Assembly: GCA_019694595.1 (NCBI GenBank)
Contig: JAIBBQ010000005.1
Span: 1 to 64,000 of the forward strand
From: Myxococcaceae bacterium
Lineage (GTDB): Bacteria; Myxococcota; Myxococcia; Myxococcales; Myxococcaceae
Length of the DNA stretch: 64,000 nucleotides
Reading direction: 5' to 3'
A model generated the notes under the pieces. That model was not told the origin of the DNA. It did not search any database and worked only from the letters and a program-made list of their open reading frames with translations. Shown piece after piece: positions 1 to 64,000 of this stretch. Position 1 is the first letter of the stretch, and every line of letters starts with the position of its first letter. Both the position numbers and the translations under genes were made by a program.

Positions 1-695
1 TGCTGGGGCTCGCCGCGGGGCCAGGCGCCGAGGCCCGGGCGCGCGAGGCCCGCGACGCCGCGCTGGAAGCCGTGCGCCGCGAGCGCGGCCTCGACTTCGT
101 CCTCACTGCGCACACCGCGAGCGACCAGGCGGAGACGCTGCTCATGCGGCTGGGGCGGGGCGCGGCCCTCGCGGGCGCGGCGGGGGTGCTGGAGCGCCGG
201 GGGACGGTGCTGCGGCCCATGCTCGCCGTCACCCGCGACGAGGTGCTGGCGGTGGTGGCGGGCTTGGGCCTGCCCACGGTGGCCGACCCGATGAACCAGG
301 ACCCGGCGTTCCTGCGGGTGGCGGTGCGCCGGGAGCTGCTCCCGGCAGTGGTACGGACTCTGGGCCCGAGCGCGCCGGGGCACCTCGCCCGCTTCGCCGC
401 GCTGGCCGCCGAGGACGAGGCGCTCCTCGACGACCTGGCGGCCCGGGCCTTCGAGCGGGTGTCGCTCGACGGGCGGCTCGACGCCATCGGGGTCGAAGCC
501 CTGGAGCTGCCGGTGCGCCGCCGGGTGCTGGTGCGCTGGCTCGAGGCCCACGGCCTGGCGGTCGACGGGCCACTGGTGGCCGACCTCGTCGCGGCGCTGA
601 CCCAGGGGCGGGCGGCGACGCTCCCCAGGGACCGGGTGCTCCGGCGCGAGGGGCCGTGGCTCGTGATCGCCCAGGCCCCCCCGAGGCACCAATGA
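1..695 (+). CDS. tilS: tRNA(Ile)-lysidine synthase TilS, C-terminal part (5' end outside window)
   Basis: TilS converts C34 of tRNA-Ile(CAU) to lysidine so that it reads AUA. The frame is open from base 3 of the window, so the true start lies outside. What remains begins in the late part of the N-type ATP-pyrophosphatase domain; the family signature TAHTASDQAETLLMRL is visible (usual form AHHADDQAET), followed by the RP-LL segment and the helical substrate-binding domain. The P-loop SGGxDS must be upstream and cannot be seen. A GTG in frame at base 72 falls inside the conserved domain and is not a plausible start. The stop is followed by a 122-base gap before ftsH; tilS-ftsH-folP-glmM is a commonly conserved order. 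Confidence 0.9.
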   Translation, partial: LGLAAGPGAEARAREARDAALEAVRRERGLDFVLTAHTASDQAETLLMRLGRGAALAGAAGVLERRGTVLRPMLAVTRDEVLAVVAGLGLPTVADPMNQDPAFLRVAVRRELLPAVVRTLGPSAPGHLARFAALAAEDEALLDDLAARAFERVSLDGRLDAIGVEALELPVRRRVLVRWLEAHGLAVDGPLVADLVAALTQGRAATLPRDRVLRREGPWLVIAQAPPRHQ

Positions 696-802
696 CCGGC
701 GCTTCACGTTTCTTCACCTGCAACGCGACGGGCGCCTGCGGAGTCAATGCGTTATAGAGTCGGCAAGGCCGTCGTTCCCCGCTGTCCGATGTCGCTTCAC
801 GC

Positions 803-809
803 GGAAAGG
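803..809 (+). promoter_or_regulatory. Ribosome binding site of ftsH
   Basis: GGAAAGG lies 8 bases before the GTG at 818 and supports that codon as the start of ftsH. Confidence 0.6.
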
Positions 810-817
810 CTTCAATC

Positions 818-2718
<1,901 letters not shown>

Positions 2719-2722
<4 letters not shown>

Positions 2723-3561
2723 GCTTTCGGCTCAGGCTCGGCGCCGCCGAGTTGATCGAAGGTGGGAGGCCCTGGGTGATGGGGGTGGTGAACGTCACCC
2801 CCGACTCGTTCTCCGACGGCGGCCGCTACCTGCAGGCGCAGGCGGCCATCGCGCATGGGCTGGCGCTGGTCCAGGCCGGGGCCGAGCTGCTCGACGTGGG
2901 CGGGGAGTCGACCCGGTCCGGGGCCGCCGCGGTGGCTCCGGACGAGGAGCTGCGGCGGGTGATCCCGGTCATCGAGGGGCTCAAGGGCGCTGGCGTGCCC
3001 ATCTCCATCGACACCTCCAAGGCCCAGGTGGCGACGGCCGCGGTGGAGGCCGGGGCGGTGCTGGTGAACGACGTCACCGCGCTCCAGGGCGACCCGGCGA
3101 TGGGCGAGACGGTCGCGCGCCTGGGCGTGCCGGTCTGTCTGATGCACATGCAGGGCACCCCGCGCACGATGCAGGCGCAGCCCCGGTACGGCGACGTGGT
3201 GGCCGAGGTGAGGGCAGCGCTCGCGCAGGCGGTGGCACGGGCGAAGGCCGCCGGCATCGCGGGCGACCGGATCCTCGTCGACCCGGGCATCGGCTTCGGC
3301 AAGACCTTCGAGCACAACTGGGCGCTCCTCAAGCACCTGGGGCGGCTGCGAGAGCTGGGGGCCCCCATCGTGCTGGGCACCAGCCGCAAGGCCTTCCTGG
3401 GGGCGATCACCGGGCGGGAGAAGCCGGAAGACCGGGCGGTGGCCACGGCGGCCACGGTGGCGGTGGCGGCCTCCCAGGGCACGGCGGACGTCTTCCGGGT
3501 GCACGACGTGGCCGCGGCCCGGGACGCGGTGGCGGTGGGCCACGCCCTGCGCACCGCGTGA
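2719..3561 (+). CDS. folP: Dihydropteroate synthase
   Basis: Condenses p-aminobenzoate with 6-hydroxymethyl-7,8-dihydropterin pyrophosphate in folate synthesis, and is the sulfonamide target. Visible TIM-barrel signatures are [36 protein letters not shown], the pterin-site segment [13 protein letters not shown] and GTSRKAFLG. The 280 aa length is normal. I chose GTG 2719 because it forms a GTGA overlap with the ftsH stop and adds the usual N-terminal strand before [10 protein letters not shown]; an internal ATG would remove that strand. The ftsH-folP-glmM order is a known conserved linkage. Confidence 0.96.
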
Positions 3562-3605
3562 ACGCGGCGAAGAACTCGAGGGACTGGTAAGGGCGCACCT
3601 CCAGC

Positions 3606-4969
<1,364 letters not shown>

Positions 4970-4973
<4 letters not shown>

Positions 4974-5764
4974 GCCCGTCGCGGTTCACCCGCGACGAGG
5001 GGCAGGGCCCGCCGGTCCTCTTCGTCCACGGGCTGATGGCCTCGCAGCGGGTCTTCGATGCCGTCATCGCCCAGGTGAAGGGGAGCCGCCGCTGTCTGGC
5101 GGTCGACCTGCCGTGCTCGGGCAAGAGCGGCCCGTGGGCACCCATGGAGCCCCGGGCGCTGGCCTCGGCCGTCGCCCGCTGGCTCGACGCCGCGGGGGTG
5201 GGCGAGTGCACCCTGGTCGGCCATTCCTTCGGCGGGCTGGTGGCGCTGGAGCTGATCCGCGCCGCGCCGGGCCGCTTCTCGAAGGCGCTGCTGATGTCCA
5301 CCCCGGGCATGGGGCTGTCGCCGGCGCTGCGCACCGTGCTCGACGCCCCGGCGCTCTCGGCGGGGGCGGCGCTGGTGGAGCGGCTGCCGGTGGTGCCGCG
5401 GCTGGTGCAGGCGTACCTCGACCAGTTCCTCGCCGGCGCCAGCGGCACGCTGACCGCGGCGCAGCTCGAGGGCTACCTGGAGACGCTGCGGCAGCCGGGC
5501 GCCTGGCGGGCGATGCTGGAGGCCACCCAGGCCGTGGGGCGCTACCAGCTCGAGCCGCACGCGCTGGCCGGCGCCAGGGTCGACGTGCTGTGGGGCGAGA
5601 AGGACCGGCTGGTGCCGCTGGTCGACGGCGAGCGGCTGGCGGTGGCGCTCGGCTCGGGCTTCGAGGTGCTGCCTCGGCTGGGCCACCTGCTGCCCGAGGA
5701 AGCCCCGGAGGCGGTGGTGTCGTGGCTCGAGGGGCGCGCGGCGCTGCGGCCCGCGGGGCGCTGA
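4970..5764 (+). CDS. Alpha/beta-hydrolase fold protein
   Basis: A 264-aa hydrolase starting at GTG 4970, overlapping the glmM stop. The oxyanion segment FVHGLMAS, nucleophile elbow GHSFGG (serine), acid-strand motif WGEKD and a C-terminal GH (near LGHLLPEE) give a complete Ser-Asp-His set. The long helical insert between elbow and acid is the usual cap. There is no signal peptide, so it is probably cytoplasmic. The substrate cannot be told from sequence. Coupling to glmM suggests co-expression, not necessarily a shared pathway. It ends one base before the stop codon of the convergent minus-strand gene at 5765. Confidence 0.85.
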
Positions 5765-6133
5765 TCAGTCCCGCAGGGTCTCGTCGTCGTCGGCGATCTT
5801 GAGATCGTCGCGCGCCTCGGCGCTCAGGGTGAGCTCGTCGAGCATCGACCACTTGCCGGTGCGGTGTACCTTGACCGCCAGCTCACCGCCGCCGTCGATC
5901 TCGTGCAGCAACCGGAAGTTGCCGTTCTGGTGGAGCGACAGGTGCTTGCGCTCCTCGCCGGAGGTGGGCGGGAAGGGGGCCGCGAACTTGAGCTCCAGGT
6001 CGCGGTCCTTGAGCGCGTTCCAGTCCTGGACGCCGAGGTCCATGGCGAAGTCGAGGCTCACCCCATCGCCGCGGATCTCGACCATCCACGGGGCATCGTC
6101 TTCAGCGCCTTGCACGAGAGACAACGTGATCAT
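5765..6133 (-). CDS. Hypothetical protein, 122 aa
   Basis: Unrecognised small acidic protein with no signal peptide, membrane segment or cysteine. It reads as alternating short beta strands (ITLSLVQ, WMVEIRG, VSLDFAMDLG, FRLLHEID, ELAVKVHR), suggesting a small beta-sandwich or barrel, and ends in a very acidic tail (DDDETLRD). Codon use is as GC3-rich as its neighbours. The gene is divergent from pdxJ across 74 bases and convergent with the hydrolase, so it is transcribed alone. Coding status is supported by composition and lack of any better frame; function is unknown. Confidence 0.7.
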   Translation of the reverse strand: MITLSLVQGAEDDAPWMVEIRGDGVSLDFAMDLGVQDWNALKDRDLELKFAAPFPPTSGEERKHLSLHQNGNFRLLHEIDGGGELAVKVHRTGKWSMLDELTLSAEARDDLKIADDDETLRD

Positions 6134-6207
6134 GAAGGGTTCCCGAATAGCACGGGTGCGGGCTCTGGAAACGAGCCGAGGCGCCGAGGTCGCGGTAAAC
6201 AGGCCCC

Positions 6208-6930
6208 ATGACCCAACGGCTGGGAGTCAACGTCGATCACGTCGCCACCCTGCGCCAGGCCCGGAAGGTCGGCTACCCCGACCCGGTGACCGCGGCGGCG
6301 CTCGCCGAGCTCGCCGGGGCAGAGCAGATCACCGTGCACCTGCGCGAGGATCGGCGCCACATCCAGGAACGGGACCTGCGGCTGCTGCGCGAGACGGTGC
6401 GCACGCTGCTCAACCTGGAGATGGCTGCCACCCAGGAGATGGTGAAGCTCGCCTGGGAATACAAGCCCGACGTGGTCACTCTGGTGCCCGAGCGACGGGA
6501 AGAGCTCACCACCGAAGGCGGCCTCGACGTGCAGGGGCAGAAGGACCACGTCGGCAAGGTGGTGAAGACGCTGCGCGACGGCGAGATCGTCGTCTCGCTC
6601 TTCATCGACCCCGATCTCGATCAGGTGAAGGCCTCGCACCGCGCGGGGGCCCAGCGGGTCGAGCTGCACACCGGCCGCTTCTGCGAGGCCCGCGACGACA
6701 AGGACCGTCAGAAGGAGCTCTCGCGCATCGTCGACGCCGCCAAGATGGCGACCAAGCTGGGCATGGGCTGCGCCGCGGGTCACGGCCTGCACTACGACAA
6801 CGTGCGCGCCATCACCCGCATCGCGGAGATCGACGAGCTCAACATCGGGCACAGCATCGTCGCCCGCGCGGTGCTCCTGGGCATGGAACGGGCGGTGAAG
6901 GACATGCTCGAGCGCATGAGGGGCGCGTGA
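6208..6930 (+). CDS. pdxJ: Pyridoxine 5'-phosphate synthase
   Basis: Condenses 1-deoxy-D-xylulose-5-phosphate with 3-amino-2-oxopropyl phosphate, the last ring-forming step of DXP-dependent vitamin B6 synthesis. The 240 aa length matches the family. Signatures include [15 protein letters not shown] at the N-terminus, [10 protein letters not shown], and the phosphate-binding segments GHGLHYDN and ELNIGHSIV. The ATG follows a weak purine stretch. The gene overlaps nnrD by GTGA; the pdxJ-nnrD-tsaE order recalls the conserved pdxJ-acpS-yjeF linkage, here without acpS. Confidence 0.97.
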
Positions 6931-8456
6931 AGCGGATCCTCACCTCCGGCGAGATGCGGGCGGTCGACCAGGCCGCGGGCGAGCACGGCATGCCCCCTGC
7001 GGTGCTGATGGAGAACGCCGGGGCGGCGCTGGCCGAGGCCGCGCTCGCGCTGGCCGGGCCCCAGGGCCGCTTCTTCGTGCTCTGCGGCAGCGGCAACAAC
7101 GGCGGCGACGGCATGGTGGCGGCGCGGAAGCTGGCCGCGCTCGGGCGGGTGGTCTTCGTGGAGACCACCGTGCTCACCGAGGCGCTGGAAGGCGAGGCCC
7201 ACCGGGTCAGCAAGGCGATGAAGGCGAGCGGGCTGACCCCCATGCGCATCCCCGAAGAGCTCGGCGTGGGGCAGGGCGACGTGGTGATCGACGCCCTGCT
7301 GGGCATCGGCCTGTCGCGTGCGCCCGAAGGAAAGGTGGCCGAGGCCATCGGCAAGGCGAACGCCTGGCGCACCGCGGGCGCGAAGATCGTCGCGGCCGAT
7401 CTGCCATCGGGCCTGGCGAGCGACTCGGGGCTGGTGCACACCCCCTGCGTGACTGCCGACGTCACGGTGGCCTTCGGGTTCCTCAAGGCGGGGCAGGTGC
7501 GCGAGCCGGGGGCGTCGCAGTGCGGGCACACCACCGTCGCGGACATCGGCATTCCGAAGGCCGCGCTCGCGGTGCTCAAGGACAGCGCGGTGCACCTGCT
7601 CGAGGAAGCTGACGTGCGCGAGCGCATTCCCCGCCGCGCGCCCACCGCGCACAAGGGCACCCAGGGGCACGTGCTCCTGGTGGCGGGCAGCTGGGGAAAG
7701 ACGGGCGCCGCGGCGCTGGCGGGCATGGCGGCGCTGCGCTCGGGCGCCGGGCTGGTGACGGTGGCCACGCGGCCCGAGGCGCTGGTGCCGGTGATGGCGC
7801 ACGCCCCCGAGCTGATGGGTGTCGAGCTGGTGAGCGACGGGCCGCTGGGCCAGGCAGACCTCAACTCGCTGCTGGAGGCCGCCGACGGCAAGGACGCGGT
7901 GGTGATCGGCCCTGGCATGCCCAGGGGCGAGGAGACCGCGAAGCTGCTCGGCGCCTTCCTCGAGGAGCTCAGCGTGCCCTGCGTGCTCGACGCCGACGCG
8001 CTCAACGCGCTCGCGGGCAACCTCGACGTGCTCCAGCGCGCCAAGGGCGAGCTGCTGCTGACGCCGCACCCCGGCGAGATGGCGCGCCTGGTTGGCAAGT
8101 CGATCGAGGAAGTCCAGAGCGAGCGCGTGCGTCACGCGCGTGAGCTCGCCCAGTCGAGCGCGGTCACGGTGATCTTGAAGGGCGCGCGCACGGTGATCGC
8201 CCAGACCGACGGGCAGGTGTTCCTGAACCCCACCGGCAACCCGGGCATGGCCACCGGCGGCACCGGCGACGTGCTCGCCGGCATGTGCGGCGCGCTGCTC
8301 GCCCAGGGCCTGACGCCCGAGAGCGCCGCGCTCACCGCCACCTATGCCCACGGGCTGGCGGGCGACCTCGCCGCCGCGCAGCGCAGCCTCGCCGGCCTCA
8401 CCGCGATGGACGTGGTGGGCGCGCTGGGCGACGTCTGGCGCCGATGGAACCGCTAG
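6927..8456 (+). CDS. nnrD: Bifunctional NAD(P)HX epimerase / ADP-dependent NAD(P)HX dehydratase
   Basis: Repairs hydrated NAD(P)H: the N-terminal YjeF_N domain (about 1-210) epimerises R- and S-NAD(P)HX, and the C-terminal ribokinase-like domain (about 225-505) dehydrates S-NAD(P)HX using ADP. Visible motifs are the N-domain GSGNNGGDG loop and the C-domain [22 protein letters not shown] and [15 protein letters not shown]. At 509 aa it is a complete two-domain form. The GTG at 6927 overlaps the pdxJ stop and matches the expected N-terminal length. The 3' end overlaps tsaE by 13 bases. Confidence 0.95.
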
Positions 8457-8926
8457 GGCCCGAGCGCACGCTCGTCTCCGCCGGGGTGCGCGACACGCTC
8501 CGGCTGGGGGAAGCGCTCGGCCGGCTGCTCGCTCCGGGAGACGTCGTGGGGCTGTCGGGCACGCTGGGCGCCGGCAAGACGGCCTTCGTGCGCGGGGTGG
8601 CCGGTGGGAGCGGGGCCGACGTCGACGAGGTCTCGAGCCCCACCTACGCGGTGATCCAGAGCTACCCCGGGCGAGTGCTGCTGCACCACGTCGACCTCTA
8701 CCGGCTGGAGAGCGGAGACGAGCTCTACGCCACCGGCTTCTTCGACCTCGAGGCCGGCGCCTGCCTGGTGGAGTGGATCGACCGCGCCCCGGCGGTGCTG
8801 CCCGAGAGCGCGCTCCTGGTCCGCCTGGAGGCCACCGGTGAAGGGGCGCGCGCGCTGCACGTGTCTGCGCGGGGGCCCCGGGGCACGGCGCTCCTGGCCG
8901 GGTGGCTCAGCTCCGCAGGAAGCTGA
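8444..8926 (+). CDS. tsaE: tRNA threonylcarbamoyladenosine biosynthesis ATPase TsaE
   Basis: ATPase partner of TsaB/TsaD in making t6A37 on ANN-decoding tRNAs. It has 160 aa, with Walker A GTLGAGKT at 39-46, the switch segment SSPTY, HVDLYRLE and the C-terminal LVEWIDRAP, all family hallmarks. ATG 8444 lies inside the nnrD 3' end, in a different frame, giving a 13-base overlap. The nnrD-tsaE neighbourhood is frequent in bacteria. Its stop also overlaps the 3' end of the convergent epoxide-hydrolase-like gene by 20 bases. Confidence 0.95.
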   Translation: MEPLGPERTLVSAGVRDTLRLGEALGRLLAPGDVVGLSGTLGAGKTAFVRGVAGGSGADVDEVSSPTYAVIQSYPGRVLLHHVDLYRLESGDELYATGFFDLEAGACLVEWIDRAPAVLPESALLVRLEATGEGARALHVSARGPRGTALLAGWLSSAGS

Positions 8927-9788
8927 GCAGCAGCGGGTTCACCCGCTCCGGCGCCTCGGCGTGCACGAAGTGACCGGCGCCGGCGATGCGCTCCACGGTG
9001 AGCCGGCGCACGAAGCGCTCGGTGCCGGGGATCAGCACGTCGTGGTGGAGCGCCCGATCGCCTTCGCCCCAGATGAGCAGCGTCGGGGAGTCGATGGTCG
9101 GAGGCGGCGGCGACTTCTTGAAGGTGGCGCGGAAGGCGGCCCGATACCAGCCGACCATCGAGCGGGCGTTCCCCGGCCGGAGGATGCCTTCGAGGAACGG
9201 GCGCACCTCGTCGTCGCCGAAGCGGGAACGGTCGACCGAGGCGCCGCGGATCATGCGCGCCACGAAGGCGCCCGCGTCGCGGGTGAGCACCCACTCGGGC
9301 ACCCACGGGAGCTGGAAGAAGAACATGTACCAGCTGGACTTCAGCTGCTTGGGCGCGCGCTCCTTGAAGAGCGCTTCCTGCATGCGCGTCGGGTGCGGAC
9401 AGTTGAGCACCACCAGCTTCTCGCAGCGCCCGGGGTGATGGGCGGCGAAGTGCCAGGCGACCGCGCCGCCCCAGTCGTGCCCCACCACGGTGGCGCGGCC
9501 TCCCGGCGTCAGGGCCTCGATGAGCCGTGCGACGTCGGTGGCCAGGGTGTCGATGTCGAAGGGCCCGGTGGACGGCGTCTCTCCGTAGCCGCGCAGGTCG
9601 GGGGCCACCACCCGGAAGCCGGCGTGGGCGAGCGGCTCGAGCTGGTGCCGCCACGACCACCAGGTCTCGGGGAAGCCGTGGAGCAAGACCACCAGGGGCC
9701 CGTCGCCGTTCCCTGTCTCGGCCACGTGCATGGCGAGGTCGCCCACCTGGAGCCCCCGGTGCCGCACCGCCGGGCCGCCGTGGCTCAC
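8907..9788 (-). CDS. Epoxide-hydrolase-like alpha/beta hydrolase
   Basis: A 293-aa hydrolase with an aspartate nucleophile: the elbow is GHDWGG (Asp105), the oxyanion motif is HGFPETWWSWRHQ and the C-terminal histidine is His273 in GAGHF. Asp nucleophile plus HGxPE is the signature of epoxide hydrolases and haloacetate or haloalkane dehalogenases; the cap tyrosine needed by epoxide hydrolases may be the one in GWYRAAFR. It starts at GTG 9788, overlapping the stop of the amidotransferase gene by 4 bases. It is probably the last gene of the minus-strand run from hutU. The true substrate (epoxide or halide) is not resolved. Confidence 0.88.
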   Translation of the reverse strand: MSHGGPAVRHRGLQVGDLAMHVAETGNGDGPLVVLLHGFPETWWSWRHQLEPLAHAGFRVVAPDLRGYGETPSTGPFDIDTLATDVARLIEALTPGGRATVVGHDWGGAVAWHFAAHHPGRCEKLVVLNCPHPTRMQEALFKERAPKQLKSSWYMFFFQLPWVPEWVLTRDAGAFVARMIRGASVDRSRFGDDEVRPFLEGILRPGNARSMVGWYRAAFRATFKKSPPPPTIDSPTLLIWGEGDRALHHDVLIPGTERFVRRLTVERIAGAGHFVHAEAPERVNPLLLSFLRS

Positions 9789-10531
9789 GAGAGCTCGGCG
9801 AGGGAGAGCCGGTGGAGCTCGAGGCGCCCGTCGATGATCGCCAGCTCGTCTTCCGCCAGCGGCGACCAGTCGTCGTCGTGCCACAGCGGGTCGCTGGCGA
9901 TCAGCCGCCGGCGGGTGTCTCCGGCCACGAACAGGGTGCGGCCCCTGCGGCTGGCGACCATCAGCGGCCCGTTGCTGGCCAGGAAGTTGAGGGAGGAACG
10001 CTCCCCGGCCTTGCAGCCCGCATCGAACAGCCGCGCCACGGTGTGCATCACCGCGCCGATCGCCTGGGCCGTCTGCCGGGGCGTGGGGTGCGGGCCGTGC
10101 CGCTCCAGCTCGGTGAGAAAGAGCGCGAAGCAGTGCTCGGAGTCGGTCTCGCCCTTGATGGCCGCCCGGTGGTGGGGGGCGATGAGCTCCAGCAGCGCGT
10201 CGCGGCGCTCCGCGAAGTGCTTCACCGTGCCGTTGTGCATGAAGACCCAGCCGGCGCGCTGGAACGGGTGAGCGTTCTCCACCGACACCTTGCCCACCGA
10301 GGCGAGCCGAATGTGGACCAGCGCGCGGCGGGTGGCCCGCTCGGCGCCCAGCCGCGCGAAGTCGGCGCTCACGTGCGCGGAGTCGGTGCCGTGCTGCAGC
10401 TCGGCGCTGCCGCCGTCGAACGCGGCGAGGCCCCAGCCGTCCTTGTGCTCGTGGGAGGCGGAGCGCAGCGCGGCGAAGGCCCGGTGCAGACGGACCGGCT
10501 CGCTGCTGGCGACGGCGAAGAGGCGGCACAT
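9785..10531 (-). CDS. Class II glutamine amidotransferase-like protein (YafJ type)
   Basis: A 248-aa N-terminal-nucleophile hydrolase domain beginning MCRLFAV, so after Met removal Cys2 would be the catalytic nucleophile. HKDGWGLAAF and HNGTVKHF, the glutamine-site motifs of GATase_2 domains, are present, and no synthase domain is attached. Such stand-alone proteins (YafJ/DUF2341-free group, EgtC-related) have mostly undefined acceptors; EgtC hydrolyses gamma-glutamyl bonds in ergothioneine synthesis but no other egt gene is nearby. It lies 42 bases downstream of hutI on the same strand and overlaps the hydrolase gene by GTGA. Confidence 0.88.
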   Translation of the reverse strand: MCRLFAVASSEPVRLHRAFAALRSASHEHKDGWGLAAFDGGSAELQHGTDSAHVSADFARLGAERATRRALVHIRLASVGKVSVENAHPFQRAGWVFMHNGTVKHFAERRDALLELIAPHHRAAIKGETDSEHCFALFLTELERHGPHPTPRQTAQAIGAVMHTVARLFDAGCKAGERSSLNFLASNGPLMVASRRGRTLFVAGDTRRRLIASDPLWHDDDWSPLAEDELAIIDGRLELHRLSLAELS

Positions 10532-10573
10532 GCGGAGCCGATCATGCCGGGCCCCGGGCGCCTGCTCAACTCC

Positions 10574-11760
10574 TCAGCCCCCGTGGACCAGCTTTCCGGC
10601 CTTGAGCACCGCGCGGACCTCGGACTGGCCGAGGTGCCACACCAGGTGGGCGGGGCTCTTCGCCTTGAAGATCACCACGTCGGCGGGGTCGCCCAGCCGC
10701 AGGTGGCCGGCGTGCTGCACGCGCAAGGCGTGCGCCGCGTTGCCGGTGAAGGCTTCCAGCGCCTCCAGCGGGGTCAAGCCACACTCCAGGCAGGCCAGGC
10801 CCATCGCCAGGGCGACGTTCTCGGTCATCGCGGAGCCCGGGTTGCAGTTGGTGCACAGCGCCACGCTCACGCCGGCGTCACGGAGCTTGCGCCCGTTCGC
10901 GAACGGCCGCTGGCGCAGGTAGAGCGTGGAGATGGGGGCCAGCACCGCGACGGTGCCCGCGGCGCCCAGCGCGCGCATGCCGGCGTCGCTGGCGTGCTCC
11001 AGGTGGTCGGCGGTGACGGCGGACAGCTCGGCGGCGAGCTCGGCGCCCTTGCCGGGCGTGAGCTGGTCGACGTGCAGCCGGGGCAGCAGGCCCAGCGCGC
11101 GCGCGGCGCGCAGCACCTCGCGCGCCTCGTCGGCGGTGAAGGCCGACTGCTCGACGAAGACGTCACAGAAGACCGCCAGCTTGTCCTGGGCCACCCGGGG
11201 GAGCAGCTCGGTGAGGACGGTGCGCACCCAGGCCGAGCGGTCCACGCCCTGAGGCACCGCGTGCAGAGCGAGCAGGGTGGGCACCAGGGAGATGGGCTGC
11301 AGGCCCTGCAGCCTGCGGATGACCCGCAGCATCTTGAGCTCGTCGTCGACCGTCAGCCCGTAGCCGCTCTTCACCTCGGCGGTGGTGACGCCCTGGGCGA
11401 GCAACGCCGCCAGGCGGGGCAGGGCGAGCTCGACCAGCTCCTTCTCGCTGGCGAGCTGGGTGGCGCGCACGGTGGACAGGATGCCGCCGCCCTTCTGGGC
11501 GATCTCCAGGTAGGTCGCGCCCGCACACCGCTGGGCGAACTCGTCGGCACGATCGCCGGCGAAGACCAGGTGGGTGTGCGCGTCGACCAGCCCGGGGGAC
11601 ACCAGGCCTCCACCGGCGTCGATGACGTCGCCGCGCGCGGTCAGGCCACCTTCGGCGCCCAGGTAGCTCACCCGGCCGTGGTCGATGGCGAGCGCCTGAC
11701 CGGTGAGGACCTGGCCCTTGCCGACGAAGAGCTGCCCGATGTTGCGGATCTGCAGCTGGC

Positions 11761-11764
<4 letters not shown>
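10574..11764 (-). CDS. hutI: Imidazolonepropionase
   Basis: Third step of histidine degradation: hydrolyses 4-imidazolone-5-propionate to N-formimino-L-glutamate. It is a 396-aa metal-dependent amidohydrolase with [16 protein letters not shown] (metal histidines), [35 protein letters not shown] and TNCNPGSA, all diagnostic. GTG 11764 overlaps the hutU stop (GTGA), so synthesis is coupled to hutU. No hutH, hutG or hutF is visible; they must lie elsewhere if the pathway is complete. Confidence 0.97.
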
Positions 11765-13422
<1,658 letters not shown>

Positions 13423-13486
13423 GGTTTCCTCTCGTACCGCAGGGGTGAAGACCCGAGGGCGTATAGACCATGCGGTGGGCCTCAGG

Positions 13487-13492
13487 TAGGAG
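13487..13492 (+). promoter_or_regulatory. Ribosome binding site of the 13501 gene
   Basis: TAGGAG 8 bases before GTG 13501. It is the main reason for choosing this small plus-strand gene over the overlapping minus-strand reading frame. Confidence 0.5.
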
Positions 13493-13500
13493 CCCGCGGC

Positions 13501-13737
13501 GTGACCCGTAACCTCGCCATCGGGGCGCTCCTGGGCTTCGGCTTCGCGGTGCTCGCGCTGGCGCTGTGGGGCGGTCGAACACCGCCGCCGCCAGCAGCAC
13601 CGCAGTCCCCCGTCGTCCTCGAGCCCGACCCCTTCCCCCGGCGGAAGCTCGGCGTGCCGCTCGATCGGGTCGGCCGCCTGCGGGCGCTCCCCGAGCCCGG
13701 GCCCACGCTGGGCCCCTCGGCCGACGCAGGGCCGTGA
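13501..13737 (+). CDS. Small membrane-anchored hypothetical protein, 78 aa
   Basis: Short protein with one N-terminal hydrophobic helix (about residues 6-23, [18 protein letters not shown]), then a proline-rich segment and a basic/proline-rich tail likely outside the cytoplasm. The few preceding residues contain an Arg, suggesting an N-in signal anchor. No domain is recognised. It is supported by a TAGGAG site at good spacing. The opposite strand also has an open frame here (13482-13844), but that one lacks structure and is Arg/Pro/Gly-rich as shadows are. Divergent from hutU. Confidence 0.5.
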
Positions 13738-13793
13738 GCCCGCCGACGAGAAAACTTGGGGCCGGCGCCGGCTTCGCTAGCCTTCGCCGCACG

Positions 13794-14171
13794 ATGCGCG
13801 GCCCCGTCCTCCTGGCCTGTGTGGGGCTGTCCGCCTGCTGTCACACGTCGACCACCGACGCTCCTCGAGCGGACCAGGTTGCCGTCGTGCGCCAGGCCCT
13901 CGGCGAGTTCGTCTCGGAAGTGGAACGACGGGACTTCGCGGCCGCGTGGCGGTCGCTCTCCGCCGACCTGCGCGCCCGCTACACGCCCGAGCGGCTGTCC
14001 CGGGATTTCGGTCTCGAGCCGCTGGCGCTGGAGCGCCTCGCCCGGCTCAAGGCGGGCCTCGGCGCCCCCATCGTGGTGGAGCGGGAGGCGGCGAGCCTGG
14101 AGCTGGGGCGCGATCGGGTCGCTCGGCTGGTGCTCGAGGCCGACGGCTGGAAGGTGGCGGCGCTCGAATGA
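13794..14171 (+). CDS. Predicted lipoprotein, 125 aa
   Basis: Begins with a lipoprotein signal ending in the lipobox LSAC (Cys near residue 17), then a short Thr/Ser linker. The mature part is mainly helical (VAVVRQALGEFVSEVERRDFAAAWRS) followed by beta-prone RVARLVLEADGWKVAALE, resembling the NTF2-like/DUF4440-style fold in which a helix-rich half precedes a curved sheet; this is only a fold impression. Its stop overlaps the next ATG (ATGA), so the two are coupled. Confidence 0.72.
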   Translation: MRGPVLLACVGLSACCHTSTTDAPRADQVAVVRQALGEFVSEVERRDFAAAWRSLSADLRARYTPERLSRDFGLEPLALERLARLKAGLGAPIVVEREAASLELGRDRVARLVLEADGWKVAALE

Positions 14172-14581
14172 CGCCCAGCCAGGCCCAGCTCGAAGGGTGG
14201 GGCCGCTCGCTGCGCGAGATCGACCCCGAGTCGCTCATGGGCGACGACGACGGCGCCAAGGTGCACTGGTTCCTGGGCGACAACGGCACCGAGCTGTACG
14301 TGTGGGCGTTTCCACCGAAGCCGCCGCACCACCTGCAGCTCGTCTTCGCCCGGGTCTCGGTGGAGTGGAACCGCGAGAAGGGCCTGTCGACCGGCACCTT
14401 CAGCACCGGCGGCACCAGCACCGGCGGCCGCTACGATCCGTACCTGCTGTCCGTCGGCACCAGCGTCGACCCCCAGGTGTGCGCGGCGGCCCTGGTGGTG
14501 CTGGGCGCGAGCAAGGTGCCGCCCGAGCTGTGGGCCGAGCTCGGGACGGCGCTCAGGGCAGCGAGCCCGTCAGGCCCCTGA
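14168..14581 (+). CDS. Hypothetical protein, 137 aa
   Basis: Unrecognised cytoplasmic protein (no signal or transmembrane segment), translationally coupled to the preceding lipoprotein gene. The middle carries beta-prone segments (TELYVWAFP, HHLQLVFARVSVEW) and a low-complexity Gly/Thr/Ser stretch (STGGTSTGGRYDP). A C-terminal helix ends in AELGTALRA. Its 3' end overlaps the convergent membrane-protein gene by 12 bases. Function unknown. Confidence 0.72.
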   Translation: MTPSQAQLEGWGRSLREIDPESLMGDDDGAKVHWFLGDNGTELYVWAFPPKPPHHLQLVFARVSVEWNREKGLSTGTFSTGGTSTGGRYDPYLLSVGTSVDPQVCAAALVVLGASKVPPELWAELGTALRAASPSGP

Positions 14582-16120
14582 GGGGGCCGGTGCGCCGAGG
14601 ACCTGCTCCTTCAAGGTGCCCTTGAGCTCGCGGTACTCGGACCAGGCCCAGAACAGCATCCACGCGATGAGGAAGACCGAGCTGATGTAGCCCTCGGACA
14701 TGCCGTTGTTGAGGTGCTGGTAGAGGTAGAAGTTCATGAACGGCGCGTGGAGCAGCACCAGCGCAGCCATGGCCGGCTTCTGCTCGCGCCGCAGCGCCAG
14801 GCCCAGCGCCATGAGGCCGAACATGTTCCAGTAGTACATGTTCACCACCAGCCAGGTGAACACCAGCAAGGGCCCGAGCACGAACGCCTGGATGTCGTCG
14901 GCTCTGACGATGAGCAGCGCGACGAGCGCGGTGAAGGCCAGGCGCGCGAGCAGGAAGCCGAACGCGTGGTCCTCGATGTTCACGTCGGCGCGGGCCTGCT
15001 TGATCTCCCGCGGCGCGTACCAGGTCTCGAGCAGCTCGCCGCCGCGGCTCTCGGTCACCTGGAGGTACACCGTCCGCAGCGAGTACTGGATCGAATAGAA
15101 CTTCTCGACCTGCGCGACCTGGATCCGCTCGCGGTACTCCTGCCAGACCCACAGGCCGCCGAACATCGCGGTGCTCAAGATCACCGAGAGCGCGCCGGTG
15201 GCCACGGTGCCGGCCAGGAAGCGCAGGTAGCGCTGCTCGACCTTCCTGGAGCGCAGGAACACGTAGACGGCGCGGATGAGCAGGGCGACGCCGAACCACA
15301 GCGGGAAGAGCTTGGTGGCCACCGCGAAGCCGAAGAAGAGCCCGGCGGCGAGCCAGCGCTCCTTCTTCATCATGCAGATCGCCATGCCGAGGCAGAAGAT
15401 CCAGTCCCACCGCAGGAAGCTGCCGGCGAGGTAGTCGAAGACGAACGGCGGCGCGGCGAAGAAGAACAGGCCGGCGAGCGCCACCTTCTCGCCGAAGGTG
15501 CGGAAGATGGTGATCCACAGCACGGCCATCAGCGCGAGGTCGATGAGTCCGATGAGCTGCTGGTTGCCGGCGTTGAGCGGCAGCGCCTCCGCAATGGGGT
15601 GGGCGATCAGCGCCCACGCGGGCGAGTTCGAGTTGCCGTGGTCGGTGAGCACGCGCCCCCAGTCCATGGGGATGGTGGCCATGCGCGACCAGTCGGCCTT
15701 GAACTCTTCCCAGCGCGCGTCGCTGAAGCGCCCGCGCACCCGATCGGCGTCGGCCATCGCCACGTCGATGGGCTCGAGCTCGAAGGTGTGGATGTTGCGC
15801 ATCTGCTGCACGTTGTTGAGCGCGTGCACCGCCTCGCGGTCGGCGAGCAGGGTGGCCTTGTAGAGGTCGAAGCTGCCCACTTCCTTCTGGTACTTGGCGC
15901 CCAGGTAGAAATGGAACTGCTCCCACTGGTGCACCAGGGTGAAGCCACCGCGCAGGCCGCCGAAGTTGCACCACGCGAGCACCATCAGCGCGGTCAGGCC
16001 CCGCAGCGCCCAGGTGCGCGCCGACTGGTAGCGCTCGCCCAGGAGCCGGTCGAAGAGCTGGGCCGCGGCGTGGGCCTGGAGGATCATGATCTTGATGATC
16101 CCCGCGACAAAGTAGCTCAT
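14570..16120 (-). CDS. Polytopic membrane protein, GT-C glycosyltransferase-like
   Basis: A 516-aa protein with about 9-11 predicted transmembrane helices, for example ALRGLTALMVLAW, LIGLIDLALMAVLWITIF, VALAGLFFFAAPPFVFDYL, LLVFTWLVVNMYYW and SVFLIAWMLFWAWSEY. A large loop between the first two helices (about residues 60-170) is acidic and contains DWGRVLTDHGNSNSPAWA. The arrangement, with a long first external loop and a later RWDW segment, resembles DUF2029/GT87-type polyprenyl-phosphate glycosyltransferases, but no firm catalytic motif was identified. Start ATG 16120. Divergent from mrp across 78 bases. Confidence 0.75.
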   Translation of the reverse strand: MSYFVAGIIKIMILQAHAAAQLFDRLLGERYQSARTWALRGLTALMVLAWCNFGGLRGGFTLVHQWEQFHFYLGAKYQKEVGSFDLYKATLLADREAVHALNNVQQMRNIHTFELEPIDVAMADADRVRGRFSDARWEEFKADWSRMATIPMDWGRVLTDHGNSNSPAWALIAHPIAEALPLNAGNQQLIGLIDLALMAVLWITIFRTFGEKVALAGLFFFAAPPFVFDYLAGSFLRWDWIFCLGMAICMMKKERWLAAGLFFGFAVATKLFPLWFGVALLIRAVYVFLRSRKVEQRYLRFLAGTVATGALSVILSTAMFGGLWVWQEYRERIQVAQVEKFYSIQYSLRTVYLQVTESRGGELLETWYAPREIKQARADVNIEDHAFGFLLARLAFTALVALLIVRADDIQAFVLGPLLVFTWLVVNMYYWNMFGLMALGLALRREQKPAMAALVLLHAPFMNFYLYQHLNNGMSEGYISSVFLIAWMLFWAWSEYRELKGTLKEQVLGAPAPSGA

Positions 16121-16136
16121 CGGTCTCCTGGTTCCC

Positions 16137-16166
16137 TTGACACGGTGTCCGGCGCCCGTCAGTAAG
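16137..16166 (+). promoter_or_regulatory. Candidate promoter with overlapping palindrome upstream of mrp
   Basis: A perfect -35 hexamer TTGACA (16137-16142) is followed at 18 bases by a weak -10 (AGTAAG, 3 of 6 consensus matches). The palindrome GACAC-G-GTGTC (16139-16149) overlaps the -35 box, as an operator would. It faces mrp, whose ATG is at 16199. Confidence 0.4.
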
Positions 16167-16198
16167 CCGCGGCTTCCTAGCAGAACCGGAGAACCGCG

Positions 16199-17278
16199 AT
16201 GACCCTGACCGAGCGCGACGTGCTCAACGCCATGTCGACCGTGATCGACCCCGAGCTGAAGGTCGACCTGGTCAAGGCCGGCATGGTGAAGGACGTGAAG
16301 ATCGACGGCGGCGCGGTGGCGCTGACCATCGAGCTCACCACCCCCGCGTGTCCGATGAAGGACCAGATCCAGAAGGACGCGGAAGGCGCGCTGCGCAAGG
16401 CGGGCATCTCGACCTTCAACCTCACCTGGAGCGCCAAGGTGCGCGCGGCCCCGGCCGGCGTGTCCAAGGACCAGCTGCTGCCGGGCGTGAAGAACGTGCT
16501 GCTGGTGGGCGCGGGCAAGGGCGGCGTCGGCAAGAGCACCGTCTCGCTCAACCTCGCCTGCGCGCTCGCCAAGCTGGGCGCCAAGGTGGGGCTCCTCGAC
16601 GCCGACTTCTACGGCCCGTCGATTCCCATCATGACCGGCCTCAACAAGCGGCCGGTGAGCCCCGACGGGAAGACGCTGGAGCCGCTCGAGGCCCACGGCA
16701 TCAAGGTGATGTCGATCGGCTTCCTCATCGAGCCCGACCAGGCGCTGGTGTGGCGCGGGCCGATGCTCCACGGCGCGCTGACGCAGCTGGTGCGCGACGT
16801 GCGCTGGGGCGAGCTCGACTACCTGGTGCTCGACCTGCCGCCGGGCACCGGCGACGTGGTGCTGTCGATGTCACAGCAGGTGCGCGCCGCGGGCGCGGTG
16901 CTGGTCACCACCCCGCAGGACGTCTCGCTCGCCGACGTGGTGCGCGCGCGGCAGATGTTCGAGAAGGTGCACGTGCCGGTGCTCGGGCTGGTCGAGAACA
17001 TGAGCCAGTTCATCTGCCCGAACTGCAGCCACACCACCGAGATCTTCTCCCACGGCGGCGGCAAGAAGGCCGCCGAGCTCATGGGCATCAGCTTCTTCGG
17101 CGAGCTGCCGATCGAGCTCGCGGTGCGCAAGGGCAGCGACGAAGGCCTGCCGGTGGTGGTCGGCGCGCCGGAGAGCCCGGTGGGCAAGCGGTTCCTCGAG
17201 CTGGCGCGCGCGGTCGCCGGCCGGGTGTCGCAGGAGAACCACCGGGTGCGGCTGCCGGTGATGAGCGCCGCCTCGTGA
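16199..17278 (+). CDS. mrp: Iron-sulfur cluster carrier ATPase Mrp/ApbC
   Basis: P-loop ATPase that binds and transfers [4Fe-4S] clusters. An N-terminal MIP18/DUF59 domain (about 1-90, with the conserved TTPACPMK cysteine motif) is followed by the ParA-like domain with the deviant Walker A GKGGVGKST at 106-114. The cluster-bridging CxxC is Cys273/Cys276 in FICPNC. The 359 aa length is normal. Start ATG 16199, preceded by CCGGAGA. The gene after it begins 10 bases downstream, so the two are probably co-transcribed. Confidence 0.96.
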   Translation: MTLTERDVLNAMSTVIDPELKVDLVKAGMVKDVKIDGGAVALTIELTTPACPMKDQIQKDAEGALRKAGISTFNLTWSAKVRAAPAGVSKDQLLPGVKNVLLVGAGKGGVGKSTVSLNLACALAKLGAKVGLLDADFYGPSIPIMTGLNKRPVSPDGKTLEPLEAHGIKVMSIGFLIEPDQALVWRGPMLHGALTQLVRDVRWGELDYLVLDLPPGTGDVVLSMSQQVRAAGAVLVTTPQDVSLADVVRARQMFEKVHVPVLGLVENMSQFICPNCSHTTEIFSHGGGKKAAELMGISFFGELPIELAVRKGSDEGLPVVVGAPESPVGKRFLELARAVAGRVSQENHRVRLPVMSAAS

Positions 17279-17288
17279 AGGAACGACG

Positions 17289-17750
17289 ATGACCCCCGAC
17301 GACCCGGTGATGGACGACCCGCTGTTCGAGTCGGAGGCGCACGCCGACGACAAGGGCGGCGCGCGCGGCTTCGTGGCCGACTTCGTGCGCAAGGCGGCGG
17401 TGGCCGGCCTGGGCGCGGTCTTCATGACCGAGGAAGGCATCCGCTCGCTCGCCGGGCAGATGAAGCTGCCCAAGGAAGTGCTGGGCGCGATCCTCTCCCA
17501 GGCGGAGAAGACCAAGGGCGACCTCGGCCGCATCGTGACCGAAGAAGTGCGCCGCTTCCTGCAGAGCGACAAGCTGCGCGACGAGTTCCTCAAGATGATC
17601 GCGGGCATGACGGTCGAGATCCGGGCCGAGGTGAAGCTGGTGCCCGACCGGGTGAAGGACCACGACGACACGCCCCGGCTCCTGCCCAAGGTGAAGATCA
17701 CCGACCTCAAGGCGGGCAGCGCGAAGAAGAAGAAGGACGACGAGGCCTAG
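17289..17750 (+). CDS. Hypothetical protein, 153 aa
   Basis: Acidic N-terminus, a central helical region containing a mildly hydrophobic segment (FVRKAAVAGLGAVFMTEEG), then amphipathic helices (EVLGAILSQAEKTKGDLGRIVTEEVRRFLQ) and a Lys-rich tail. The helical middle recalls phasin-like or polyhydroxyalkanoate-granule proteins, but there is no decisive motif. A purine-rich AAGGAACGA precedes the ATG. It lies 10 bases after mrp and 7 before the next start, making a compact three-gene set of unknown purpose. Confidence 0.75.
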   Translation: MTPDDPVMDDPLFESEAHADDKGGARGFVADFVRKAAVAGLGAVFMTEEGIRSLAGQMKLPKEVLGAILSQAEKTKGDLGRIVTEEVRRFLQSDKLRDEFLKMIAGMTVEIRAEVKLVPDRVKDHDDTPRLLPKVKITDLKAGSAKKKKDDEA

Positions 17751-17757
17751 GCGGCGC

Positions 17758-18123
17758 GTGGCGGGGCCTGCCGGAACGCGTGGCGGGTTCGCGGCCCGGC
17801 TCGGGCTGGTGGCCATCGTCGGCGTGGGGCTCTTCTTCTGGCGCGGTGGCTTCGGGCTCCTGCCGTTCGAGCGGGAGATCGTCTGGGAACTCCCCGGTGG
17901 GGCGGACGCCGTCGAGCTCCAGCTGTGGGACGGCGACGTGCTGCTCAAGGCCGAGGAGCAGCGCGTGGCCCCGGCACCGTCGACGGTGTGGAAGCTCAGC
18001 CTGGCGAGCGGGCACTACCGGGCGCTGGCGGTGCAGACCCGCGACGGCGGCTCGGTGCCGTACGGGCAGGAGCTCGACGTGGGCTCGGAAGCGGCCGTGG
18101 TCATCCGCCCGACGCGGCGCTAG
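17758..18123 (+). CDS. Membrane-anchored hypothetical protein, 121 aa
   Basis: Starts at GTG 17758. An N-terminal hydrophobic helix (about residues 14-28, [14 protein letters not shown]) follows Arg-containing residues, giving a likely N-in anchor. The rest is beta-strand rich ([42 protein letters not shown]), like a small beta-sandwich facing the periplasm. No named family recognised. The hbd start codon comes 11 bases after its stop, so it may be co-transcribed with hbd. Confidence 0.72.
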
Positions 18124-18134
18124 AAGCCGCCGCC

Positions 18135-18980
18135 ATGCCAACTCATCTCCTCGTGGTGGGCGCCGGTCAGATGGGCGCCGGTATCGCTCAGGTCGCGCTG
18201 CAGGCCGGCGTGCAGGTCACCCTCGTCGACGCGATGGCCGAGGCGCTGGCCAAGGGCAAGGCGAAGGTCGAAGGCGGGCTCTCGAAGCTGGTCGAGAAGG
18301 GAAAGCTCGACGAGGCCAAGAAGCAGGCCGCGCTCGGGTTGCTCAGGACCGCCACGTCGATCGGCGACGTGAAGGACGTGGACTTCGCCGTCGAGGCGGT
18401 GAGCGAGAACGTCGAGCTGAAGAAGAAGATCTTCAAGGACCTCGACGCGGTGGTGAAGCCGGGTGGGGTGCTCGCCACCAACACCTCGAGCATTCCCATC
18501 ACCACGCTGGGCGCGGCCACCAAGCGGCCCGACGCGGTCATCGGCATGCATTTCATGAACCCGGTGCCGCTGATGGCGCTGGTCGAAGTCATCCGCGGCG
18601 TGGCGACCAGCGACGCGACTTACGCGGCGACCCTCGCGCTCGCGAAGTCGATGGGGAAGACCACCGTCACCTCGAAGGACTTCCCCGGGTTCATCGTCAA
18701 CCGCATCCTGATCCCGATGCTGAACGAGGCCTGCTTCGCGCTGATGGAAGGGCTCGCCACGGCGGAAGACATCGACACCGCGATGAAGCTCGGCACCAAC
18801 CAGCCCATGGGCCCGCTGCAGCTGGCGGACTTCATCGGCCTCGACACCTGTCTGGCGATCGCCGAGGTGCTCCACCAGGGCCTGGGCGACTCCAAGTACC
18901 GCCCGTGCCCCCTGCTGAGGCAGTACGTCGCCGCCGGCTGGGTGGGGAAAAAGTCGGGCCGCGGCTTCTACACGTACTGA
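18135..18980 (+). CDS. hbd: 3-hydroxybutyryl-CoA dehydrogenase
   Basis: NAD(P)-dependent oxidation of 3-hydroxyacyl-CoA, chiefly 3-hydroxybutyryl-CoA, to acetoacetyl-CoA. The 281 aa length is that of the single-domain-pair Hbd/PaaH type. The Rossmann motif is [13 protein letters not shown] at the N-terminus; [20 protein letters not shown] (catalytic His) and [10 protein letters not shown] (conserved Asn) are all present, as is the C-terminal GRGFYTY. Start ATG 18135. With the crotonase and acyl-CoA dehydrogenase genes downstream it forms a C4 beta-oxidation set. Confidence 0.95.
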
Positions 18981-19011
18981 GGGGGGCGGGGGCCCCTCGC
19001 GCCGAGGGTGT

Positions 19012-19034
19012 TCCACGGTACGATGACCCGTGGA
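19012..19034 (+). terminator. Hairpin after hbd, possible terminator
   Basis: TCCACGG (19012-19018) and CCGTGGA (19028-19034) form a perfect 7-bp stem with a 9-base loop, 31 bases after the hbd stop, inside a region rich in G and C runs that could extend the structure. No U-tract follows. Confidence 0.35.
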
Positions 19035-19076
19035 GCGCCCCCCCGGGGCCAGGGCCGCTCTTCCTGGGTGGATTCC

Positions 19077-20471
19077 ATGCTGGGCACGACGAGGCGTGAG
19101 CTGCTGAGAGCGGCTCTGGTGCTTGCGGCGATCGGTGGGCTTTCGACGTTCGGAAGCTGTTCGAGCCCAGGTTCCGGCGGAGCGAGTGGCGGTGGTGCGA
19201 GCGCCGGCGGCTCCGGAGGAAGCAGCGCGGACGGAGGCGGTGCTGCCTGTGAGTCCGCGTCGGGCGGCGGGGCGATCGGCCACATTTCCACCGTCGTGGA
19301 GGTCGGCCGCACGACCGAGGTAGTCCTCGACCGTCAGTGCCCGCGCGATCCAGGGCCGCTGGACGCTCACCTGCACAGGGTCGGGGGCCGCGACTACGCG
19401 TCAGTCGTCACGCCACACGGTGGCAACTACTACGCGGAGTTCTTGCCGGATGAGCCCGGTCTCTACGAGGCGATCCCGACCTACGGCGCCTCCATGTTCT
19501 GGAAGAGAATCGTGACGACGGCGGCGCTGCCGCGCGCTGATTCAGGAATCGCGCTCGAGGTTCCTGCCAGTGTTCGCTGCGTGCGCGCGTCGATCCTGAC
19601 CAGCGGCGCCATCGTGTGCCGGTTCCCCGAGCACGACGGACTTGGCGTGTTCTCGAATCGGCGAGTGGTTCAACAGCTCCCCGGAGTGGAGTCGTTCACC
19701 ATCGCCGACCCGGTCCTGTGGTCGGTGGGCGACGCTGGGCTCGAGCGGTGGGTCGATGCCGATGGTGGCGCACTGGTGCGAACCGGGTCGACGCCAGCGT
19801 CCGTCGACCTGCGGTTGGCGATCCTTCCCAACGGTGATCTGCTCGGGGTGGAACCGTCTGCCGTCAGACGGTTCGCGTTCGATGCAGGCTCGCTGACCGA
19901 GATCGCGAGTTCGCCGTGGGTCGGCGGCGAGCTGGTGCCGTTCGCGGTCACCCAGAATGGGCGTTGGCTCATGCAGGCCAACGATGCGGGTGTCTGCTTC
20001 GGGCCTGTCCCGCTCGGCGGTGCCGATGGCGGGCCCCGGTGTCCGATGTCGGATCTGGGCCCGACGACGGCTGACCTCGGGCGCCTCTGGCCAATGGAGT
20101 GCGGCGCGGGCACGTTCCTCGCGCTCGAAGAGCGGAGCGGGGGAGAGCCGGTCTTCGTGCAAGGCGCTCCGGGCTACCTTGAAGCGTGGGTCGCCATGGA
20201 GGCTCCGCCGCTCGCCAATCGGTCGCCCTTCCCAGGGCCGAGTTTTGCCAGAGGTGGCGGCAACCACACGCCCAGGACCCACCTCAACTGCCAAGGTGGC
20301 GTTCTGAATCTGGGCCCGTCGCTCACCCACGTGACGCCGGTGCCCTACCAGGGGCGCATCGAGCTCGCCTCCTACGGCAACCTCTCCGACGACGTGGAGG
20401 TCATCACCACGAGCGACTCGGTGCTGATTCGCCCGTACGACGGCGGGACCATGCGGCTCGCTCCGCGCTGA
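19077..20471 (+). CDS. Predicted exported lipoprotein, 464 aa, Tat-like signal
   Basis: The N-terminus TTRRELLRAALVLAAIGG has a twin-arginine-like pair before a hydrophobic stretch and ends in a lipobox-like FGSC (Cys near residue 25). A Gly/Ser/Ala-rich linker of about 30 residues follows, then repeated strand-turn segments of 30-40 residues (for example VVQQLPGVESFTIADPVLWS, GELVPFAVTQNGRWLM) suggesting a beta-propeller. I chose ATG 19077 over the upstream GTG 19008 because it puts the signal at the very N-terminus. Third-position GC is visibly lower than in flanking genes, hinting at different origin or relaxed selection. Function unknown; it separates hbd from the crotonase gene. Confidence 0.7.
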   Translation: MLGTTRRELLRAALVLAAIGGLSTFGSCSSPGSGGASGGGASAGGSGGSSADGGGAACESASGGGAIGHISTVVEVGRTTEVVLDRQCPRDPGPLDAHLHRVGGRDYASVVTPHGGNYYAEFLPDEPGLYEAIPTYGASMFWKRIVTTAALPRADSGIALEVPASVRCVRASILTSGAIVCRFPEHDGLGVFSNRRVVQQLPGVESFTIADPVLWSVGDAGLERWVDADGGALVRTGSTPASVDLRLAILPNGDLLGVEPSAVRRFAFDAGSLTEIASSPWVGGELVPFAVTQNGRWLMQANDAGVCFGPVPLGGADGGPRCPMSDLGPTTADLGRLWPMECGAGTFLALEERSGGEPVFVQGAPGYLEAWVAMEAPPLANRSPFPGPSFARGGGNHTPRTHLNCQGGVLNLGPSLTHVTPVPYQGRIELASYGNLSDDVEVITTSDSVLIRPYDGGTMRLAPR

Positions 20472-20519
20472 TGCCGTTCTGCTCGCACAACGACCGGAGA
20501 ACGATCTAAGCGGCTGGGC

Positions 20520-21302
20520 ATGCCCTTCGAGACCATCGTCCTCGCCCACGACGGCGCGCTGTCCACCCTGACCATCAACCGGCCGAAGGCGCTCAACGCG
20601 CTCAACGCCCAGGTCATCCGCGAGCTCGACCAGGCGCTCGGCGAGGTGCGCGCGCGCAAGGAGACGCGGGCGCTCATCGTCACCGGCGGGGGCGAGAAGG
20701 CCTTCGTCGCCGGCGCGGACATCGCGGAGATGGCCGGGCTCACCAAGGAGCAGGCGCTCGCCTTCGCTGCCGAAGGGCAGCGGGTGCTCGCCTCCCTCGA
20801 GGCGCTCAAGGTCCCCACCATCGCGGCGGTCAACGGCTTCGCCCTCGGCGGCGGCTGCGAGCTGGCGCTGGCGTGCGACTTCATCATCGCCTCCGAGAAG
20901 GCCAAGCTCGGCCTGCCCGAGGTCTCGCTCGCGGTGATCCCCGGCTTCGGGGGCACCCAGCGCCTCACCCGGCTCCTGGGCAAGGCGATGGCCAAACAGC
21001 TCATCTTCACCGGCGACGCCATCGACGCCGCCAAGGCGCTGCAGCTCGGCCTGGTGAACGAGGTGGTGGCCCCCGACGCGCTGCTCGCCCGCGCCGCCGA
21101 GCTCGGCAAGAAGATCGCCACCCGCGGCCCCATCGCGGTGGCCCAGGCGAAGAAGGCCATCGAGCAGGGGTTCGACCTCTCGCTCGAGAAGGGCTGCGAG
21201 CTCGAGCGCCACGCCTTCGTGGACCTGTTCGGCACCGCCGACCAGAAGGAAGGCATGAAGGCCTTCCTCGAGAAGCGCGCTGCGTCATTCACCGGTCAGT
21301 GA
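20520..21302 (+). CDS. Enoyl-CoA hydratase (crotonase family)
   Basis: Hydrates short-chain 2-enoyl-CoA to 3-hydroxyacyl-CoA. At 260 aa it is typical of crotonase. Signatures: NRPKALNALN, oxyanion-hole segment VAGADIAEM, and NGFALGGGCELALACDF followed by KLGLPEVSLAVIPGFGGTQRL containing the two catalytic glutamates. It is the natural partner of hbd upstream and of the dehydrogenase 39 bases downstream. A short hairpin lies in the gap to the next gene. Confidence 0.93.
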   Translation: MPFETIVLAHDGALSTLTINRPKALNALNAQVIRELDQALGEVRARKETRALIVTGGGEKAFVAGADIAEMAGLTKEQALAFAAEGQRVLASLEALKVPTIAAVNGFALGGGCELALACDFIIASEKAKLGLPEVSLAVIPGFGGTQRLTRLLGKAMAKQLIFTGDAIDAAKALQLGLVNEVVAPDALLARAAELGKKIATRGPIAVAQAKKAIEQGFDLSLEKGCELERHAFVDLFGTADQKEGMKAFLEKRAASFTGQ

Positions 21303-21310
21303 GTGCTTCC

Positions 21311-21324
21311 CTCGCTCGGGCGAG
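21311..21324 (+). terminator. Short hairpin between crotonase and acyl-CoA dehydrogenase genes
   Basis: CTCGC-TCGG-GCGAG is a 5-bp stem with a tetraloop, just after the crotonase stop. It is too weak for a confident terminator; it may be an attenuating or RNA-stabilising element. Confidence 0.25.
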
Positions 21325-21341
21325 TTGGCTAATCCCGGGCC

Positions 21342-22484
<1,143 letters not shown>

Positions 22485-22486
22485 CC

Positions 22487-22963
22487 ATGACCTCGCTCGC
22501 GCTCACCGTGCTGCTGCTGCTGACGGCCGACAAGGGCCAGAAGAACGACACCATGAAGGGGCTGATCAAGGACGCCGCCGCCGGTGCCGCGGCCCCCGCG
22601 CCCACCGCCGACGGTGGCACCGAGGCGCCCGCGCGCCCGGGCCCCGACGTGACCAAGATGCCGTTCACGCCGGAGTCCATCAAGACGGTGGTGGCCTTCT
22701 ACCAGCCGCAGATCCAGGGCTGCTACGAGGAGCACCTCGCCGGGAAGAAGAAGGCCGAGGAAGGGAAGCTGATGACCAGCTTCACCATCACCGGCGAAGG
22801 CACCGTGTCCAAGCCCAAGGTCGAGAAGAAGGGCACCACGCTCAAGGACCCGCACCTCCACGAGTGCGTGATCTCGGTCCTCTCCGCGATGAGCTTCCCC
22901 AAGCCGGCCGACGGCAAGGGGCACCCCATCGAGTTCCCCTTCAACCTGAAGGCGGTGGAGTGA
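22487..22963 (+). CDS. Exported AgmX/PglI C-terminal-domain protein, 158 aa
   Basis: A short N-terminal hydrophobic segment (TSLALTVLLLLTA) looks like a cleavable signal. It is followed by an Ala/Pro/Asp-rich linker and the myxobacterial AgmX/PglI C-terminal domain, recognisable from the spacing of FYQPQIQGCYEEHL, FTITGEGTVSKPKVEKKGTTL and HECVISVLSAMSFPKP; the two cysteines are the conserved pair of that domain. In Myxococcus the domain occurs in proteins linked to gliding or TonB-like envelope systems. It sits 2 bases after one dehydrogenase gene and 1 base before the next, so it must be co-expressed with beta-oxidation genes. Confidence 0.8.
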   Translation: MTSLALTVLLLLTADKGQKNDTMKGLIKDAAAGAAAPAPTADGGTEAPARPGPDVTKMPFTPESIKTVVAFYQPQIQGCYEEHLAGKKKAEEGKLMTSFTITGEGTVSKPKVEKKGTTLKDPHLHECVISVLSAMSFPKPADGKGHPIEFPFNLKAVE

Positions 22964-22964
22964 C

Positions 22965-24113
22965 GTGGAGCTCGAGCTCAACGAGACGCAAGCGCTCATC
23001 CGCGATTCGGCGCGGAAGTTCGCGCGCGAGGTGGTGGCGCCGCGGGCCCGGCAGACCGACCGGGAAGAGCGCTTCCCCGCCGACGTCTACAAGCAGATGG
23101 GCGAGCTCGGGTTCCTGGGGGTCAACGTGCCTGCCGAGCTCGGCGGCGCGGAAGCCGGCGTGGTGGCCTACACGCTGGTGGTGAACGAGATCTCCCAGGC
23201 GTGCGCGGCGACCGCGGTGGGCATGGCAGTGACCAACATGTGCGCGGAGCTCATCTGCGCGTACGGCACCGAGGCCCAGAAGAAGAAGTTCGTGCCCAGG
23301 CTCACCTCCGGCGAGGCGATCGCCGGGGCCTTCGCGCTCAGCGAGCCCCACACCGGCAGCGACGCCTCGGCGCTCAAGACGACCGCGGTGCGCCAGGGCA
23401 ACCAGTGGGTGCTCAACGGCGCCAAGCAGTGGATCAGCTCCGGCGCCTACGCGGGCGTGATGGTGGTGTGGGCGCGCACCGCCAACACCGGCTCCAAGGG
23501 CCTCTCGTGCTTCATCGTGGAGCAGGGCACCCCGGGGCTCATCGTCGGCAAGCCCGAAGACAAGATGGGGCTGCGCGGGTCGAACACCGTGCCGCTCACC
23601 TTCGAGAACTGCGCCATCCCGGCGGAGAACCTGCTCGCCAAGGAAGGCGAAGGCTTCAAGCTGGCGATGATCGCGCTCGACGGCGGCCGCATCGGCATCT
23701 CGGCGCAGGCCGTGGGCGTGGCCCGCGCGGCGATCGAGGCGAGCTGCAGCTACGTGAAGGACCGCAAGGCCTTCGGCAAGCCGATCGGCGAGTTCCAGGC
23801 GCTGCGCTTCATGCTCGCCGACATGCAGGTCCAGGTCGAAGCGGCGACGCTGCTCAGCCTCCGGGCGGCGTACCTCAAGGAGACCAAGCAGCCGTTCACG
23901 CGCGAAGCGTCGATGGCCAAGCTCTACGCCTCCGAGATGGCGAACCGCGTCTGTGACAAGGCGGTGCAGCTGCACGGCGGCTACGGGTACATCGACGAGT
24001 TCCCCGTCGAGCGCTACCTGCGCGACGCGCGCGTGCAGACCATCTACGAGGGCACCAGCGAGATCCAGCGGCTGGTGATCGCCCGCGAAATCCTGAAGTC
24101 GGCCGCCGCCTGA
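22965..24113 (+). CDS. Acyl-CoA dehydrogenase
   Basis: Second acyl-CoA dehydrogenase, 382 aa, starting at GTG 22965 just after the previous stop. It has the family landmarks GAFALSEPHTGSDAS, LNGAKQWIS, FGKPIGEFQ, QLHGGYGYIDEFPVER and IYEGTSEIQRLVIAREIL. It is a paralogue of the product of 21342, sharing much sequence; the different substrate-side residues suggest another chain length or a branched substrate (isobutyryl- or isovaleryl-CoA), which I cannot settle. A branched-chain role would fit the downstream mutase and HMG-CoA lyase. Confidence 0.93.
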   Translation: MELELNETQALIRDSARKFAREVVAPRARQTDREERFPADVYKQMGELGFLGVNVPAELGGAEAGVVAYTLVVNEISQACAATAVGMAVTNMCAELICAYGTEAQKKKFVPRLTSGEAIAGAFALSEPHTGSDASALKTTAVRQGNQWVLNGAKQWISSGAYAGVMVVWARTANTGSKGLSCFIVEQGTPGLIVGKPEDKMGLRGSNTVPLTFENCAIPAENLLAKEGEGFKLAMIALDGGRIGISAQAVGVARAAIEASCSYVKDRKAFGKPIGEFQALRFMLADMQVQVEAATLLSLRAAYLKETKQPFTREASMAKLYASEMANRVCDKAVQLHGGYGYIDEFPVERYLRDARVQTIYEGTSEIQRLVIAREILKSAAA

Positions 24114-24119
24114 CCCCAC

Positions 24120-24125
24120 GAGGAG
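24120..24125 (+). promoter_or_regulatory. Ribosome binding site of the 24130 lipoprotein gene
   Basis: GAGGAG, 4 bases before ATG 24130, one of the strongest Shine-Dalgarno sites in the window. Confidence 0.6.
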
Positions 24126-24129
24126 TTTC

Positions 24130-25494
24130 ATGACCCTGCGAAGCGTTTCGGTGCTCCTCGGAGCACTGCTGTGTGCGGCCTGCAGCAGCACGCCGCAGAT
24201 GATGGTGATGGACTCGGGCGTCGACGCCGGCCCGATGGACGCGGGCGTGGACGCCGGCATGGTGCGGATGAAGGGCGAGGACCCGCCAGTCGGCAGCTAC
24301 CTGACCGCGGTCGAACTCAACGATCCGCCGCTCGGCCGCCGCCTGGGTGACGGGCTCTCGCTCGCGCTCGACCAGTTCAACCAGCCGATGCTCGCGTACC
24401 TCGACGCCGACCCCAACGGCGACGGCGTGGAACTCGATTCCCAGGTGGCCTTCACGCGCTGGAACGGCGTGGACAAGAGGTTCCAGGTCCCGGTGGTGAT
24501 CGGCACCGTCGGCGCGGTGGCGCACGCCGCCCCGCTGCAGCAGGTCTCGCTCGCCCGCGACCCGGTGAAGGGCACCCTGGGCGTGCTCTTCGTTCACTCC
24601 ATGCCCGCCGTGAAGCTCGCGCTGTCCACCGACGAAGGGGCCACCTGGAACATCGAGACGGTGAGCGACACCGGCTCGGCCAAGGTGTCGAACCCCCAGC
24701 TCGCGCTCTACGACGGAGCCATTCACGCCGCCTGGTTCGACGGGGAAGGGCGCTGCACCAGCGGCAACGCCTGCGGCGCGGTGAAGTACCGGACCCGCAC
24801 CTTGACCACCGCCTTCAGCGCGGCGGTGCTGGCGCCCAACCTGTCCGACACCGCCTCGCAATTCGACGCGCCGTTCGCGATGGCGCTCGGGCCCACCCAC
24901 GCGCCGGCGCTGGCGTACTTCGGCAGCGCGGACCCGCTCACCACCCTGAACGTCATCTACTGGGCCCCGCCGTCGACCTCGGCGACCAAGGTCACCGACT
25001 CGGGCAGCGTCACCGACTTCACCGGCAACCGGAAGCCGTCGCTGAGCCTGGCCTTCAAGGGCGCCAACCCCAGCGTCGGCTACCACCTGCTGCGGCAGGC
25101 CGACCCCGAAGGGCTGCTCTGGTACCAGTCGTCGACCGCCGGCTCGGCCTGGACGACGCCGATCAGCATGCCGCGGACCTCGAGCGTCGCGGGCGCGGAG
25201 ATCACCCGGCTGTTCCAGGCGCTCGCCATCAGCAGCTCGGGGAAGATCGCGCTGGTGGGGAACTTCGCCGCCAACCCGCAGCAGCAGCAGTGCGGCGGGC
25301 CGAAGCTGTCGCTGTCCACCGATGGCACCACCTTCACCACCTGTTCGCCCGACAAGGGGCACCTGCTCAACTTCGCGGGCGAGCACGTCACCGCGGCGTA
25401 CGGCAGCGACAACAAGCTGACGCTGGCGTTCAGCTACCCGACCATCGGCAACCCCGACGCCAAGGCAGGCCTCGTCCTCTGGAGGGACCCGTGA
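24130..25494 (+). CDS. Predicted lipoprotein with BNR/sialidase-like repeats, 454 aa
   Basis: Lipoprotein signal ending LLCAAC (Cys near residue 18), then a Ser/Asp/Ala linker with DAGxDAG units typical of myxobacterial surface lipoproteins. The body has repeated strand motifs, including the Asp-box-like STDEGATWNIET and STDGTTFTTC, as in sialidase-type beta-propellers. No catalytic residues are evident, so a binding or structural role is more likely. It is the last but one gene of the plus-strand series from hbd and overlaps the following gene by GTGA. Confidence 0.78.
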   Translation: MTLRSVSVLLGALLCAACSSTPQMMVMDSGVDAGPMDAGVDAGMVRMKGEDPPVGSYLTAVELNDPPLGRRLGDGLSLALDQFNQPMLAYLDADPNGDGVELDSQVAFTRWNGVDKRFQVPVVIGTVGAVAHAAPLQQVSLARDPVKGTLGVLFVHSMPAVKLALSTDEGATWNIETVSDTGSAKVSNPQLALYDGAIHAAWFDGEGRCTSGNACGAVKYRTRTLTTAFSAAVLAPNLSDTASQFDAPFAMALGPTHAPALAYFGSADPLTTLNVIYWAPPSTSATKVTDSGSVTDFTGNRKPSLSLAFKGANPSVGYHLLRQADPEGLLWYQSSTAGSAWTTPISMPRTSSVAGAEITRLFQALAISSSGKIALVGNFAANPQQQQCGGPKLSLSTDGTTFTTCSPDKGHLLNFAGEHVTAAYGSDNKLTLAFSYPTIGNPDAKAGLVLWRDP

Positions 25495-25892
25495 GCGTCA
25501 CCGGTCGCTGTTCCTGCAGCGCGGTCAAGTTCACCGTCTCGGGGCCGCTGCGCGACGTCGCCTACTGCCATTGCTCGGAATGCCGGCGCTGGCACGGCGG
25601 CACCGGGCACTGGACCAACGCGCCTCGCGAGACCGTGACCTTCCAGGCCGACGCGGGTCTCAAGTGGGTGCCGACGCCGAACGGGAAGTCGAAGCGCGGG
25701 TTCTGCAAGGAGTGCGGCTCGAGCCTCTTCTACGACGACGCCCGGCCCAAGCTGTCCATCTGCGCTGGCGTGCTCGATCAGCCCACCGGGCTCAAGTCGC
25801 TGGCCCACATCTACTGGGCGAGCCGCGCGGACTACGAGGCGACGCCCAACGACGGGCTGCCCATGCACGACGAGTGGGCCAAGAAGAGCTGA
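25491..25892 (+). CDS. GFA-family (glutathione-dependent formaldehyde-activating enzyme-like) zinc protein
   Basis: A 133-aa protein with the cysteine pattern of the GFA domain: GRCSCSAVKF, YCHCSECRRWHG and FCKECGSSLFYD, which together supply two zinc sites. GFA proteins include S-(hydroxymethyl)glutathione synthase, but most members have unknown chemistry, so the family name should not be read as function. Starts at GTG 25491, overlapping the lipoprotein stop. It ends 88 bases before a convergent gene; that gap contains two hairpins. Confidence 0.88.
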   Translation: MSVTGRCSCSAVKFTVSGPLRDVAYCHCSECRRWHGGTGHWTNAPRETVTFQADAGLKWVPTPNGKSKRGFCKECGSSLFYDDARPKLSICAGVLDQPTGLKSLAHIYWASRADYEATPNDGLPMHDEWAKKS

Positions 25893-25926
25893 GGTTTGCC
25901 TCTCGCCCGCTCCCGCGGCTCGAGGC

Positions 25927-25946
25927 GGCGAGGCGTTCGCCTCGTC
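25927..25946. terminator. Hairpin between convergent genes, probable terminator
   Basis: CGAGGC-GTTC-GCCTCG (25929-25944), extendable outward by a G-T and a G-C pair, forms an 8-bp stem with a tetraloop between the converging genes at 25892 and 25981. It is usable from either strand, though no T-run is visible. Confidence 0.5.
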
Positions 25947-25957
25947 CAGCGGTGGAG

Positions 25958-25970
25958 GTTCGGATCGAAC
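25958..25970. terminator. Second hairpin between convergent genes
   Basis: GTTCG-GAT-CGAAC, a 5-bp stem with a 3-base loop, 11 bases before the stop codon of the minus-strand lipoprotein gene. Likely an auxiliary part of the same terminator region. Confidence 0.35.
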
Positions 25971-25980
25971 GACCGAGCGC

Positions 25981-28900
25981 TCACTCGTGCTGGTGGCGGA
26001 GCATCCGCCGCAGCGCATCGCGGGCCTCGTCTTCCGTCGGCACGCGGCGCTGGACCGGCAGCGCGGCCGGCGGCGGTGCAGCCGTGCGCGGCGCGCTCAG
26101 CCCCTGCTGCAGCGGGAAGGTGTCGTAGGCCCCGCTCTTGTCGGCGTCGATGAGGATCGCGTTGGTGAGCCCCACCGGGCGCGCCTGGTCCGCCGTGCAG
26201 ACGCCCTTGTCGCAGCCCACGCCGTGCCAGCCGAGCGGGAAGAGCAGGGCGCCGCCGGTGCCGGAGCGCACCATCGCCACGTACCAGGTGTCGGCCGTCG
26301 GGCTCACCGTGAAGGTGTCCCGGGTGTGAATGCGCCGCGCGGTGAAGCCGTTGAGGCCGGGCACCGCCTCCACCGGCAGCACCTGCTGCGCGTAGCTCTT
26401 CTTCTGGAAGATGCGGGCGTCGGGCCAGGCGCTGTTCGACGCCCCGTTCAGCGCCTCTCGGCCCGTGGTGTACGTGTAGAGCTCGATCGACTCGTAGCGC
26501 ATCCATTCCGGGGCCTGCACGTCGACCGTGAGCTCGACCTGCTCGCCCACCTTGGCGTCGAGCGAGAGGGTGTCGCCCACCGCCACCGGGTCGCCCGTGG
26601 GCACGCCGCCCACCACCTTGCGCGCCGTCATGGTGATGAAGGGGCCCGACGACAGCACCGCCCGGTGCGCGCGGATGGCGTCGGCGAACGCCTTGGGGTC
26701 GAAGGTCTTGAGATCGTCCGAGCCGACCCGGGCCCAGGTGCGCGCGTAGCCGCCCAGGTTCTCGTTGAGGTCGTGCGAGTCGGACACGCCGGTGGCCGTC
26801 TTCACCCAGCCGCGCGACATGAACGTCATCCAGTCGTTGAGGCCGGTGAAGCTCGGGGTGATGCCGTTCTCGACCTCGAAGGCGTCGAATGCGCCCGAGA
26901 ACAGCTTGGTGTCGGCGTCGGTCGCCGCGGGGTTGTCCGCCATGCGGAAGCGGGCCGCCTTCTCGTGGGAAGCGCCGGTCGCGGTGTCCACCTTGAGCTG
27001 AGTCAGCGCGCCGCTGGAGCCGCGGGGGTGGTTGATCTGCACGATCGCCCCCGGGTGCGCCTGGTGCAGCCCGTCGAAGAGCTGGTCGAGCCGCAGCGAC
27101 GGCCCATCGCCGCCGGCCCAGTCGAAGGCGCCATTGCCCGGCCCCACGCTGGGCACCAGCGGGTAGCCCTGGAAGTGCCCGTAGTCGAAGGGCGTCACCT
27201 CGCAGCCGATCATCGACGTCATCTGGTTCGCCACGCCGACCGAGGCGATCACCGGCGCGAAGTCGAACAGGTAGTCGTGGTCGGTGGAGACCAGCACGTC
27301 GACGCCTTCCGCCGCGAAGCTGCGCACCCGCTGCGCGTTGTCCACCGAGCTGTCGGGGCTCGAGACCGCGTGCACGTGCAGGTCGGCGCTCAGGTACCCG
27401 GTGGTGTCGATGACGTGGGCCAGCGTCGCCTTGAGCGTCTGATCCGCCGTGCCGAGATCGACCGGCGCGCCCTTCAGGGGGAAGGTGTCGGGGAACGCCG
27501 AGTACTCCATGCCGCGGGTGACGAAGACCTCGTACTGGCCGGGGGGCACCTCGAAGCTCACCTTGCCGGTGCCGTCGGCGAACTCCATCGCCGCCAGCGT
27601 CGACGGCAGGTTCTCCACGTCGAGGAACTGCCGGTAGTCGCTGCGCTTGGTGGCGCACGGCCCACCGGGGCACACCACCAGCACCTTGGCGGTGAGCGGG
27701 GCGCCGAACGGGTCCACCACCTCGACGCTCAGGCGCCGGCTCGCGCCCACCTTGAGGTCGGCCGTCACCTCGCCCGACGACGGCACCTGCACCGCGACCT
27801 CCGGCTCGATGACGTGGCCCACCACGCCCACCCGCAGGCGGTAATCGCCTGGCGCGAGGTCGGCCTTGGCCAGGCCCGCGTCGTCGGTGAGGAGAATGGT
27901 GACTTCCTTCTTGGTCGCCTGGTCCACCACCGAGACGCGCACCCGCTTCGCCGGGCTGCCGTCGGCCATGGTCACCGTGGCCTTGAGGCGCGCCTTGGGC
28001 GTCTGATCGACCGCCGCGAACTGCGAGACGATGTCGCCCAGGTCGCGCCCGACGTGCATGTCGCGCAGGTACAGCGCGCTCTTGTTGGGGGCGATGCGCA
28101 CCAGTCCGGGTCGGCTGGTGGCCATGGGGTCGGCCCACGAGAGCAGACCGTTGAGGCTCTCACCGCCGGCGAGCATGCCCACCACGCCGCTGGCGATGAG
28201 GATCGCGTTCGCCGGCTCGATCTGCTGCAGGTTCGACAGCCTCGCGGTGCGAAAGCCGTACGCCACCTCGTCGCTCTGGTACCCGAACCACGGGGCAGGG
28301 TCGACCAGGCAGCCTCCGGCGCCGGTGCCGTTGACGCAGCCCGCGGGATTGAAGAAGTCGGTGACGCCGCCCTGCTCGATGATGTCGCCCATGGCGGTGG
28401 TGACGCCGTCGTTCTTGGTGTTGCAGAGCGCGGTGAGCACCCGCACCCGGTTCTCGCCCGGCGAGAGCACGTAGTAGGTGGTCACCTTGAGCGGCAGCGG
28501 CGCTTCGGGGTCCAGGGTGAGCTTCACCGAGGGCCCGAGGAAGTCGCCCAGCACGCTGTTCACGTTGACGTAGTCGAACAGCTCGTCGGTGCCGGTGGCG
28601 GCGATCACCGCGGGGCCACCGCTGGACCCGTCTTGCAGCACCTCGACCACCTTGGTGTTGACGGTGCGCCCGAAGGAATAGAGCACCTCGAACTTGCCGA
28701 ACTGATCGCGCGGCGATTCGCCGGCAGGCCGCACCAGGTCGGCGTCGATGATGTTGCCGCCGTACGGCGCGGGTCCGATGTAGCGAATGGGCCGCTGCAC
28801 CACGACGCGGATCTTGTCGTTCTGGAGCAGGTAGTCGCCCACCTCGCCCTGGGCATACGGCCCGCCCACCAGCTCAGAGGCTTGCTCGATCTTCTTGGCC

Positions 28901-29043
28901 TTCGCCCCGCTGCCGACCTGGGAGAACACGTTCAACCCGGCGAGGTCGGCCTCGCAGCGATCGACCGTGACCGGCGGGTCGACCTTCTTCGGCGGGCAGG
29001 CGGCCAGCGACAGCAGGAGCAACCAGCGAGAACGACGGAGCAT
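25981..29043 (-). CDS. Large PHP-domain lipoprotein, CehA/McbA-like, 1020 aa
   Basis: Lipoprotein signal ending LSLAAC (Cys near residue 15); I chose ATG 29043 because it places that signal at the N-terminus. The first half is a beta-rich region with a carboxypeptidase-regulatory-like repeat (near AKRVRVSVVDQATKKEV). A PHP phosphoesterase domain starts near residue 553 (SADLHVHA), with STDHD near 585 and QINHPRGSSG further on, giving a plausible metal-binding His/Asp set. CehA/McbA-type members cleave carbamate or phosphate esters, but surface-anchored myxobacterial forms are uncharacterised. The C-terminal part is again beta-rich. It is divergent from the gene at 29153. Confidence 0.85.
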   Translation of the reverse strand: MLRRSRWLLLLSLAACPPKKVDPPVTVDRCEADLAGLNVFSQVGSGAKAKKIEQASELVGGPYAQGEVGDYLLQNDKIRVVVQRPIRYIGPAPYGGNIIDADLVRPAGESPRDQFGKFEVLYSFGRTVNTKVVEVLQDGSSGGPAVIAATGTDELFDYVNVNSVLGDFLGPSVKLTLDPEAPLPLKVTTYYVLSPGENRVRVLTALCNTKNDGVTTAMGDIIEQGGVTDFFNPAGCVNGTGAGGCLVDPAPWFGYQSDEVAYGFRTARLSNLQQIEPANAILIASGVVGMLAGGESLNGLLSWADPMATSRPGLVRIAPNKSALYLRDMHVGRDLGDIVSQFAAVDQTPKARLKATVTMADGSPAKRVRVSVVDQATKKEVTILLTDDAGLAKADLAPGDYRLRVGVVGHVIEPEVAVQVPSSGEVTADLKVGASRRLSVEVVDPFGAPLTAKVLVVCPGGPCATKRSDYRQFLDVENLPSTLAAMEFADGTGKVSFEVPPGQYEVFVTRGMEYSAFPDTFPLKGAPVDLGTADQTLKATLAHVIDTTGYLSADLHVHAVSSPDSSVDNAQRVRSFAAEGVDVLVSTDHDYLFDFAPVIASVGVANQMTSMIGCEVTPFDYGHFQGYPLVPSVGPGNGAFDWAGGDGPSLRLDQLFDGLHQAHPGAIVQINHPRGSSGALTQLKVDTATGASHEKAARFRMADNPAATDADTKLFSGAFDAFEVENGITPSFTGLNDWMTFMSRGWVKTATGVSDSHDLNENLGGYARTWARVGSDDLKTFDPKAFADAIRAHRAVLSSGPFITMTARKVVGGVPTGDPVAVGDTLSLDAKVGEQVELTVDVQAPEWMRYESIELYTYTTGREALNGASNSAWPDARIFQKKSYAQQVLPVEAVPGLNGFTARRIHTRDTFTVSPTADTWYVAMVRSGTGGALLFPLGWHGVGCDKGVCTADQARPVGLTNAILIDADKSGAYDTFPLQQGLSAPRTAAPPPAALPVQRRVPTEDEARDALRRMLRHQHE

Positions 29044-29152
29044 TCGGGGCCTCACGCGGCTTTCCAGAAACTGGGCCGCGCACTCTGCCATGCCAGGATG
29101 CCCCCACAAGGACGGCCGCGTCATGGCTAGACTGTCGGCCGCTCCCTCGAAC

Positions 29153-29779
29153 ATGCCCCGTTCCCGGACCGACCCAGAGCTGCGCGCCGCGGTGGACACC
29201 ATGTTCCGGATCAGGGCCGTGGAGTCGCCGCCCGATCCCGACGGGGCGCGCACCATCTGGCACCGCGGCGCCAAGGGCGCCGACCTGGTGACCTACGTCG
29301 ACGCGGTGGGCAAGGTGTCGCGGCAGGAGCTGTCGCTCTTCGACGACCACTTCAGCTGGGAGCGCGGCGGCTCGCTGCGGACCGGGGCCCTGAGCCCCAC
29401 GGCCGTCGACCGCCTCGCGCCGTCACCGTACGAGGTCACCTACGACGTGGCCGGCGCCGACGTCGATCGGCTCCAGCGCGGGCTGCGCGCGCTGAGCGCC
29501 TACCTGGGGAGCGACAAGTACATCCAGCACATGCGCGAGGTGCTCCAGACCGGACTGCAGGGCAAGTCGCTCTCGTCCGAGGAGCCGGTCACCCGCAGCG
29601 CCAGTCGCGTGATGCTCGACGAAGCGATCCGCGAGAGCGATCAGCGCCGCCAGAGCACCGAGCTGCCGACCGCGGCGCCGGGAGAGCCGAGCTCGCGGGC
29701 CTTCACCATGGCGGCGCTCGGCGCCTTCCTGGCCTTCGTGGTGGCGGCGGTCGTCTACCTGATCATGGGGCGGTCATGA
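29153..29779 (+). CDS. Tail-anchored hypothetical protein, 208 aa
   Basis: No recognised domain. The N-terminal half is charged and mixed alpha/beta (AVDTMFRIRAVESPPDPDG, ADLVTYVDAVGKVSRQELSLF). The middle is helical (DRLQRGLRALSAYLG), then comes a Ser/Pro/Glu-rich stretch and one C-terminal transmembrane helix (about 184-204, AALGAFLAFVVAAVVYLIMG) with only two residues after it, so it is probably a tail-anchored cytoplasmic protein. An alternative in-frame ATG at 29123 would add 10 residues; neither has a clear Shine-Dalgarno. Coupled to the aminotransferase by an ATGA overlap. Confidence 0.75.
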   Translation: MPRSRTDPELRAAVDTMFRIRAVESPPDPDGARTIWHRGAKGADLVTYVDAVGKVSRQELSLFDDHFSWERGGSLRTGALSPTAVDRLAPSPYEVTYDVAGADVDRLQRGLRALSAYLGSDKYIQHMREVLQTGLQGKSLSSEEPVTRSASRVMLDEAIRESDQRRQSTELPTAAPGEPSSRAFTMAALGAFLAFVVAAVVYLIMGRS

Positions 29780-31005
29780 GCGCACGGCGCGGTGTGGAAG
29801 CCCAGCGGGTGGCCTCGTTCGGCACCACCGTCTTCACCGAGTTCAGCAAGCTCGCGGTGGAGTGCCAGGCGGTGAACCTGGGGCAGGGCTTCCCCGACTT
29901 CGACGGCCCCGCCGAGCTCAAGCAGGCCGCGGCCGAGGCGATGGCGCAGGGCAAGAACCAGTACGCCCCCATGCTCGGGGTGCCCGAGCTCCGCCACGCG
30001 GTGGCCGCCCACGCCCAGCGCTTCTACGAGCAGACGGTGAATCCCGACACCGAGGTGGTGGTGACGTCGGGGGCCACCGAAGCGCTGCTCGACGCGATCC
30101 TCGGGCTGGTGGACCCGGGCGACGAGGTGGTGCTCTTCGAGCCCTGGTACGACTCGTACTTCGCCGGCATCCAGCTCGCCCAGGCGGTGCCGCGCATGGT
30201 GCGGCTGCGGCCGCCCGACCTCGGCCACGCCGCGTGGTGGTTCGACGAAGGCGAGCTCAAGGCGGCGTTCAGCAACAAGACGCGGCTGGTGCTCCTCAAC
30301 ACGCCGCACAACCCGACCGGCAAGGTGTTTCTCCGCGAGGAGCTCGAGCTCATCGGCCAGCTCGCCTCGAAGTACGGCGCCACCGTGGTGAGCGACGAGG
30401 TCTACGAGCACCTGGTCTTCGCCCCGGCCCGGCACGTGCGCACGGCGACGGTGCCCAACCTCGCCGATCGCACCCTGACCATCTCCAGCGCCGGCAAGAC
30501 CTTCTCGTACACCGGGTGGAAGGTGGGCTGGGCACTCGGGCCGGCCCCCCTGGTGCGAGCGGTCGCCAAGGTGCACCAGTGGGCGACCTTCGCCACCGCC
30601 ACGCCGTTCCAGCACGCGGTGGCCAAGGCGCTGATGCTCCCCGACACGTTCTTCCGTGACGTGGTGCGCGAGTACCACCAGCGGCGCGATCTGCTCGCGC
30701 GCGCGCTCACCGAGGCGCGGCTGCCCCCGTACGTGACCGAAGGCAGCTACTTCCTGATGGTGGACACCCGGGCGTACGCCTTCGACGACGACGTCGCCTT
30801 CTGCCGCTGGCTCACCCGCGACGTGCGGGTGGCCGCCATTCCCCCGTCGGCCTTCTACGCCGAGGCCCACAAGGGCCACGCCGCCAAGCTGGCCCGCTTC
30901 GCCTTCTGCAAGAGCGGCCCGGTGCTGGAAGAGGCGGCCCGCCGGCTCGGGCGCGCCAAGGAAAACCGCATCAAGAGCGGGGAGCACCCGGCGGTAAATG
31001 CGTAG
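29776..31005 (+). CDS. PLP-dependent class I/II aminotransferase (kynurenine/methionine aminotransferase-like)
   Basis: Fold-type I aminotransferase, 409 aa. Motifs: INLGQGFPDF-like segment, TSGATEALLDAILG, FEPWYDSY, NTPHNPTGKV, SDEVYEHLVF and the PLP lysine in SSAGKTFSYTGWKVGW (Lys241). FEPxYDSY with GQGFPDF is typical of the YbdL/kynurenine aminotransferase group, which uses methionine, glutamine or aromatic keto acids. The exact substrate is unresolved. Start ATG 29776 overlaps the previous stop. The low-GC cassette begins 15 bases after its stop. Confidence 0.9.
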   Translation: MSARRGVEAQRVASFGTTVFTEFSKLAVECQAVNLGQGFPDFDGPAELKQAAAEAMAQGKNQYAPMLGVPELRHAVAAHAQRFYEQTVNPDTEVVVTSGATEALLDAILGLVDPGDEVVLFEPWYDSYFAGIQLAQAVPRMVRLRPPDLGHAAWWFDEGELKAAFSNKTRLVLLNTPHNPTGKVFLREELELIGQLASKYGATVVSDEVYEHLVFAPARHVRTATVPNLADRTLTISSAGKTFSYTGWKVGWALGPAPLVRAVAKVHQWATFATATPFQHAVAKALMLPDTFFRDVVREYHQRRDLLARALTEARLPPYVTEGSYFLMVDTRAYAFDDDVAFCRWLTRDVRVAAIPPSAFYAEAHKGHAAKLARFAFCKSGPVLEEAARRLGRAKENRIKSGEHPAVNA

Positions 31006-31020
31006 GGCGGTCAGCACGCC

Positions 31021-31638
31021 ATGGTGACCCTGGACGCAATCGACGTGGCACTGGCCCCTCTGTGTCGACAGGACGTTGTGCAAGCGTACTCAGGTTTGGG
31101 ATCTCAGTTCGATTTCGTCGACGACTCGAGGACGGTCATCGACTTTGAACCACTGCAACCCGACGCCACCTGGCTCGTCAAACTGTTCGATCGGTCAGGC
31201 CGCTGTATCTCTGGGGCTGACGGTCGACCTGGAATTCGTCGATATCTACGAGTTCGGTCGAGCCTTCGGGGCCAGACAGGGCTGGGACGCGTAGCGTTCA
31301 ACCATATGATGTGCCTGGAAAAAGAGTTCCGACGGAAGGGACTCGCCCGCGAAATCTACAGGCGGGAAGAAGCGTTGTTCCGGAAGTGGCAGGCAGCTGA
31401 GGTTCATTTGAACGCTGGGTGCGATGCGGTTCGATCTCAGGTGTGGCAAAAGCTAGGGTTTGAACTCAGCATGGGCTATCGCTCAAAGGTCGAGGACCTT
31501 TGGGACGAGTATCAACGTGAAAACGGAATTGCGCCCGGTCGACCACTAGAAAGGGGTTGGTTTGACATGGACGAGACGTTTCGAACGGTTACGGTGTTGC
31601 CGGCCTTTTCGGACTTCCACCTATTTAAGGCGCTCTAA
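31021..31638 (+). CDS. GNAT-like acetyltransferase, 205 aa, with apparent internal compensated frameshift
   Basis: First gene of a low-GC cassette. The C-terminal half contains a GNAT-like acetyl-CoA-binding stretch, FRRKGLAREIYRREEALF, then EVHLNAGCDAVRSQVWQKLGF, so an N-acetyltransferase is likely. Between about 31205 and 31280 the annotated frame reads an Arg-rich run (RPGIRRYLRVRSSLRG), while the +1 frame reads the much more protein-like LTVDLEFVDIYEFGRAFGA with G/C third positions. The flanking parts look right in the annotated frame. This suggests two nearby indels that cancel, or assembly error. The stop overlaps the next start (TAATG). No Shine-Dalgarno is evident. Confidence 0.65.
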   Translation: MVTLDAIDVALAPLCRQDVVQAYSGLGSQFDFVDDSRTVIDFEPLQPDATWLVKLFDRSGRCISGADGRPGIRRYLRVRSSLRGQTGLGRVAFNHMMCLEKEFRRKGLAREIYRREEALFRKWQAAEVHLNAGCDAVRSQVWQKLGFELSMGYRSKVEDLWDEYQRENGIAPGRPLERGWFDMDETFRTVTVLPAFSDFHLFKAL

Positions 31639-32186
31639 TGAATTTCACAATCGAAATTAGTAGCGGAAATGGAAGAGGTCCGCTTCTCGCGCGTGCAGAG
31701 TGGTGCGAGGGGCTCGTCACGGTCGTCGGAACCTCTGCGAGGGTCGCGAAGCTGCTTGAAGGGCTACTCGGCCAAGATCTCGCCGAGTTTGTTGGGTTTC
31801 CGCCCCAGCGGATCGAGGCGCGCCGGGGAAGTGCTGAGTATCCCAAGGCAATTGAAACCTACCTGTTGTCAGTTGGTTACCGACCAAAGGTCATTTCGGA
31901 AGAGCGGGCGCCAGCTCGCCTAGGGGTGTCGGTAGTGTCGACAACAGTCGCGGTGTCCCAGAGGCCTGAGGTGCGGACGAGCACTGAAGCCATTCCCTGG
32001 CGGGTAGACCTGCGGCCCCGGCTAAGTGCTGCTTCAGTTGTGCTGACGATTGCTCTGTCAGCTACGAACTCTTCCCCTGCGAACCCAACGGGCCACGCGT
32101 CCGTGGAGGCGTCGCCAGTTCGCACCTCGGCATCCGTTTCCTCGCCAAGCACGGCAGAGAATTGGGCGGAGGAAATCACAACGTGA
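31638..32186 (+). CDS. Hypothetical protein, 182 aa, in low-GC cassette
   Basis: Unrecognised. The N-terminal half (MNFTIEISSGNG, AEWCEGLVTVVGTSARVAKLLEGLL, AIETYLLSVGYRPKVI) looks like an ordinary alpha/beta domain. The C-terminal half is Ser/Thr/Ala/Pro-rich with one weak hydrophobic stretch (ASVVLTIALSA) and is less convincing; another frame is open across the same bases. Codon use is much less GC-biased than in surrounding genes. Start ATG shares a base with the previous stop, and the stop overlaps the next GTG, so all three cassette genes are translationally coupled. Confidence 0.55.
   Translation: MNFTIEISSGNGRGPLLARAEWCEGLVTVVGTSARVAKLLEGLLGQDLAEFVGFPPQRIEARRGSAEYPKAIETYLLSVGYRPKVISEERAPARLGVSVVSTTVAVSQRPEVRTSTEAIPWRVDLRPRLSAASVVLTIALSATNSSPANPTGHASVEASPVRTSASVSSPSTAENWAEEITT
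32167..32173 (+). promoter_or_regulatory. Ribosome binding site deciding the start at 32183
   Basis: GGAGGAA, 9 bases before GTG 32183. A near-consensus Shine-Dalgarno, absent before the upstream TTG at 32162, and the reason for choosing the GTG. Confidence 0.6.
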
Positions 32187-32590
32187 GTCCGACGCCTCGG
32201 CTTTGTTACTTCGTCATCTGTGATGAAGTTCGCCAAGAACAGTCGAAGAAGATGTTCCTGGTCGGCGCGTACGGCAGTGCGCTCATTGTCGAGGGAAGCT
32301 TTCCTGCGACGCTACGCAGGCTGGTCCTCTATGCGTGCGTCAGAGCCGAAAAGCCGTCGGAGAAAGTGATCATCTGGGTCCGGGTGCCTGGCGCGGTGCC
32401 CGAGCGTAGAGAGTTGCAAGTCACTCCCGCTGGTCCGATGGATGCGATGAGCCTTCAGTTCGTTCTTGAGCCCTGCAACTTCGCTGAGGCTGGAGAACTT
32501 CGCGTCGACTTCGAGTTCGAAGATGGTCACCAAGAAACCGGCCGAATCGACGTACTTGATCGAGAGCGGTACCAGCAAACGAAGTGGTAG
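32183..32590 (+). CDS. Hypothetical protein, 135 aa, resembling DUF6941-type proteins
   Basis: The N-terminus RLCYFVICDEVRQEQSKKMFLVGAY follows the pattern of small proteins now grouped as DUF6941 (roughly: L-x-Y-x-I-x-CDDVR, then K-x-x-LIGIY), which I recall from memory only. The remainder is beta-strand rich (RRLVLYACVR, KVIIWVRVPG, MSLQFVLEPCNF, ELRVDFEFEDG), fitting a small beta-sandwich. No catalytic motif or signal. It is the last gene of the low-GC cassette; icmA follows after 39 bases. Function unknown. Confidence 0.65.
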   Translation: MSPTPRLCYFVICDEVRQEQSKKMFLVGAYGSALIVEGSFPATLRRLVLYACVRAEKPSEKVIIWVRVPGAVPERRELQVTPAGPMDAMSLQFVLEPCNFAEAGELRVDFEFEDGHQETGRIDVLDRERYQQTKW

Positions 32591-32629
32591 GCGGTGACGG
32601 CCAATAGCGTGCGGTGGTATTCGACCGCC

Positions 32630-34417
<1,788 letters not shown>

Positions 34418-34483
34418 GCGGTCGTTTCGATCGCGGATCCACCTGTGCGCGGCGACCTGCCGCGCTACAGTCCGCAGCCTTCG

Positions 34484-35593
34484 ATGGCGATGCTTCGCGC
34501 CGACTACGCCCTGTTCCTCGACGCGCCTCCGGTGGCGCCCGCGGCGCCGCGCGGCCTCGACGTGTCCCTGACGCCGCTGGCCACCGGCTTCACCCACGAG
34601 CCGAGCGACGAGCTCTTCGGCCCGCACGTCAGCGCCTTCACCCGGGCGCCTCACGGGGCCGGCTTCCTGCTGTCGATCGCCGCGCCGGTGAAGGGCGATG
34701 CGGGCGCCTTCTTCGCCATGGCCCACCAGACCTTGCTCGCCGCGGTGGCCGGCCGCGAAGGCTGGGTGCTCGACGTGCTCAAGCTCTGGCCCCAGCCGGT
34801 GGACAAGCTGGGCGACCTGCCCGACGAGCCGCTGCCCGAGGACCTGTTCTCCATCGCCTTCCGGGAGCAGGGCGAGCACGGGCTGCGCGCGGAGACGGTG
34901 GGGCTGTCGAAGCTCGGACAGAAGGAACTCTCGTTCCAGTTCAAGGGCCACGCGCTCATCGAAGACGCCACGCTGCTGTGCGCGCACTTCGCCGACTGGA
35001 TCTTCGGCCAGCGCCGCCGCGTCGAAGGCGGCGCCCAGGTGGCGTTCGGGCTGGAGACGCTCACCTTCCGCAGCGCGACGCCCGACGGCACCCCGTTCCG
35101 CGGCTGGCACCCGCCGCTGGTGCTGCGCCTGCTGTCGCCCGAGCGCTTCCCGGGCGTGGGCGCGCTCGAGGTGCTCGGGCGCACGCTGCCGTGGGAGCCC
35201 GCCGAGGCCGAGCTCACCTTCGCGCTGGAGCGCTCGGCGGCGCAGCGCACGCTGCTCGAAGCCCACGGGCTGTCCGGCGAGTCGCCGCACGTCGGCGCGC
35301 TCGCCCGGGCCTGCGCCTGCCTGGGCACCGGACCCTTCGTGGGCACCCGGGTGGAGCCGCACGCGCAGCGCGACAGCGGCTGGCTGTTCGCCTGCGAGTC
35401 GGGCCACCACCCCGATCAGCTCGCCGAGCTGAGCCTGGGCGAGCTCGCGCGCCGGGTGGAGCGCATCATCCCCGTGCTCGCGCTGCCGCCCGGGGCGTCC
35501 GCTCGCTTCGACGGCGACGCCGTGCAGCTGATGCTCGATCGGGTCACCCGCGGGCTCTCCGACGGCGAAGACAGTGACGTCTCGTCGATCTGA
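34484..35593 (+). CDS. Hypothetical protein, 369 aa
   Basis: Unrecognised cytoplasmic protein, with no signal or transmembrane segment. It reads as mixed alpha/beta with several Trp-containing strand segments (GFLLSIAAPVKG, GWVLDVLKLWPQPV, WIFGQRRR, FRGWHPPLVLRLL) and looks like two related halves in strand-helix pattern, though I could not align them convincingly. Starts at ATG 34484; an upstream GTG at 34445 would add 13 unlikely residues. Its 3' end overlaps the methyltransferase gene by 20 bases. Its position inside the mutase locus suggests co-transcription. Confidence 0.75.
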   Translation: MAMLRADYALFLDAPPVAPAAPRGLDVSLTPLATGFTHEPSDELFGPHVSAFTRAPHGAGFLLSIAAPVKGDAGAFFAMAHQTLLAAVAGREGWVLDVLKLWPQPVDKLGDLPDEPLPEDLFSIAFREQGEHGLRAETVGLSKLGQKELSFQFKGHALIEDATLLCAHFADWIFGQRRRVEGGAQVAFGLETLTFRSATPDGTPFRGWHPPLVLRLLSPERFPGVGALEVLGRTLPWEPAEAELTFALERSAAQRTLLEAHGLSGESPHVGALARACACLGTGPFVGTRVEPHAQRDSGWLFACESGHHPDQLAELSLGELARRVERIIPVLALPPGASARFDGDAVQLMLDRVTRGLSDGEDSDVSSI

Positions 35594-36290
35594 GCCCTTC
35601 TGGGGCGAGCTCTACCTGCGCAGCACCCGGCCGTTCCTCTCGGCGAAGGCCACCTCCGACGAGCGGGCCTTCCTCGCCCGCACCTTCGCAGGCGCCCAGG
35701 GCCCGGTGGTCGACCTGGGCTGTGGCCACGGCCGGCACCTGTACGCCCAGCCCCCTGGCTTCGTGGGGGTGGACTTCGACCGCCTCTCCCTCGAGGAGGC
35801 CCGGACCTGTGCGCCCTGCGCGCAGGCCGACTTCTTCCGGCTGCCGCTGCGCACCGGGTCCATGGGGGGCGCCTACGGCTGGTACAACGCGCTGCTCACC
35901 TTCGAGGACGAGCGGCAGCAGGTGCTCTTCGCCGAGGTGGCCCGGGCGCTGAAGCCCGGGGCCCGCTTCGTGGTGCACACGCTGCCCCGGGGGCCACTCG
36001 AGGCCGAGCCCGAAGCCCGGTTCGACGGGGCGCTGCCCGACGGGTCGCACCTGCTGGAGATCGCCCGCTTCGACGCCCGCACCGGGAAGGACCACACCAC
36101 CCGGACGCTGACCACCCCGGACGGGCGCGTCATGACCGCCACCTACTTCATCCGGTACTATTTCCCCGAAGAGCTGCTCGCGTTGCTGGAAGCTGTTGGT
36201 TTTCGAGCAGATTTCATGCATGGAGCCGCAGATGGGCGGCCGCTTGGTGCGGACGCTACGGATCTCATCGTGGGAGTGCGACGTGGGTGA
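35574..36290 (+). CDS. Class I SAM-dependent methyltransferase
   Basis: A 238-aa protein with SAM motif [13 protein letters not shown], the acidic end of strand 2 in [11 protein letters not shown], and post-motif segments [20 protein letters not shown] and [16 protein letters not shown], a standard class I Rossmann methyltransferase. The acceptor substrate is not evident. GTG 35574 lies inside the previous gene's end, and its stop overlaps the icmB GTG by 8 bases, so it is translationally linked to the B12 subunit. Confidence 0.88.
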
Positions 36291-36687
36291 ACGGAAGCTG
36301 AGAATCCTGGTGGCGAAGCCTGGCCTCGACGGTCACGACCGGGGCGCGAAGATCATCGCCCGGGCGCTGCGCGACGCGGGCATGGAGGTCATCTACACGG
36401 GGCTGCACCAGACGCCCGAGATGATCGTCAGCGCCGCGATCCAGGAAGACGTCGACGCCATCGGCATGTCGATCATGTCCGGCGCCCACCTGACGCTCTT
36501 CCCCGCGGTCATCGAGCTCCTGCGGGCGCAGAAGGCCGCCGACATCAAGGTGTTCGGGGGCGGCATCATCCCCGACGGCGACATCCCGGTGCTGAAGCAG
36601 AAGGGCGTGAGCGCGATCTTCACCCCCGGCGCGAGCACCCAGGACATCGTCAGCTGGATCAACCAGAACATTCCCAACCGGGTCTGA
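36283..36687 (+). CDS. icmB: Coenzyme B12-binding small subunit of the acyl-CoA mutase
   Basis: Cobalamin-binding Rossmann-like domain of 134 aa, close to the length of Streptomyces IcmB. The lower-ligand motif DxHxxG is seen in [11 protein letters not shown], then SIMSGAH (S-x-L-type loop) and [10 protein letters not shown] contact the nucleotide tail. GTG 36283 overlaps the methyltransferase stop; the longer in-frame extension upstream lies in another gene and carries no family sequence. It pairs with icmA to interconvert isobutyryl- and n-butyryl-CoA. HMG-CoA lyase follows after 13 bases. Confidence 0.93.
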
Positions 36688-36700
36688 CGGGCGGTCTCCC

Positions 36701-37663
36701 ATGGCGCAGGCCAGCACAGCGGGTCACGGTTCGCCGGTGCTGGCCACGCTGCCCAGGGAAGTGCAGCTCTACGAGGTGGGCCCGCGCGACGGGCTCCAGA
36801 ACGAGCTGCGCACGCTGAGCACCGAAGACAAGGTGCGGCTCATCGAGGCGCTGGTCGACGCCGGCGTCCGCCGCATCGAGGTCTCGAGCTTCGTCTCGCC
36901 CCGGTGGGTGCCCCAGCTCGCCGACGCCGAGAAGGTGCTGGAGCTGCTCCCGCGGCGCGCCGGGGTCGTCTACTCGGCGCTGGTCCCCAACCTGAAGGGG
37001 CTCGAGCGCGCGCGCGCCGCCGGCCTGCAGGAAGCCGCGGTCTTCCTCTCGGTGACCGAGGCGCACTCGCGCAAGAACATCAACAAGACCGTCGACGAGG
37101 CGGTGGCCACCGCGCACGAGGTGAGCGACGCCGCGCGCGCCGCCGGCATGCGGGTGCGCTGCTACCTGTCCACCGTCTGGGGCTGCCCGTACGAAGGCAA
37201 GGTGTCGACCGCCCAGGTGGTCGCGCTCTGCACGCGGCTCGAGCGTCTCGGGCTCTACCAGCTGTCGCTGGGCGACACGATCGGCGTGGGCACCCCGGGG
37301 CAGACCGCCGAGCTGCTGGAGGCGATCTTCCCCATCTTCCCGCGAGAGAAGATCGCGCTGCACTTCCACGACACCCGGGGCACCGCGCTCGCCAACGCGC
37401 TGGTCGGCCTGTCGATGGGCGTCACCACCTTCGACGCCAGCGTGGGCGGCCTGGGCGGCTGCCCGTACGCGCCGGGCGCCGCGGGCAACCTCGCCAGCGA
37501 GGACCTGGTCTACATGCTCGACGGGCTGGGCATCTCGACCGGGGTCTCGCTCCAGAAGCTGGTGCACGCCGGTGAGCTCGCGCAGACGCTCGTGGGCCGC
37601 AAGCTCTCGGGCAAGTACCTGCAGGCGGCGCTGGGCGAACTCGAGCGCATCCGCGCCCGCTGA
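36701..37663 (+). CDS. mvaB: Hydroxymethylglutaryl-CoA lyase
   Basis: Cleaves HMG-CoA to acetoacetate and acetyl-CoA, the last step of leucine degradation. A 320-aa DRE-TIM barrel: EVGPRDGLQNE near the N-terminus (metal Asp and catalytic Arg), IEVSSFVSP, SLGDTIGVGTP, LHFHDTRGTALAN (metal His residues) and GGLGGCPYAPGAAGN with the active-site cysteine. About 20 extra residues at the N-terminus precede the barrel. Being adjacent to icmB, it ties this locus to branched-chain acyl-CoA metabolism. Convergent with the gene at 37669, with only 5 bases between. Confidence 0.95.
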   Translation: MAQASTAGHGSPVLATLPREVQLYEVGPRDGLQNELRTLSTEDKVRLIEALVDAGVRRIEVSSFVSPRWVPQLADAEKVLELLPRRAGVVYSALVPNLKGLERARAAGLQEAAVFLSVTEAHSRKNINKTVDEAVATAHEVSDAARAAGMRVRCYLSTVWGCPYEGKVSTAQVVALCTRLERLGLYQLSLGDTIGVGTPGQTAELLEAIFPIFPREKIALHFHDTRGTALANALVGLSMGVTTFDASVGGLGGCPYAPGAAGNLASEDLVYMLDGLGISTGVSLQKLVHAGELAQTLVGRKLSGKYLQAALGELERIRAR

Positions 37664-37668
37664 CGGCG

Positions 37669-38580
37669 CTAGGCGACCACGCCGTTCGACAGCTCGCGCG
37701 GCTCGTCGATCAGCAGGCGTTCCTTCACCTGACCACGCACACCCCGGGTGACGATCGCCAGCTCGGTGGGGCCGGCCAGGGGAATGCTCACCTTGTGGGA
37801 GCGGTCGGGGGTCCAGGTCTGGCCGCTGTTCAGGTCGACCACGGACTCCCGGGCATGGAGCGTCAGCTCGAGCACGTGCGAGGCGTGGAGCGCGTAGGTC
37901 ACCGGGCTCGCGCCGGGGTGGTAGCCGCCCGTCGGGAGGTCGCCGGTCCCGGTGATGGTGCTGGTGAGCGTCGCCGCCCGCCCGCCCGGCGTCGCACCGG
38001 TGGTGTCGATGGTGGCCAGGGGCTTCGAGAAGTAGAGCCGGTTGAAGAGCTCCTTCGCCAGGTAGTGCTCGTCCGGCGTGAAGACCTGCAGCGCCTTGGC
38101 GAAGTCGTCGGGGCCGATGGTGCGCTGGCCGGCGCCGGCGACGCGCTGGGCGAACGCCTTCAGATCGGTGTCCAGCACCGGGCGGCCGGTGGGCGGCGAG
38201 CTCTGGAGCACCTGCAGGCGCCCGGACAGGGTGGAGATGGGCACTTCCTTCACCCACGCCACCTGGGGCGGCGTCGTCATCAGCCGCATCGCCTGGGCCG
38301 GAGTCTCGTACATCGCCTGGTAGAGCACCCCGGCGGCCTGCGCCATGCGCTTCTCGGGCGCCGAGAGCCCCTGGGCCACGGTCCGGCCCATCGCCACGAA
38401 GGACGACAGCTCGCCTTGCGAGATGACGCCGTCGGGCTGGACCTCGGTGCCGGCGCGCCGGGTCTGATCGGGCAGCATGTCGACGCGCCGCGCGGCGGTG
38501 GCGGCCTCCGCGGGCTTGGCGCGAGCCAGTCCCTGCATCGCCCGGGCAAACGCGTCGTTGGCGAGTCCTTTGGTGGCCAT
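37669..38580 (-). CDS. Hypothetical protein, 303 aa
   Basis: No domain recognised. The N-terminal third is Ala-rich and helical; a central helical part (DDFAKALQVFTPDEHYLAKELFNRLYFS) is followed by a beta-rich C-terminal third (SHVLELTLHARESVVDLN, HKVSIPLAGPTELAIVTRG). No signal peptide or transmembrane helix. The arrangement of a helical domain with LxxDL-type turns such as LDTDLKAFAQRV hints at a calcium- or EF-hand-free helical bundle, but nothing firm. It lies 99 bases downstream of the PilZ-Hsp70 gene on the same strand and could be its operon partner. Confidence 0.72.
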   Translation of the reverse strand: MATKGLANDAFARAMQGLARAKPAEAATAARRVDMLPDQTRRAGTEVQPDGVISQGELSSFVAMGRTVAQGLSAPEKRMAQAAGVLYQAMYETPAQAMRLMTTPPQVAWVKEVPISTLSGRLQVLQSSPPTGRPVLDTDLKAFAQRVAGAGQRTIGPDDFAKALQVFTPDEHYLAKELFNRLYFSKPLATIDTTGATPGGRAATLTSTITGTGDLPTGGYHPGASPVTYALHASHVLELTLHARESVVDLNSGQTWTPDRSHKVSIPLAGPTELAIVTRGVRGQVKERLLIDEPRELSNGVVA

Positions 38581-38632
38581 ACCCGTATGGAACCCCGACC
38601 CTCACCATAGGTGCAAGCAATTCGAAGAAGGG

Positions 38633-38647
38633 CGCCGCCAGGCGGCG
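38633..38647 (-). terminator. Short GC hairpin downstream of the PilZ-Hsp70 gene
   Basis: CGCCG-CCAGG-CGGCG, a 5-bp stem with a 5-base loop, in the 99-base gap between the Hsp70-fusion gene and the next minus-strand gene. Weak; the gap may equally hold a promoter for the 38580 gene. Confidence 0.25.
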
Positions 38648-38679
38648 AGCCCGCCGAGGCACCTGGCCGGCTGACCGCG

Positions 38680-40875
38680 TCAGCCGCCGAACAGGCCCTT
38701 GAGCCAGCCGAGGAACCCCTTCTTCGGCTTGGCCTCGGCAGGGGGCGCCGCGGCGGCGGGGCCGGGCACCGGGGCGAGCTTGGCGGCGCTCACCTTGGTG
38801 GAAGCGGGCGCGGGCGGGGCACCCGGCGCCGCTGCGGCGTCGCCCAGCTTCTGGCGCACGGTCGCGGGGGTGTCCTTGGTGGTGAGCGTCACCTTGACCT
38901 CGCGCCCGGTCGTCTCCTCGCGGGCGGTGAGGTTGAGCAGGCACTCGCTGGTGACCTCGAACGAGAGCTCGACGTGCACCGAGCCCTTGGGGCCCTTGGG
39001 CAGCCCGGTGAGCTTCACCGTGCCCAGGTACTCGTTGTCGAGCGCGCCGTTGCCTTCGCCCTGGAAGACGGTGAGCTCGAGCTCGGGCTGATCGTCGCGC
39101 GTGGTGTGGTGCACGTGCGAGCGCTTGGTGGGCAGGGTGGTGTTGCGGGGGATCACCGGCTTGAAGCGCCCCCCGGGCAGGCCCACGCCGATGGTCATCG
39201 GCAGCACGTCGATGAGCACGATGCCGTCGGCGTTTGACAAGGAATTCGCCAGCAGCGCGGCGCCGAGCGCCACCGCCTCGTCGGGGTGCACGTTGTGGGC
39301 GGGCTTCTTGCCGAAGAACGCCTCGATCTGCTCGTGCACCAGCGGGAAGCGGCTCTGGCCACCGACGAGGATCACCTCGTCGATGTCGGACGCCTTCAGG
39401 TTGCGCGCCGCGAGCACCTCGCCGCAGACCTTGATGGTGCGGGCCACCAGCTCGCGGGTGAGATCGTAGAGCGCGGTGCGGGTGAGCGTGACGTCGAGGT
39501 CGAGCGGCTTGCCGTCGACCATGGTGAGGAAGGGCACGTGGACCCGCGCCTCGGTGCGCTCGGACAGCGCGCACTTGGCCCGCTCCGCCGCGTCGAGCAC
39601 GCGCTGCATCGCCACCCGGTCGCCCTGGAACTTGAGCCCGGTCTTCGCGGTGAACTGCTCGAAGAGGTACGCCACGATGGCGTTGTCGAAGTCGAGACCG
39701 CCGAGGAACGTGTCGCCGCCCGTCGAGACCACCTCGTAGATGGTGTCGTTCAGCTCCAGCACCGAGGCGTCGAAGGTGCCGCCGCCGAGGTCGTAGATCA
39801 GGATGCGCTTCGACAGCTTGCGCCCGTAGCCGAACGCCAGCGCCGCCGCGGTGGGCTCGTTGACGATGCGCTCCACGTGGAGCCCTGCCAGCCGGCCCGC
39901 TTCCCGCACCGCCTGGCGCTGGTTGTCGTTGTAGTAGGCGGGCACGGTGATCACCGCGCGGGACACCGGCGTGGCGAGCTGGAGCTGCGCGAGCTCGCGG
40001 ACCTCGCGGAGGATCAGCGCCGAGATCTGCTGCAGCGTGTAGACGCGGTCGCCCAGGCGGACCGCCGCGTCGCCTTCGGGGCCAGGGCAGATCTCGTAGG
40101 CGAAGCGGTCCTTGATCTCCTGCACCACCGGCGACTCGAAGGCGCGGCCCACCAGGCGCTTGGCGCCGTACACCGTGAGCCGGGGGTTGGTGAGCAGCTG
40201 GCCCTTCGCGGGGTGCCCGACCACCAGCTTGCCGCGGGCGTTGAGCGCGAGGATCGACGGCACCGTGTGGTACCCCTCGCGGGACTTGAGCACCTGCGGC
40301 TTGCCGCCCTTCACGAAGGCCGCGCAGGAGTTCGTGGTGCCGAGGTCGATGCCGATGATCGGCCCGTCGCGCTTGGGCGGCTCGGTGGGCGCCTCGAAGG
40401 CCGGAGCGGCGATGGTCGGGGCCGCGCTCTGCACCACGACGCGGCCCTTCTCCTGCGACGGCAGCGGCTTCTCGACCTGCGACGCGGGCACCACCGGGGC
40501 CACCGCCGCCGGGTTCTTCTCCGCGGGGCCCACGTTGGCGGGGAGCGGCGGCTCGTCGCTCTTGGCGTGGGGCAGGGTGGCCGCCACCGAGTCGAGGAAG
40601 CGCTGGCTCGCCTCGTCCGGCTGGAGGAACTTGATGCCCATGCCGGTGACGCCGGTGCCCGACGCCCCGGTGACCCAGGCCACCTCGGCCTGCGCGTGGA
40701 GCAAGCGGTCGCCGTTCGACAGCCGCAGGTCGAGGACGATCTTGGTCCCTGGCGCCTTGAGCGACTTGGCGCGGAGGTAGATGCCCCCCCGGGTCAAGTT
40801 CACGCCGTACTTCTGAAGGAATTCCTCGGGGCTGCCAAACGGCAGCTTCACCGACAGGCCAATCGGGTCCGCCAC
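38680..40875 (-). CDS. PilZ domain-Hsp70 (DnaK-like) fusion protein, 731 aa
   Basis: Residues about 5-110 form a PilZ-like domain of the Myxococcus-type ([40 protein letters not shown]). A Pro/Ala linker leads to an Hsp70 nucleotide-binding domain from about 172: phosphate 1 motif [12 protein letters not shown] at 175, phosphate 2 [11 protein letters not shown], adenosine motif [11 protein letters not shown] substrate-binding beta domain follows (about 550-680), but the usual alpha-helical lid is absent, replaced by an Ala/Pro-rich tail ending in an amphipathic, Trp/Phe-rich helix ([14 protein letters not shown]). GTG 40875 was chosen because the PilZ domain starts there; GTG 40917 adds a basic 14-residue tail. 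Divergent from the VWA gene. Confidence 0.88.
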
Positions 40876-40983
40876 GGGACGCCTAGTGTCCTTGGTGCGA
40901 CGCCGGTTTGCCAGCACTTTGGCGGGGGTGGGAACCCTGCCGCCCCCGCGATGTCGTGACCGTTCGTAGATCGTTCCCCACCA

Positions 40984-40993
40984 AGGAAAGAGG
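40984..40993 (+). promoter_or_regulatory. Ribosome binding site of the VWA lipoprotein gene
   Basis: Purine run AGGAAAGAGG, 6 bases before ATG 41000. Strong support for that start. Confidence 0.6.
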
Positions 40994-40999
40994 CATTCG

Positions 41000-42757
41000 A
41001 TGCGCCGCAGGCTCTCCGCCGCAGTGGTGATGTGTGTGCTCGCAGGCTGTCAGACGAAACCACCGCTCGAGGTGTCGCAGGCGGCTCCTTCGAACGCCAA
41101 GCGTGAAGACGGAGCGATGGGGAAAGACGTTCTGGCAAAGGCGCTGCCCGGCCCGCAGGTGGGCGAAGTCCAAGGCAAGACAATGGAAGACCAGAAGAAG
41201 CTGTCGCGAGCCGGTTTGCTCGGCTCCCTCAACCAAGGTGCGGCCTCGAACGTCTTCGGGCCAGGCGGCCTGGGCGCCGGAGTCGGGAGTGGCATCGGTC
41301 ACGGAGGAGGTGGCCTCGGGGCCGTCGGCCACGGTGCCGGCGTCGCGGGCCCGGTCGTCTCGGGGCGCATGGGGCTCAAGGGCGGCGACCTGCGCTCCCC
41401 GGGCGAGGACTACGGGCCGGCGTCGATCAACGGCTGGGTCGAGGCCAGCGCCGATCACCTGTCGACCTTCGCCGCCGACGTCGACACCGCCAGCTACACC
41501 GTGGCGCGCCGCAAGCTCCTCGGGGGCGAGCTGCCTCCGCCGGACTCGGTGCGGGTCGAGGAATGGCTCAACTACTTCCGCTACCGCTACCCCGAGCCCA
41601 CCGAAGGGCCGCTCGCGGTGACGCTCGACGCGGCGCCGTCGCCCTTCACCGCCGGCAAGACGCTGCTGCGCGTGGGCGTGCAGGCCCGGCGCCTCGCGGT
41701 CAGCGAGCGCAAGCAGGCGCACCTCACCTTCCTGGTCGACGTGTCGGGGAGCATGCAGGGGCCTGATCGGCTGCCGCTCGCCAAGCGGGCGCTGCGGCTG
41801 CTGGTCGACAACCTGCGCGACGGCGACACCGTGGCGCTGGTCACCTACGCCGGCCGGGTGTCGCTGGTGCTGCCGCCCACCGGCATCGAGCACCGGGTCG
41901 CGATTCACGAGGCGATCGAAGGCCTGTCTGCCGGGGGCTCGACCGCGATGTCGTCGGGCATCGAGCTCGCCTACGCCCAGGCGGTGAAGGGGCTCGACGC
42001 CCGCTCGTTCTCGCGGGTGCTGGTGCTGTCCGACGGCGACGCCAACGTGGGCGCCACCTCGCACGACGACATCCTGAAGCTGATCCAGGGCCACGTGAAG
42101 GAAGGGGTGACGCTCACCACCGTCGGCTTCGGCATGGGCAACTACAAGGACGGGCTGATGGAGCAGCTCGCCGACAAGGGCAACGGCAACCACTTCTATT
42201 GCGACTCGCTCTTCGAGGCGCACCGCATCTTCGTCGAGCAGCTGGGGTCTACCCTCGAGGTCGTCGCCCAGGACGTGAAGTTCCAGGTCGACTTCGACCC
42301 CGCGCAGGTGAAGCGGTACCGGCTCGTGGGGTACGAGAACCGCGACCTCGCCGACCGCGACTTCCGCAACGACAAGGTCGACGCCGGCGAGGTCGGCTCG
42401 GGCCACTCGGTGACCGCGCTCTACGAGCTCGAGCTCGCGGCGGGGGCCGGTGAAGGCCTGGCCACGGTGCGGGTGCGCGCCAAGAAGCCGCGGGGCACCG
42501 AGGCCTCGGAATGGGCGTTCCCCGTGCACGCCGCGGCGCTGCATTCCAGCGCGGAGGCCGCCGGCAAGGACTTCCAGTTCGCCGCCGCGGTGATGGGCGC
42601 CGCCGAGCTCTTCCGCCAGTCTCCCCACGCCAAGGGCACCCGCTACGACGACGTGCTGGCGCTCGCCCGGGGCGCGGCCGACACCGCCGATCGCCGCCAG
42701 TTCGTCGAGCTGCTGGAAAAGGCGCGCGCGGTCGCGATGACGCTCGCCTCGCGCTGA
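41000..42757 (+). CDS. VWA-domain lipoprotein (YfbK-like), 585 aa
   Basis: Lipoprotein signal with lipobox LAGC (Cys near 17). After a charged segment comes a Gly-rich stretch of about 30 residues (from [15 protein letters not shown]), a low-complexity unit seen in several myxobacterial envelope proteins. Then follows the YfbK-type N-terminal domain ([31 protein letters not shown]) and a von Willebrand A domain with an intact MIDAS: DVSGSM, the Thr in GGSTAMSSG and the Asp in [13 protein letters not shown]3520-like region ends the protein. Such proteins are metal-dependent adhesion or scaffolding proteins at the envelope. Strong Shine-Dalgarno upstream. Confidence 0.88.
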
Positions 42758-42774
42758 TCCGCAGGTGACGTCGG

Positions 42775-44266
<1,492 letters not shown>

Positions 44267-44269
44267 CCG

Positions 44270-44854
44270 CTACTTCTTCGGCTTCTTGGCGTCGGGCTTC
44301 ACTTCGACCTTCTTCTCGGCGTTCGCCACCCGGTTGAGCAGGGCGTCGCGGTCGTCGCCGTTGAGCGTCTCGATCGCCTGGCGCAGCACGGTGAAGTCCA
44401 GCCGGGCCACCACCACCGTCGAGCCGCCGCGGATCTCCTGCACGGTGGGCACGTCGACCAGCTCGCGCACGTAGCGCTCGAATTCCACCTTCACGTCGGC
44501 CGACTGCTGCACGCATTCCTCGCGCGCGGCGACCAGCTCCTGGCTGCCTTCCTTGTAGGCGAGATCGGGGTTGCGGCTCATCGCCTCTTCGAACTTCTGC
44601 CGGCGGGCGTTGAGCGACTCGTAGAGCTCGATGTACGTCTGCAGCCGGTCGGTCTCCGGGCGGGTGTCGTTGCGCGCCTTCTGCAGCGTGTCGTTGGTGT
44701 CGCTGCACTTGATGCGCGACAGCTCTTCCGCGGTGGCGGCGCTCTTGGGGTCCTTCGACTGGGTCTCGCGCTCCAGGCGCTCTTCCGAGGTGATCTCCTT
44801 GACGCACCCGGAAAGGACCACCGCCGCCGCCGCTGCCACCAGTCGCTTGAGCAT
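44270..44854 (-). CDS. Predicted lipoprotein, 194 aa, coiled-coil
   Basis: Lipobox VLSGC (Cys near 17), then a highly charged, mostly helical mature protein with long stretches favouring coiled coil (for example [24 protein letters not shown]) and two further cysteines (KCSDTND, REECVQQ) that might form a disulfide. A short strand region ([16 protein letters not shown]) precedes a Lys-rich tail. No named family. It lies between guaB and guaA on the opposite strand, with its stop 3 bases from the guaB stop. Confidence 0.78.
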
Positions 44855-44857
44855 TGC

Positions 44858-44875
44858 GCGAAAGTCTCGTTTCGC
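44858..44875. promoter_or_regulatory. Small hairpin in the guaA / lipoprotein divergent region
   Basis: GCGAAA-GTCTCG-TTTCGC, a perfect 6-bp inverted repeat with a 6-base centre, lies in the 64-base region shared by the divergent starts at 44854 and 44919. It could be an operator; no clear promoter boxes are visible. Confidence 0.3.
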
Positions 44876-44918
44876 TAGACGGCGGTGTCAACGCATCACG
44901 GTGAGAGGACGAACGGCG

Positions 44919-46469
<1,551 letters not shown>

Positions 46470-46479
46470 CGCCGGCGCG

Positions 46480-48462
46480 TCAGCGCTTGGCCGGCACCAT
46501 CGCGCGCACCTTGGCCCGGCGCTCGCAGGCATCGTGGTAGCCGGCGTTGCACGCCGTCTCGTACAGCCCGTCGGCGCGGTCGATGGTGGCGCGGCTCAGC
46601 GGCGGCGCCTTGACCAGGTTGTCCGCCAGCCAGGCGCAGGACAGCGCCTCGCCGCCCGCGCAGCCCTGCTCGAGCAGCTGGGTCGACCGCTCGAGGTTCA
46701 CCGGGCCCCCGATGCCTTGCTCGTCGAAGAGCGCGACCGCACGGCACGCGGTGGCGATCTTCTTCTCGCACGCGGCCTCGAGGTGCGGCCGGTACTTCGG
46801 GCCTTCGGTGTTCACGTCGGCCCGCATCACCGCCGAGAGCAGATCGTCGCACCCGGCGACCGAGCCGCCGGCACAGGCGGCGTCGAACAGCTCGAACTCA
46901 CGCTTGGGGTCGCGCTTCTCCTTGGGCCGCTTGGCGAGCGCCTCGCCGAGGTTCGTGCAGCCCAGCGGGTCCGCAGTCGCGCAGGCCTTCTCGAGGAGCC
47001 CGATGGCCTTCTCGAGGTCCACCGCGCCGGGGCCCAGGTCGCCGTCGCGGTAGAGCACGCCAGCCGAATTGCACCCGCGCACGTCGCCCAGGGTGCAGGC
47101 CTTCTCGTGGAACTTCACCGCCTCGTTGAGGTACCCGGGCGTGGTCACCGTCGTGAGCTCGACCCCGATGCCCTGGGACAGGAACCGGCCCACGAGCCAG
47201 CACGACTCCTTGGTGTCCAGCGCGCAGCCCGCGCGCGCCGTCTCCAGCGCCTCCGCGGCCTTGCCGGGCAGCTGGTAGATCGCGACCGCGAGGCCCGTGC
47301 AGGCCTTGCCGTACTTGAGCGCGCAGCCGGCCCGGTACGCCGCGCTCACCGCCTCGTCGTCGATGGGGCTCTGGTTCTCGAGCCACAGCGCCAGGTTGAA
47401 GCACCCGCCGCCGAGCTTCTCGTCGCAGGCCTTCGACCACAGCGCCTTGGCCTTCTCGTCGGTGAAGGGCTTCGCCGACGAGCGATCGTAGGCGTTGGCG
47501 AGGTGGAAGCAGGCCTCGGCGTCTCCCGAGGCGCACGGCTTCTCGAGGATCGCCACTGCCTGTTCCAGCTGCGGTGGCTCGCCGTAGATGAGGTTCTGCG
47601 CGTGCATTAGGCAGGCGCGCTTGGAGCCCGCGGTGCAGGCCGCGGCGAGCTCCGGCCCCAGCGCCTCGGCCTTGGCCTTGCCGAGCTCGACGAGGAGCGA
47701 CGGGCGCTCGCGCGCCGCGATGCCCACCGCCACCACCGTCGTCGTCAAGAGCCCCAGGCCCACCGCGGTGGCCAGGCCGCCCACCACCCGGGCCAGCGCG
47801 CCTTCCTTGAGCCACACCAGCCCGAGGAGCGCACCCGCGAAGGCGCCGCCGAAGTGGGCTCCGAAGTCGATGTTGCCGCCGCTGCGCACGGCGACGATCG
47901 GCAGCAGCGAAGGGACCAGCAGGCGGGCCACCTGCACCTGGATCTGGCTGCGCGCCGGGCCTTCGATGCGCATCGCGACCACCATCACCGCCGCGAGCAG
48001 CGCCATCACCGCGCCCGAGGCGCCCACCGAGACGACGTTCTCCTTGGTCACCGCCAGCGACGCCAGCGAGCCCGCGAGCGCGCCCACGGTCCAGGTGGCG
48101 AGCCACCGGCCCCGGCCCACCAGGCTCTCGAGCAGCATGCCCGCCATGGCGAGCGCGAAGCCGTTGAGCGCGATGTGAATCAGGTCGCCGTGGAGCAGGG
48201 GCGCGAGGAACACCCGCCACCACTCGTGGTCGCCCACCACCAGCGTGCGCATGGTGCCGCCCATCAGCACCAGCGTGTCGACGGAAGCGGCCAGCGCCCC
48301 GGTGGTCGGGTCGGGCGAGGTGCCCACCTCCACCAGGAACCCCACCACCAGCACGAAGAGGGTGGTGAGGGTGAGCCACGGCAGCCCGCCCCGTCCGATC
48401 GGTGCCGCCGGGGGAGGTGCGGCCGGTTCCCCGAGCAGCGAAGGACCCTGGGCGGGCGTCAT
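46480..48462 (-). CDS. Rhomboid intramembrane protease fused to Sel1-like repeats, 660 aa
   Basis: The N-terminal about 250 residues are a rhomboid domain: HGDLIHIALN with the conserved H-x3-N (His96/Asn100), catalytic Ser149 in VGASGAV, and catalytic His203 in GAHFGG, so the dyad is complete. About six or seven transmembrane helices end at LLTTTVVAVGIAA. The remaining about 400 residues are Sel1-like repeats of 34-40 residues (for example ACFHLANAYDRSS, GCFNLALWLENQ, GCTNLGEALAKR), each with cysteines at fixed positions that could bridge neighbouring repeats. It starts at ATG 48462, 9 bases after the S46 peptidase gene, so the two are probably co-transcribed. Confidence 0.9.
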   Translation of the reverse strand: MTPAQGPSLLGEPAAPPPAAPIGRGGLPWLTLTTLFVLVVGFLVEVGTSPDPTTGALAASVDTLVLMGGTMRTLVVGDHEWWRVFLAPLLHGDLIHIALNGFALAMAGMLLESLVGRGRWLATWTVGALAGSLASLAVTKENVVSVGASGAVMALLAAVMVVAMRIEGPARSQIQVQVARLLVPSLLPIVAVRSGGNIDFGAHFGGAFAGALLGLVWLKEGALARVVGGLATAVGLGLLTTTVVAVGIAARERPSLLVELGKAKAEALGPELAAACTAGSKRACLMHAQNLIYGEPPQLEQAVAILEKPCASGDAEACFHLANAYDRSSAKPFTDEKAKALWSKACDEKLGGGCFNLALWLENQSPIDDEAVSAAYRAGCALKYGKACTGLAVAIYQLPGKAAEALETARAGCALDTKESCWLVGRFLSQGIGVELTTVTTPGYLNEAVKFHEKACTLGDVRGCNSAGVLYRDGDLGPGAVDLEKAIGLLEKACATADPLGCTNLGEALAKRPKEKRDPKREFELFDAACAGGSVAGCDDLLSAVMRADVNTEGPKYRPHLEAACEKKIATACRAVALFDEQGIGGPVNLERSTQLLEQGCAGGEALSCAWLADNLVKAPPLSRATIDRADGLYETACNAGYHDACERRAKVRAMVPAKR

Positions 48463-48471
48463 GGGCGCGCC

Positions 48472-50550
48472 TTACTTGTCGCCGGCCTTGGCGGCGCCGG
48501 CAGGGCGCAGCTCGTCGACCAGACGCTTGGCGCCGTAGATCTTCTCCAGCGCCTCGGTGATCGCCGCCGAGTGCACCGCGACGGCGCGGTTGAGCTTCTC
48601 GTCGAAGCCGTACTCACCGCCCAGCGAGTGGATGTTGCCGTCGAACACCAGGCCGATGACCTCGCCCTTGGCGTTCACCATCGGCGAGCCGGAGTTGCCC
48701 CCGATGATGTCGTTGGTGGTGCAGAGGTTGAACGGCGTCTCCAGCAAGAGCTTCGACTTGGCGTCGAGCCAGGTCTTGGGCAGCGCGAAGGGGTCGGCCC
48801 CGGTGTGGCGCTCGAAGGCGCCGGCGAGGGTGGTGAACGGCCGGTAGTCACCGGTGTCGTCCTTGAAGCCCTTGATGGTGCCGTAGCTGATGCGCTGGGT
48901 GAAGGTGGCGTCGGGGTAGCTCGAGGTGCCGTTGAGCGCGAAGTTCGCCTTCGCCAGCAGCTCGCCCTGCTTCTTGAGCGGCCCTTCCACTTCCGCTTCC
49001 CACTGCTTGCGCACCGCGCGGGCGTCGGCGTCGTAGAGCCGCGCGAGCTCGATCATCGGGTCCTTCGCCGCGTCGATCTTCGCCTTGCCGCCTTCGAACA
49101 GCGCGGCGCGCACCTTCTCGTCCTTCAGCTTGGTGCCCTTGACCGCCGCCGCGGCGAGCGCTTCCGGGCTCTGCTTGCCGAAGATCTTCTTCACCACCGC
49201 GTTGTCGGCGCCCAGCTCCTCGCGGAGCTTGGTGAGCTGCCAGCCGAGCATCATGGTCTCGAACTCGTCGTAGATCGGCGCCTTCTTGGTGATCGACTGC
49301 TTGAGCTGCGGCAGCCGGGCGTCGGAGAACTCCTTGAGCCGCTCGCCGTTGGGCTTGGGCAGCTCGTCGCCCGAGCGCAGCAGGGTGCGCGCGAAGCCCA
49401 GCAGCTCGCTGGAGTTGGTGGTCTCGAGCGTGGCGTAGCTCTTGCGGAGCAGGCGGGCCTTCTCCTCGGTCGCGCTGATCGAGTCCCACACGCCGCCGTA
49501 CTGCTTCTTGAGCTCGGGGTTGGCGTCGATCTTCGCGCGGAAGGCCTTCTCCGCGGCCACGCGGCCTTCGAAGAACGCCTTGTCGGCGAGCGCCTGGTGC
49601 CGGCCCTTGTACGCCTTGATGGCGTTCTCGACGTAGAAGAGCGTGTCTTCCGAGTGGCGCTGCTGCTCGGCGCCGCGGTGCGCGTACTCGTGGAGCATGC
49701 CGCGCAGCTCGGACAGGCGCGTCAGCCCGGCGGGCCACTTCACGTCGCGGTCGAACTCCAGCTGGCTCACGGTGAGCAGGCGGCTGGTGCCACCGGGGTT
49801 GCCGACCACGAACGCCAGGTCGTCTTCCTTGGGCAGCTCGGAGGACCACTTGAGGTAGTGGTCCATCTTCATCGGGGCGCCGTCCTTGCCGTAGACGCGC
49901 ACGAAGGCCGAGTCGAGGTCGTAGCGGGGGAAGTTGAAGTTGTCCGGGTCGCCGCCGAAGAACGCGATCGCCACTTCGGGCGCGAACACCAGCCGCACGT
50001 CCTGGAAGCGGCGGTACTTGTAGAGCTCGAAGCGGCCGCCGCGGTACAGCGAGATGACCTCGCAGCGCAGCTCGTCGCTGGTGCCGCAGGCCTTCTCGAG
50101 CTCGGCCAGCTTGGCCTTCTGCACCTCGTTGAACTTCGCGTCGTCGACGCCCTTGGTGGCTTCCTGGACCTGCTTGGTGACGTCGGTCATCTCCACCAGC
50201 TGGTTGATCTCCATGCCGGGGCAGGCCTTCTCGTCCTTCTGCGTCTTCGCGAACCAGCCGTTCTTCACGAAGTCCTGCTTGGGGGTCGACAGGTCCTGCA
50301 CGCACGAGTGCACGCAGTGGTGGTTGGTCATCACCAGGCCGGTCTCGGAGACGATCGACGCCGAGCAGCCGCCCGCGAGCCGCACCGCCGACAGGCGGAC
50401 GTGGTCGAGCCAGTCCTGCGTCGGGGCCGAGCCGTACTTCTTCTTCATCGCCTCCGCGGGGAAGGAATTGAGCAGCCACATGCCTTCGTCGGCGAAGGCG
50501 GGCAGGGCGAGAACCGAGAGTACGGCCGCGAGCTTCAGCGAGCGCGACAT
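48472..50550 (-). CDS. S46-family dipeptidyl-peptidase (DPP7/DPP11 type)
   Basis: Exported serine exopeptidase that removes dipeptides from oligopeptides. A 692-aa protein with a cleavable signal peptide (LAAVLSVLALPAFADEG). S46 hallmarks: DEGMWLLNSFP at the mature N-terminus, the catalytic-His region MTNHHCVHS (His77/His78), and the nucleophile in GGNSGSPMVN (Ser620), followed by GLVFDGN. The specificity-determining residue near the C-terminus (Gly in DPP7, Arg in DPP11) could not be assigned by eye. ATG 50550 has an AAGGAG site 5 bases upstream; the track upstream of it is not signal-like. Followed closely by the rhomboid gene. Confidence 0.93.
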   Translation of the reverse strand: MSRSLKLAAVLSVLALPAFADEGMWLLNSFPAEAMKKKYGSAPTQDWLDHVRLSAVRLAGGCSASIVSETGLVMTNHHCVHSCVQDLSTPKQDFVKNGWFAKTQKDEKACPGMEINQLVEMTDVTKQVQEATKGVDDAKFNEVQKAKLAELEKACGTSDELRCEVISLYRGGRFELYKYRRFQDVRLVFAPEVAIAFFGGDPDNFNFPRYDLDSAFVRVYGKDGAPMKMDHYLKWSSELPKEDDLAFVVGNPGGTSRLLTVSQLEFDRDVKWPAGLTRLSELRGMLHEYAHRGAEQQRHSEDTLFYVENAIKAYKGRHQALADKAFFEGRVAAEKAFRAKIDANPELKKQYGGVWDSISATEEKARLLRKSYATLETTNSSELLGFARTLLRSGDELPKPNGERLKEFSDARLPQLKQSITKKAPIYDEFETMMLGWQLTKLREELGADNAVVKKIFGKQSPEALAAAAVKGTKLKDEKVRAALFEGGKAKIDAAKDPMIELARLYDADARAVRKQWEAEVEGPLKKQGELLAKANFALNGTSSYPDATFTQRISYGTIKGFKDDTGDYRPFTTLAGAFERHTGADPFALPKTWLDAKSKLLLETPFNLCTTNDIIGGNSGSPMVNAKGEVIGLVFDGNIHSLGGEYGFDEKLNRAVAVHSAAITEALEKIYGAKRLVDELRPAGAAKAGDK

Positions 50551-50555
50551 GGGGG

Positions 50556-50561
50556 CTCCTT
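50556..50561 (-). promoter_or_regulatory. Ribosome binding site of the S46 peptidase gene
   Basis: On the minus strand AAGGAG, 5 bases before ATG 50550. It fixes the start over the alternative 13 codons upstream. Confidence 0.6.
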
Positions 50562-50638
50562 GAGGCGGGTGACGGTGAACCGGCCCCACGGCTCTTGCCG
50601 AACGAGGGGCCGTGATTCAAGGGCCGATTTCGCGTGGG

Positions 50639-51901
50639 CTACCGCAGCGACACCCGGAGTCCCAGGTAGCCGTAAGGGCCGCCGTGCAGCGGTTGGCCCA
50701 TGAGGAAGCCGGGCAGCTTGGCCCCCAGCTTTCCGCTCAACCACAGCCGCTCGAGGAGCTGCACGTCGAGCAGCACCGCCGAAGCGGCGCCGAAGCGCAG
50801 CGGCGCGTCCTGCACGTTGCGCAGGTCGAACAGCAGCTCCGGCTGCACCCACACGTCGGCCTCCAGCCCCAGCCGCACGCCCGGGCCCACCGGGAGCTGG
50901 TACGCGTGGATGCCCAGGCCGACCGCCTGCGCCAGGCCCGAGCTCGTGAAGCGCACCGTGGTCTCCACGAGCCACCCCTGATCGCCGAGGTCGAGGCGCA
51001 GCTGGTGCTCGAGGCCGAAGGGCGAAGGCACCACCCGGACGCCCGGGAGCCACCAGCCGCCCGGCCGGGACAGGCGGGGGATCTCCACCGTGCGCCGGCC
51101 GTGCACCAGGAAGTCCCAGAGCACGCCCTTGAGCGCCACCCACACCGCGGGATCGAGGAGCTTGGTCGCGTACCCGACGCGGATCCGGCGGTCGAGACCG
51201 CGCAGGTCCTCCGGGCGCCACTGGTTGAAGCGGCCGCTCAGCCCGTCGAACCAGGTGTCCGGGTCCGCCGACACGCCGCCCTGGCCGAGCCGCTGACCGT
51301 CGAACAGGAAGCGGGGCAGGTAGTCCGCCTCGTCGCGCAGGAGCCCCACCAGGGCGAACGCCGACAGCTCTCCTCGCGTGAGGCCCTCGCGCCAGGTCCA
51401 GGCGATCGACAGCTCCGAGGACTCGATTCCGCCGGCGTGCACCGGGTCGTCGCGGTCGGCGAAGCCGCTGCGCACGTACTCCGTGCGACCGGAGAAGGGC
51501 GTGCCGTCGCCGAGGATGAAGGACCAAGGGACCGGCACCTTGAACTGGTACGCCGGCCACTGGCCGAATTCGCGCGCACGCGCCCCGTGGCCGAACACCT
51601 CGTGCACCAGCGTGCCCTGGAAGCTCGCGATGGGCACGTCGAGCAGCGCCAGGCGCAGCGCCCGGGCGGCCACGGCCACCACCTTGGGCGCAGGCGACGA
51701 CTCGTCGAACGACAGCGCCCGGGAGACCGGCGCATCCCACGCGTAGATGGCGGGGGTGAGGCTCTCCAGGGTGCGAACGCCGGGCTCCATGGAGAACGAC
51801 GGGTCGAGGAACGCCGACACCAGCTGGCCGTCGGGTGACTGAGCCTTCGCGCTGGCGGCCCACAGCGCGGCCAGCGCGACGAGCGGCCAGCGGCTACTCA
51901 C
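50639..51901 (-). CDS. Exported hypothetical protein with HEVFGH motif, 420 aa
   Basis: Signal peptide SSRWPLVALAALWAASAKAQ after GTG 51901, with probable cleavage after AKA. A TLVHEVFGHGARA segment near residue 100 gives an HExxxH pattern, one residue longer than the classical zinc-protease HExxH, so metal binding is possible but unproven. The second half is rich in amphipathic strands (HQLRLDLGDQGWLVETTVRFT, LRFGAASAVLLDVQLLERLWL) and ends in LGLRVSLR with an aromatic/hydrophobic C-terminus, features of an outer-membrane beta-barrel. GTG 51901 overlaps the upstream lipoprotein stop by 8 bases. Confidence 0.72.
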   Translation of the reverse strand: MSSRWPLVALAALWAASAKAQSPDGQLVSAFLDPSFSMEPGVRTLESLTPAIYAWDAPVSRALSFDESSPAPKVVAVAARALRLALLDVPIASFQGTLVHEVFGHGARAREFGQWPAYQFKVPVPWSFILGDGTPFSGRTEYVRSGFADRDDPVHAGGIESSELSIAWTWREGLTRGELSAFALVGLLRDEADYLPRFLFDGQRLGQGGVSADPDTWFDGLSGRFNQWRPEDLRGLDRRIRVGYATKLLDPAVWVALKGVLWDFLVHGRRTVEIPRLSRPGGWWLPGVRVVPSPFGLEHQLRLDLGDQGWLVETTVRFTSSGLAQAVGLGIHAYQLPVGPGVRLGLEADVWVQPELLFDLRNVQDAPLRFGAASAVLLDVQLLERLWLSGKLGAKLPGFLMGQPLHGGPYGYLGLRVSLR

Positions 51902-52928
51902 AGACGACCTCGAGGCGGGTGAGGTCGCGGAGCCCGGCGCCGAGCACCGACAGGCCACCGTCGCCGATGGAGAGCCCGGCAGCCGCGAAGAAGCTGCCTT
52001 CGCCGGTCCGGGTCAGGCCGAGGTCGGGGCCGCGCTTGCGGTCCTGGCCGTCGGCCAGCGCGAGGAAGGGGCCGCTCGCCGGGCCGTCGGAGACCTGTGC
52101 CACCACCGCGGTGAGCCCGGGCGCGGCCAGGAGCCCGGTGATGGCCGTGGCCGACGACAGACGGAAGGCCCGGGGCCTGTCCGGCGAGCCCACCAGCAGG
52201 GACGACTCCGGGCCGATCCACGCCATGGTCGGCGAGGTGACCTGGCCGGACAGCGCCGACAGGGCCGTCGCACCTTCCGGCAGCGGCCAGCGCTGGACTT
52301 GCGTCAGCGAGGTGTCGAGCAGCTCGAGCGTCTGCGCACCGCAGATGCCGACGTGGGAGTCATCGAGTGGCAGCAGCCGCGGGCCCTGGAGGCCTCCGGC
52401 GACCGGGAGCGGCCGCCGGGCGATCTCCCGGAGCTCGGCGTCGAGCGACAGCAGGGCGCCGCCGTCCGGGCTCAGGGTGATGAGCCACAGGCCCGACCGG
52501 TGGGCTTCCGCCTGGATCGGGAAGCCGTCGAACGCCGCCGGGACCGGGCCGTCGCCACCGTCGGCCGGGATCAGACGCACCGTGAACCCGGCGTCGGCGC
52601 GGGAGACCACCGCGAACTCGCCGCCGGGGCCGGCCGTCGGCAGCACCAGGGGGGCACCTGCGGTCGACAGCCCGGGCGGGGCAGACCTGGCCACCGTCTG
52701 CACCACCGAGAGCCCCTGGTCGAACGTCACCCGCCGCAAGGTGAGGCCGCCGTCGATCGCGGTCTCTGCCTGAGTGGCTTCGAAGCCCGTCGGACGCCGG
52801 GTCAGACGCCACGCCGTGCCGCCCGCCGAGCTTGCGACCACCGCGTCGCCCGCCAACCGACAGGGCGCGCGATAGCCGGGGCCGCACGCCGCCAGGACTC
52901 CGAGCACGAGGACCGCGATTCGACCCAT
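51894..52928 (-). CDS. Predicted lipoprotein, beta-propeller-like, 344 aa
   Basis: ATG 52928 gives a clean lipoprotein signal (GRIAVLVLGVLAAC, Cys near 15). The mature part consists of short repeated strand units with Asp/Gly turns (LWLITLSPDGGALLSLD, LELLDTSLTQVQRWPLPEG, SSLLVGSPDRPRAFRL), as in beta-propellers that bind rather than catalyse. A longer start 8 codons upstream would bury the signal. The gene overlaps the following HEVFGH-protein gene by 8 bases and heads the minus-strand series leading to the two peptidases. Confidence 0.72.
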   Translation of the reverse strand: MGRIAVLVLGVLAACGPGYRAPCRLAGDAVVASSAGGTAWRLTRRPTGFEATQAETAIDGGLTLRRVTFDQGLSVVQTVARSAPPGLSTAGAPLVLPTAGPGGEFAVVSRADAGFTVRLIPADGGDGPVPAAFDGFPIQAEAHRSGLWLITLSPDGGALLSLDAELREIARRPLPVAGGLQGPRLLPLDDSHVGICGAQTLELLDTSLTQVQRWPLPEGATALSALSGQVTSPTMAWIGPESSLLVGSPDRPRAFRLSSATAITGLLAAPGLTAVVAQVSDGPASGPFLALADGQDRKRGPDLGLTRTGEGSFFAAAGLSIGDGGLSVLGAGLRDLTRLEVVCE

Positions 52929-52983
52929 GGCCAGGGCAGCGTGTGGCACCACGCGGCGAGCGCCGGCAAGCCGTTCCCACTGT

Positions 52984-53020
52984 CAGACATAGGTTTACAT
53001 AACGTATATTATCAGACGTT
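52984..53020. promoter_or_regulatory. AT-rich patch with repeated TCAGAC in a divergent gap
   Basis: The 138-base gap between the divergent starts at 52928 and 53067 contains the most AT-rich stretch noticed in the window (about 52989-53012), with TATATT and, on the minus strand, GATAAT, both -10-like. TCAGAC occurs twice as a direct repeat (52983-52988 and 53012-53017) flanking it. No matching -35 hexamer at standard spacing was found. Confidence 0.4.
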
Positions 53021-53066
53021 GCGTTGGGCTGGATCTGGCGGGGTTCTCGCGGGATACGCAGGCTCG

Positions 53067-53624
53067 ATGCGGCTGCGCGGCTGGGTGTCGATGGTGCTGC
53101 TCCTGGGGTCATCGGCGTGCCCGCCGGCGACGCCTGTGCCCGTCGATGCCGGCGGTGTCGGTGGCGAGGCCGACGCGGCGGTGGGCGTCGGTGATGCGGG
53201 CGCGCTGATGGTCGACGCCGGGCCTGCGGAACTCGTGTGGTCGGCGGTGCTGACGCTGAAAGACGGCGGCAGCCAGGTGCTGGTGCCCGGCCCGGGCCGC
53301 GTGGAGATCGGCCCCGCCACCAAGCTCAGCCTGCGCATCGAACCGGTGCTGGTCGACTACCGTGTCCGGTTGCTCGACGGCAGCGACCAGGTGGTGGCGA
53401 GCGACGACGAAGCCCAGGCCCTCGACGGCGGCATCGACTACTGGTTGGCGCTCCAGGCCCCCCTCTCTCCGGGCCGCAGCTACAGCCTCCACCTGGACCC
53501 CGAAGTCGGCCCGGAGCTGCGCGACGCCCGCGGCGCCACCTACCGGGACCTGGAACAGCTCCTCAAGGTCGAAGGCCAGATCGAGCCCGCCAAGCCCGCC
53601 CCGGGCCGCAAGAAGCGTCACTGA
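53067..53624 (+). CDS. Predicted lipoprotein, 185 aa
   Basis: Lipoprotein signal ending SSAC (RLRGWVSMVLLLGSSAC), then a Pro/Val/Asp/Ala/Gly linker of about 35 residues in the usual myxobacterial style. The remaining domain is beta-rich (ELVWSAVLTLKDGG, TKLSLRIEPVLVDYRVRLLDG, SYSLHLDPEVG) and ends in a Lys/Pro-rich tail (PAPGRKKRH). It resembles an Ig-like or CARDB-type sandwich but no family is assigned. Its stop overlaps the convergent kinase gene by 7 bases. Confidence 0.7.
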   Translation: MRLRGWVSMVLLLGSSACPPATPVPVDAGGVGGEADAAVGVGDAGALMVDAGPAELVWSAVLTLKDGGSQVLVPGPGRVEIGPATKLSLRIEPVLVDYRVRLLDGSDQVVASDDEAQALDGGIDYWLALQAPLSPGRSYSLHLDPEVGPELRDARGATYRDLEQLLKVEGQIEPAKPAPGRKKRH

Positions 53625-54949
53625 CGCCCGTGGGCCTCGGTGAGGCCTGGCCGCTCGTGCGTCGGCGCCTGCGCCGCGAGCGCTTCCATGGCCTCGGCAT
53701 CGGCCGGCCAGCGCACGGTCACCGTGGTGCCTTCGCCGGGCGTGCTGTCGATCGACACCTGGCCGCCGTGGAGGTTCACCAGCAAGAGCACCGTGGCCAT
53801 GCCCAGGCCAGTGCCCTTGCCGCGGGGTTTGGTGGTGAAGAACGGCTCCCCGAGGCGGTCGAGCTCCTGGTCGCTCATGCCCTGGCCGGTGTCCACCACC
53901 TGGATCTGGCTGAACGCCGGCCCCGCACGGCGAGGCGCCGGGTGCAGCCGGACCAGCACCGTGCCGCCACCCTTGGTCGCGTCCCGGGCGTTGTGCACCA
54001 GGTTCAGCACCACCTGCTCGAGCTGGGTCGCGTCGGCGTAGAAGGTCACCCGGTCGTCGACGTCGAAGGCCACCTCCCACGGCGGCTGCACCGTGGCGGC
54101 CAGGAGCTGCGCCAGGTGCCCCTTGAGGTGGCGGGCTTCCAGCAGCTGCGCCTGCGGCGGCTCGCGCCGGCCCAGGAGCACCAGCTGCTTCACCAGCGCC
54201 GAGCTCTGTTCGGCCGAGGTGCGGATCATCTGGGAAATCTGCTTGCCGTCGACGTCGAGCCGCTTGTCGAGAAGCTCGAGGCCGTTGGTCACCACCGCCA
54301 GGAGGTTGTTCAAATCGTGGCCCACGCCCGCGGCGAACCGGGCGATGGCTTCCAGCCGCTGCTGGTCCTTGGCCCGCAGCTCGAGCTGGTGCGCCTGCCG
54401 CTCGACCTCCACCCGGGACTCGGCTTCCACGAAGTACGCCAGGAGGTCCGCCACCGTGGCGGCGAACTGGTGCTCCTCGGGCAGCCAGCCCCGGCGCGGC
54501 CCGACGTGCTCCAGGCACACCACGCCGATCACCTGACCGTCGCGGTAGATGGCCGAGTCGAGCATCGAGGTGATGCCGTTGGGCACCAGGTAGCTCTGGG
54601 CCAGCTCTCGGGTCTGCGGGTCGTTCTGGGCGTCGTCGGTGGCGATGAAGCGGTGCTCGCGGATCGCGCTCGCGTACACGGGCACCCGCGAGACCTGCAG
54701 CGGGCTCAGGTCGATGACGTGCCGCACCCGCCGATCGTGCAGCCACGCGCAGCGCAAGAGGTCGTTCTCGGGCTCGAAGAACCACACGCCGACCCGGTCC
54801 ACGTCCATCGCCTCGGCGGCGAGCTCGGCGATCTGCCGGTACAGCTCGCGCAGCCCGCCCCCCGGCTTGAGGCGGCTGAGCTTGAGCCGCACCTCGGTGA
54901 AGCCGACCCGCGCGGTGACCGCGCTCTGCTCCTCAGGTGTCCCCGCCAT
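53618..54949 (-). CDS. Cytoplasmic sensor histidine kinase with GAF domain, 443 aa
   Basis: An N-terminal GAF domain (about 35-175) precedes a short linker helix, a HisKA dimerisation domain with phospho-acceptor His211 in GVGHDLNNLLAVV, and an HATPase_c domain (N-box LNLVHNARDAT, G1 DTGQGM, F-box FFTTK, G2 GKGTGLGM). There is no transmembrane helix, so it senses a cytoplasmic signal. No response regulator is adjacent, making it an orphan kinase, which is common in myxobacteria. It is the last gene of the long minus-strand run, 10 bases after the RNase-H-like gene. Confidence 0.93.
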   Translation of the reverse strand: MAGTPEEQSAVTARVGFTEVRLKLSRLKPGGGLRELYRQIAELAAEAMDVDRVGVWFFEPENDLLRCAWLHDRRVRHVIDLSPLQVSRVPVYASAIREHRFIATDDAQNDPQTRELAQSYLVPNGITSMLDSAIYRDGQVIGVVCLEHVGPRRGWLPEEHQFAATVADLLAYFVEAESRVEVERQAHQLELRAKDQQRLEAIARFAAGVGHDLNNLLAVVTNGLELLDKRLDVDGKQISQMIRTSAEQSSALVKQLVLLGRREPPQAQLLEARHLKGHLAQLLAATVQPPWEVAFDVDDRVTFYADATQLEQVVLNLVHNARDATKGGGTVLVRLHPAPRRAGPAFSQIQVVDTGQGMSDQELDRLGEPFFTTKPRGKGTGLGMATVLLLVNLHGGQVSIDSTPGEGTTVTVRWPADAEAMEALAAQAPTHERPGLTEAHGRQ

Positions 54950-54959
54950 GGGCCGAAGT

Positions 54960-55790
54960 CTACAGCGCCAGCACCAGCCGGGAGACGTCGTACAGCACCT
55001 CACCTCGCTCGAAGACCGGAGCGCGAGGCACGTCCCACGCCCAGGCCTCGGCGATGGCGTTGACCGACCACTCCATCAGCGTGCGCAGGTTGATGGCGTC
55101 GTAGAGGTTGTATTCGACCAGCAGGCGCAGCGCGTCGACGCGGCCGTGCTCCTTGAACTCGCGCCACAGGCGAATGGCGTCGAGCCCCTTGACCCCGCGC
55201 AGGTGCGGCGGTCGGCCGAGCCCGAGCTTGTCCTCGAGCGCCTTGAGGCCCCCGTGGAGCTTCACCTTCCGCAAGATCACCCGCAGATCGAGGTGCACCG
55301 GCGGGCGCGGCGTTCCCGGGAACGAGCGGCGCAGCACCGGCACGTCGAAGACTGCGCCGTTGAAGGTGACCCAGATGGGCCGCGTGGCCAGCCGCGCCGG
55401 GAGCCCGTCGAGGTCGAGCCCCCGGCGAAAGCTCGCCACCCCGTCGCGATCGAGCAGCCCGCCCACGGTGATCTCGTCTTCGCCGTCGGCCTCCAGGTCG
55501 AAGAAGGCCGCCTCCGCCGCGAAGTGCGGGTAGAGCCGCCAGTGCTCCCGCGACGGAACCAGCGCCGCCAGCGCCGCGAGGTCTCCGCCCGCGAGCGCCG
55601 CGCGCGCCGCCGCGATGGCGGTGAGCAGCTTGTCGCCCAGCCGGGCGTTGAGCGGGCTGGCACCCTTCGCGACCGCCGCCTCCAGCGACGCCCAGCCGTC
55701 GAAGCCCTTGGCCCACAGGTCTCGCTCCAGGAACGGGCCGACGCCCTTCACCAGCTGGAAGGTTCGCTCCAGCGGCCCGAGGCCCGTCAC
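54960..55790 (-). CDS. YprB-type ribonuclease-H-like exonuclease domain protein, 276 aa
   Basis: A short N-terminal part (LERTFQLVKGVGPFLERDLW) with a helix-hairpin-helix-like GVGPF precedes an RNase-H-fold 3'-5' exonuclease domain: AAFFDLEADGED (first acidic pair, DxE-like), WVTFNGAVFDVPVL, VHLDLRVILRK and YNLYDAINLRTLM (last Asp). This matches the YprB_RNaseH_like group. Substrate unknown. GTG 55790 begins 2 bases after the nudix stop. The long upstream open frame belongs to the nudix region and is not part of this protein. Confidence 0.83.
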   Translation of the reverse strand: MTGLGPLERTFQLVKGVGPFLERDLWAKGFDGWASLEAAVAKGASPLNARLGDKLLTAIAAARAALAGGDLAALAALVPSREHWRLYPHFAAEAAFFDLEADGEDEITVGGLLDRDGVASFRRGLDLDGLPARLATRPIWVTFNGAVFDVPVLRRSFPGTPRPPVHLDLRVILRKVKLHGGLKALEDKLGLGRPPHLRGVKGLDAIRLWREFKEHGRVDALRLLVEYNLYDAINLRTLMEWSVNAIAEAWAWDVPRAPVFERGEVLYDVSRLVLAL

Positions 55791-55792
55791 CT

Positions 55793-56203
55793 TCAGGCTC
55801 CCAGGCCTCGCCGCAGCGCCTCGACCAGCGGCACGTCGGCCTCGCACAGGTCGAGCCCCCGCATCTCGTCGGGCGTGCAGAAGCGCAGCGCCTGGGCGTC
55901 GAGCGGCGTCGGCGTGCCCGAGACCAGCGCCGCGCTCCACAGCTCGAGCTCCACCAGCAGGTCCGGGTACGCGTGCTCGGAACCCCACAGCCGCCGGCCT
56001 GCGGTGACCTCGATGCCCAGCTCCTCGCGGCACTCGCGCACCACCGCCTGGGCGTCGCTCTCGCCCGGCTCCACCTTGCCGCCGGGAAACTCCCACTGGT
56101 TCGCCCTGCTGGCTCCCGGAAGCCGCTGCTGCACGAGGTACCGGCTGGCGTCCGACGGGTCGCGGAGCAGCGCGGCGACCACGCGAATGCGCCTGGGGCT
56201 CAC
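55793..56203 (-). CDS. MutT-like Nudix hydrolase, 136 aa
   Basis: Nudix box is intact: G-x5-E-x7-REx2EExG, seen from GKVEPGESDA to RECREELGIEV. Length and the preceding NQWEFPGG are typical of MutT/8-oxo-dGTP diphosphatase and CTP pyrophosphohydrolase relatives, so a nucleotide-pool-cleaning role is likely but not proved. GTG 56203 overlaps the bamB stop by 4 bases, and the RNase-H-like gene starts 2 bases after its stop. Confidence 0.92.
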   Translation of the reverse strand: MSPRRIRVVAALLRDPSDASRYLVQQRLPGASRANQWEFPGGKVEPGESDAQAVVRECREELGIEVTAGRRLWGSEHAYPDLLVELELWSAALVSGTPTPLDAQALRFCTPDEMRGLDLCEADVPLVEALRRGLGA

Positions 56204-57369
56204 CCGCCGCCGGTCAGGTGCAGCGCGAACAGGTCGCCCAGGTTCGACAGCACGTAGAGCCGCGACCCCAGCCGCGCCGGCGTCGCCGAGATGCCGCGCC
56301 CGGGGTTCCACGCCATCTTCGGCGTGCCGGTCGACGGGTCGACGAAGACCAGCGCCGTCGACGTGGGCACCAGCAGGTAGCTCTTGGTGAGCAGCGGCCC
56401 GCGGCCCGAGTTCGACCCCTTCTTGCCGCCCTTCTCCGACAGCTCCAGCGTCCACAGCACCTTGCCGGTGCTCGCCTGCACGCCGGCCACCTGGCCGTCG
56501 CCGGAGGTGAAGAGCACGTCGCCCCGCGGCAGCAGCGAGGTGACCCCCGGCCGGGCGGTGAACCACTTGAGATCGCCGGTCGCCGCGTCGAGCGCCGCGA
56601 CCCCGTCCTTGTAGCTCGCCACGTAGAGCACGCCGTGCTCCAGCACCGGGGTCGAGTCCACGTCGAGGAACTGGCTGCCCCCCGAAGTGGTGACCCGCTT
56701 CTCCCAGCGGGAGACGCCGTCGTCGAGGCCGAGCGCGACCACCGTGCCGTCGCTGAAGCCCTGGTACACGCGGTCGCCTTCCACCAGCGGCTGCCCTGCC
56801 CCGCGAACCGTGAACCCGCTCGGCAGGTCGCGCCGGTACTGCCACACCCACTTGCCCGTCTCGGCGTCGACCGCGAACAGGGTGTCCGACTGGCTCACCA
56901 GCAGCGCCTTGCCGCCCGCCAGCACCGGAGTGGTGACCAGCTCCTCGCCGGGGCTGTAGTCCCACAGCTGCTCGCCGGTGCCCGCCTTGAGCGCGCGCAG
57001 GACGCCGTCGCCCGACGGCACGTAGACCACGCCGTCGCGCACCGCCGCGCCCGCGAACATGCGGCCGCCGAACTTCTTGTCCCACCGGACCGCGCCGTCG
57101 AGCTTGGACACGCAGCGGAAGTGCCCGTCGCGGGTGCCCACGAAGACGTCTTCGGTGTCGGGGTCGATCGCCGGGGCGGCGGTCTCGCTGGGCTGGAACT
57201 CGAGCAGGCCCGGGTTCACCAGCGGGCTCCACCACTCGACCTTGTAGAGCTGCGGCGGGCTCAGGTGCGCGTCGCGCGCCGGCATCATCGGGTCGCCGGT
57301 GAGCGGCACCGCCCGCAGGCACCCGCTCAGGGCCAGCGCCGCCGTGACGACCGCGCAGGCCCGCGTCAC
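56200..57369 (-). CDS. bamB: Outer-membrane assembly lipoprotein BamB-like, PQQ-repeat propeller
   Basis: BamB is the beta-propeller lipoprotein of the BAM complex that inserts outer-membrane beta-barrel proteins. This 389-aa protein has a lipoprotein signal ending LALSGC (Cys near 17) and successive PQQ-like strand repeats with the A-x-D-x-xTG-x-x-x-W pattern (KLDGAVRWDKKF, KAGTGEQLWDYS, DAETGKWVWQYR, DAATGDLKWFT, QASTGKVLWTLE). Starts at GTG 57369, one base after the YfgM-like gene, with der further upstream. The yfgM-bamB-der association is also found in gammaproteobacteria and supports the call. Confidence 0.88.
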   Translation of the reverse strand: MTRACAVVTAALALSGCLRAVPLTGDPMMPARDAHLSPPQLYKVEWWSPLVNPGLLEFQPSETAAPAIDPDTEDVFVGTRDGHFRCVSKLDGAVRWDKKFGGRMFAGAAVRDGVVYVPSGDGVLRALKAGTGEQLWDYSPGEELVTTPVLAGGKALLVSQSDTLFAVDAETGKWVWQYRRDLPSGFTVRGAGQPLVEGDRVYQGFSDGTVVALGLDDGVSRWEKRVTTSGGSQFLDVDSTPVLEHGVLYVASYKDGVAALDAATGDLKWFTARPGVTSLLPRGDVLFTSGDGQVAGVQASTGKVLWTLELSEKGGKKGSNSGRGPLLTKSYLLVPTSTALVFVDPSTGTPKMAWNPGRGISATPARLGSRLYVLSNLGDLFALHLTGGG

Positions 57370-57370
57370 C

Positions 57371-58156
57371 TCAGTGCCCCGCGTCGACGGAGATCGAAGG
57401 CGCCGGCACCTTCACGCCCTGCGACGTGAGGAGCGCGATGCGCTCGGCCGCCAGGCGCGCCGCAGCGCTCCCCGGGGCCGCGTTGGAGATCTCGGACAGC
57501 TGGCGGGCGCCTTCGTCGGTCTTGCCCTGCTCCAGCAGCACGCGGGCGCGGTGGTAGAGCCCCATGCCCTTCATGAAGTCGGTCTTGTTCTCGCGCGAGA
57601 GCTGCTCGAAGGCCGCCAGCGCCTTCTCGTAGTCCTTCTTCGACTCGAAGGCGTAGCCCTTGCCTTCCAGCGCCGCGGACCGCAGCGGGTCGGCCGGGGC
57701 CGCCGACGACAGGTACTCGTCGAAGAGCGGCAGCGCCTCGTCGGCCTTGCCCTGGCGCAGGAGCGCCTGGCCGAGCGGCAGCGCGGCGGAGGCCGCCACG
57801 GTGTTGCCCTTGTTGGCACCGCGGAGCTTGTTGAGGCTGTCGATCAGCGCCGCCTCGCGCTCCGCCTCGGTCTTGAACGGGGCGTCGGGGCCACCATCGC
57901 TCACCGCGTTGGCGTTGACGTCGCGGCCCAGCACCTTGAGCGCGCTGCCGAGCTCGCCCTGGGCGGTGTGCTGCCCGCGGGAGCCCATGTAGTTGATGGT
58001 GGCCATCACTCCGAAGCCCACCACGGCCACGGCGACGCCCATGGCGACCTTGGGGCCGTTGTGCTCGAGCCAGGGCACCGCCTGCGCGCCCAGCTTCTGG
58101 AACTCATCGGGAGCCTTGAGCTCCTTGCGGGACAGTTTCTCGGACTTGTCAGCCAT
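57371..58156 (-). CDS. yfgM: YfgM-like membrane-anchored TPR protein, 261 aa
   Basis: A basic N-terminus and a single transmembrane helix (about residues 37-57, PKVAMGVAVAVVGFGVMATINYM) precede TPR-like repeats: AALPLGQALLRQGKADEALPLFDEYL, AALEGKGYAFESKKDYEKALAAFEQL and GLYHRARVLLEQGKTDEGARQLSEI. In Escherichia coli YfgM is an inner-membrane periplasmic chaperone partner linked to SecYEG and PpiD and encoded next to bamB. The same order here, and the periplasmic TPR layout, support the name; a C-terminal Asp-Ala-Gly-His end is unusual but short. Confidence 0.82.
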   Translation of the reverse strand: MADKSEKLSRKELKAPDEFQKLGAQAVPWLEHNGPKVAMGVAVAVVGFGVMATINYMGSRGQHTAQGELGSALKVLGRDVNANAVSDGGPDAPFKTEAEREAALIDSLNKLRGANKGNTVAASAALPLGQALLRQGKADEALPLFDEYLSSAAPADPLRSAALEGKGYAFESKKDYEKALAAFEQLSRENKTDFMKGMGLYHRARVLLEQGKTDEGARQLSEISNAAPGSAAARLAAERIALLTSQGVKVPAPSISVDAGH

Positions 58157-58191
58157 CGGGCCGCGCACCTTGCAGGTGGCACCCCCACCTG

Positions 58192-59604
58192 TCAACGACG
58201 CGCTTGCGCCTTCTTGATGCCGCGGTAGCGGGCCACGGTCGCCGCGCGCTTGGCCTTGCCCGGCCGCTCGAGGAAGCGCAGGCGAATCGGCACCCGCAGG
58301 CCGAAGGTCTCGCGCAGCTGGTTGGTGAGGTAGCGCTTGTAGCGGTCTGGAATGTCGCCCGGCCGGTTGCACACGAACTGGAAGGTGGGCGGGTTCGTCC
58401 CCACCTGGGCGATGTAATAGATGCGCAGCGCCTTCCCGTTGTGGAAGGGCAGCGGGTGCTCCTGGATCACGTTCTCGAGCAGCTTGTTGAGCTGCGAGGT
58501 GGGCGCCTTGAAGTTGGTCTGGGCCTGCAGCTCCCGGGCGATCTCCAGCACCCGGTCGACCTTGCGGCCTTCCTTGGCGGAGATGAAGAGCACCGGCGCG
58601 TAGGCGACCCAGCGCAGCGCGCGCTTGAGCTCCTCGCGCACGTTCTCTTCCTTCTGGCGCGCGTGCACCAGGTCCCACTTGTTCACCACGAAGAACAGCG
58701 GCCGGCACTTCTCGTCGGCCACCCCGGCGATGCGGGCGTCCTGATCCACCGCGGGCTCGGTGCCGTCGATCACCACCGCCGCCACGTCCGATTCCTCGAT
58801 CACCCGCAGCGCCTGGATGACCGAGAACTGCTCCACCCGCTGGGAGATGACCGCCTTGCGGCGGATGCCGGCGGTGTCGGTGAGCACGTAGCGCTGGCCG
58901 TTGCGCTCCAGCGGCGAGTCGATGGCGTCACGCGTGGTGCCCGCCAGCTCGTTGGCGATCATGCGCTCCTGGCCGAGCAGCGCGTTCACCAGGGTCGACT
59001 TGCCCACGTTGGGCCGCCCGACGATCGCCACCCGGGTGGGCGCCGCCTCGCCGTCGTCTTCCGCGTCGTCCTCGGGGGCGGCCTCGACCTCGGGCAGCCG
59101 GGCGACGATCGCCTCGCGCAGGGTCTCGATGCCGTGGCCGTGCTCGGCGGAGATGGCGAGCGGCTCGCCCAGGCCCAGCCGGTGGAAGTCGCCGGTGAGC
59201 GACGGCCCCAGGCGCAGGTCGTCGGCCTTGTTCACCACCAGCACCAGCGGCCGGCCGCTCTTGCGCAGGAAGGTGGCCACCGCCTCGTCGGCCGGGTTGC
59301 GCCCTGCCCTGCCGTCGGTCACCAGCACCACCACCGCGCACTCTTCCACCGCGGCCTGGGCCTGCTGGCGGGTCAGCTTCTCGATCGACGTTTCCTTCTG
59401 GTCGTCGCTGACGAAGCCGCCGGTGTCGATGAGCGTCACCGGCCGCCCCACCAGCTCGGCGTCGGCGTAGTGCCGGTCGCGGGTGACGCCGGGGGAGTCT
59501 TCGACGATCGCCTGACGCCGGCCGATCAGCCGGTTGAACAGGGTCGACTTGCCCACGTTGGGCCGGCCGACCAGGGCCACCAGTGCGCGGCGCTCACCGG
59601 CCAT
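58192..59604 (-). CDS. der: Ribosome-associated GTPase Der (EngA)
   Basis: 50S-subunit assembly factor with two consecutive GTPase domains: GRPNVGKSTLFNRL, DSPGVTRDRHY, DTGGF, NKADD, and then GRPNVGKSTLVNAL, GTTRDAIDSP, DTAG, NKWD. A C-terminal KH-like domain follows (PLPFHNGKALRIYYI, PVRLRFLE-type end). The 470 aa length is typical. ATG 59604 overlaps the era stop by 11 bases; yfgM follows after 35 bases. The insert between G domains is acidic (EDDAEDDGE) as in other Ders. Confidence 0.98.
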   Translation of the reverse strand: MAGERRALVALVGRPNVGKSTLFNRLIGRRQAIVEDSPGVTRDRHYADAELVGRPVTLIDTGGFVSDDQKETSIEKLTRQQAQAAVEECAVVVLVTDGRAGRNPADEAVATFLRKSGRPLVLVVNKADDLRLGPSLTGDFHRLGLGEPLAISAEHGHGIETLREAIVARLPEVEAAPEDDAEDDGEAAPTRVAIVGRPNVGKSTLVNALLGQERMIANELAGTTRDAIDSPLERNGQRYVLTDTAGIRRKAVISQRVEQFSVIQALRVIEESDVAAVVIDGTEPAVDQDARIAGVADEKCRPLFFVVNKWDLVHARQKEENVREELKRALRWVAYAPVLFISAKEGRKVDRVLEIARELQAQTNFKAPTSQLNKLLENVIQEHPLPFHNGKALRIYYIAQVGTNPPTFQFVCNRPGDIPDRYKRYLTNQLRETFGLRVPIRLRFLERPGKAKRAATVARYRGIKKAQARR

Positions 59605-60529
59605 GACGGTACCCCAGCCGGTTCAACGCCTCGGGCCGCTCGCTCCAGCGGGGCTCGACCTTCACCTGCAGCTGCAGGAACACCTTGGCCCCCAGGAGCC
59701 GCTCGATCGACGCCCGGGCGTCGGAGCCGATGGTCTTGAGCATCTGCCCGCGCTTGCCGATCACGATCGCCTTCTGGCTTTCCCGCTCCACGAAGAGCGA
59801 CGCGAGGATTCGCACCAGCCCGCGCTTTCCGTTGCCCACGTCGTCCCGCTCCGACTCGTCGAAGTGCTCGACCTGCACCGCCGCCGAATACGGGATCTCC
59901 TGCTCGCAGTGGCGCAGCACCTGCTCGCGCACGTATTCCGCCACCAAGAGCCGCTCCGCCTGGTCGGTGAACACGTCGGGCGGGAACATCGGTGGCGCCA
60001 CCGGCAGGTGCGAGAGCACCAGCGAGGCGAGCGCTTCCACCCCGTCGCCGGTGCGCGCGGAGATGGGCATCACCTCGGCGAACGAGAACGTCTCGCTGTA
60101 GAGCTGGATCAGCGGCAGCAGCACCCGCTTGGCCACGCTGTCGATCTTGTTGATCACCAGCACCGTCGGCTTGTTGAGCTGCTTGAGCTGCTCGAGCACG
60201 AACCGGTTGCCGGGGCCGATCTCCGGCTCGCCCTTGCCTTCGGGCTCCACCAGCATCAGCGCCAGGTCGCTTTCCTGGGCGGCGGTCAGCGCCACGTCGA
60301 CCATGAAGCGGTTGAGCGCACCCTTGGCCTGGTGCACTCCGGGCGTGTCGAGGAAGGCGATCTGCCCTTCGGGCCGCGTCACCACCCCCAGGATGCGGGT
60401 GCGGGTGGTCTGCGGCTTGGGCGACACGATGGCGAGCTTCTCCCCCGTCAGGCGGTTGAGCAGTGTGCTCTTGCCGACGTTGGGCCGCCCGATGAGGGCG
60501 GCGAAGCCGCTGCGAGTTCCCGGCGCCAC
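59594..60529 (-). CDS. era: GTPase Era
   Basis: GTPase that binds 16S rRNA and matures the 30S subunit. A 311-aa protein starting at GTG 60529, with GRPNVGKSTLLNRL, TTRTRILGV, DTPG, NKID and SARTGDGV in the G domain, then the KH domain with IVIGKRGQMLKTIG. RNase III (rnc), which usually neighbours era, is only 2 kb upstream with three cyclophilin genes between. Overlaps der by 11 bases. Confidence 0.97.
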   Translation of the reverse strand: MAPGTRSGFAALIGRPNVGKSTLLNRLTGEKLAIVSPKPQTTRTRILGVVTRPEGQIAFLDTPGVHQAKGALNRFMVDVALTAAQESDLALMLVEPEGKGEPEIGPGNRFVLEQLKQLNKPTVLVINKIDSVAKRVLLPLIQLYSETFSFAEVMPISARTGDGVEALASLVLSHLPVAPPMFPPDVFTDQAERLLVAEYVREQVLRHCEQEIPYSAAVQVEHFDESERDDVGNGKRGLVRILASLFVERESQKAIVIGKRGQMLKTIGSDARASIERLLGAKVFLQLQVKVEPRWSERPEALNRLGYRHGR

Positions 60530-60572
60530 GCGAGCGCCCCCTTTGGCAGAAGGGCGCCCCGCTCGCCAGTGC

Positions 60573-61124
60573 CTACTGGGTCAGGGAGATCTTGAGCGAC
60601 TTGATCTTCACGTCGGTCTTCGGCCGGTCGTTCGCGTCCTTGGGGATCGCGTTGGCCACCCGGTCCACCACGTCCTGGCCGGAGACGACCTCGCCGAAGA
60701 TGGTGTGGCGGTTGTTGAGCCACGGGGTCGGCGCCACGGTGATGAAGAACTGCGACCCGTTGGTGCCCGGGCCGGCGTTCGCCATCGCCAGCAGGCCCGA
60801 CTTGTCGAACTTGCGGCCGGAACCGAACTCGTCCTCGAACTTGTAGCCCGGGCCCCCGGTGCCGCGGCCGAGCGGGTCGCCGCCCTGCACCATGAAGTTG
60901 TTGATGCAGCGGTGGAAGATGGTGCCGTCGTACAGCGGCTTGTTCTTCTGCTTCTGGTCGTTCGCGGGGTGGGTCCACTCGCGCTCGCCGGTCGCCAGAC
61001 CCACGAAGTTCTCCACCGTCTTCGGCGCGTCCTTGCTGAAGAGCCGCACCACCACCTTGCCCTCGGTGGTGTCGAAGGTCGCGAACAGCTCCTTGCCGGC
61101 CTTTGCTTCGTCCATCATGCCCAT
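60573..61124 (-). CDS. Cyclophilin-type peptidylprolyl isomerase, cytoplasmic form, 183 aa
   Basis: Accelerates cis-trans isomerisation of prolyl bonds. No signal peptide: MGMMDEAKAGKELFATFDT leads straight into the fold, so it is probably cytoplasmic. Signatures: YDGTIFHRCINNFMVQGGD with the catalytic Arg of FHR, GGPGYKFEDEF, LLAMANAGPGTNGSQFFIT (Gln/Phe of the active site) and LNNRHTIFGEVV. It is the third of three tandem cyclophilins on the minus strand, 43 bases from era. Confidence 0.95.
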   Translation of the reverse strand: MGMMDEAKAGKELFATFDTTEGKVVVRLFSKDAPKTVENFVGLATGEREWTHPANDQKQKNKPLYDGTIFHRCINNFMVQGGDPLGRGTGGPGYKFEDEFGSGRKFDKSGLLAMANAGPGTNGSQFFITVAPTPWLNNRHTIFGEVVSGQDVVDRVANAIPKDANDRPKTDVKIKSLKISLTQ

Positions 61125-61149
61125 TGAGGTTGCCTCGAGACGGCGTGGT

Positions 61150-61773
61150 TCACGGCTGTGAATCGGACAGGGTCACGTGCTTCAGGGTGATCGCGGGGTC
61201 GGGGCGGTCGCCGGGGGCCTTGGGGGCCTTGGAGATCGCCTCCACCACGTCGTACCCCTTCACCACCTCCCCGAAGATGGTGTGCTTGTTGTTGAGGTAC
61301 GTCGGCGTCGACGTGGTGATGAAGAACTGGGAGCCGTTGGTGTTGGGCCCCGCGTTGGCCATGGCGAGCAGGCCGACGCGGTCGAAGGTCTTGCCCGACT
61401 GGAACTCGTCGCCGAAGTCGTAGCCCGGGCCACCGGTGCCGTTGCCCAGGGGGTCGCCGCCCTGCACCATGAAGCCTTCGATCACCCGGTGGAAGACGGT
61501 GCCGTCGTACAGCGGCTTGCCCGTCTGCTGGGCGCGGGTCCGCGGGTCGGTCCACGGCTTCTCGCCCGAGGCGAGCCCGACGAAGTTCTCGACGGTGACC
61601 GGCGCTTCCTTCGAGTAGAGCTTGATGACCACCGAGCCCATCGACGTCTCGAAGGTGGCGTAGATCGGCGTGCCGGCCTTGGCCGCCGCCATCCACTTCC
61701 CGGCGCCGCCCTTCTCGCTCTTGGGGCACGCGGCGAGCGCGAGCGCCGCCAGGAGCAGCCCGGCGCGCTTCAC
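61150..61773 (-). CDS. Cyclophilin-type peptidylprolyl isomerase, lipoprotein form, 207 aa
   Basis: A lipoprotein signal ending LALAAC (Cys near 16) precedes a cyclophilin domain with the same motifs as its neighbours: YDGTVFHRVIEGFMVQGGD, LLAMANAGPNTNGSQFFIT and LNNKHTIFGEVV. It is therefore expected in the periplasm, tethered to a membrane. Starts at GTG 61773, overlapping the stop of the third cyclophilin gene (GTGA). It is likely a duplicate of its neighbours with a changed targeting signal. Confidence 0.94.
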   Translation of the reverse strand: MKRAGLLLAALALAACPKSEKGGAGKWMAAAKAGTPIYATFETSMGSVVIKLYSKEAPVTVENFVGLASGEKPWTDPRTRAQQTGKPLYDGTVFHRVIEGFMVQGGDPLGNGTGGPGYDFGDEFQSGKTFDRVGLLAMANAGPNTNGSQFFITTSTPTYLNNKHTIFGEVVKGYDVVEAISKAPKAPGDRPDPAITLKHVTLSDSQP

Positions 61774-62459
61774 TTCTTCTCCTTCACCGGCTCCGCCGCG
61801 ACGGCGGCCTTGCCCGCGGGCGCCTTCGCCGGGCCCTTGTCGCTGATGGTCAGCGACTGGATCACGACTTCCTTCACCGGGCGGTCGCCCGGCAGGCGCT
61901 CGACGTTGCTGATCTTCTCCACCACGTCGTAGCCCTGCACCACCTCGCCGAAGATGGTGTGGCGGTTGTTCAGGTACGTCGGCGTCGAGGTGGTGATGAA
62001 GAACTGCGAGCCGTTGGTGCCCGGGCCGGCGTTGGCCATCGCCAGGAGCCCCACCTTGTCGAAGCCCCGGCCCGACTGGAACTCGTCCTCGAACTTGTAG
62101 CCCGGGCCGCCGCGGCCGCTGCCTTCCGGGTCGCCGCCCTGGATCATGAAGTTGGGGATCACGCGGTGGAAGATGACGCCGTCGTAGAAGTGCTTCTTCA
62201 CCCCGGCGGCGGTCGCCTTCTCACCCATCGCCAGGCCGACGAAGTTGGCCACCGTCTTGGGGGCGTCCTTCGAGAAGAGCTGCAGCACGATGGTGCCCTG
62301 GTTGGTCACCATCGTCGCGTAGAGCGGCGTGCCCTTCTCGGCGAGCCCCATCCACTTGGCGCCGGTCGCGCCGGCCGTGGGCGGGGCGGCCTTGGGGGCA
62401 TCGGCGGCGAGCGCCAGGGAGGACAGCAACACGGTCGCAGCAAGCGTCAGTCGCGTCAT
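61770..62459 (-). CDS. Cyclophilin-type peptidylprolyl isomerase, soluble exported form, 229 aa
   Basis: A cleavable Sec signal (MTRLTLAATVLLSSLALA, with the site ALA-AD) and an Ala/Pro/Thr-rich linker lead to a cyclophilin domain (YDGVIFHRVIPNFMIQGGD, LLAMANAGPGTNGSQFFIT, LNNRHTIFGEVV) and an Ala/Lys/Pro tail. Compared with the other two it lacks the 8-10-residue loop after GE (WTHPANDQ-type insert) in the third beta-turn. First of the three tandem genes, 28 bases after rnc. Confidence 0.93.
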   Translation of the reverse strand: MTRLTLAATVLLSSLALAADAPKAAPPTAGATGAKWMGLAEKGTPLYATMVTNQGTIVLQLFSKDAPKTVANFVGLAMGEKATAAGVKKHFYDGVIFHRVIPNFMIQGGDPEGSGRGGPGYKFEDEFQSGRGFDKVGLLAMANAGPGTNGSQFFITTSTPTYLNNRHTIFGEVVQGYDVVEKISNVERLPGDRPVKEVVIQSLTISDKGPAKAPAGKAAVAAEPVKEKK

Positions 62460-62487
62460 GGCGCGCGGAAGCTAGACAAGCGCCTGC

Positions 62488-63207
62488 TCACGCTCCAGCG
62501 ACTTTTTCGGCCAGCGCCTGCAGCGCCGCCCGCGCCGCCGACTGCTCGGCTTCCTTCTTCGAGCGCCCGGTCGACCGCGCGTAGACCTCGGCGCCGATGG
62601 TCACCTCGACCTCGAAGACCTTCTCGTGGTCGGGCCCGCGCTCCGCCACCACCCGGTAGCGCGGCGAGAGCTTGAGCTTCTCCTGCACGCCTTCCTGCAG
62701 GAGCGTCTTGTAGTCCTGGCCGATCTGTCCGGTGGCCACCCCGGCCAGCGCGGAAGCGAAGAAGCGGTCGACGAAGGCCAGCACGCCGATCATGCCGTGC
62801 TCCAGGTAGACGGCGCCGATCACCGCCTCGAGCGCGTCGGCGAGCACCGAGCTCTTGTCCCGGCCCCCGGTGAGCTCCTCGCCCCGCCCGAGCTGGAGCA
62901 ACTCGCCCAGCGGCAGCGACCGCGAGACGCGCTCAAGCGCTTCCTCGTTGACGATCAGCGCCCGCAGCTTCGACAGCTCACCTTCCGCCGCCTGGGGAAA
63001 GCGTTCCATCAGCCGGTGGCTCACCGCGAGATCGATCACCGCGTCGCCGAGGAACTCGAGCCGCTCGTTGTCCTGGCACGGCTCGCTCTTGTGCTCGTTG
63101 CAGTAGCTCTTGTGGGTGAGCGCCGCGAGCGCCTGCGCCTGGTTCGAGAACCGCTGCCCCACCCGGGCTTCCAGCGCGGCGAGCCGCTCGGCAGGGCTCA
63201 GCTTCAC
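62488..63207 (-). CDS. rnc: Ribonuclease III
   Basis: Double-strand-specific endoribonuclease for rRNA and mRNA processing. A 239-aa protein with the RNase III signature NERLEFLGDAVIDLAVS, the second acidic cluster around VLADALEAVIGAVYLE, and a C-terminal double-stranded-RNA-binding domain (DYKTLLQEGVQEK to SKKEAEQSAARAALQAL). GTG 63207 overlaps the MeaB gene stop (GTGA). The rnc-era association is widespread, here split by the cyclophilins. Confidence 0.96.
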   Translation of the reverse strand: MKLSPAERLAALEARVGQRFSNQAQALAALTHKSYCNEHKSEPCQDNERLEFLGDAVIDLAVSHRLMERFPQAAEGELSKLRALIVNEEALERVSRSLPLGELLQLGRGEELTGGRDKSSVLADALEAVIGAVYLEHGMIGVLAFVDRFFASALAGVATGQIGQDYKTLLQEGVQEKLKLSPRYRVVAERGPDHEKVFEVEVTIGAEVYARSTGRSKKEAEQSAARAALQALAEKVAGA

Positions 63208-64000
63208 GAGGCCGCGCTCGCCAGCTCGTCGGCGAGCAGGTACGGGTCGGCTTCCCGGCGGGCGATGCGCTCGGCCACCTCGTCGAGCTTCCCTTTCTGG
63301 CGCTCGAGCCGGTCGAGGCCCGCGCGCAGCAGCCGGTCGCGCAGGAGCGAGAGGAACTGGCTGCGGGCCCGCGACCGCTCGCGCGCCGCCTTCTCGCCGG
63401 TGCGCTCCAGGAACGCGTGGTGCGCCGCGATGGCCTTCACCAGTTCGGGGAGCCCCTGGTCGCGCGCGGCCACGGTCTTCACGATGGGCGGTTCCCATTC
63501 TTCGGGGCCCTGGCGCTCGGCTTCCACCGGGCGGCCTTCGGCCTTGGCGCGCACCATGCGGTGGTGCGCGTCGTGGTCCATGGGCTTCTCGCGCACCGCG
63601 TGCCGCAGCTCGAGCATCGCGGTGAGCTCGCGCACCATGCGGTCGGCACCGTCGAGGTCGGCCTTGTTCACCACGAAGCAGTCGGCCACCTCGAGGATGC
63701 CCGCCTTGATCGCCTGGATGTCGTCGCCCATGCCCGGCACCACCACCACCAGCGTGGTGTGCGCCAGCTGGGCGATGTCGATCTCGTCCTGACCCACGCC
63801 CACCGTCTCCACGATCACCACCTCGCGGCCCATGGCGTCCATCACGCGGATGCAGTCGCCGGTGGCGCGCGAGAGCCCGCCCAGGTGGCCGCGGGTCGCC
63901 AGCGAGCGAATGAAGACGCCGGGGTCGGTGGCGTGCCCCTGCATGCGAATGCGGTCGCCGAGGATCGCGCCGCCGGTGAAGGGGCTCGACGGGTCGACCG
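63204..64000 (-). CDS. meaB: MeaB/ArgK-type GTPase, partial (5' end outside window)
   Basis: G3E GTPase that loads and repairs B12-dependent acyl-CoA mutases. The frame is open to the right edge; beyond the first internal Met the reverse strand reads DPSSPFTGGAILGDRIRM, a conserved MeaB segment, so the start lies beyond 64000. Visible are the RSLATRGHLGGLSRAT switch region, ETVGVGQDE (Walker B-like), VVNKADLDG (G4) and a helical C-terminus. The P-loop is outside the window. It is a likely partner of IcmAB 27 kb away and is translationally coupled to rnc. Confidence 0.93.
   Translation of the reverse strand, partial: VDPSSPFTGGAILGDRIRMQGHATDPGVFIRSLATRGHLGGLSRATGDCIRVMDAMGREVVIVETVGVGQDEIDIAQLAHTTLVVVVPGMGDDIQAIKAGILEVADCFVVNKADLDGADRMVRELTAMLELRHAVREKPMDHDAHHRMVRAKAEGRPVEAERQGPEEWEPPIVKTVAARDQGLPELVKAIAAHHAFLERTGEKAARERSRARSQFLSLLRDRLLRAGLDRLERQKGKLDEVAERIARREADPYLLADELASAAS

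Follow-up and report, generated by a model that had tools for sequence, protein, structure and literature searches.

In the window, a stretch of 64,000 nucleotides from a Myxococcaceae bacterium, one gene encodes a 660-residue protein in which a rhomboid protease core is followed by a seventh transmembrane helix (TM7) and by a long domain of Sel1-like repeats, each with a pair of cysteines. The repeats are of the Helicobacter cysteine-rich (Hcp) type. The protein is probably a "6+1" rhomboid protease with a periplasmic, disulfide-stapled superhelix next to the active site; clients or a partner would bind to it, so that cleavage is selective or restrained. The features are collected in Table 1. 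The gene is a single uninterrupted open reading frame, and its third codon positions have a GC content of 0.95, a usual value for the surrounding genes. The proposal of a rhomboid joined to a long Sel1 array, made in the initial annotation, is upheld by the Pfam matches, by the match to HcpC and by the occurrence of the fusion elsewhere. The source genome is fragmented (394 contigs), and two genes might have been joined through an assembly or sequencing error. This has a negligible chance of being true, as the same fusion recurs in three other genomes, in two of which it is orthologous over almost the full length. The reading as two separate genes, which the initial annotation had foreseen, was rejected on the presence of the fusion in four genomes.

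Table 1. Features of the fusion gene and of the adjacent peptidase gene, in window coordinates.
Feature	Position	Strand	Evidence
Whole gene: rhomboid protease, TM7 and Hcp-type Sel1-like repeats	46480..48462	-	Single ORF; fusion recurs in three further genomes
Rhomboid core (TM1-TM6), residues 26-220	47803..48387	-	PF01694, 89.4 bits; model aligns to E. coli GlpG
Catalytic Ser149 (GASG)	48016..48018	-	Invariant across the 17 aligned sequences
Catalytic His203 (AHFGG)	47854..47856	-	Invariant across the 17 aligned sequences
TM7 helix, residues 222-259, with peak hydrophobicity at 230-248	47686..47799	-	Hydropathy 1.99; AlphaFold2 helix 222-259
11 Sel1-like repeats, residues 265-660	46483..47670	-	Cysteine spacing and invariance; HcpC best PDB sequence match, Z 20.6 by fold
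Cysteine pairs 276/284, 310/318, 346/354, 380/388, 413/421, 456/464, 494/502, 530/538, 565/573, 601/609, 638/646			
S46 dipeptidyl peptidase gene	48472..50550	-	PF10459, 742.9 bits; ends 9 nt upstream of the rhomboid gene

The Pfam rhomboid family matches residues 79-219 with a score well above its cut-off of 22.6 bits. Both residues of the catalytic dyad are located in the correct motifs, which confirms the complete dyad reported in the initial annotation, and Asn100 of the HxxxN motif and Arg83 of the WR motif in loop 1 are likewise invariant in the 17-sequence alignment. Profile alignment shows GPAG in place of GASG in the inactive iRhoms, so that by its sequence the window protein is no pseudoprotease. 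The catalytic motifs are thus intact and the protein is predicted to be catalytically competent. The core is also matched by the rhombosortase model TIGR03902, which would suggest a sorting protease trimming the carboxy-terminal anchors of surface proteins. However, the score of 40.7 bits does not reach half of the curated equivalog cut-off of 84, and sorting of the MYXO-CTERM tag in myxobacteria is assigned to myxosortase, a different intramembrane protease (PMC11980579). A rhombosortase-like role is therefore very improbable, and this identity was rejected on the score. The source genome holds four other rhomboids, of which one paralogue (L003:1147-2916) has a TM7 and a tail of about 300 residues that ends in tetratricopeptide (TPR) repeats and lacks cysteine pairs.

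Residues 276-646 contain every one of the protein's 22 cysteines, arranged as 11 pairs with a spacing of exactly 8 residues. When the domain is shuffled (20,000 trials), a mean of 1.2 and a maximum of 6 pairs with this spacing are obtained. The two regularly placed cysteines per repeat described in the initial annotation are thus exact, and its estimate of about 400 residues of repeats was right. With the Sel1 family of Pfam, the window protein gives only a weak match (27.2 bits against a cut-off of 30.7); its two orthologues reach 69.1 and 49.2 bits and a third, more distant fusion (L064) reaches 222.9 bits over nine stretches, all above the cut-off. Among proteins of solved structure, the best sequence relatives of the repeats are HcpC (E 6.1e-21) and then HcpB, both from Helicobacter pylori, and the cysteines coincide in the alignments. 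In these two proteins, successive repeats are linked end to start by the disulfides of the cysteine pairs (PMC3851747; see also PMC12904459). The asparagine two residues past the second cysteine, a consensus position of Sel1 repeats, is kept in only two of the 11 repeats (Asn356 and Asn504), and the mode of peptide binding in the groove of Sel1-like (SLR) and TPR repeats may therefore fail along the array. Conservation is among the highest in repeats 5-7 and peaks in repeat 6 (28-39% of positions invariant), which makes these repeats, and repeat 6 foremost, a candidate binding site.

An AlphaFold2 model was built from the 17 aligned sequences, three of which cover the repeat half, and has a mean pLDDT of 90 and a pTM of 0.75. 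The approximately 25 residues preceding TM1 have low pLDDT. When residues 26-221 are compared with E. coli GlpG using VIA-align, Z-scores of about 17-19 and r.m.s.d. values of 2.4-3.1 are obtained. The repeat half forms an alpha/alpha superhelix like that of HcpC, onto which residues 384-660 can be superposed with an r.m.s.d. of 4.0 over 260 residues, at a sequence identity of 24%. Every cysteine pair spans the short loop that joins two helices, at the end of a hairpin, as it does in HcpB and HcpC (PMC3851747). Chains of SEL1L are present among the Foldseek fold matches, and the AlgK scaffold is matched as well. Because repeat proteins match one another easily, the repeats are named solely after HcpC, where the match is also backed by sequence.

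Hydropathy analysis locates the six helices of the core at residues 26-44 (TM1), 97-115 (TM2), 121-139 (TM3), 146-164 (TM4), 174-192 (TM5) and 200-218 (TM6), followed by the further helix at 230-248. TM7 recurs in the three other fusions (L007, L008 and L064) and in those TPR-tailed relatives that were analysed, and the loop between TM6 and TM7 has a positive charge, which is clearest in the orthologues. In the rhomboid core, as seen in GlpG, the amino- and carboxy-termini are both cytoplasmic; a six-helix core of this kind, extended by TM7, would therefore place the repeats in the periplasm. Taking this topology together with the cysteine pattern, the repeat domain most likely resides outside the cytoplasm, and the cysteine pairs, being then in an extracytoplasmic tail, most likely form disulfide staples. 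A protein of the VKOR family, a periplasmic disulfide source, is encoded in all four fusion genomes. The suggestion in the initial annotation that the domain is located outside the cytoplasm and stapled by its cysteines is thereby supported, at the level of prediction; its further proposal, that the array presents or retains substrates, is hypothetical.

Two full-length orthologous fusions are found in other genera of the same family, in the metagenome-assembled genomes Myxococcales SJ252 (L007/L028) and Myxococcaceae M069S2SP1A73QC (L008/L029). Their identity to the window protein is 50-53% in the rhomboid core and 32-34% in the repeat half, and all 22 cysteines are invariant across the three proteins. 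The repeats of the two orthologues correspond to each other in order from 1 to 11, while the register of the window protein is clear only for repeats 5-8. The third fusion, L064, belongs to a different family within the order and contains 13 C-7-C pairs, with a strict period of 36 residues except for the first pair. When 84,980 genomes were scanned with the window protein as single query, no matches were obtained; with the alignment as query, the same scan returned only the two known orthologues and relatives without Sel1 tails. A rhomboid-Sel1 fusion was not found in the open-access literature. The fusion is real, and well conserved where present.

Close members of this rhomboid subfamily are present in about 20 of the 195 genomes searched in the phylum, and also in some Alphaproteobacteria. 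Most of the Myxococcota members that are not fusions have an amino-terminal domain of about 200 amino acids, a TM7 and a short TPR tail; in three relatives (L009, L011 and L014) the tail is nearly absent. Near the carboxy-terminus of L012, L018, L031, L035, L037 and L051, two cysteines are located about 20 residues apart. These could possibly form a single disulfide, which would also suit an extracytoplasmic tail. Because close relatives, including those of Myxococcus, bear short TPR tails, a solenoid module has been exchanged on the rhomboid core. Each fusion genome contains one subfamily member and, at the search threshold, no TPR-tailed copy, which is what replacement of one tail by the other would produce. 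In the tree, the three fusions from the family of the window are grouped (support 94/91) and L064 is located just outside; grouping all four in a single clade is not rejected (AU test, p 0.153). The Sel1-like tail was therefore gained either once, with later changes, or twice.

The rhomboid gene and the S46 dipeptidyl peptidase gene upstream of it are possibly co-transcribed. The adjacency is not conserved, the S46 genes of the two orthologue genomes being located on other contigs, and it therefore says little about function; an operon function with the peptidase was rejected, as the adjacency is absent where it could be tested. Elsewhere in the window, a 745-residue protein (38680-40917, reverse strand) contains an amino-terminal PilZ domain and, after it, an Hsp70 domain, and is possibly a chaperone tied to cyclic-di-GMP. 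Two adjoining genes for cyclophilin-type peptidyl-prolyl isomerases are found at 61150-62459 (reverse strand), with a neighbouring ORF (60573-61124) that looks similar by eye. FtsH is the partner of YqgP in Bacillus. An ORF that by eye is FtsH-like (818-2722, forward strand) lies some 44 kb away from the rhomboid gene and hence is unlinked to it.

We know of no substrates for most bacterial rhomboids. For the window protein, a rigid Sel1-like superhelix would be held in the periplasm after TM7, next to the active site. Client proteins or their tails in the periplasm, or else a partner, would bind to it there, and it would thereby select or restrain cleavage by the protease. That the tail is an exosite for clients or a regulator is the best reading because of the precedent of YqgP from Bacillus subtilis, whose carboxy-terminal extracellular domain is predicted to be an array of three TPR motifs and has been proposed as likely to bind proteins or peptides (PMC7231995); by this analogy, a client-binding or regulatory exosite is most likely. 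Deletion of the YqgP tail raised cleavage of both substrates tested four- to sixfold (PMC7231995), which would suit a domain that is mainly an inhibitory or gating lid. In that case the repeats would not recruit substrates; they would keep the active site restricted until displaced by a periplasmic signal or a ligand. A rigid array on one long helix beside the active site could work in this way, but YqgP has another repeat family and belongs to another phylum, and 11 repeats exceed what a lid needs; we regard such a lid as unlikely.

The repeats might instead tie the protease to an envelope structure, such as a peptidoglycan enzyme or an outer-membrane complex, with no role in the choice of substrate. 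Periplasmic Sel1 and TPR solenoids do serve as scaffolds elsewhere, AlgK being among the matches of the model, but no conserved gene neighbour presents itself as a partner: the S46 gene does not qualify, and the fusion contigs are short on the upstream side. Anchoring is accordingly quite doubtful. Little probability is also given to a one-chain bacterial counterpart of SEL1L-Derlin, independent of the eukaryotic one, in which the repeats would recognise damaged or orphan envelope proteins and the rhomboid would cleave them or pass them on to FtsH. In the favoured reading, with clients or a partner bound by the superhelix, the exosite would be large, rigid, soluble and expressible on its own, offering a handle for pulling down clients. 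The natural exchange of TPR and cysteine-paired SLR tails on the same core allows testing whether the tail sets specificity, and the SEL1L-Derlin analogy may provide a comparison case for the quality control of membrane proteins.

When the window protein is compared with YqgP (GluP), the two share a rhomboid core, which is active in YqgP, a TM7 and an extracytoplasmic alpha-solenoid tail, here predicted (PMC7231995). YqgP, however, has a cytosolic metal-sensing amino-terminal domain and only three predicted TPR motifs, whereas the window protein has an amino-terminus of 25 residues, with no sensor domain, and 11 cysteine-paired SLR repeats. The rhomboids with TPR tails from Myxococcus, Labrys and others (among them L012, L018, L031, L051 and L065) belong to the same subfamily, in one clade (support 100/98), with a TM7 and, in most, a solenoid tail; they differ in the amino-terminal domain that most of them carry and in their short TPR tails with two cysteines near the end. 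The statement in the initial annotation that rhomboids usually carry small extra domains is therefore overstated, since YqgP has the same layout and the close relatives are TPR-tailed. HcpB and HcpC share the SLR repeats, in which each helix hairpin has one C-7-C pair, but are secreted and free-standing, while the array of the window protein is joined to a membrane protease. In ER-associated degradation, the lumenal Sel1 repeats of SEL1L/Hrd3 are complexed with Derlin, a membrane protein of rhomboid fold; these are separate proteins in eukaryotes, however, and derlins are pseudoproteases. The crystallised repeats of SEL1L contain no disulfides (PMC4746701), and there is no evidence that the two pairings share a common descent. 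The layout of a rhomboid with an extracytoplasmic solenoid is thus known; what is new is the cysteine-paired tail of the Hcp type, not a new kind of enzyme.
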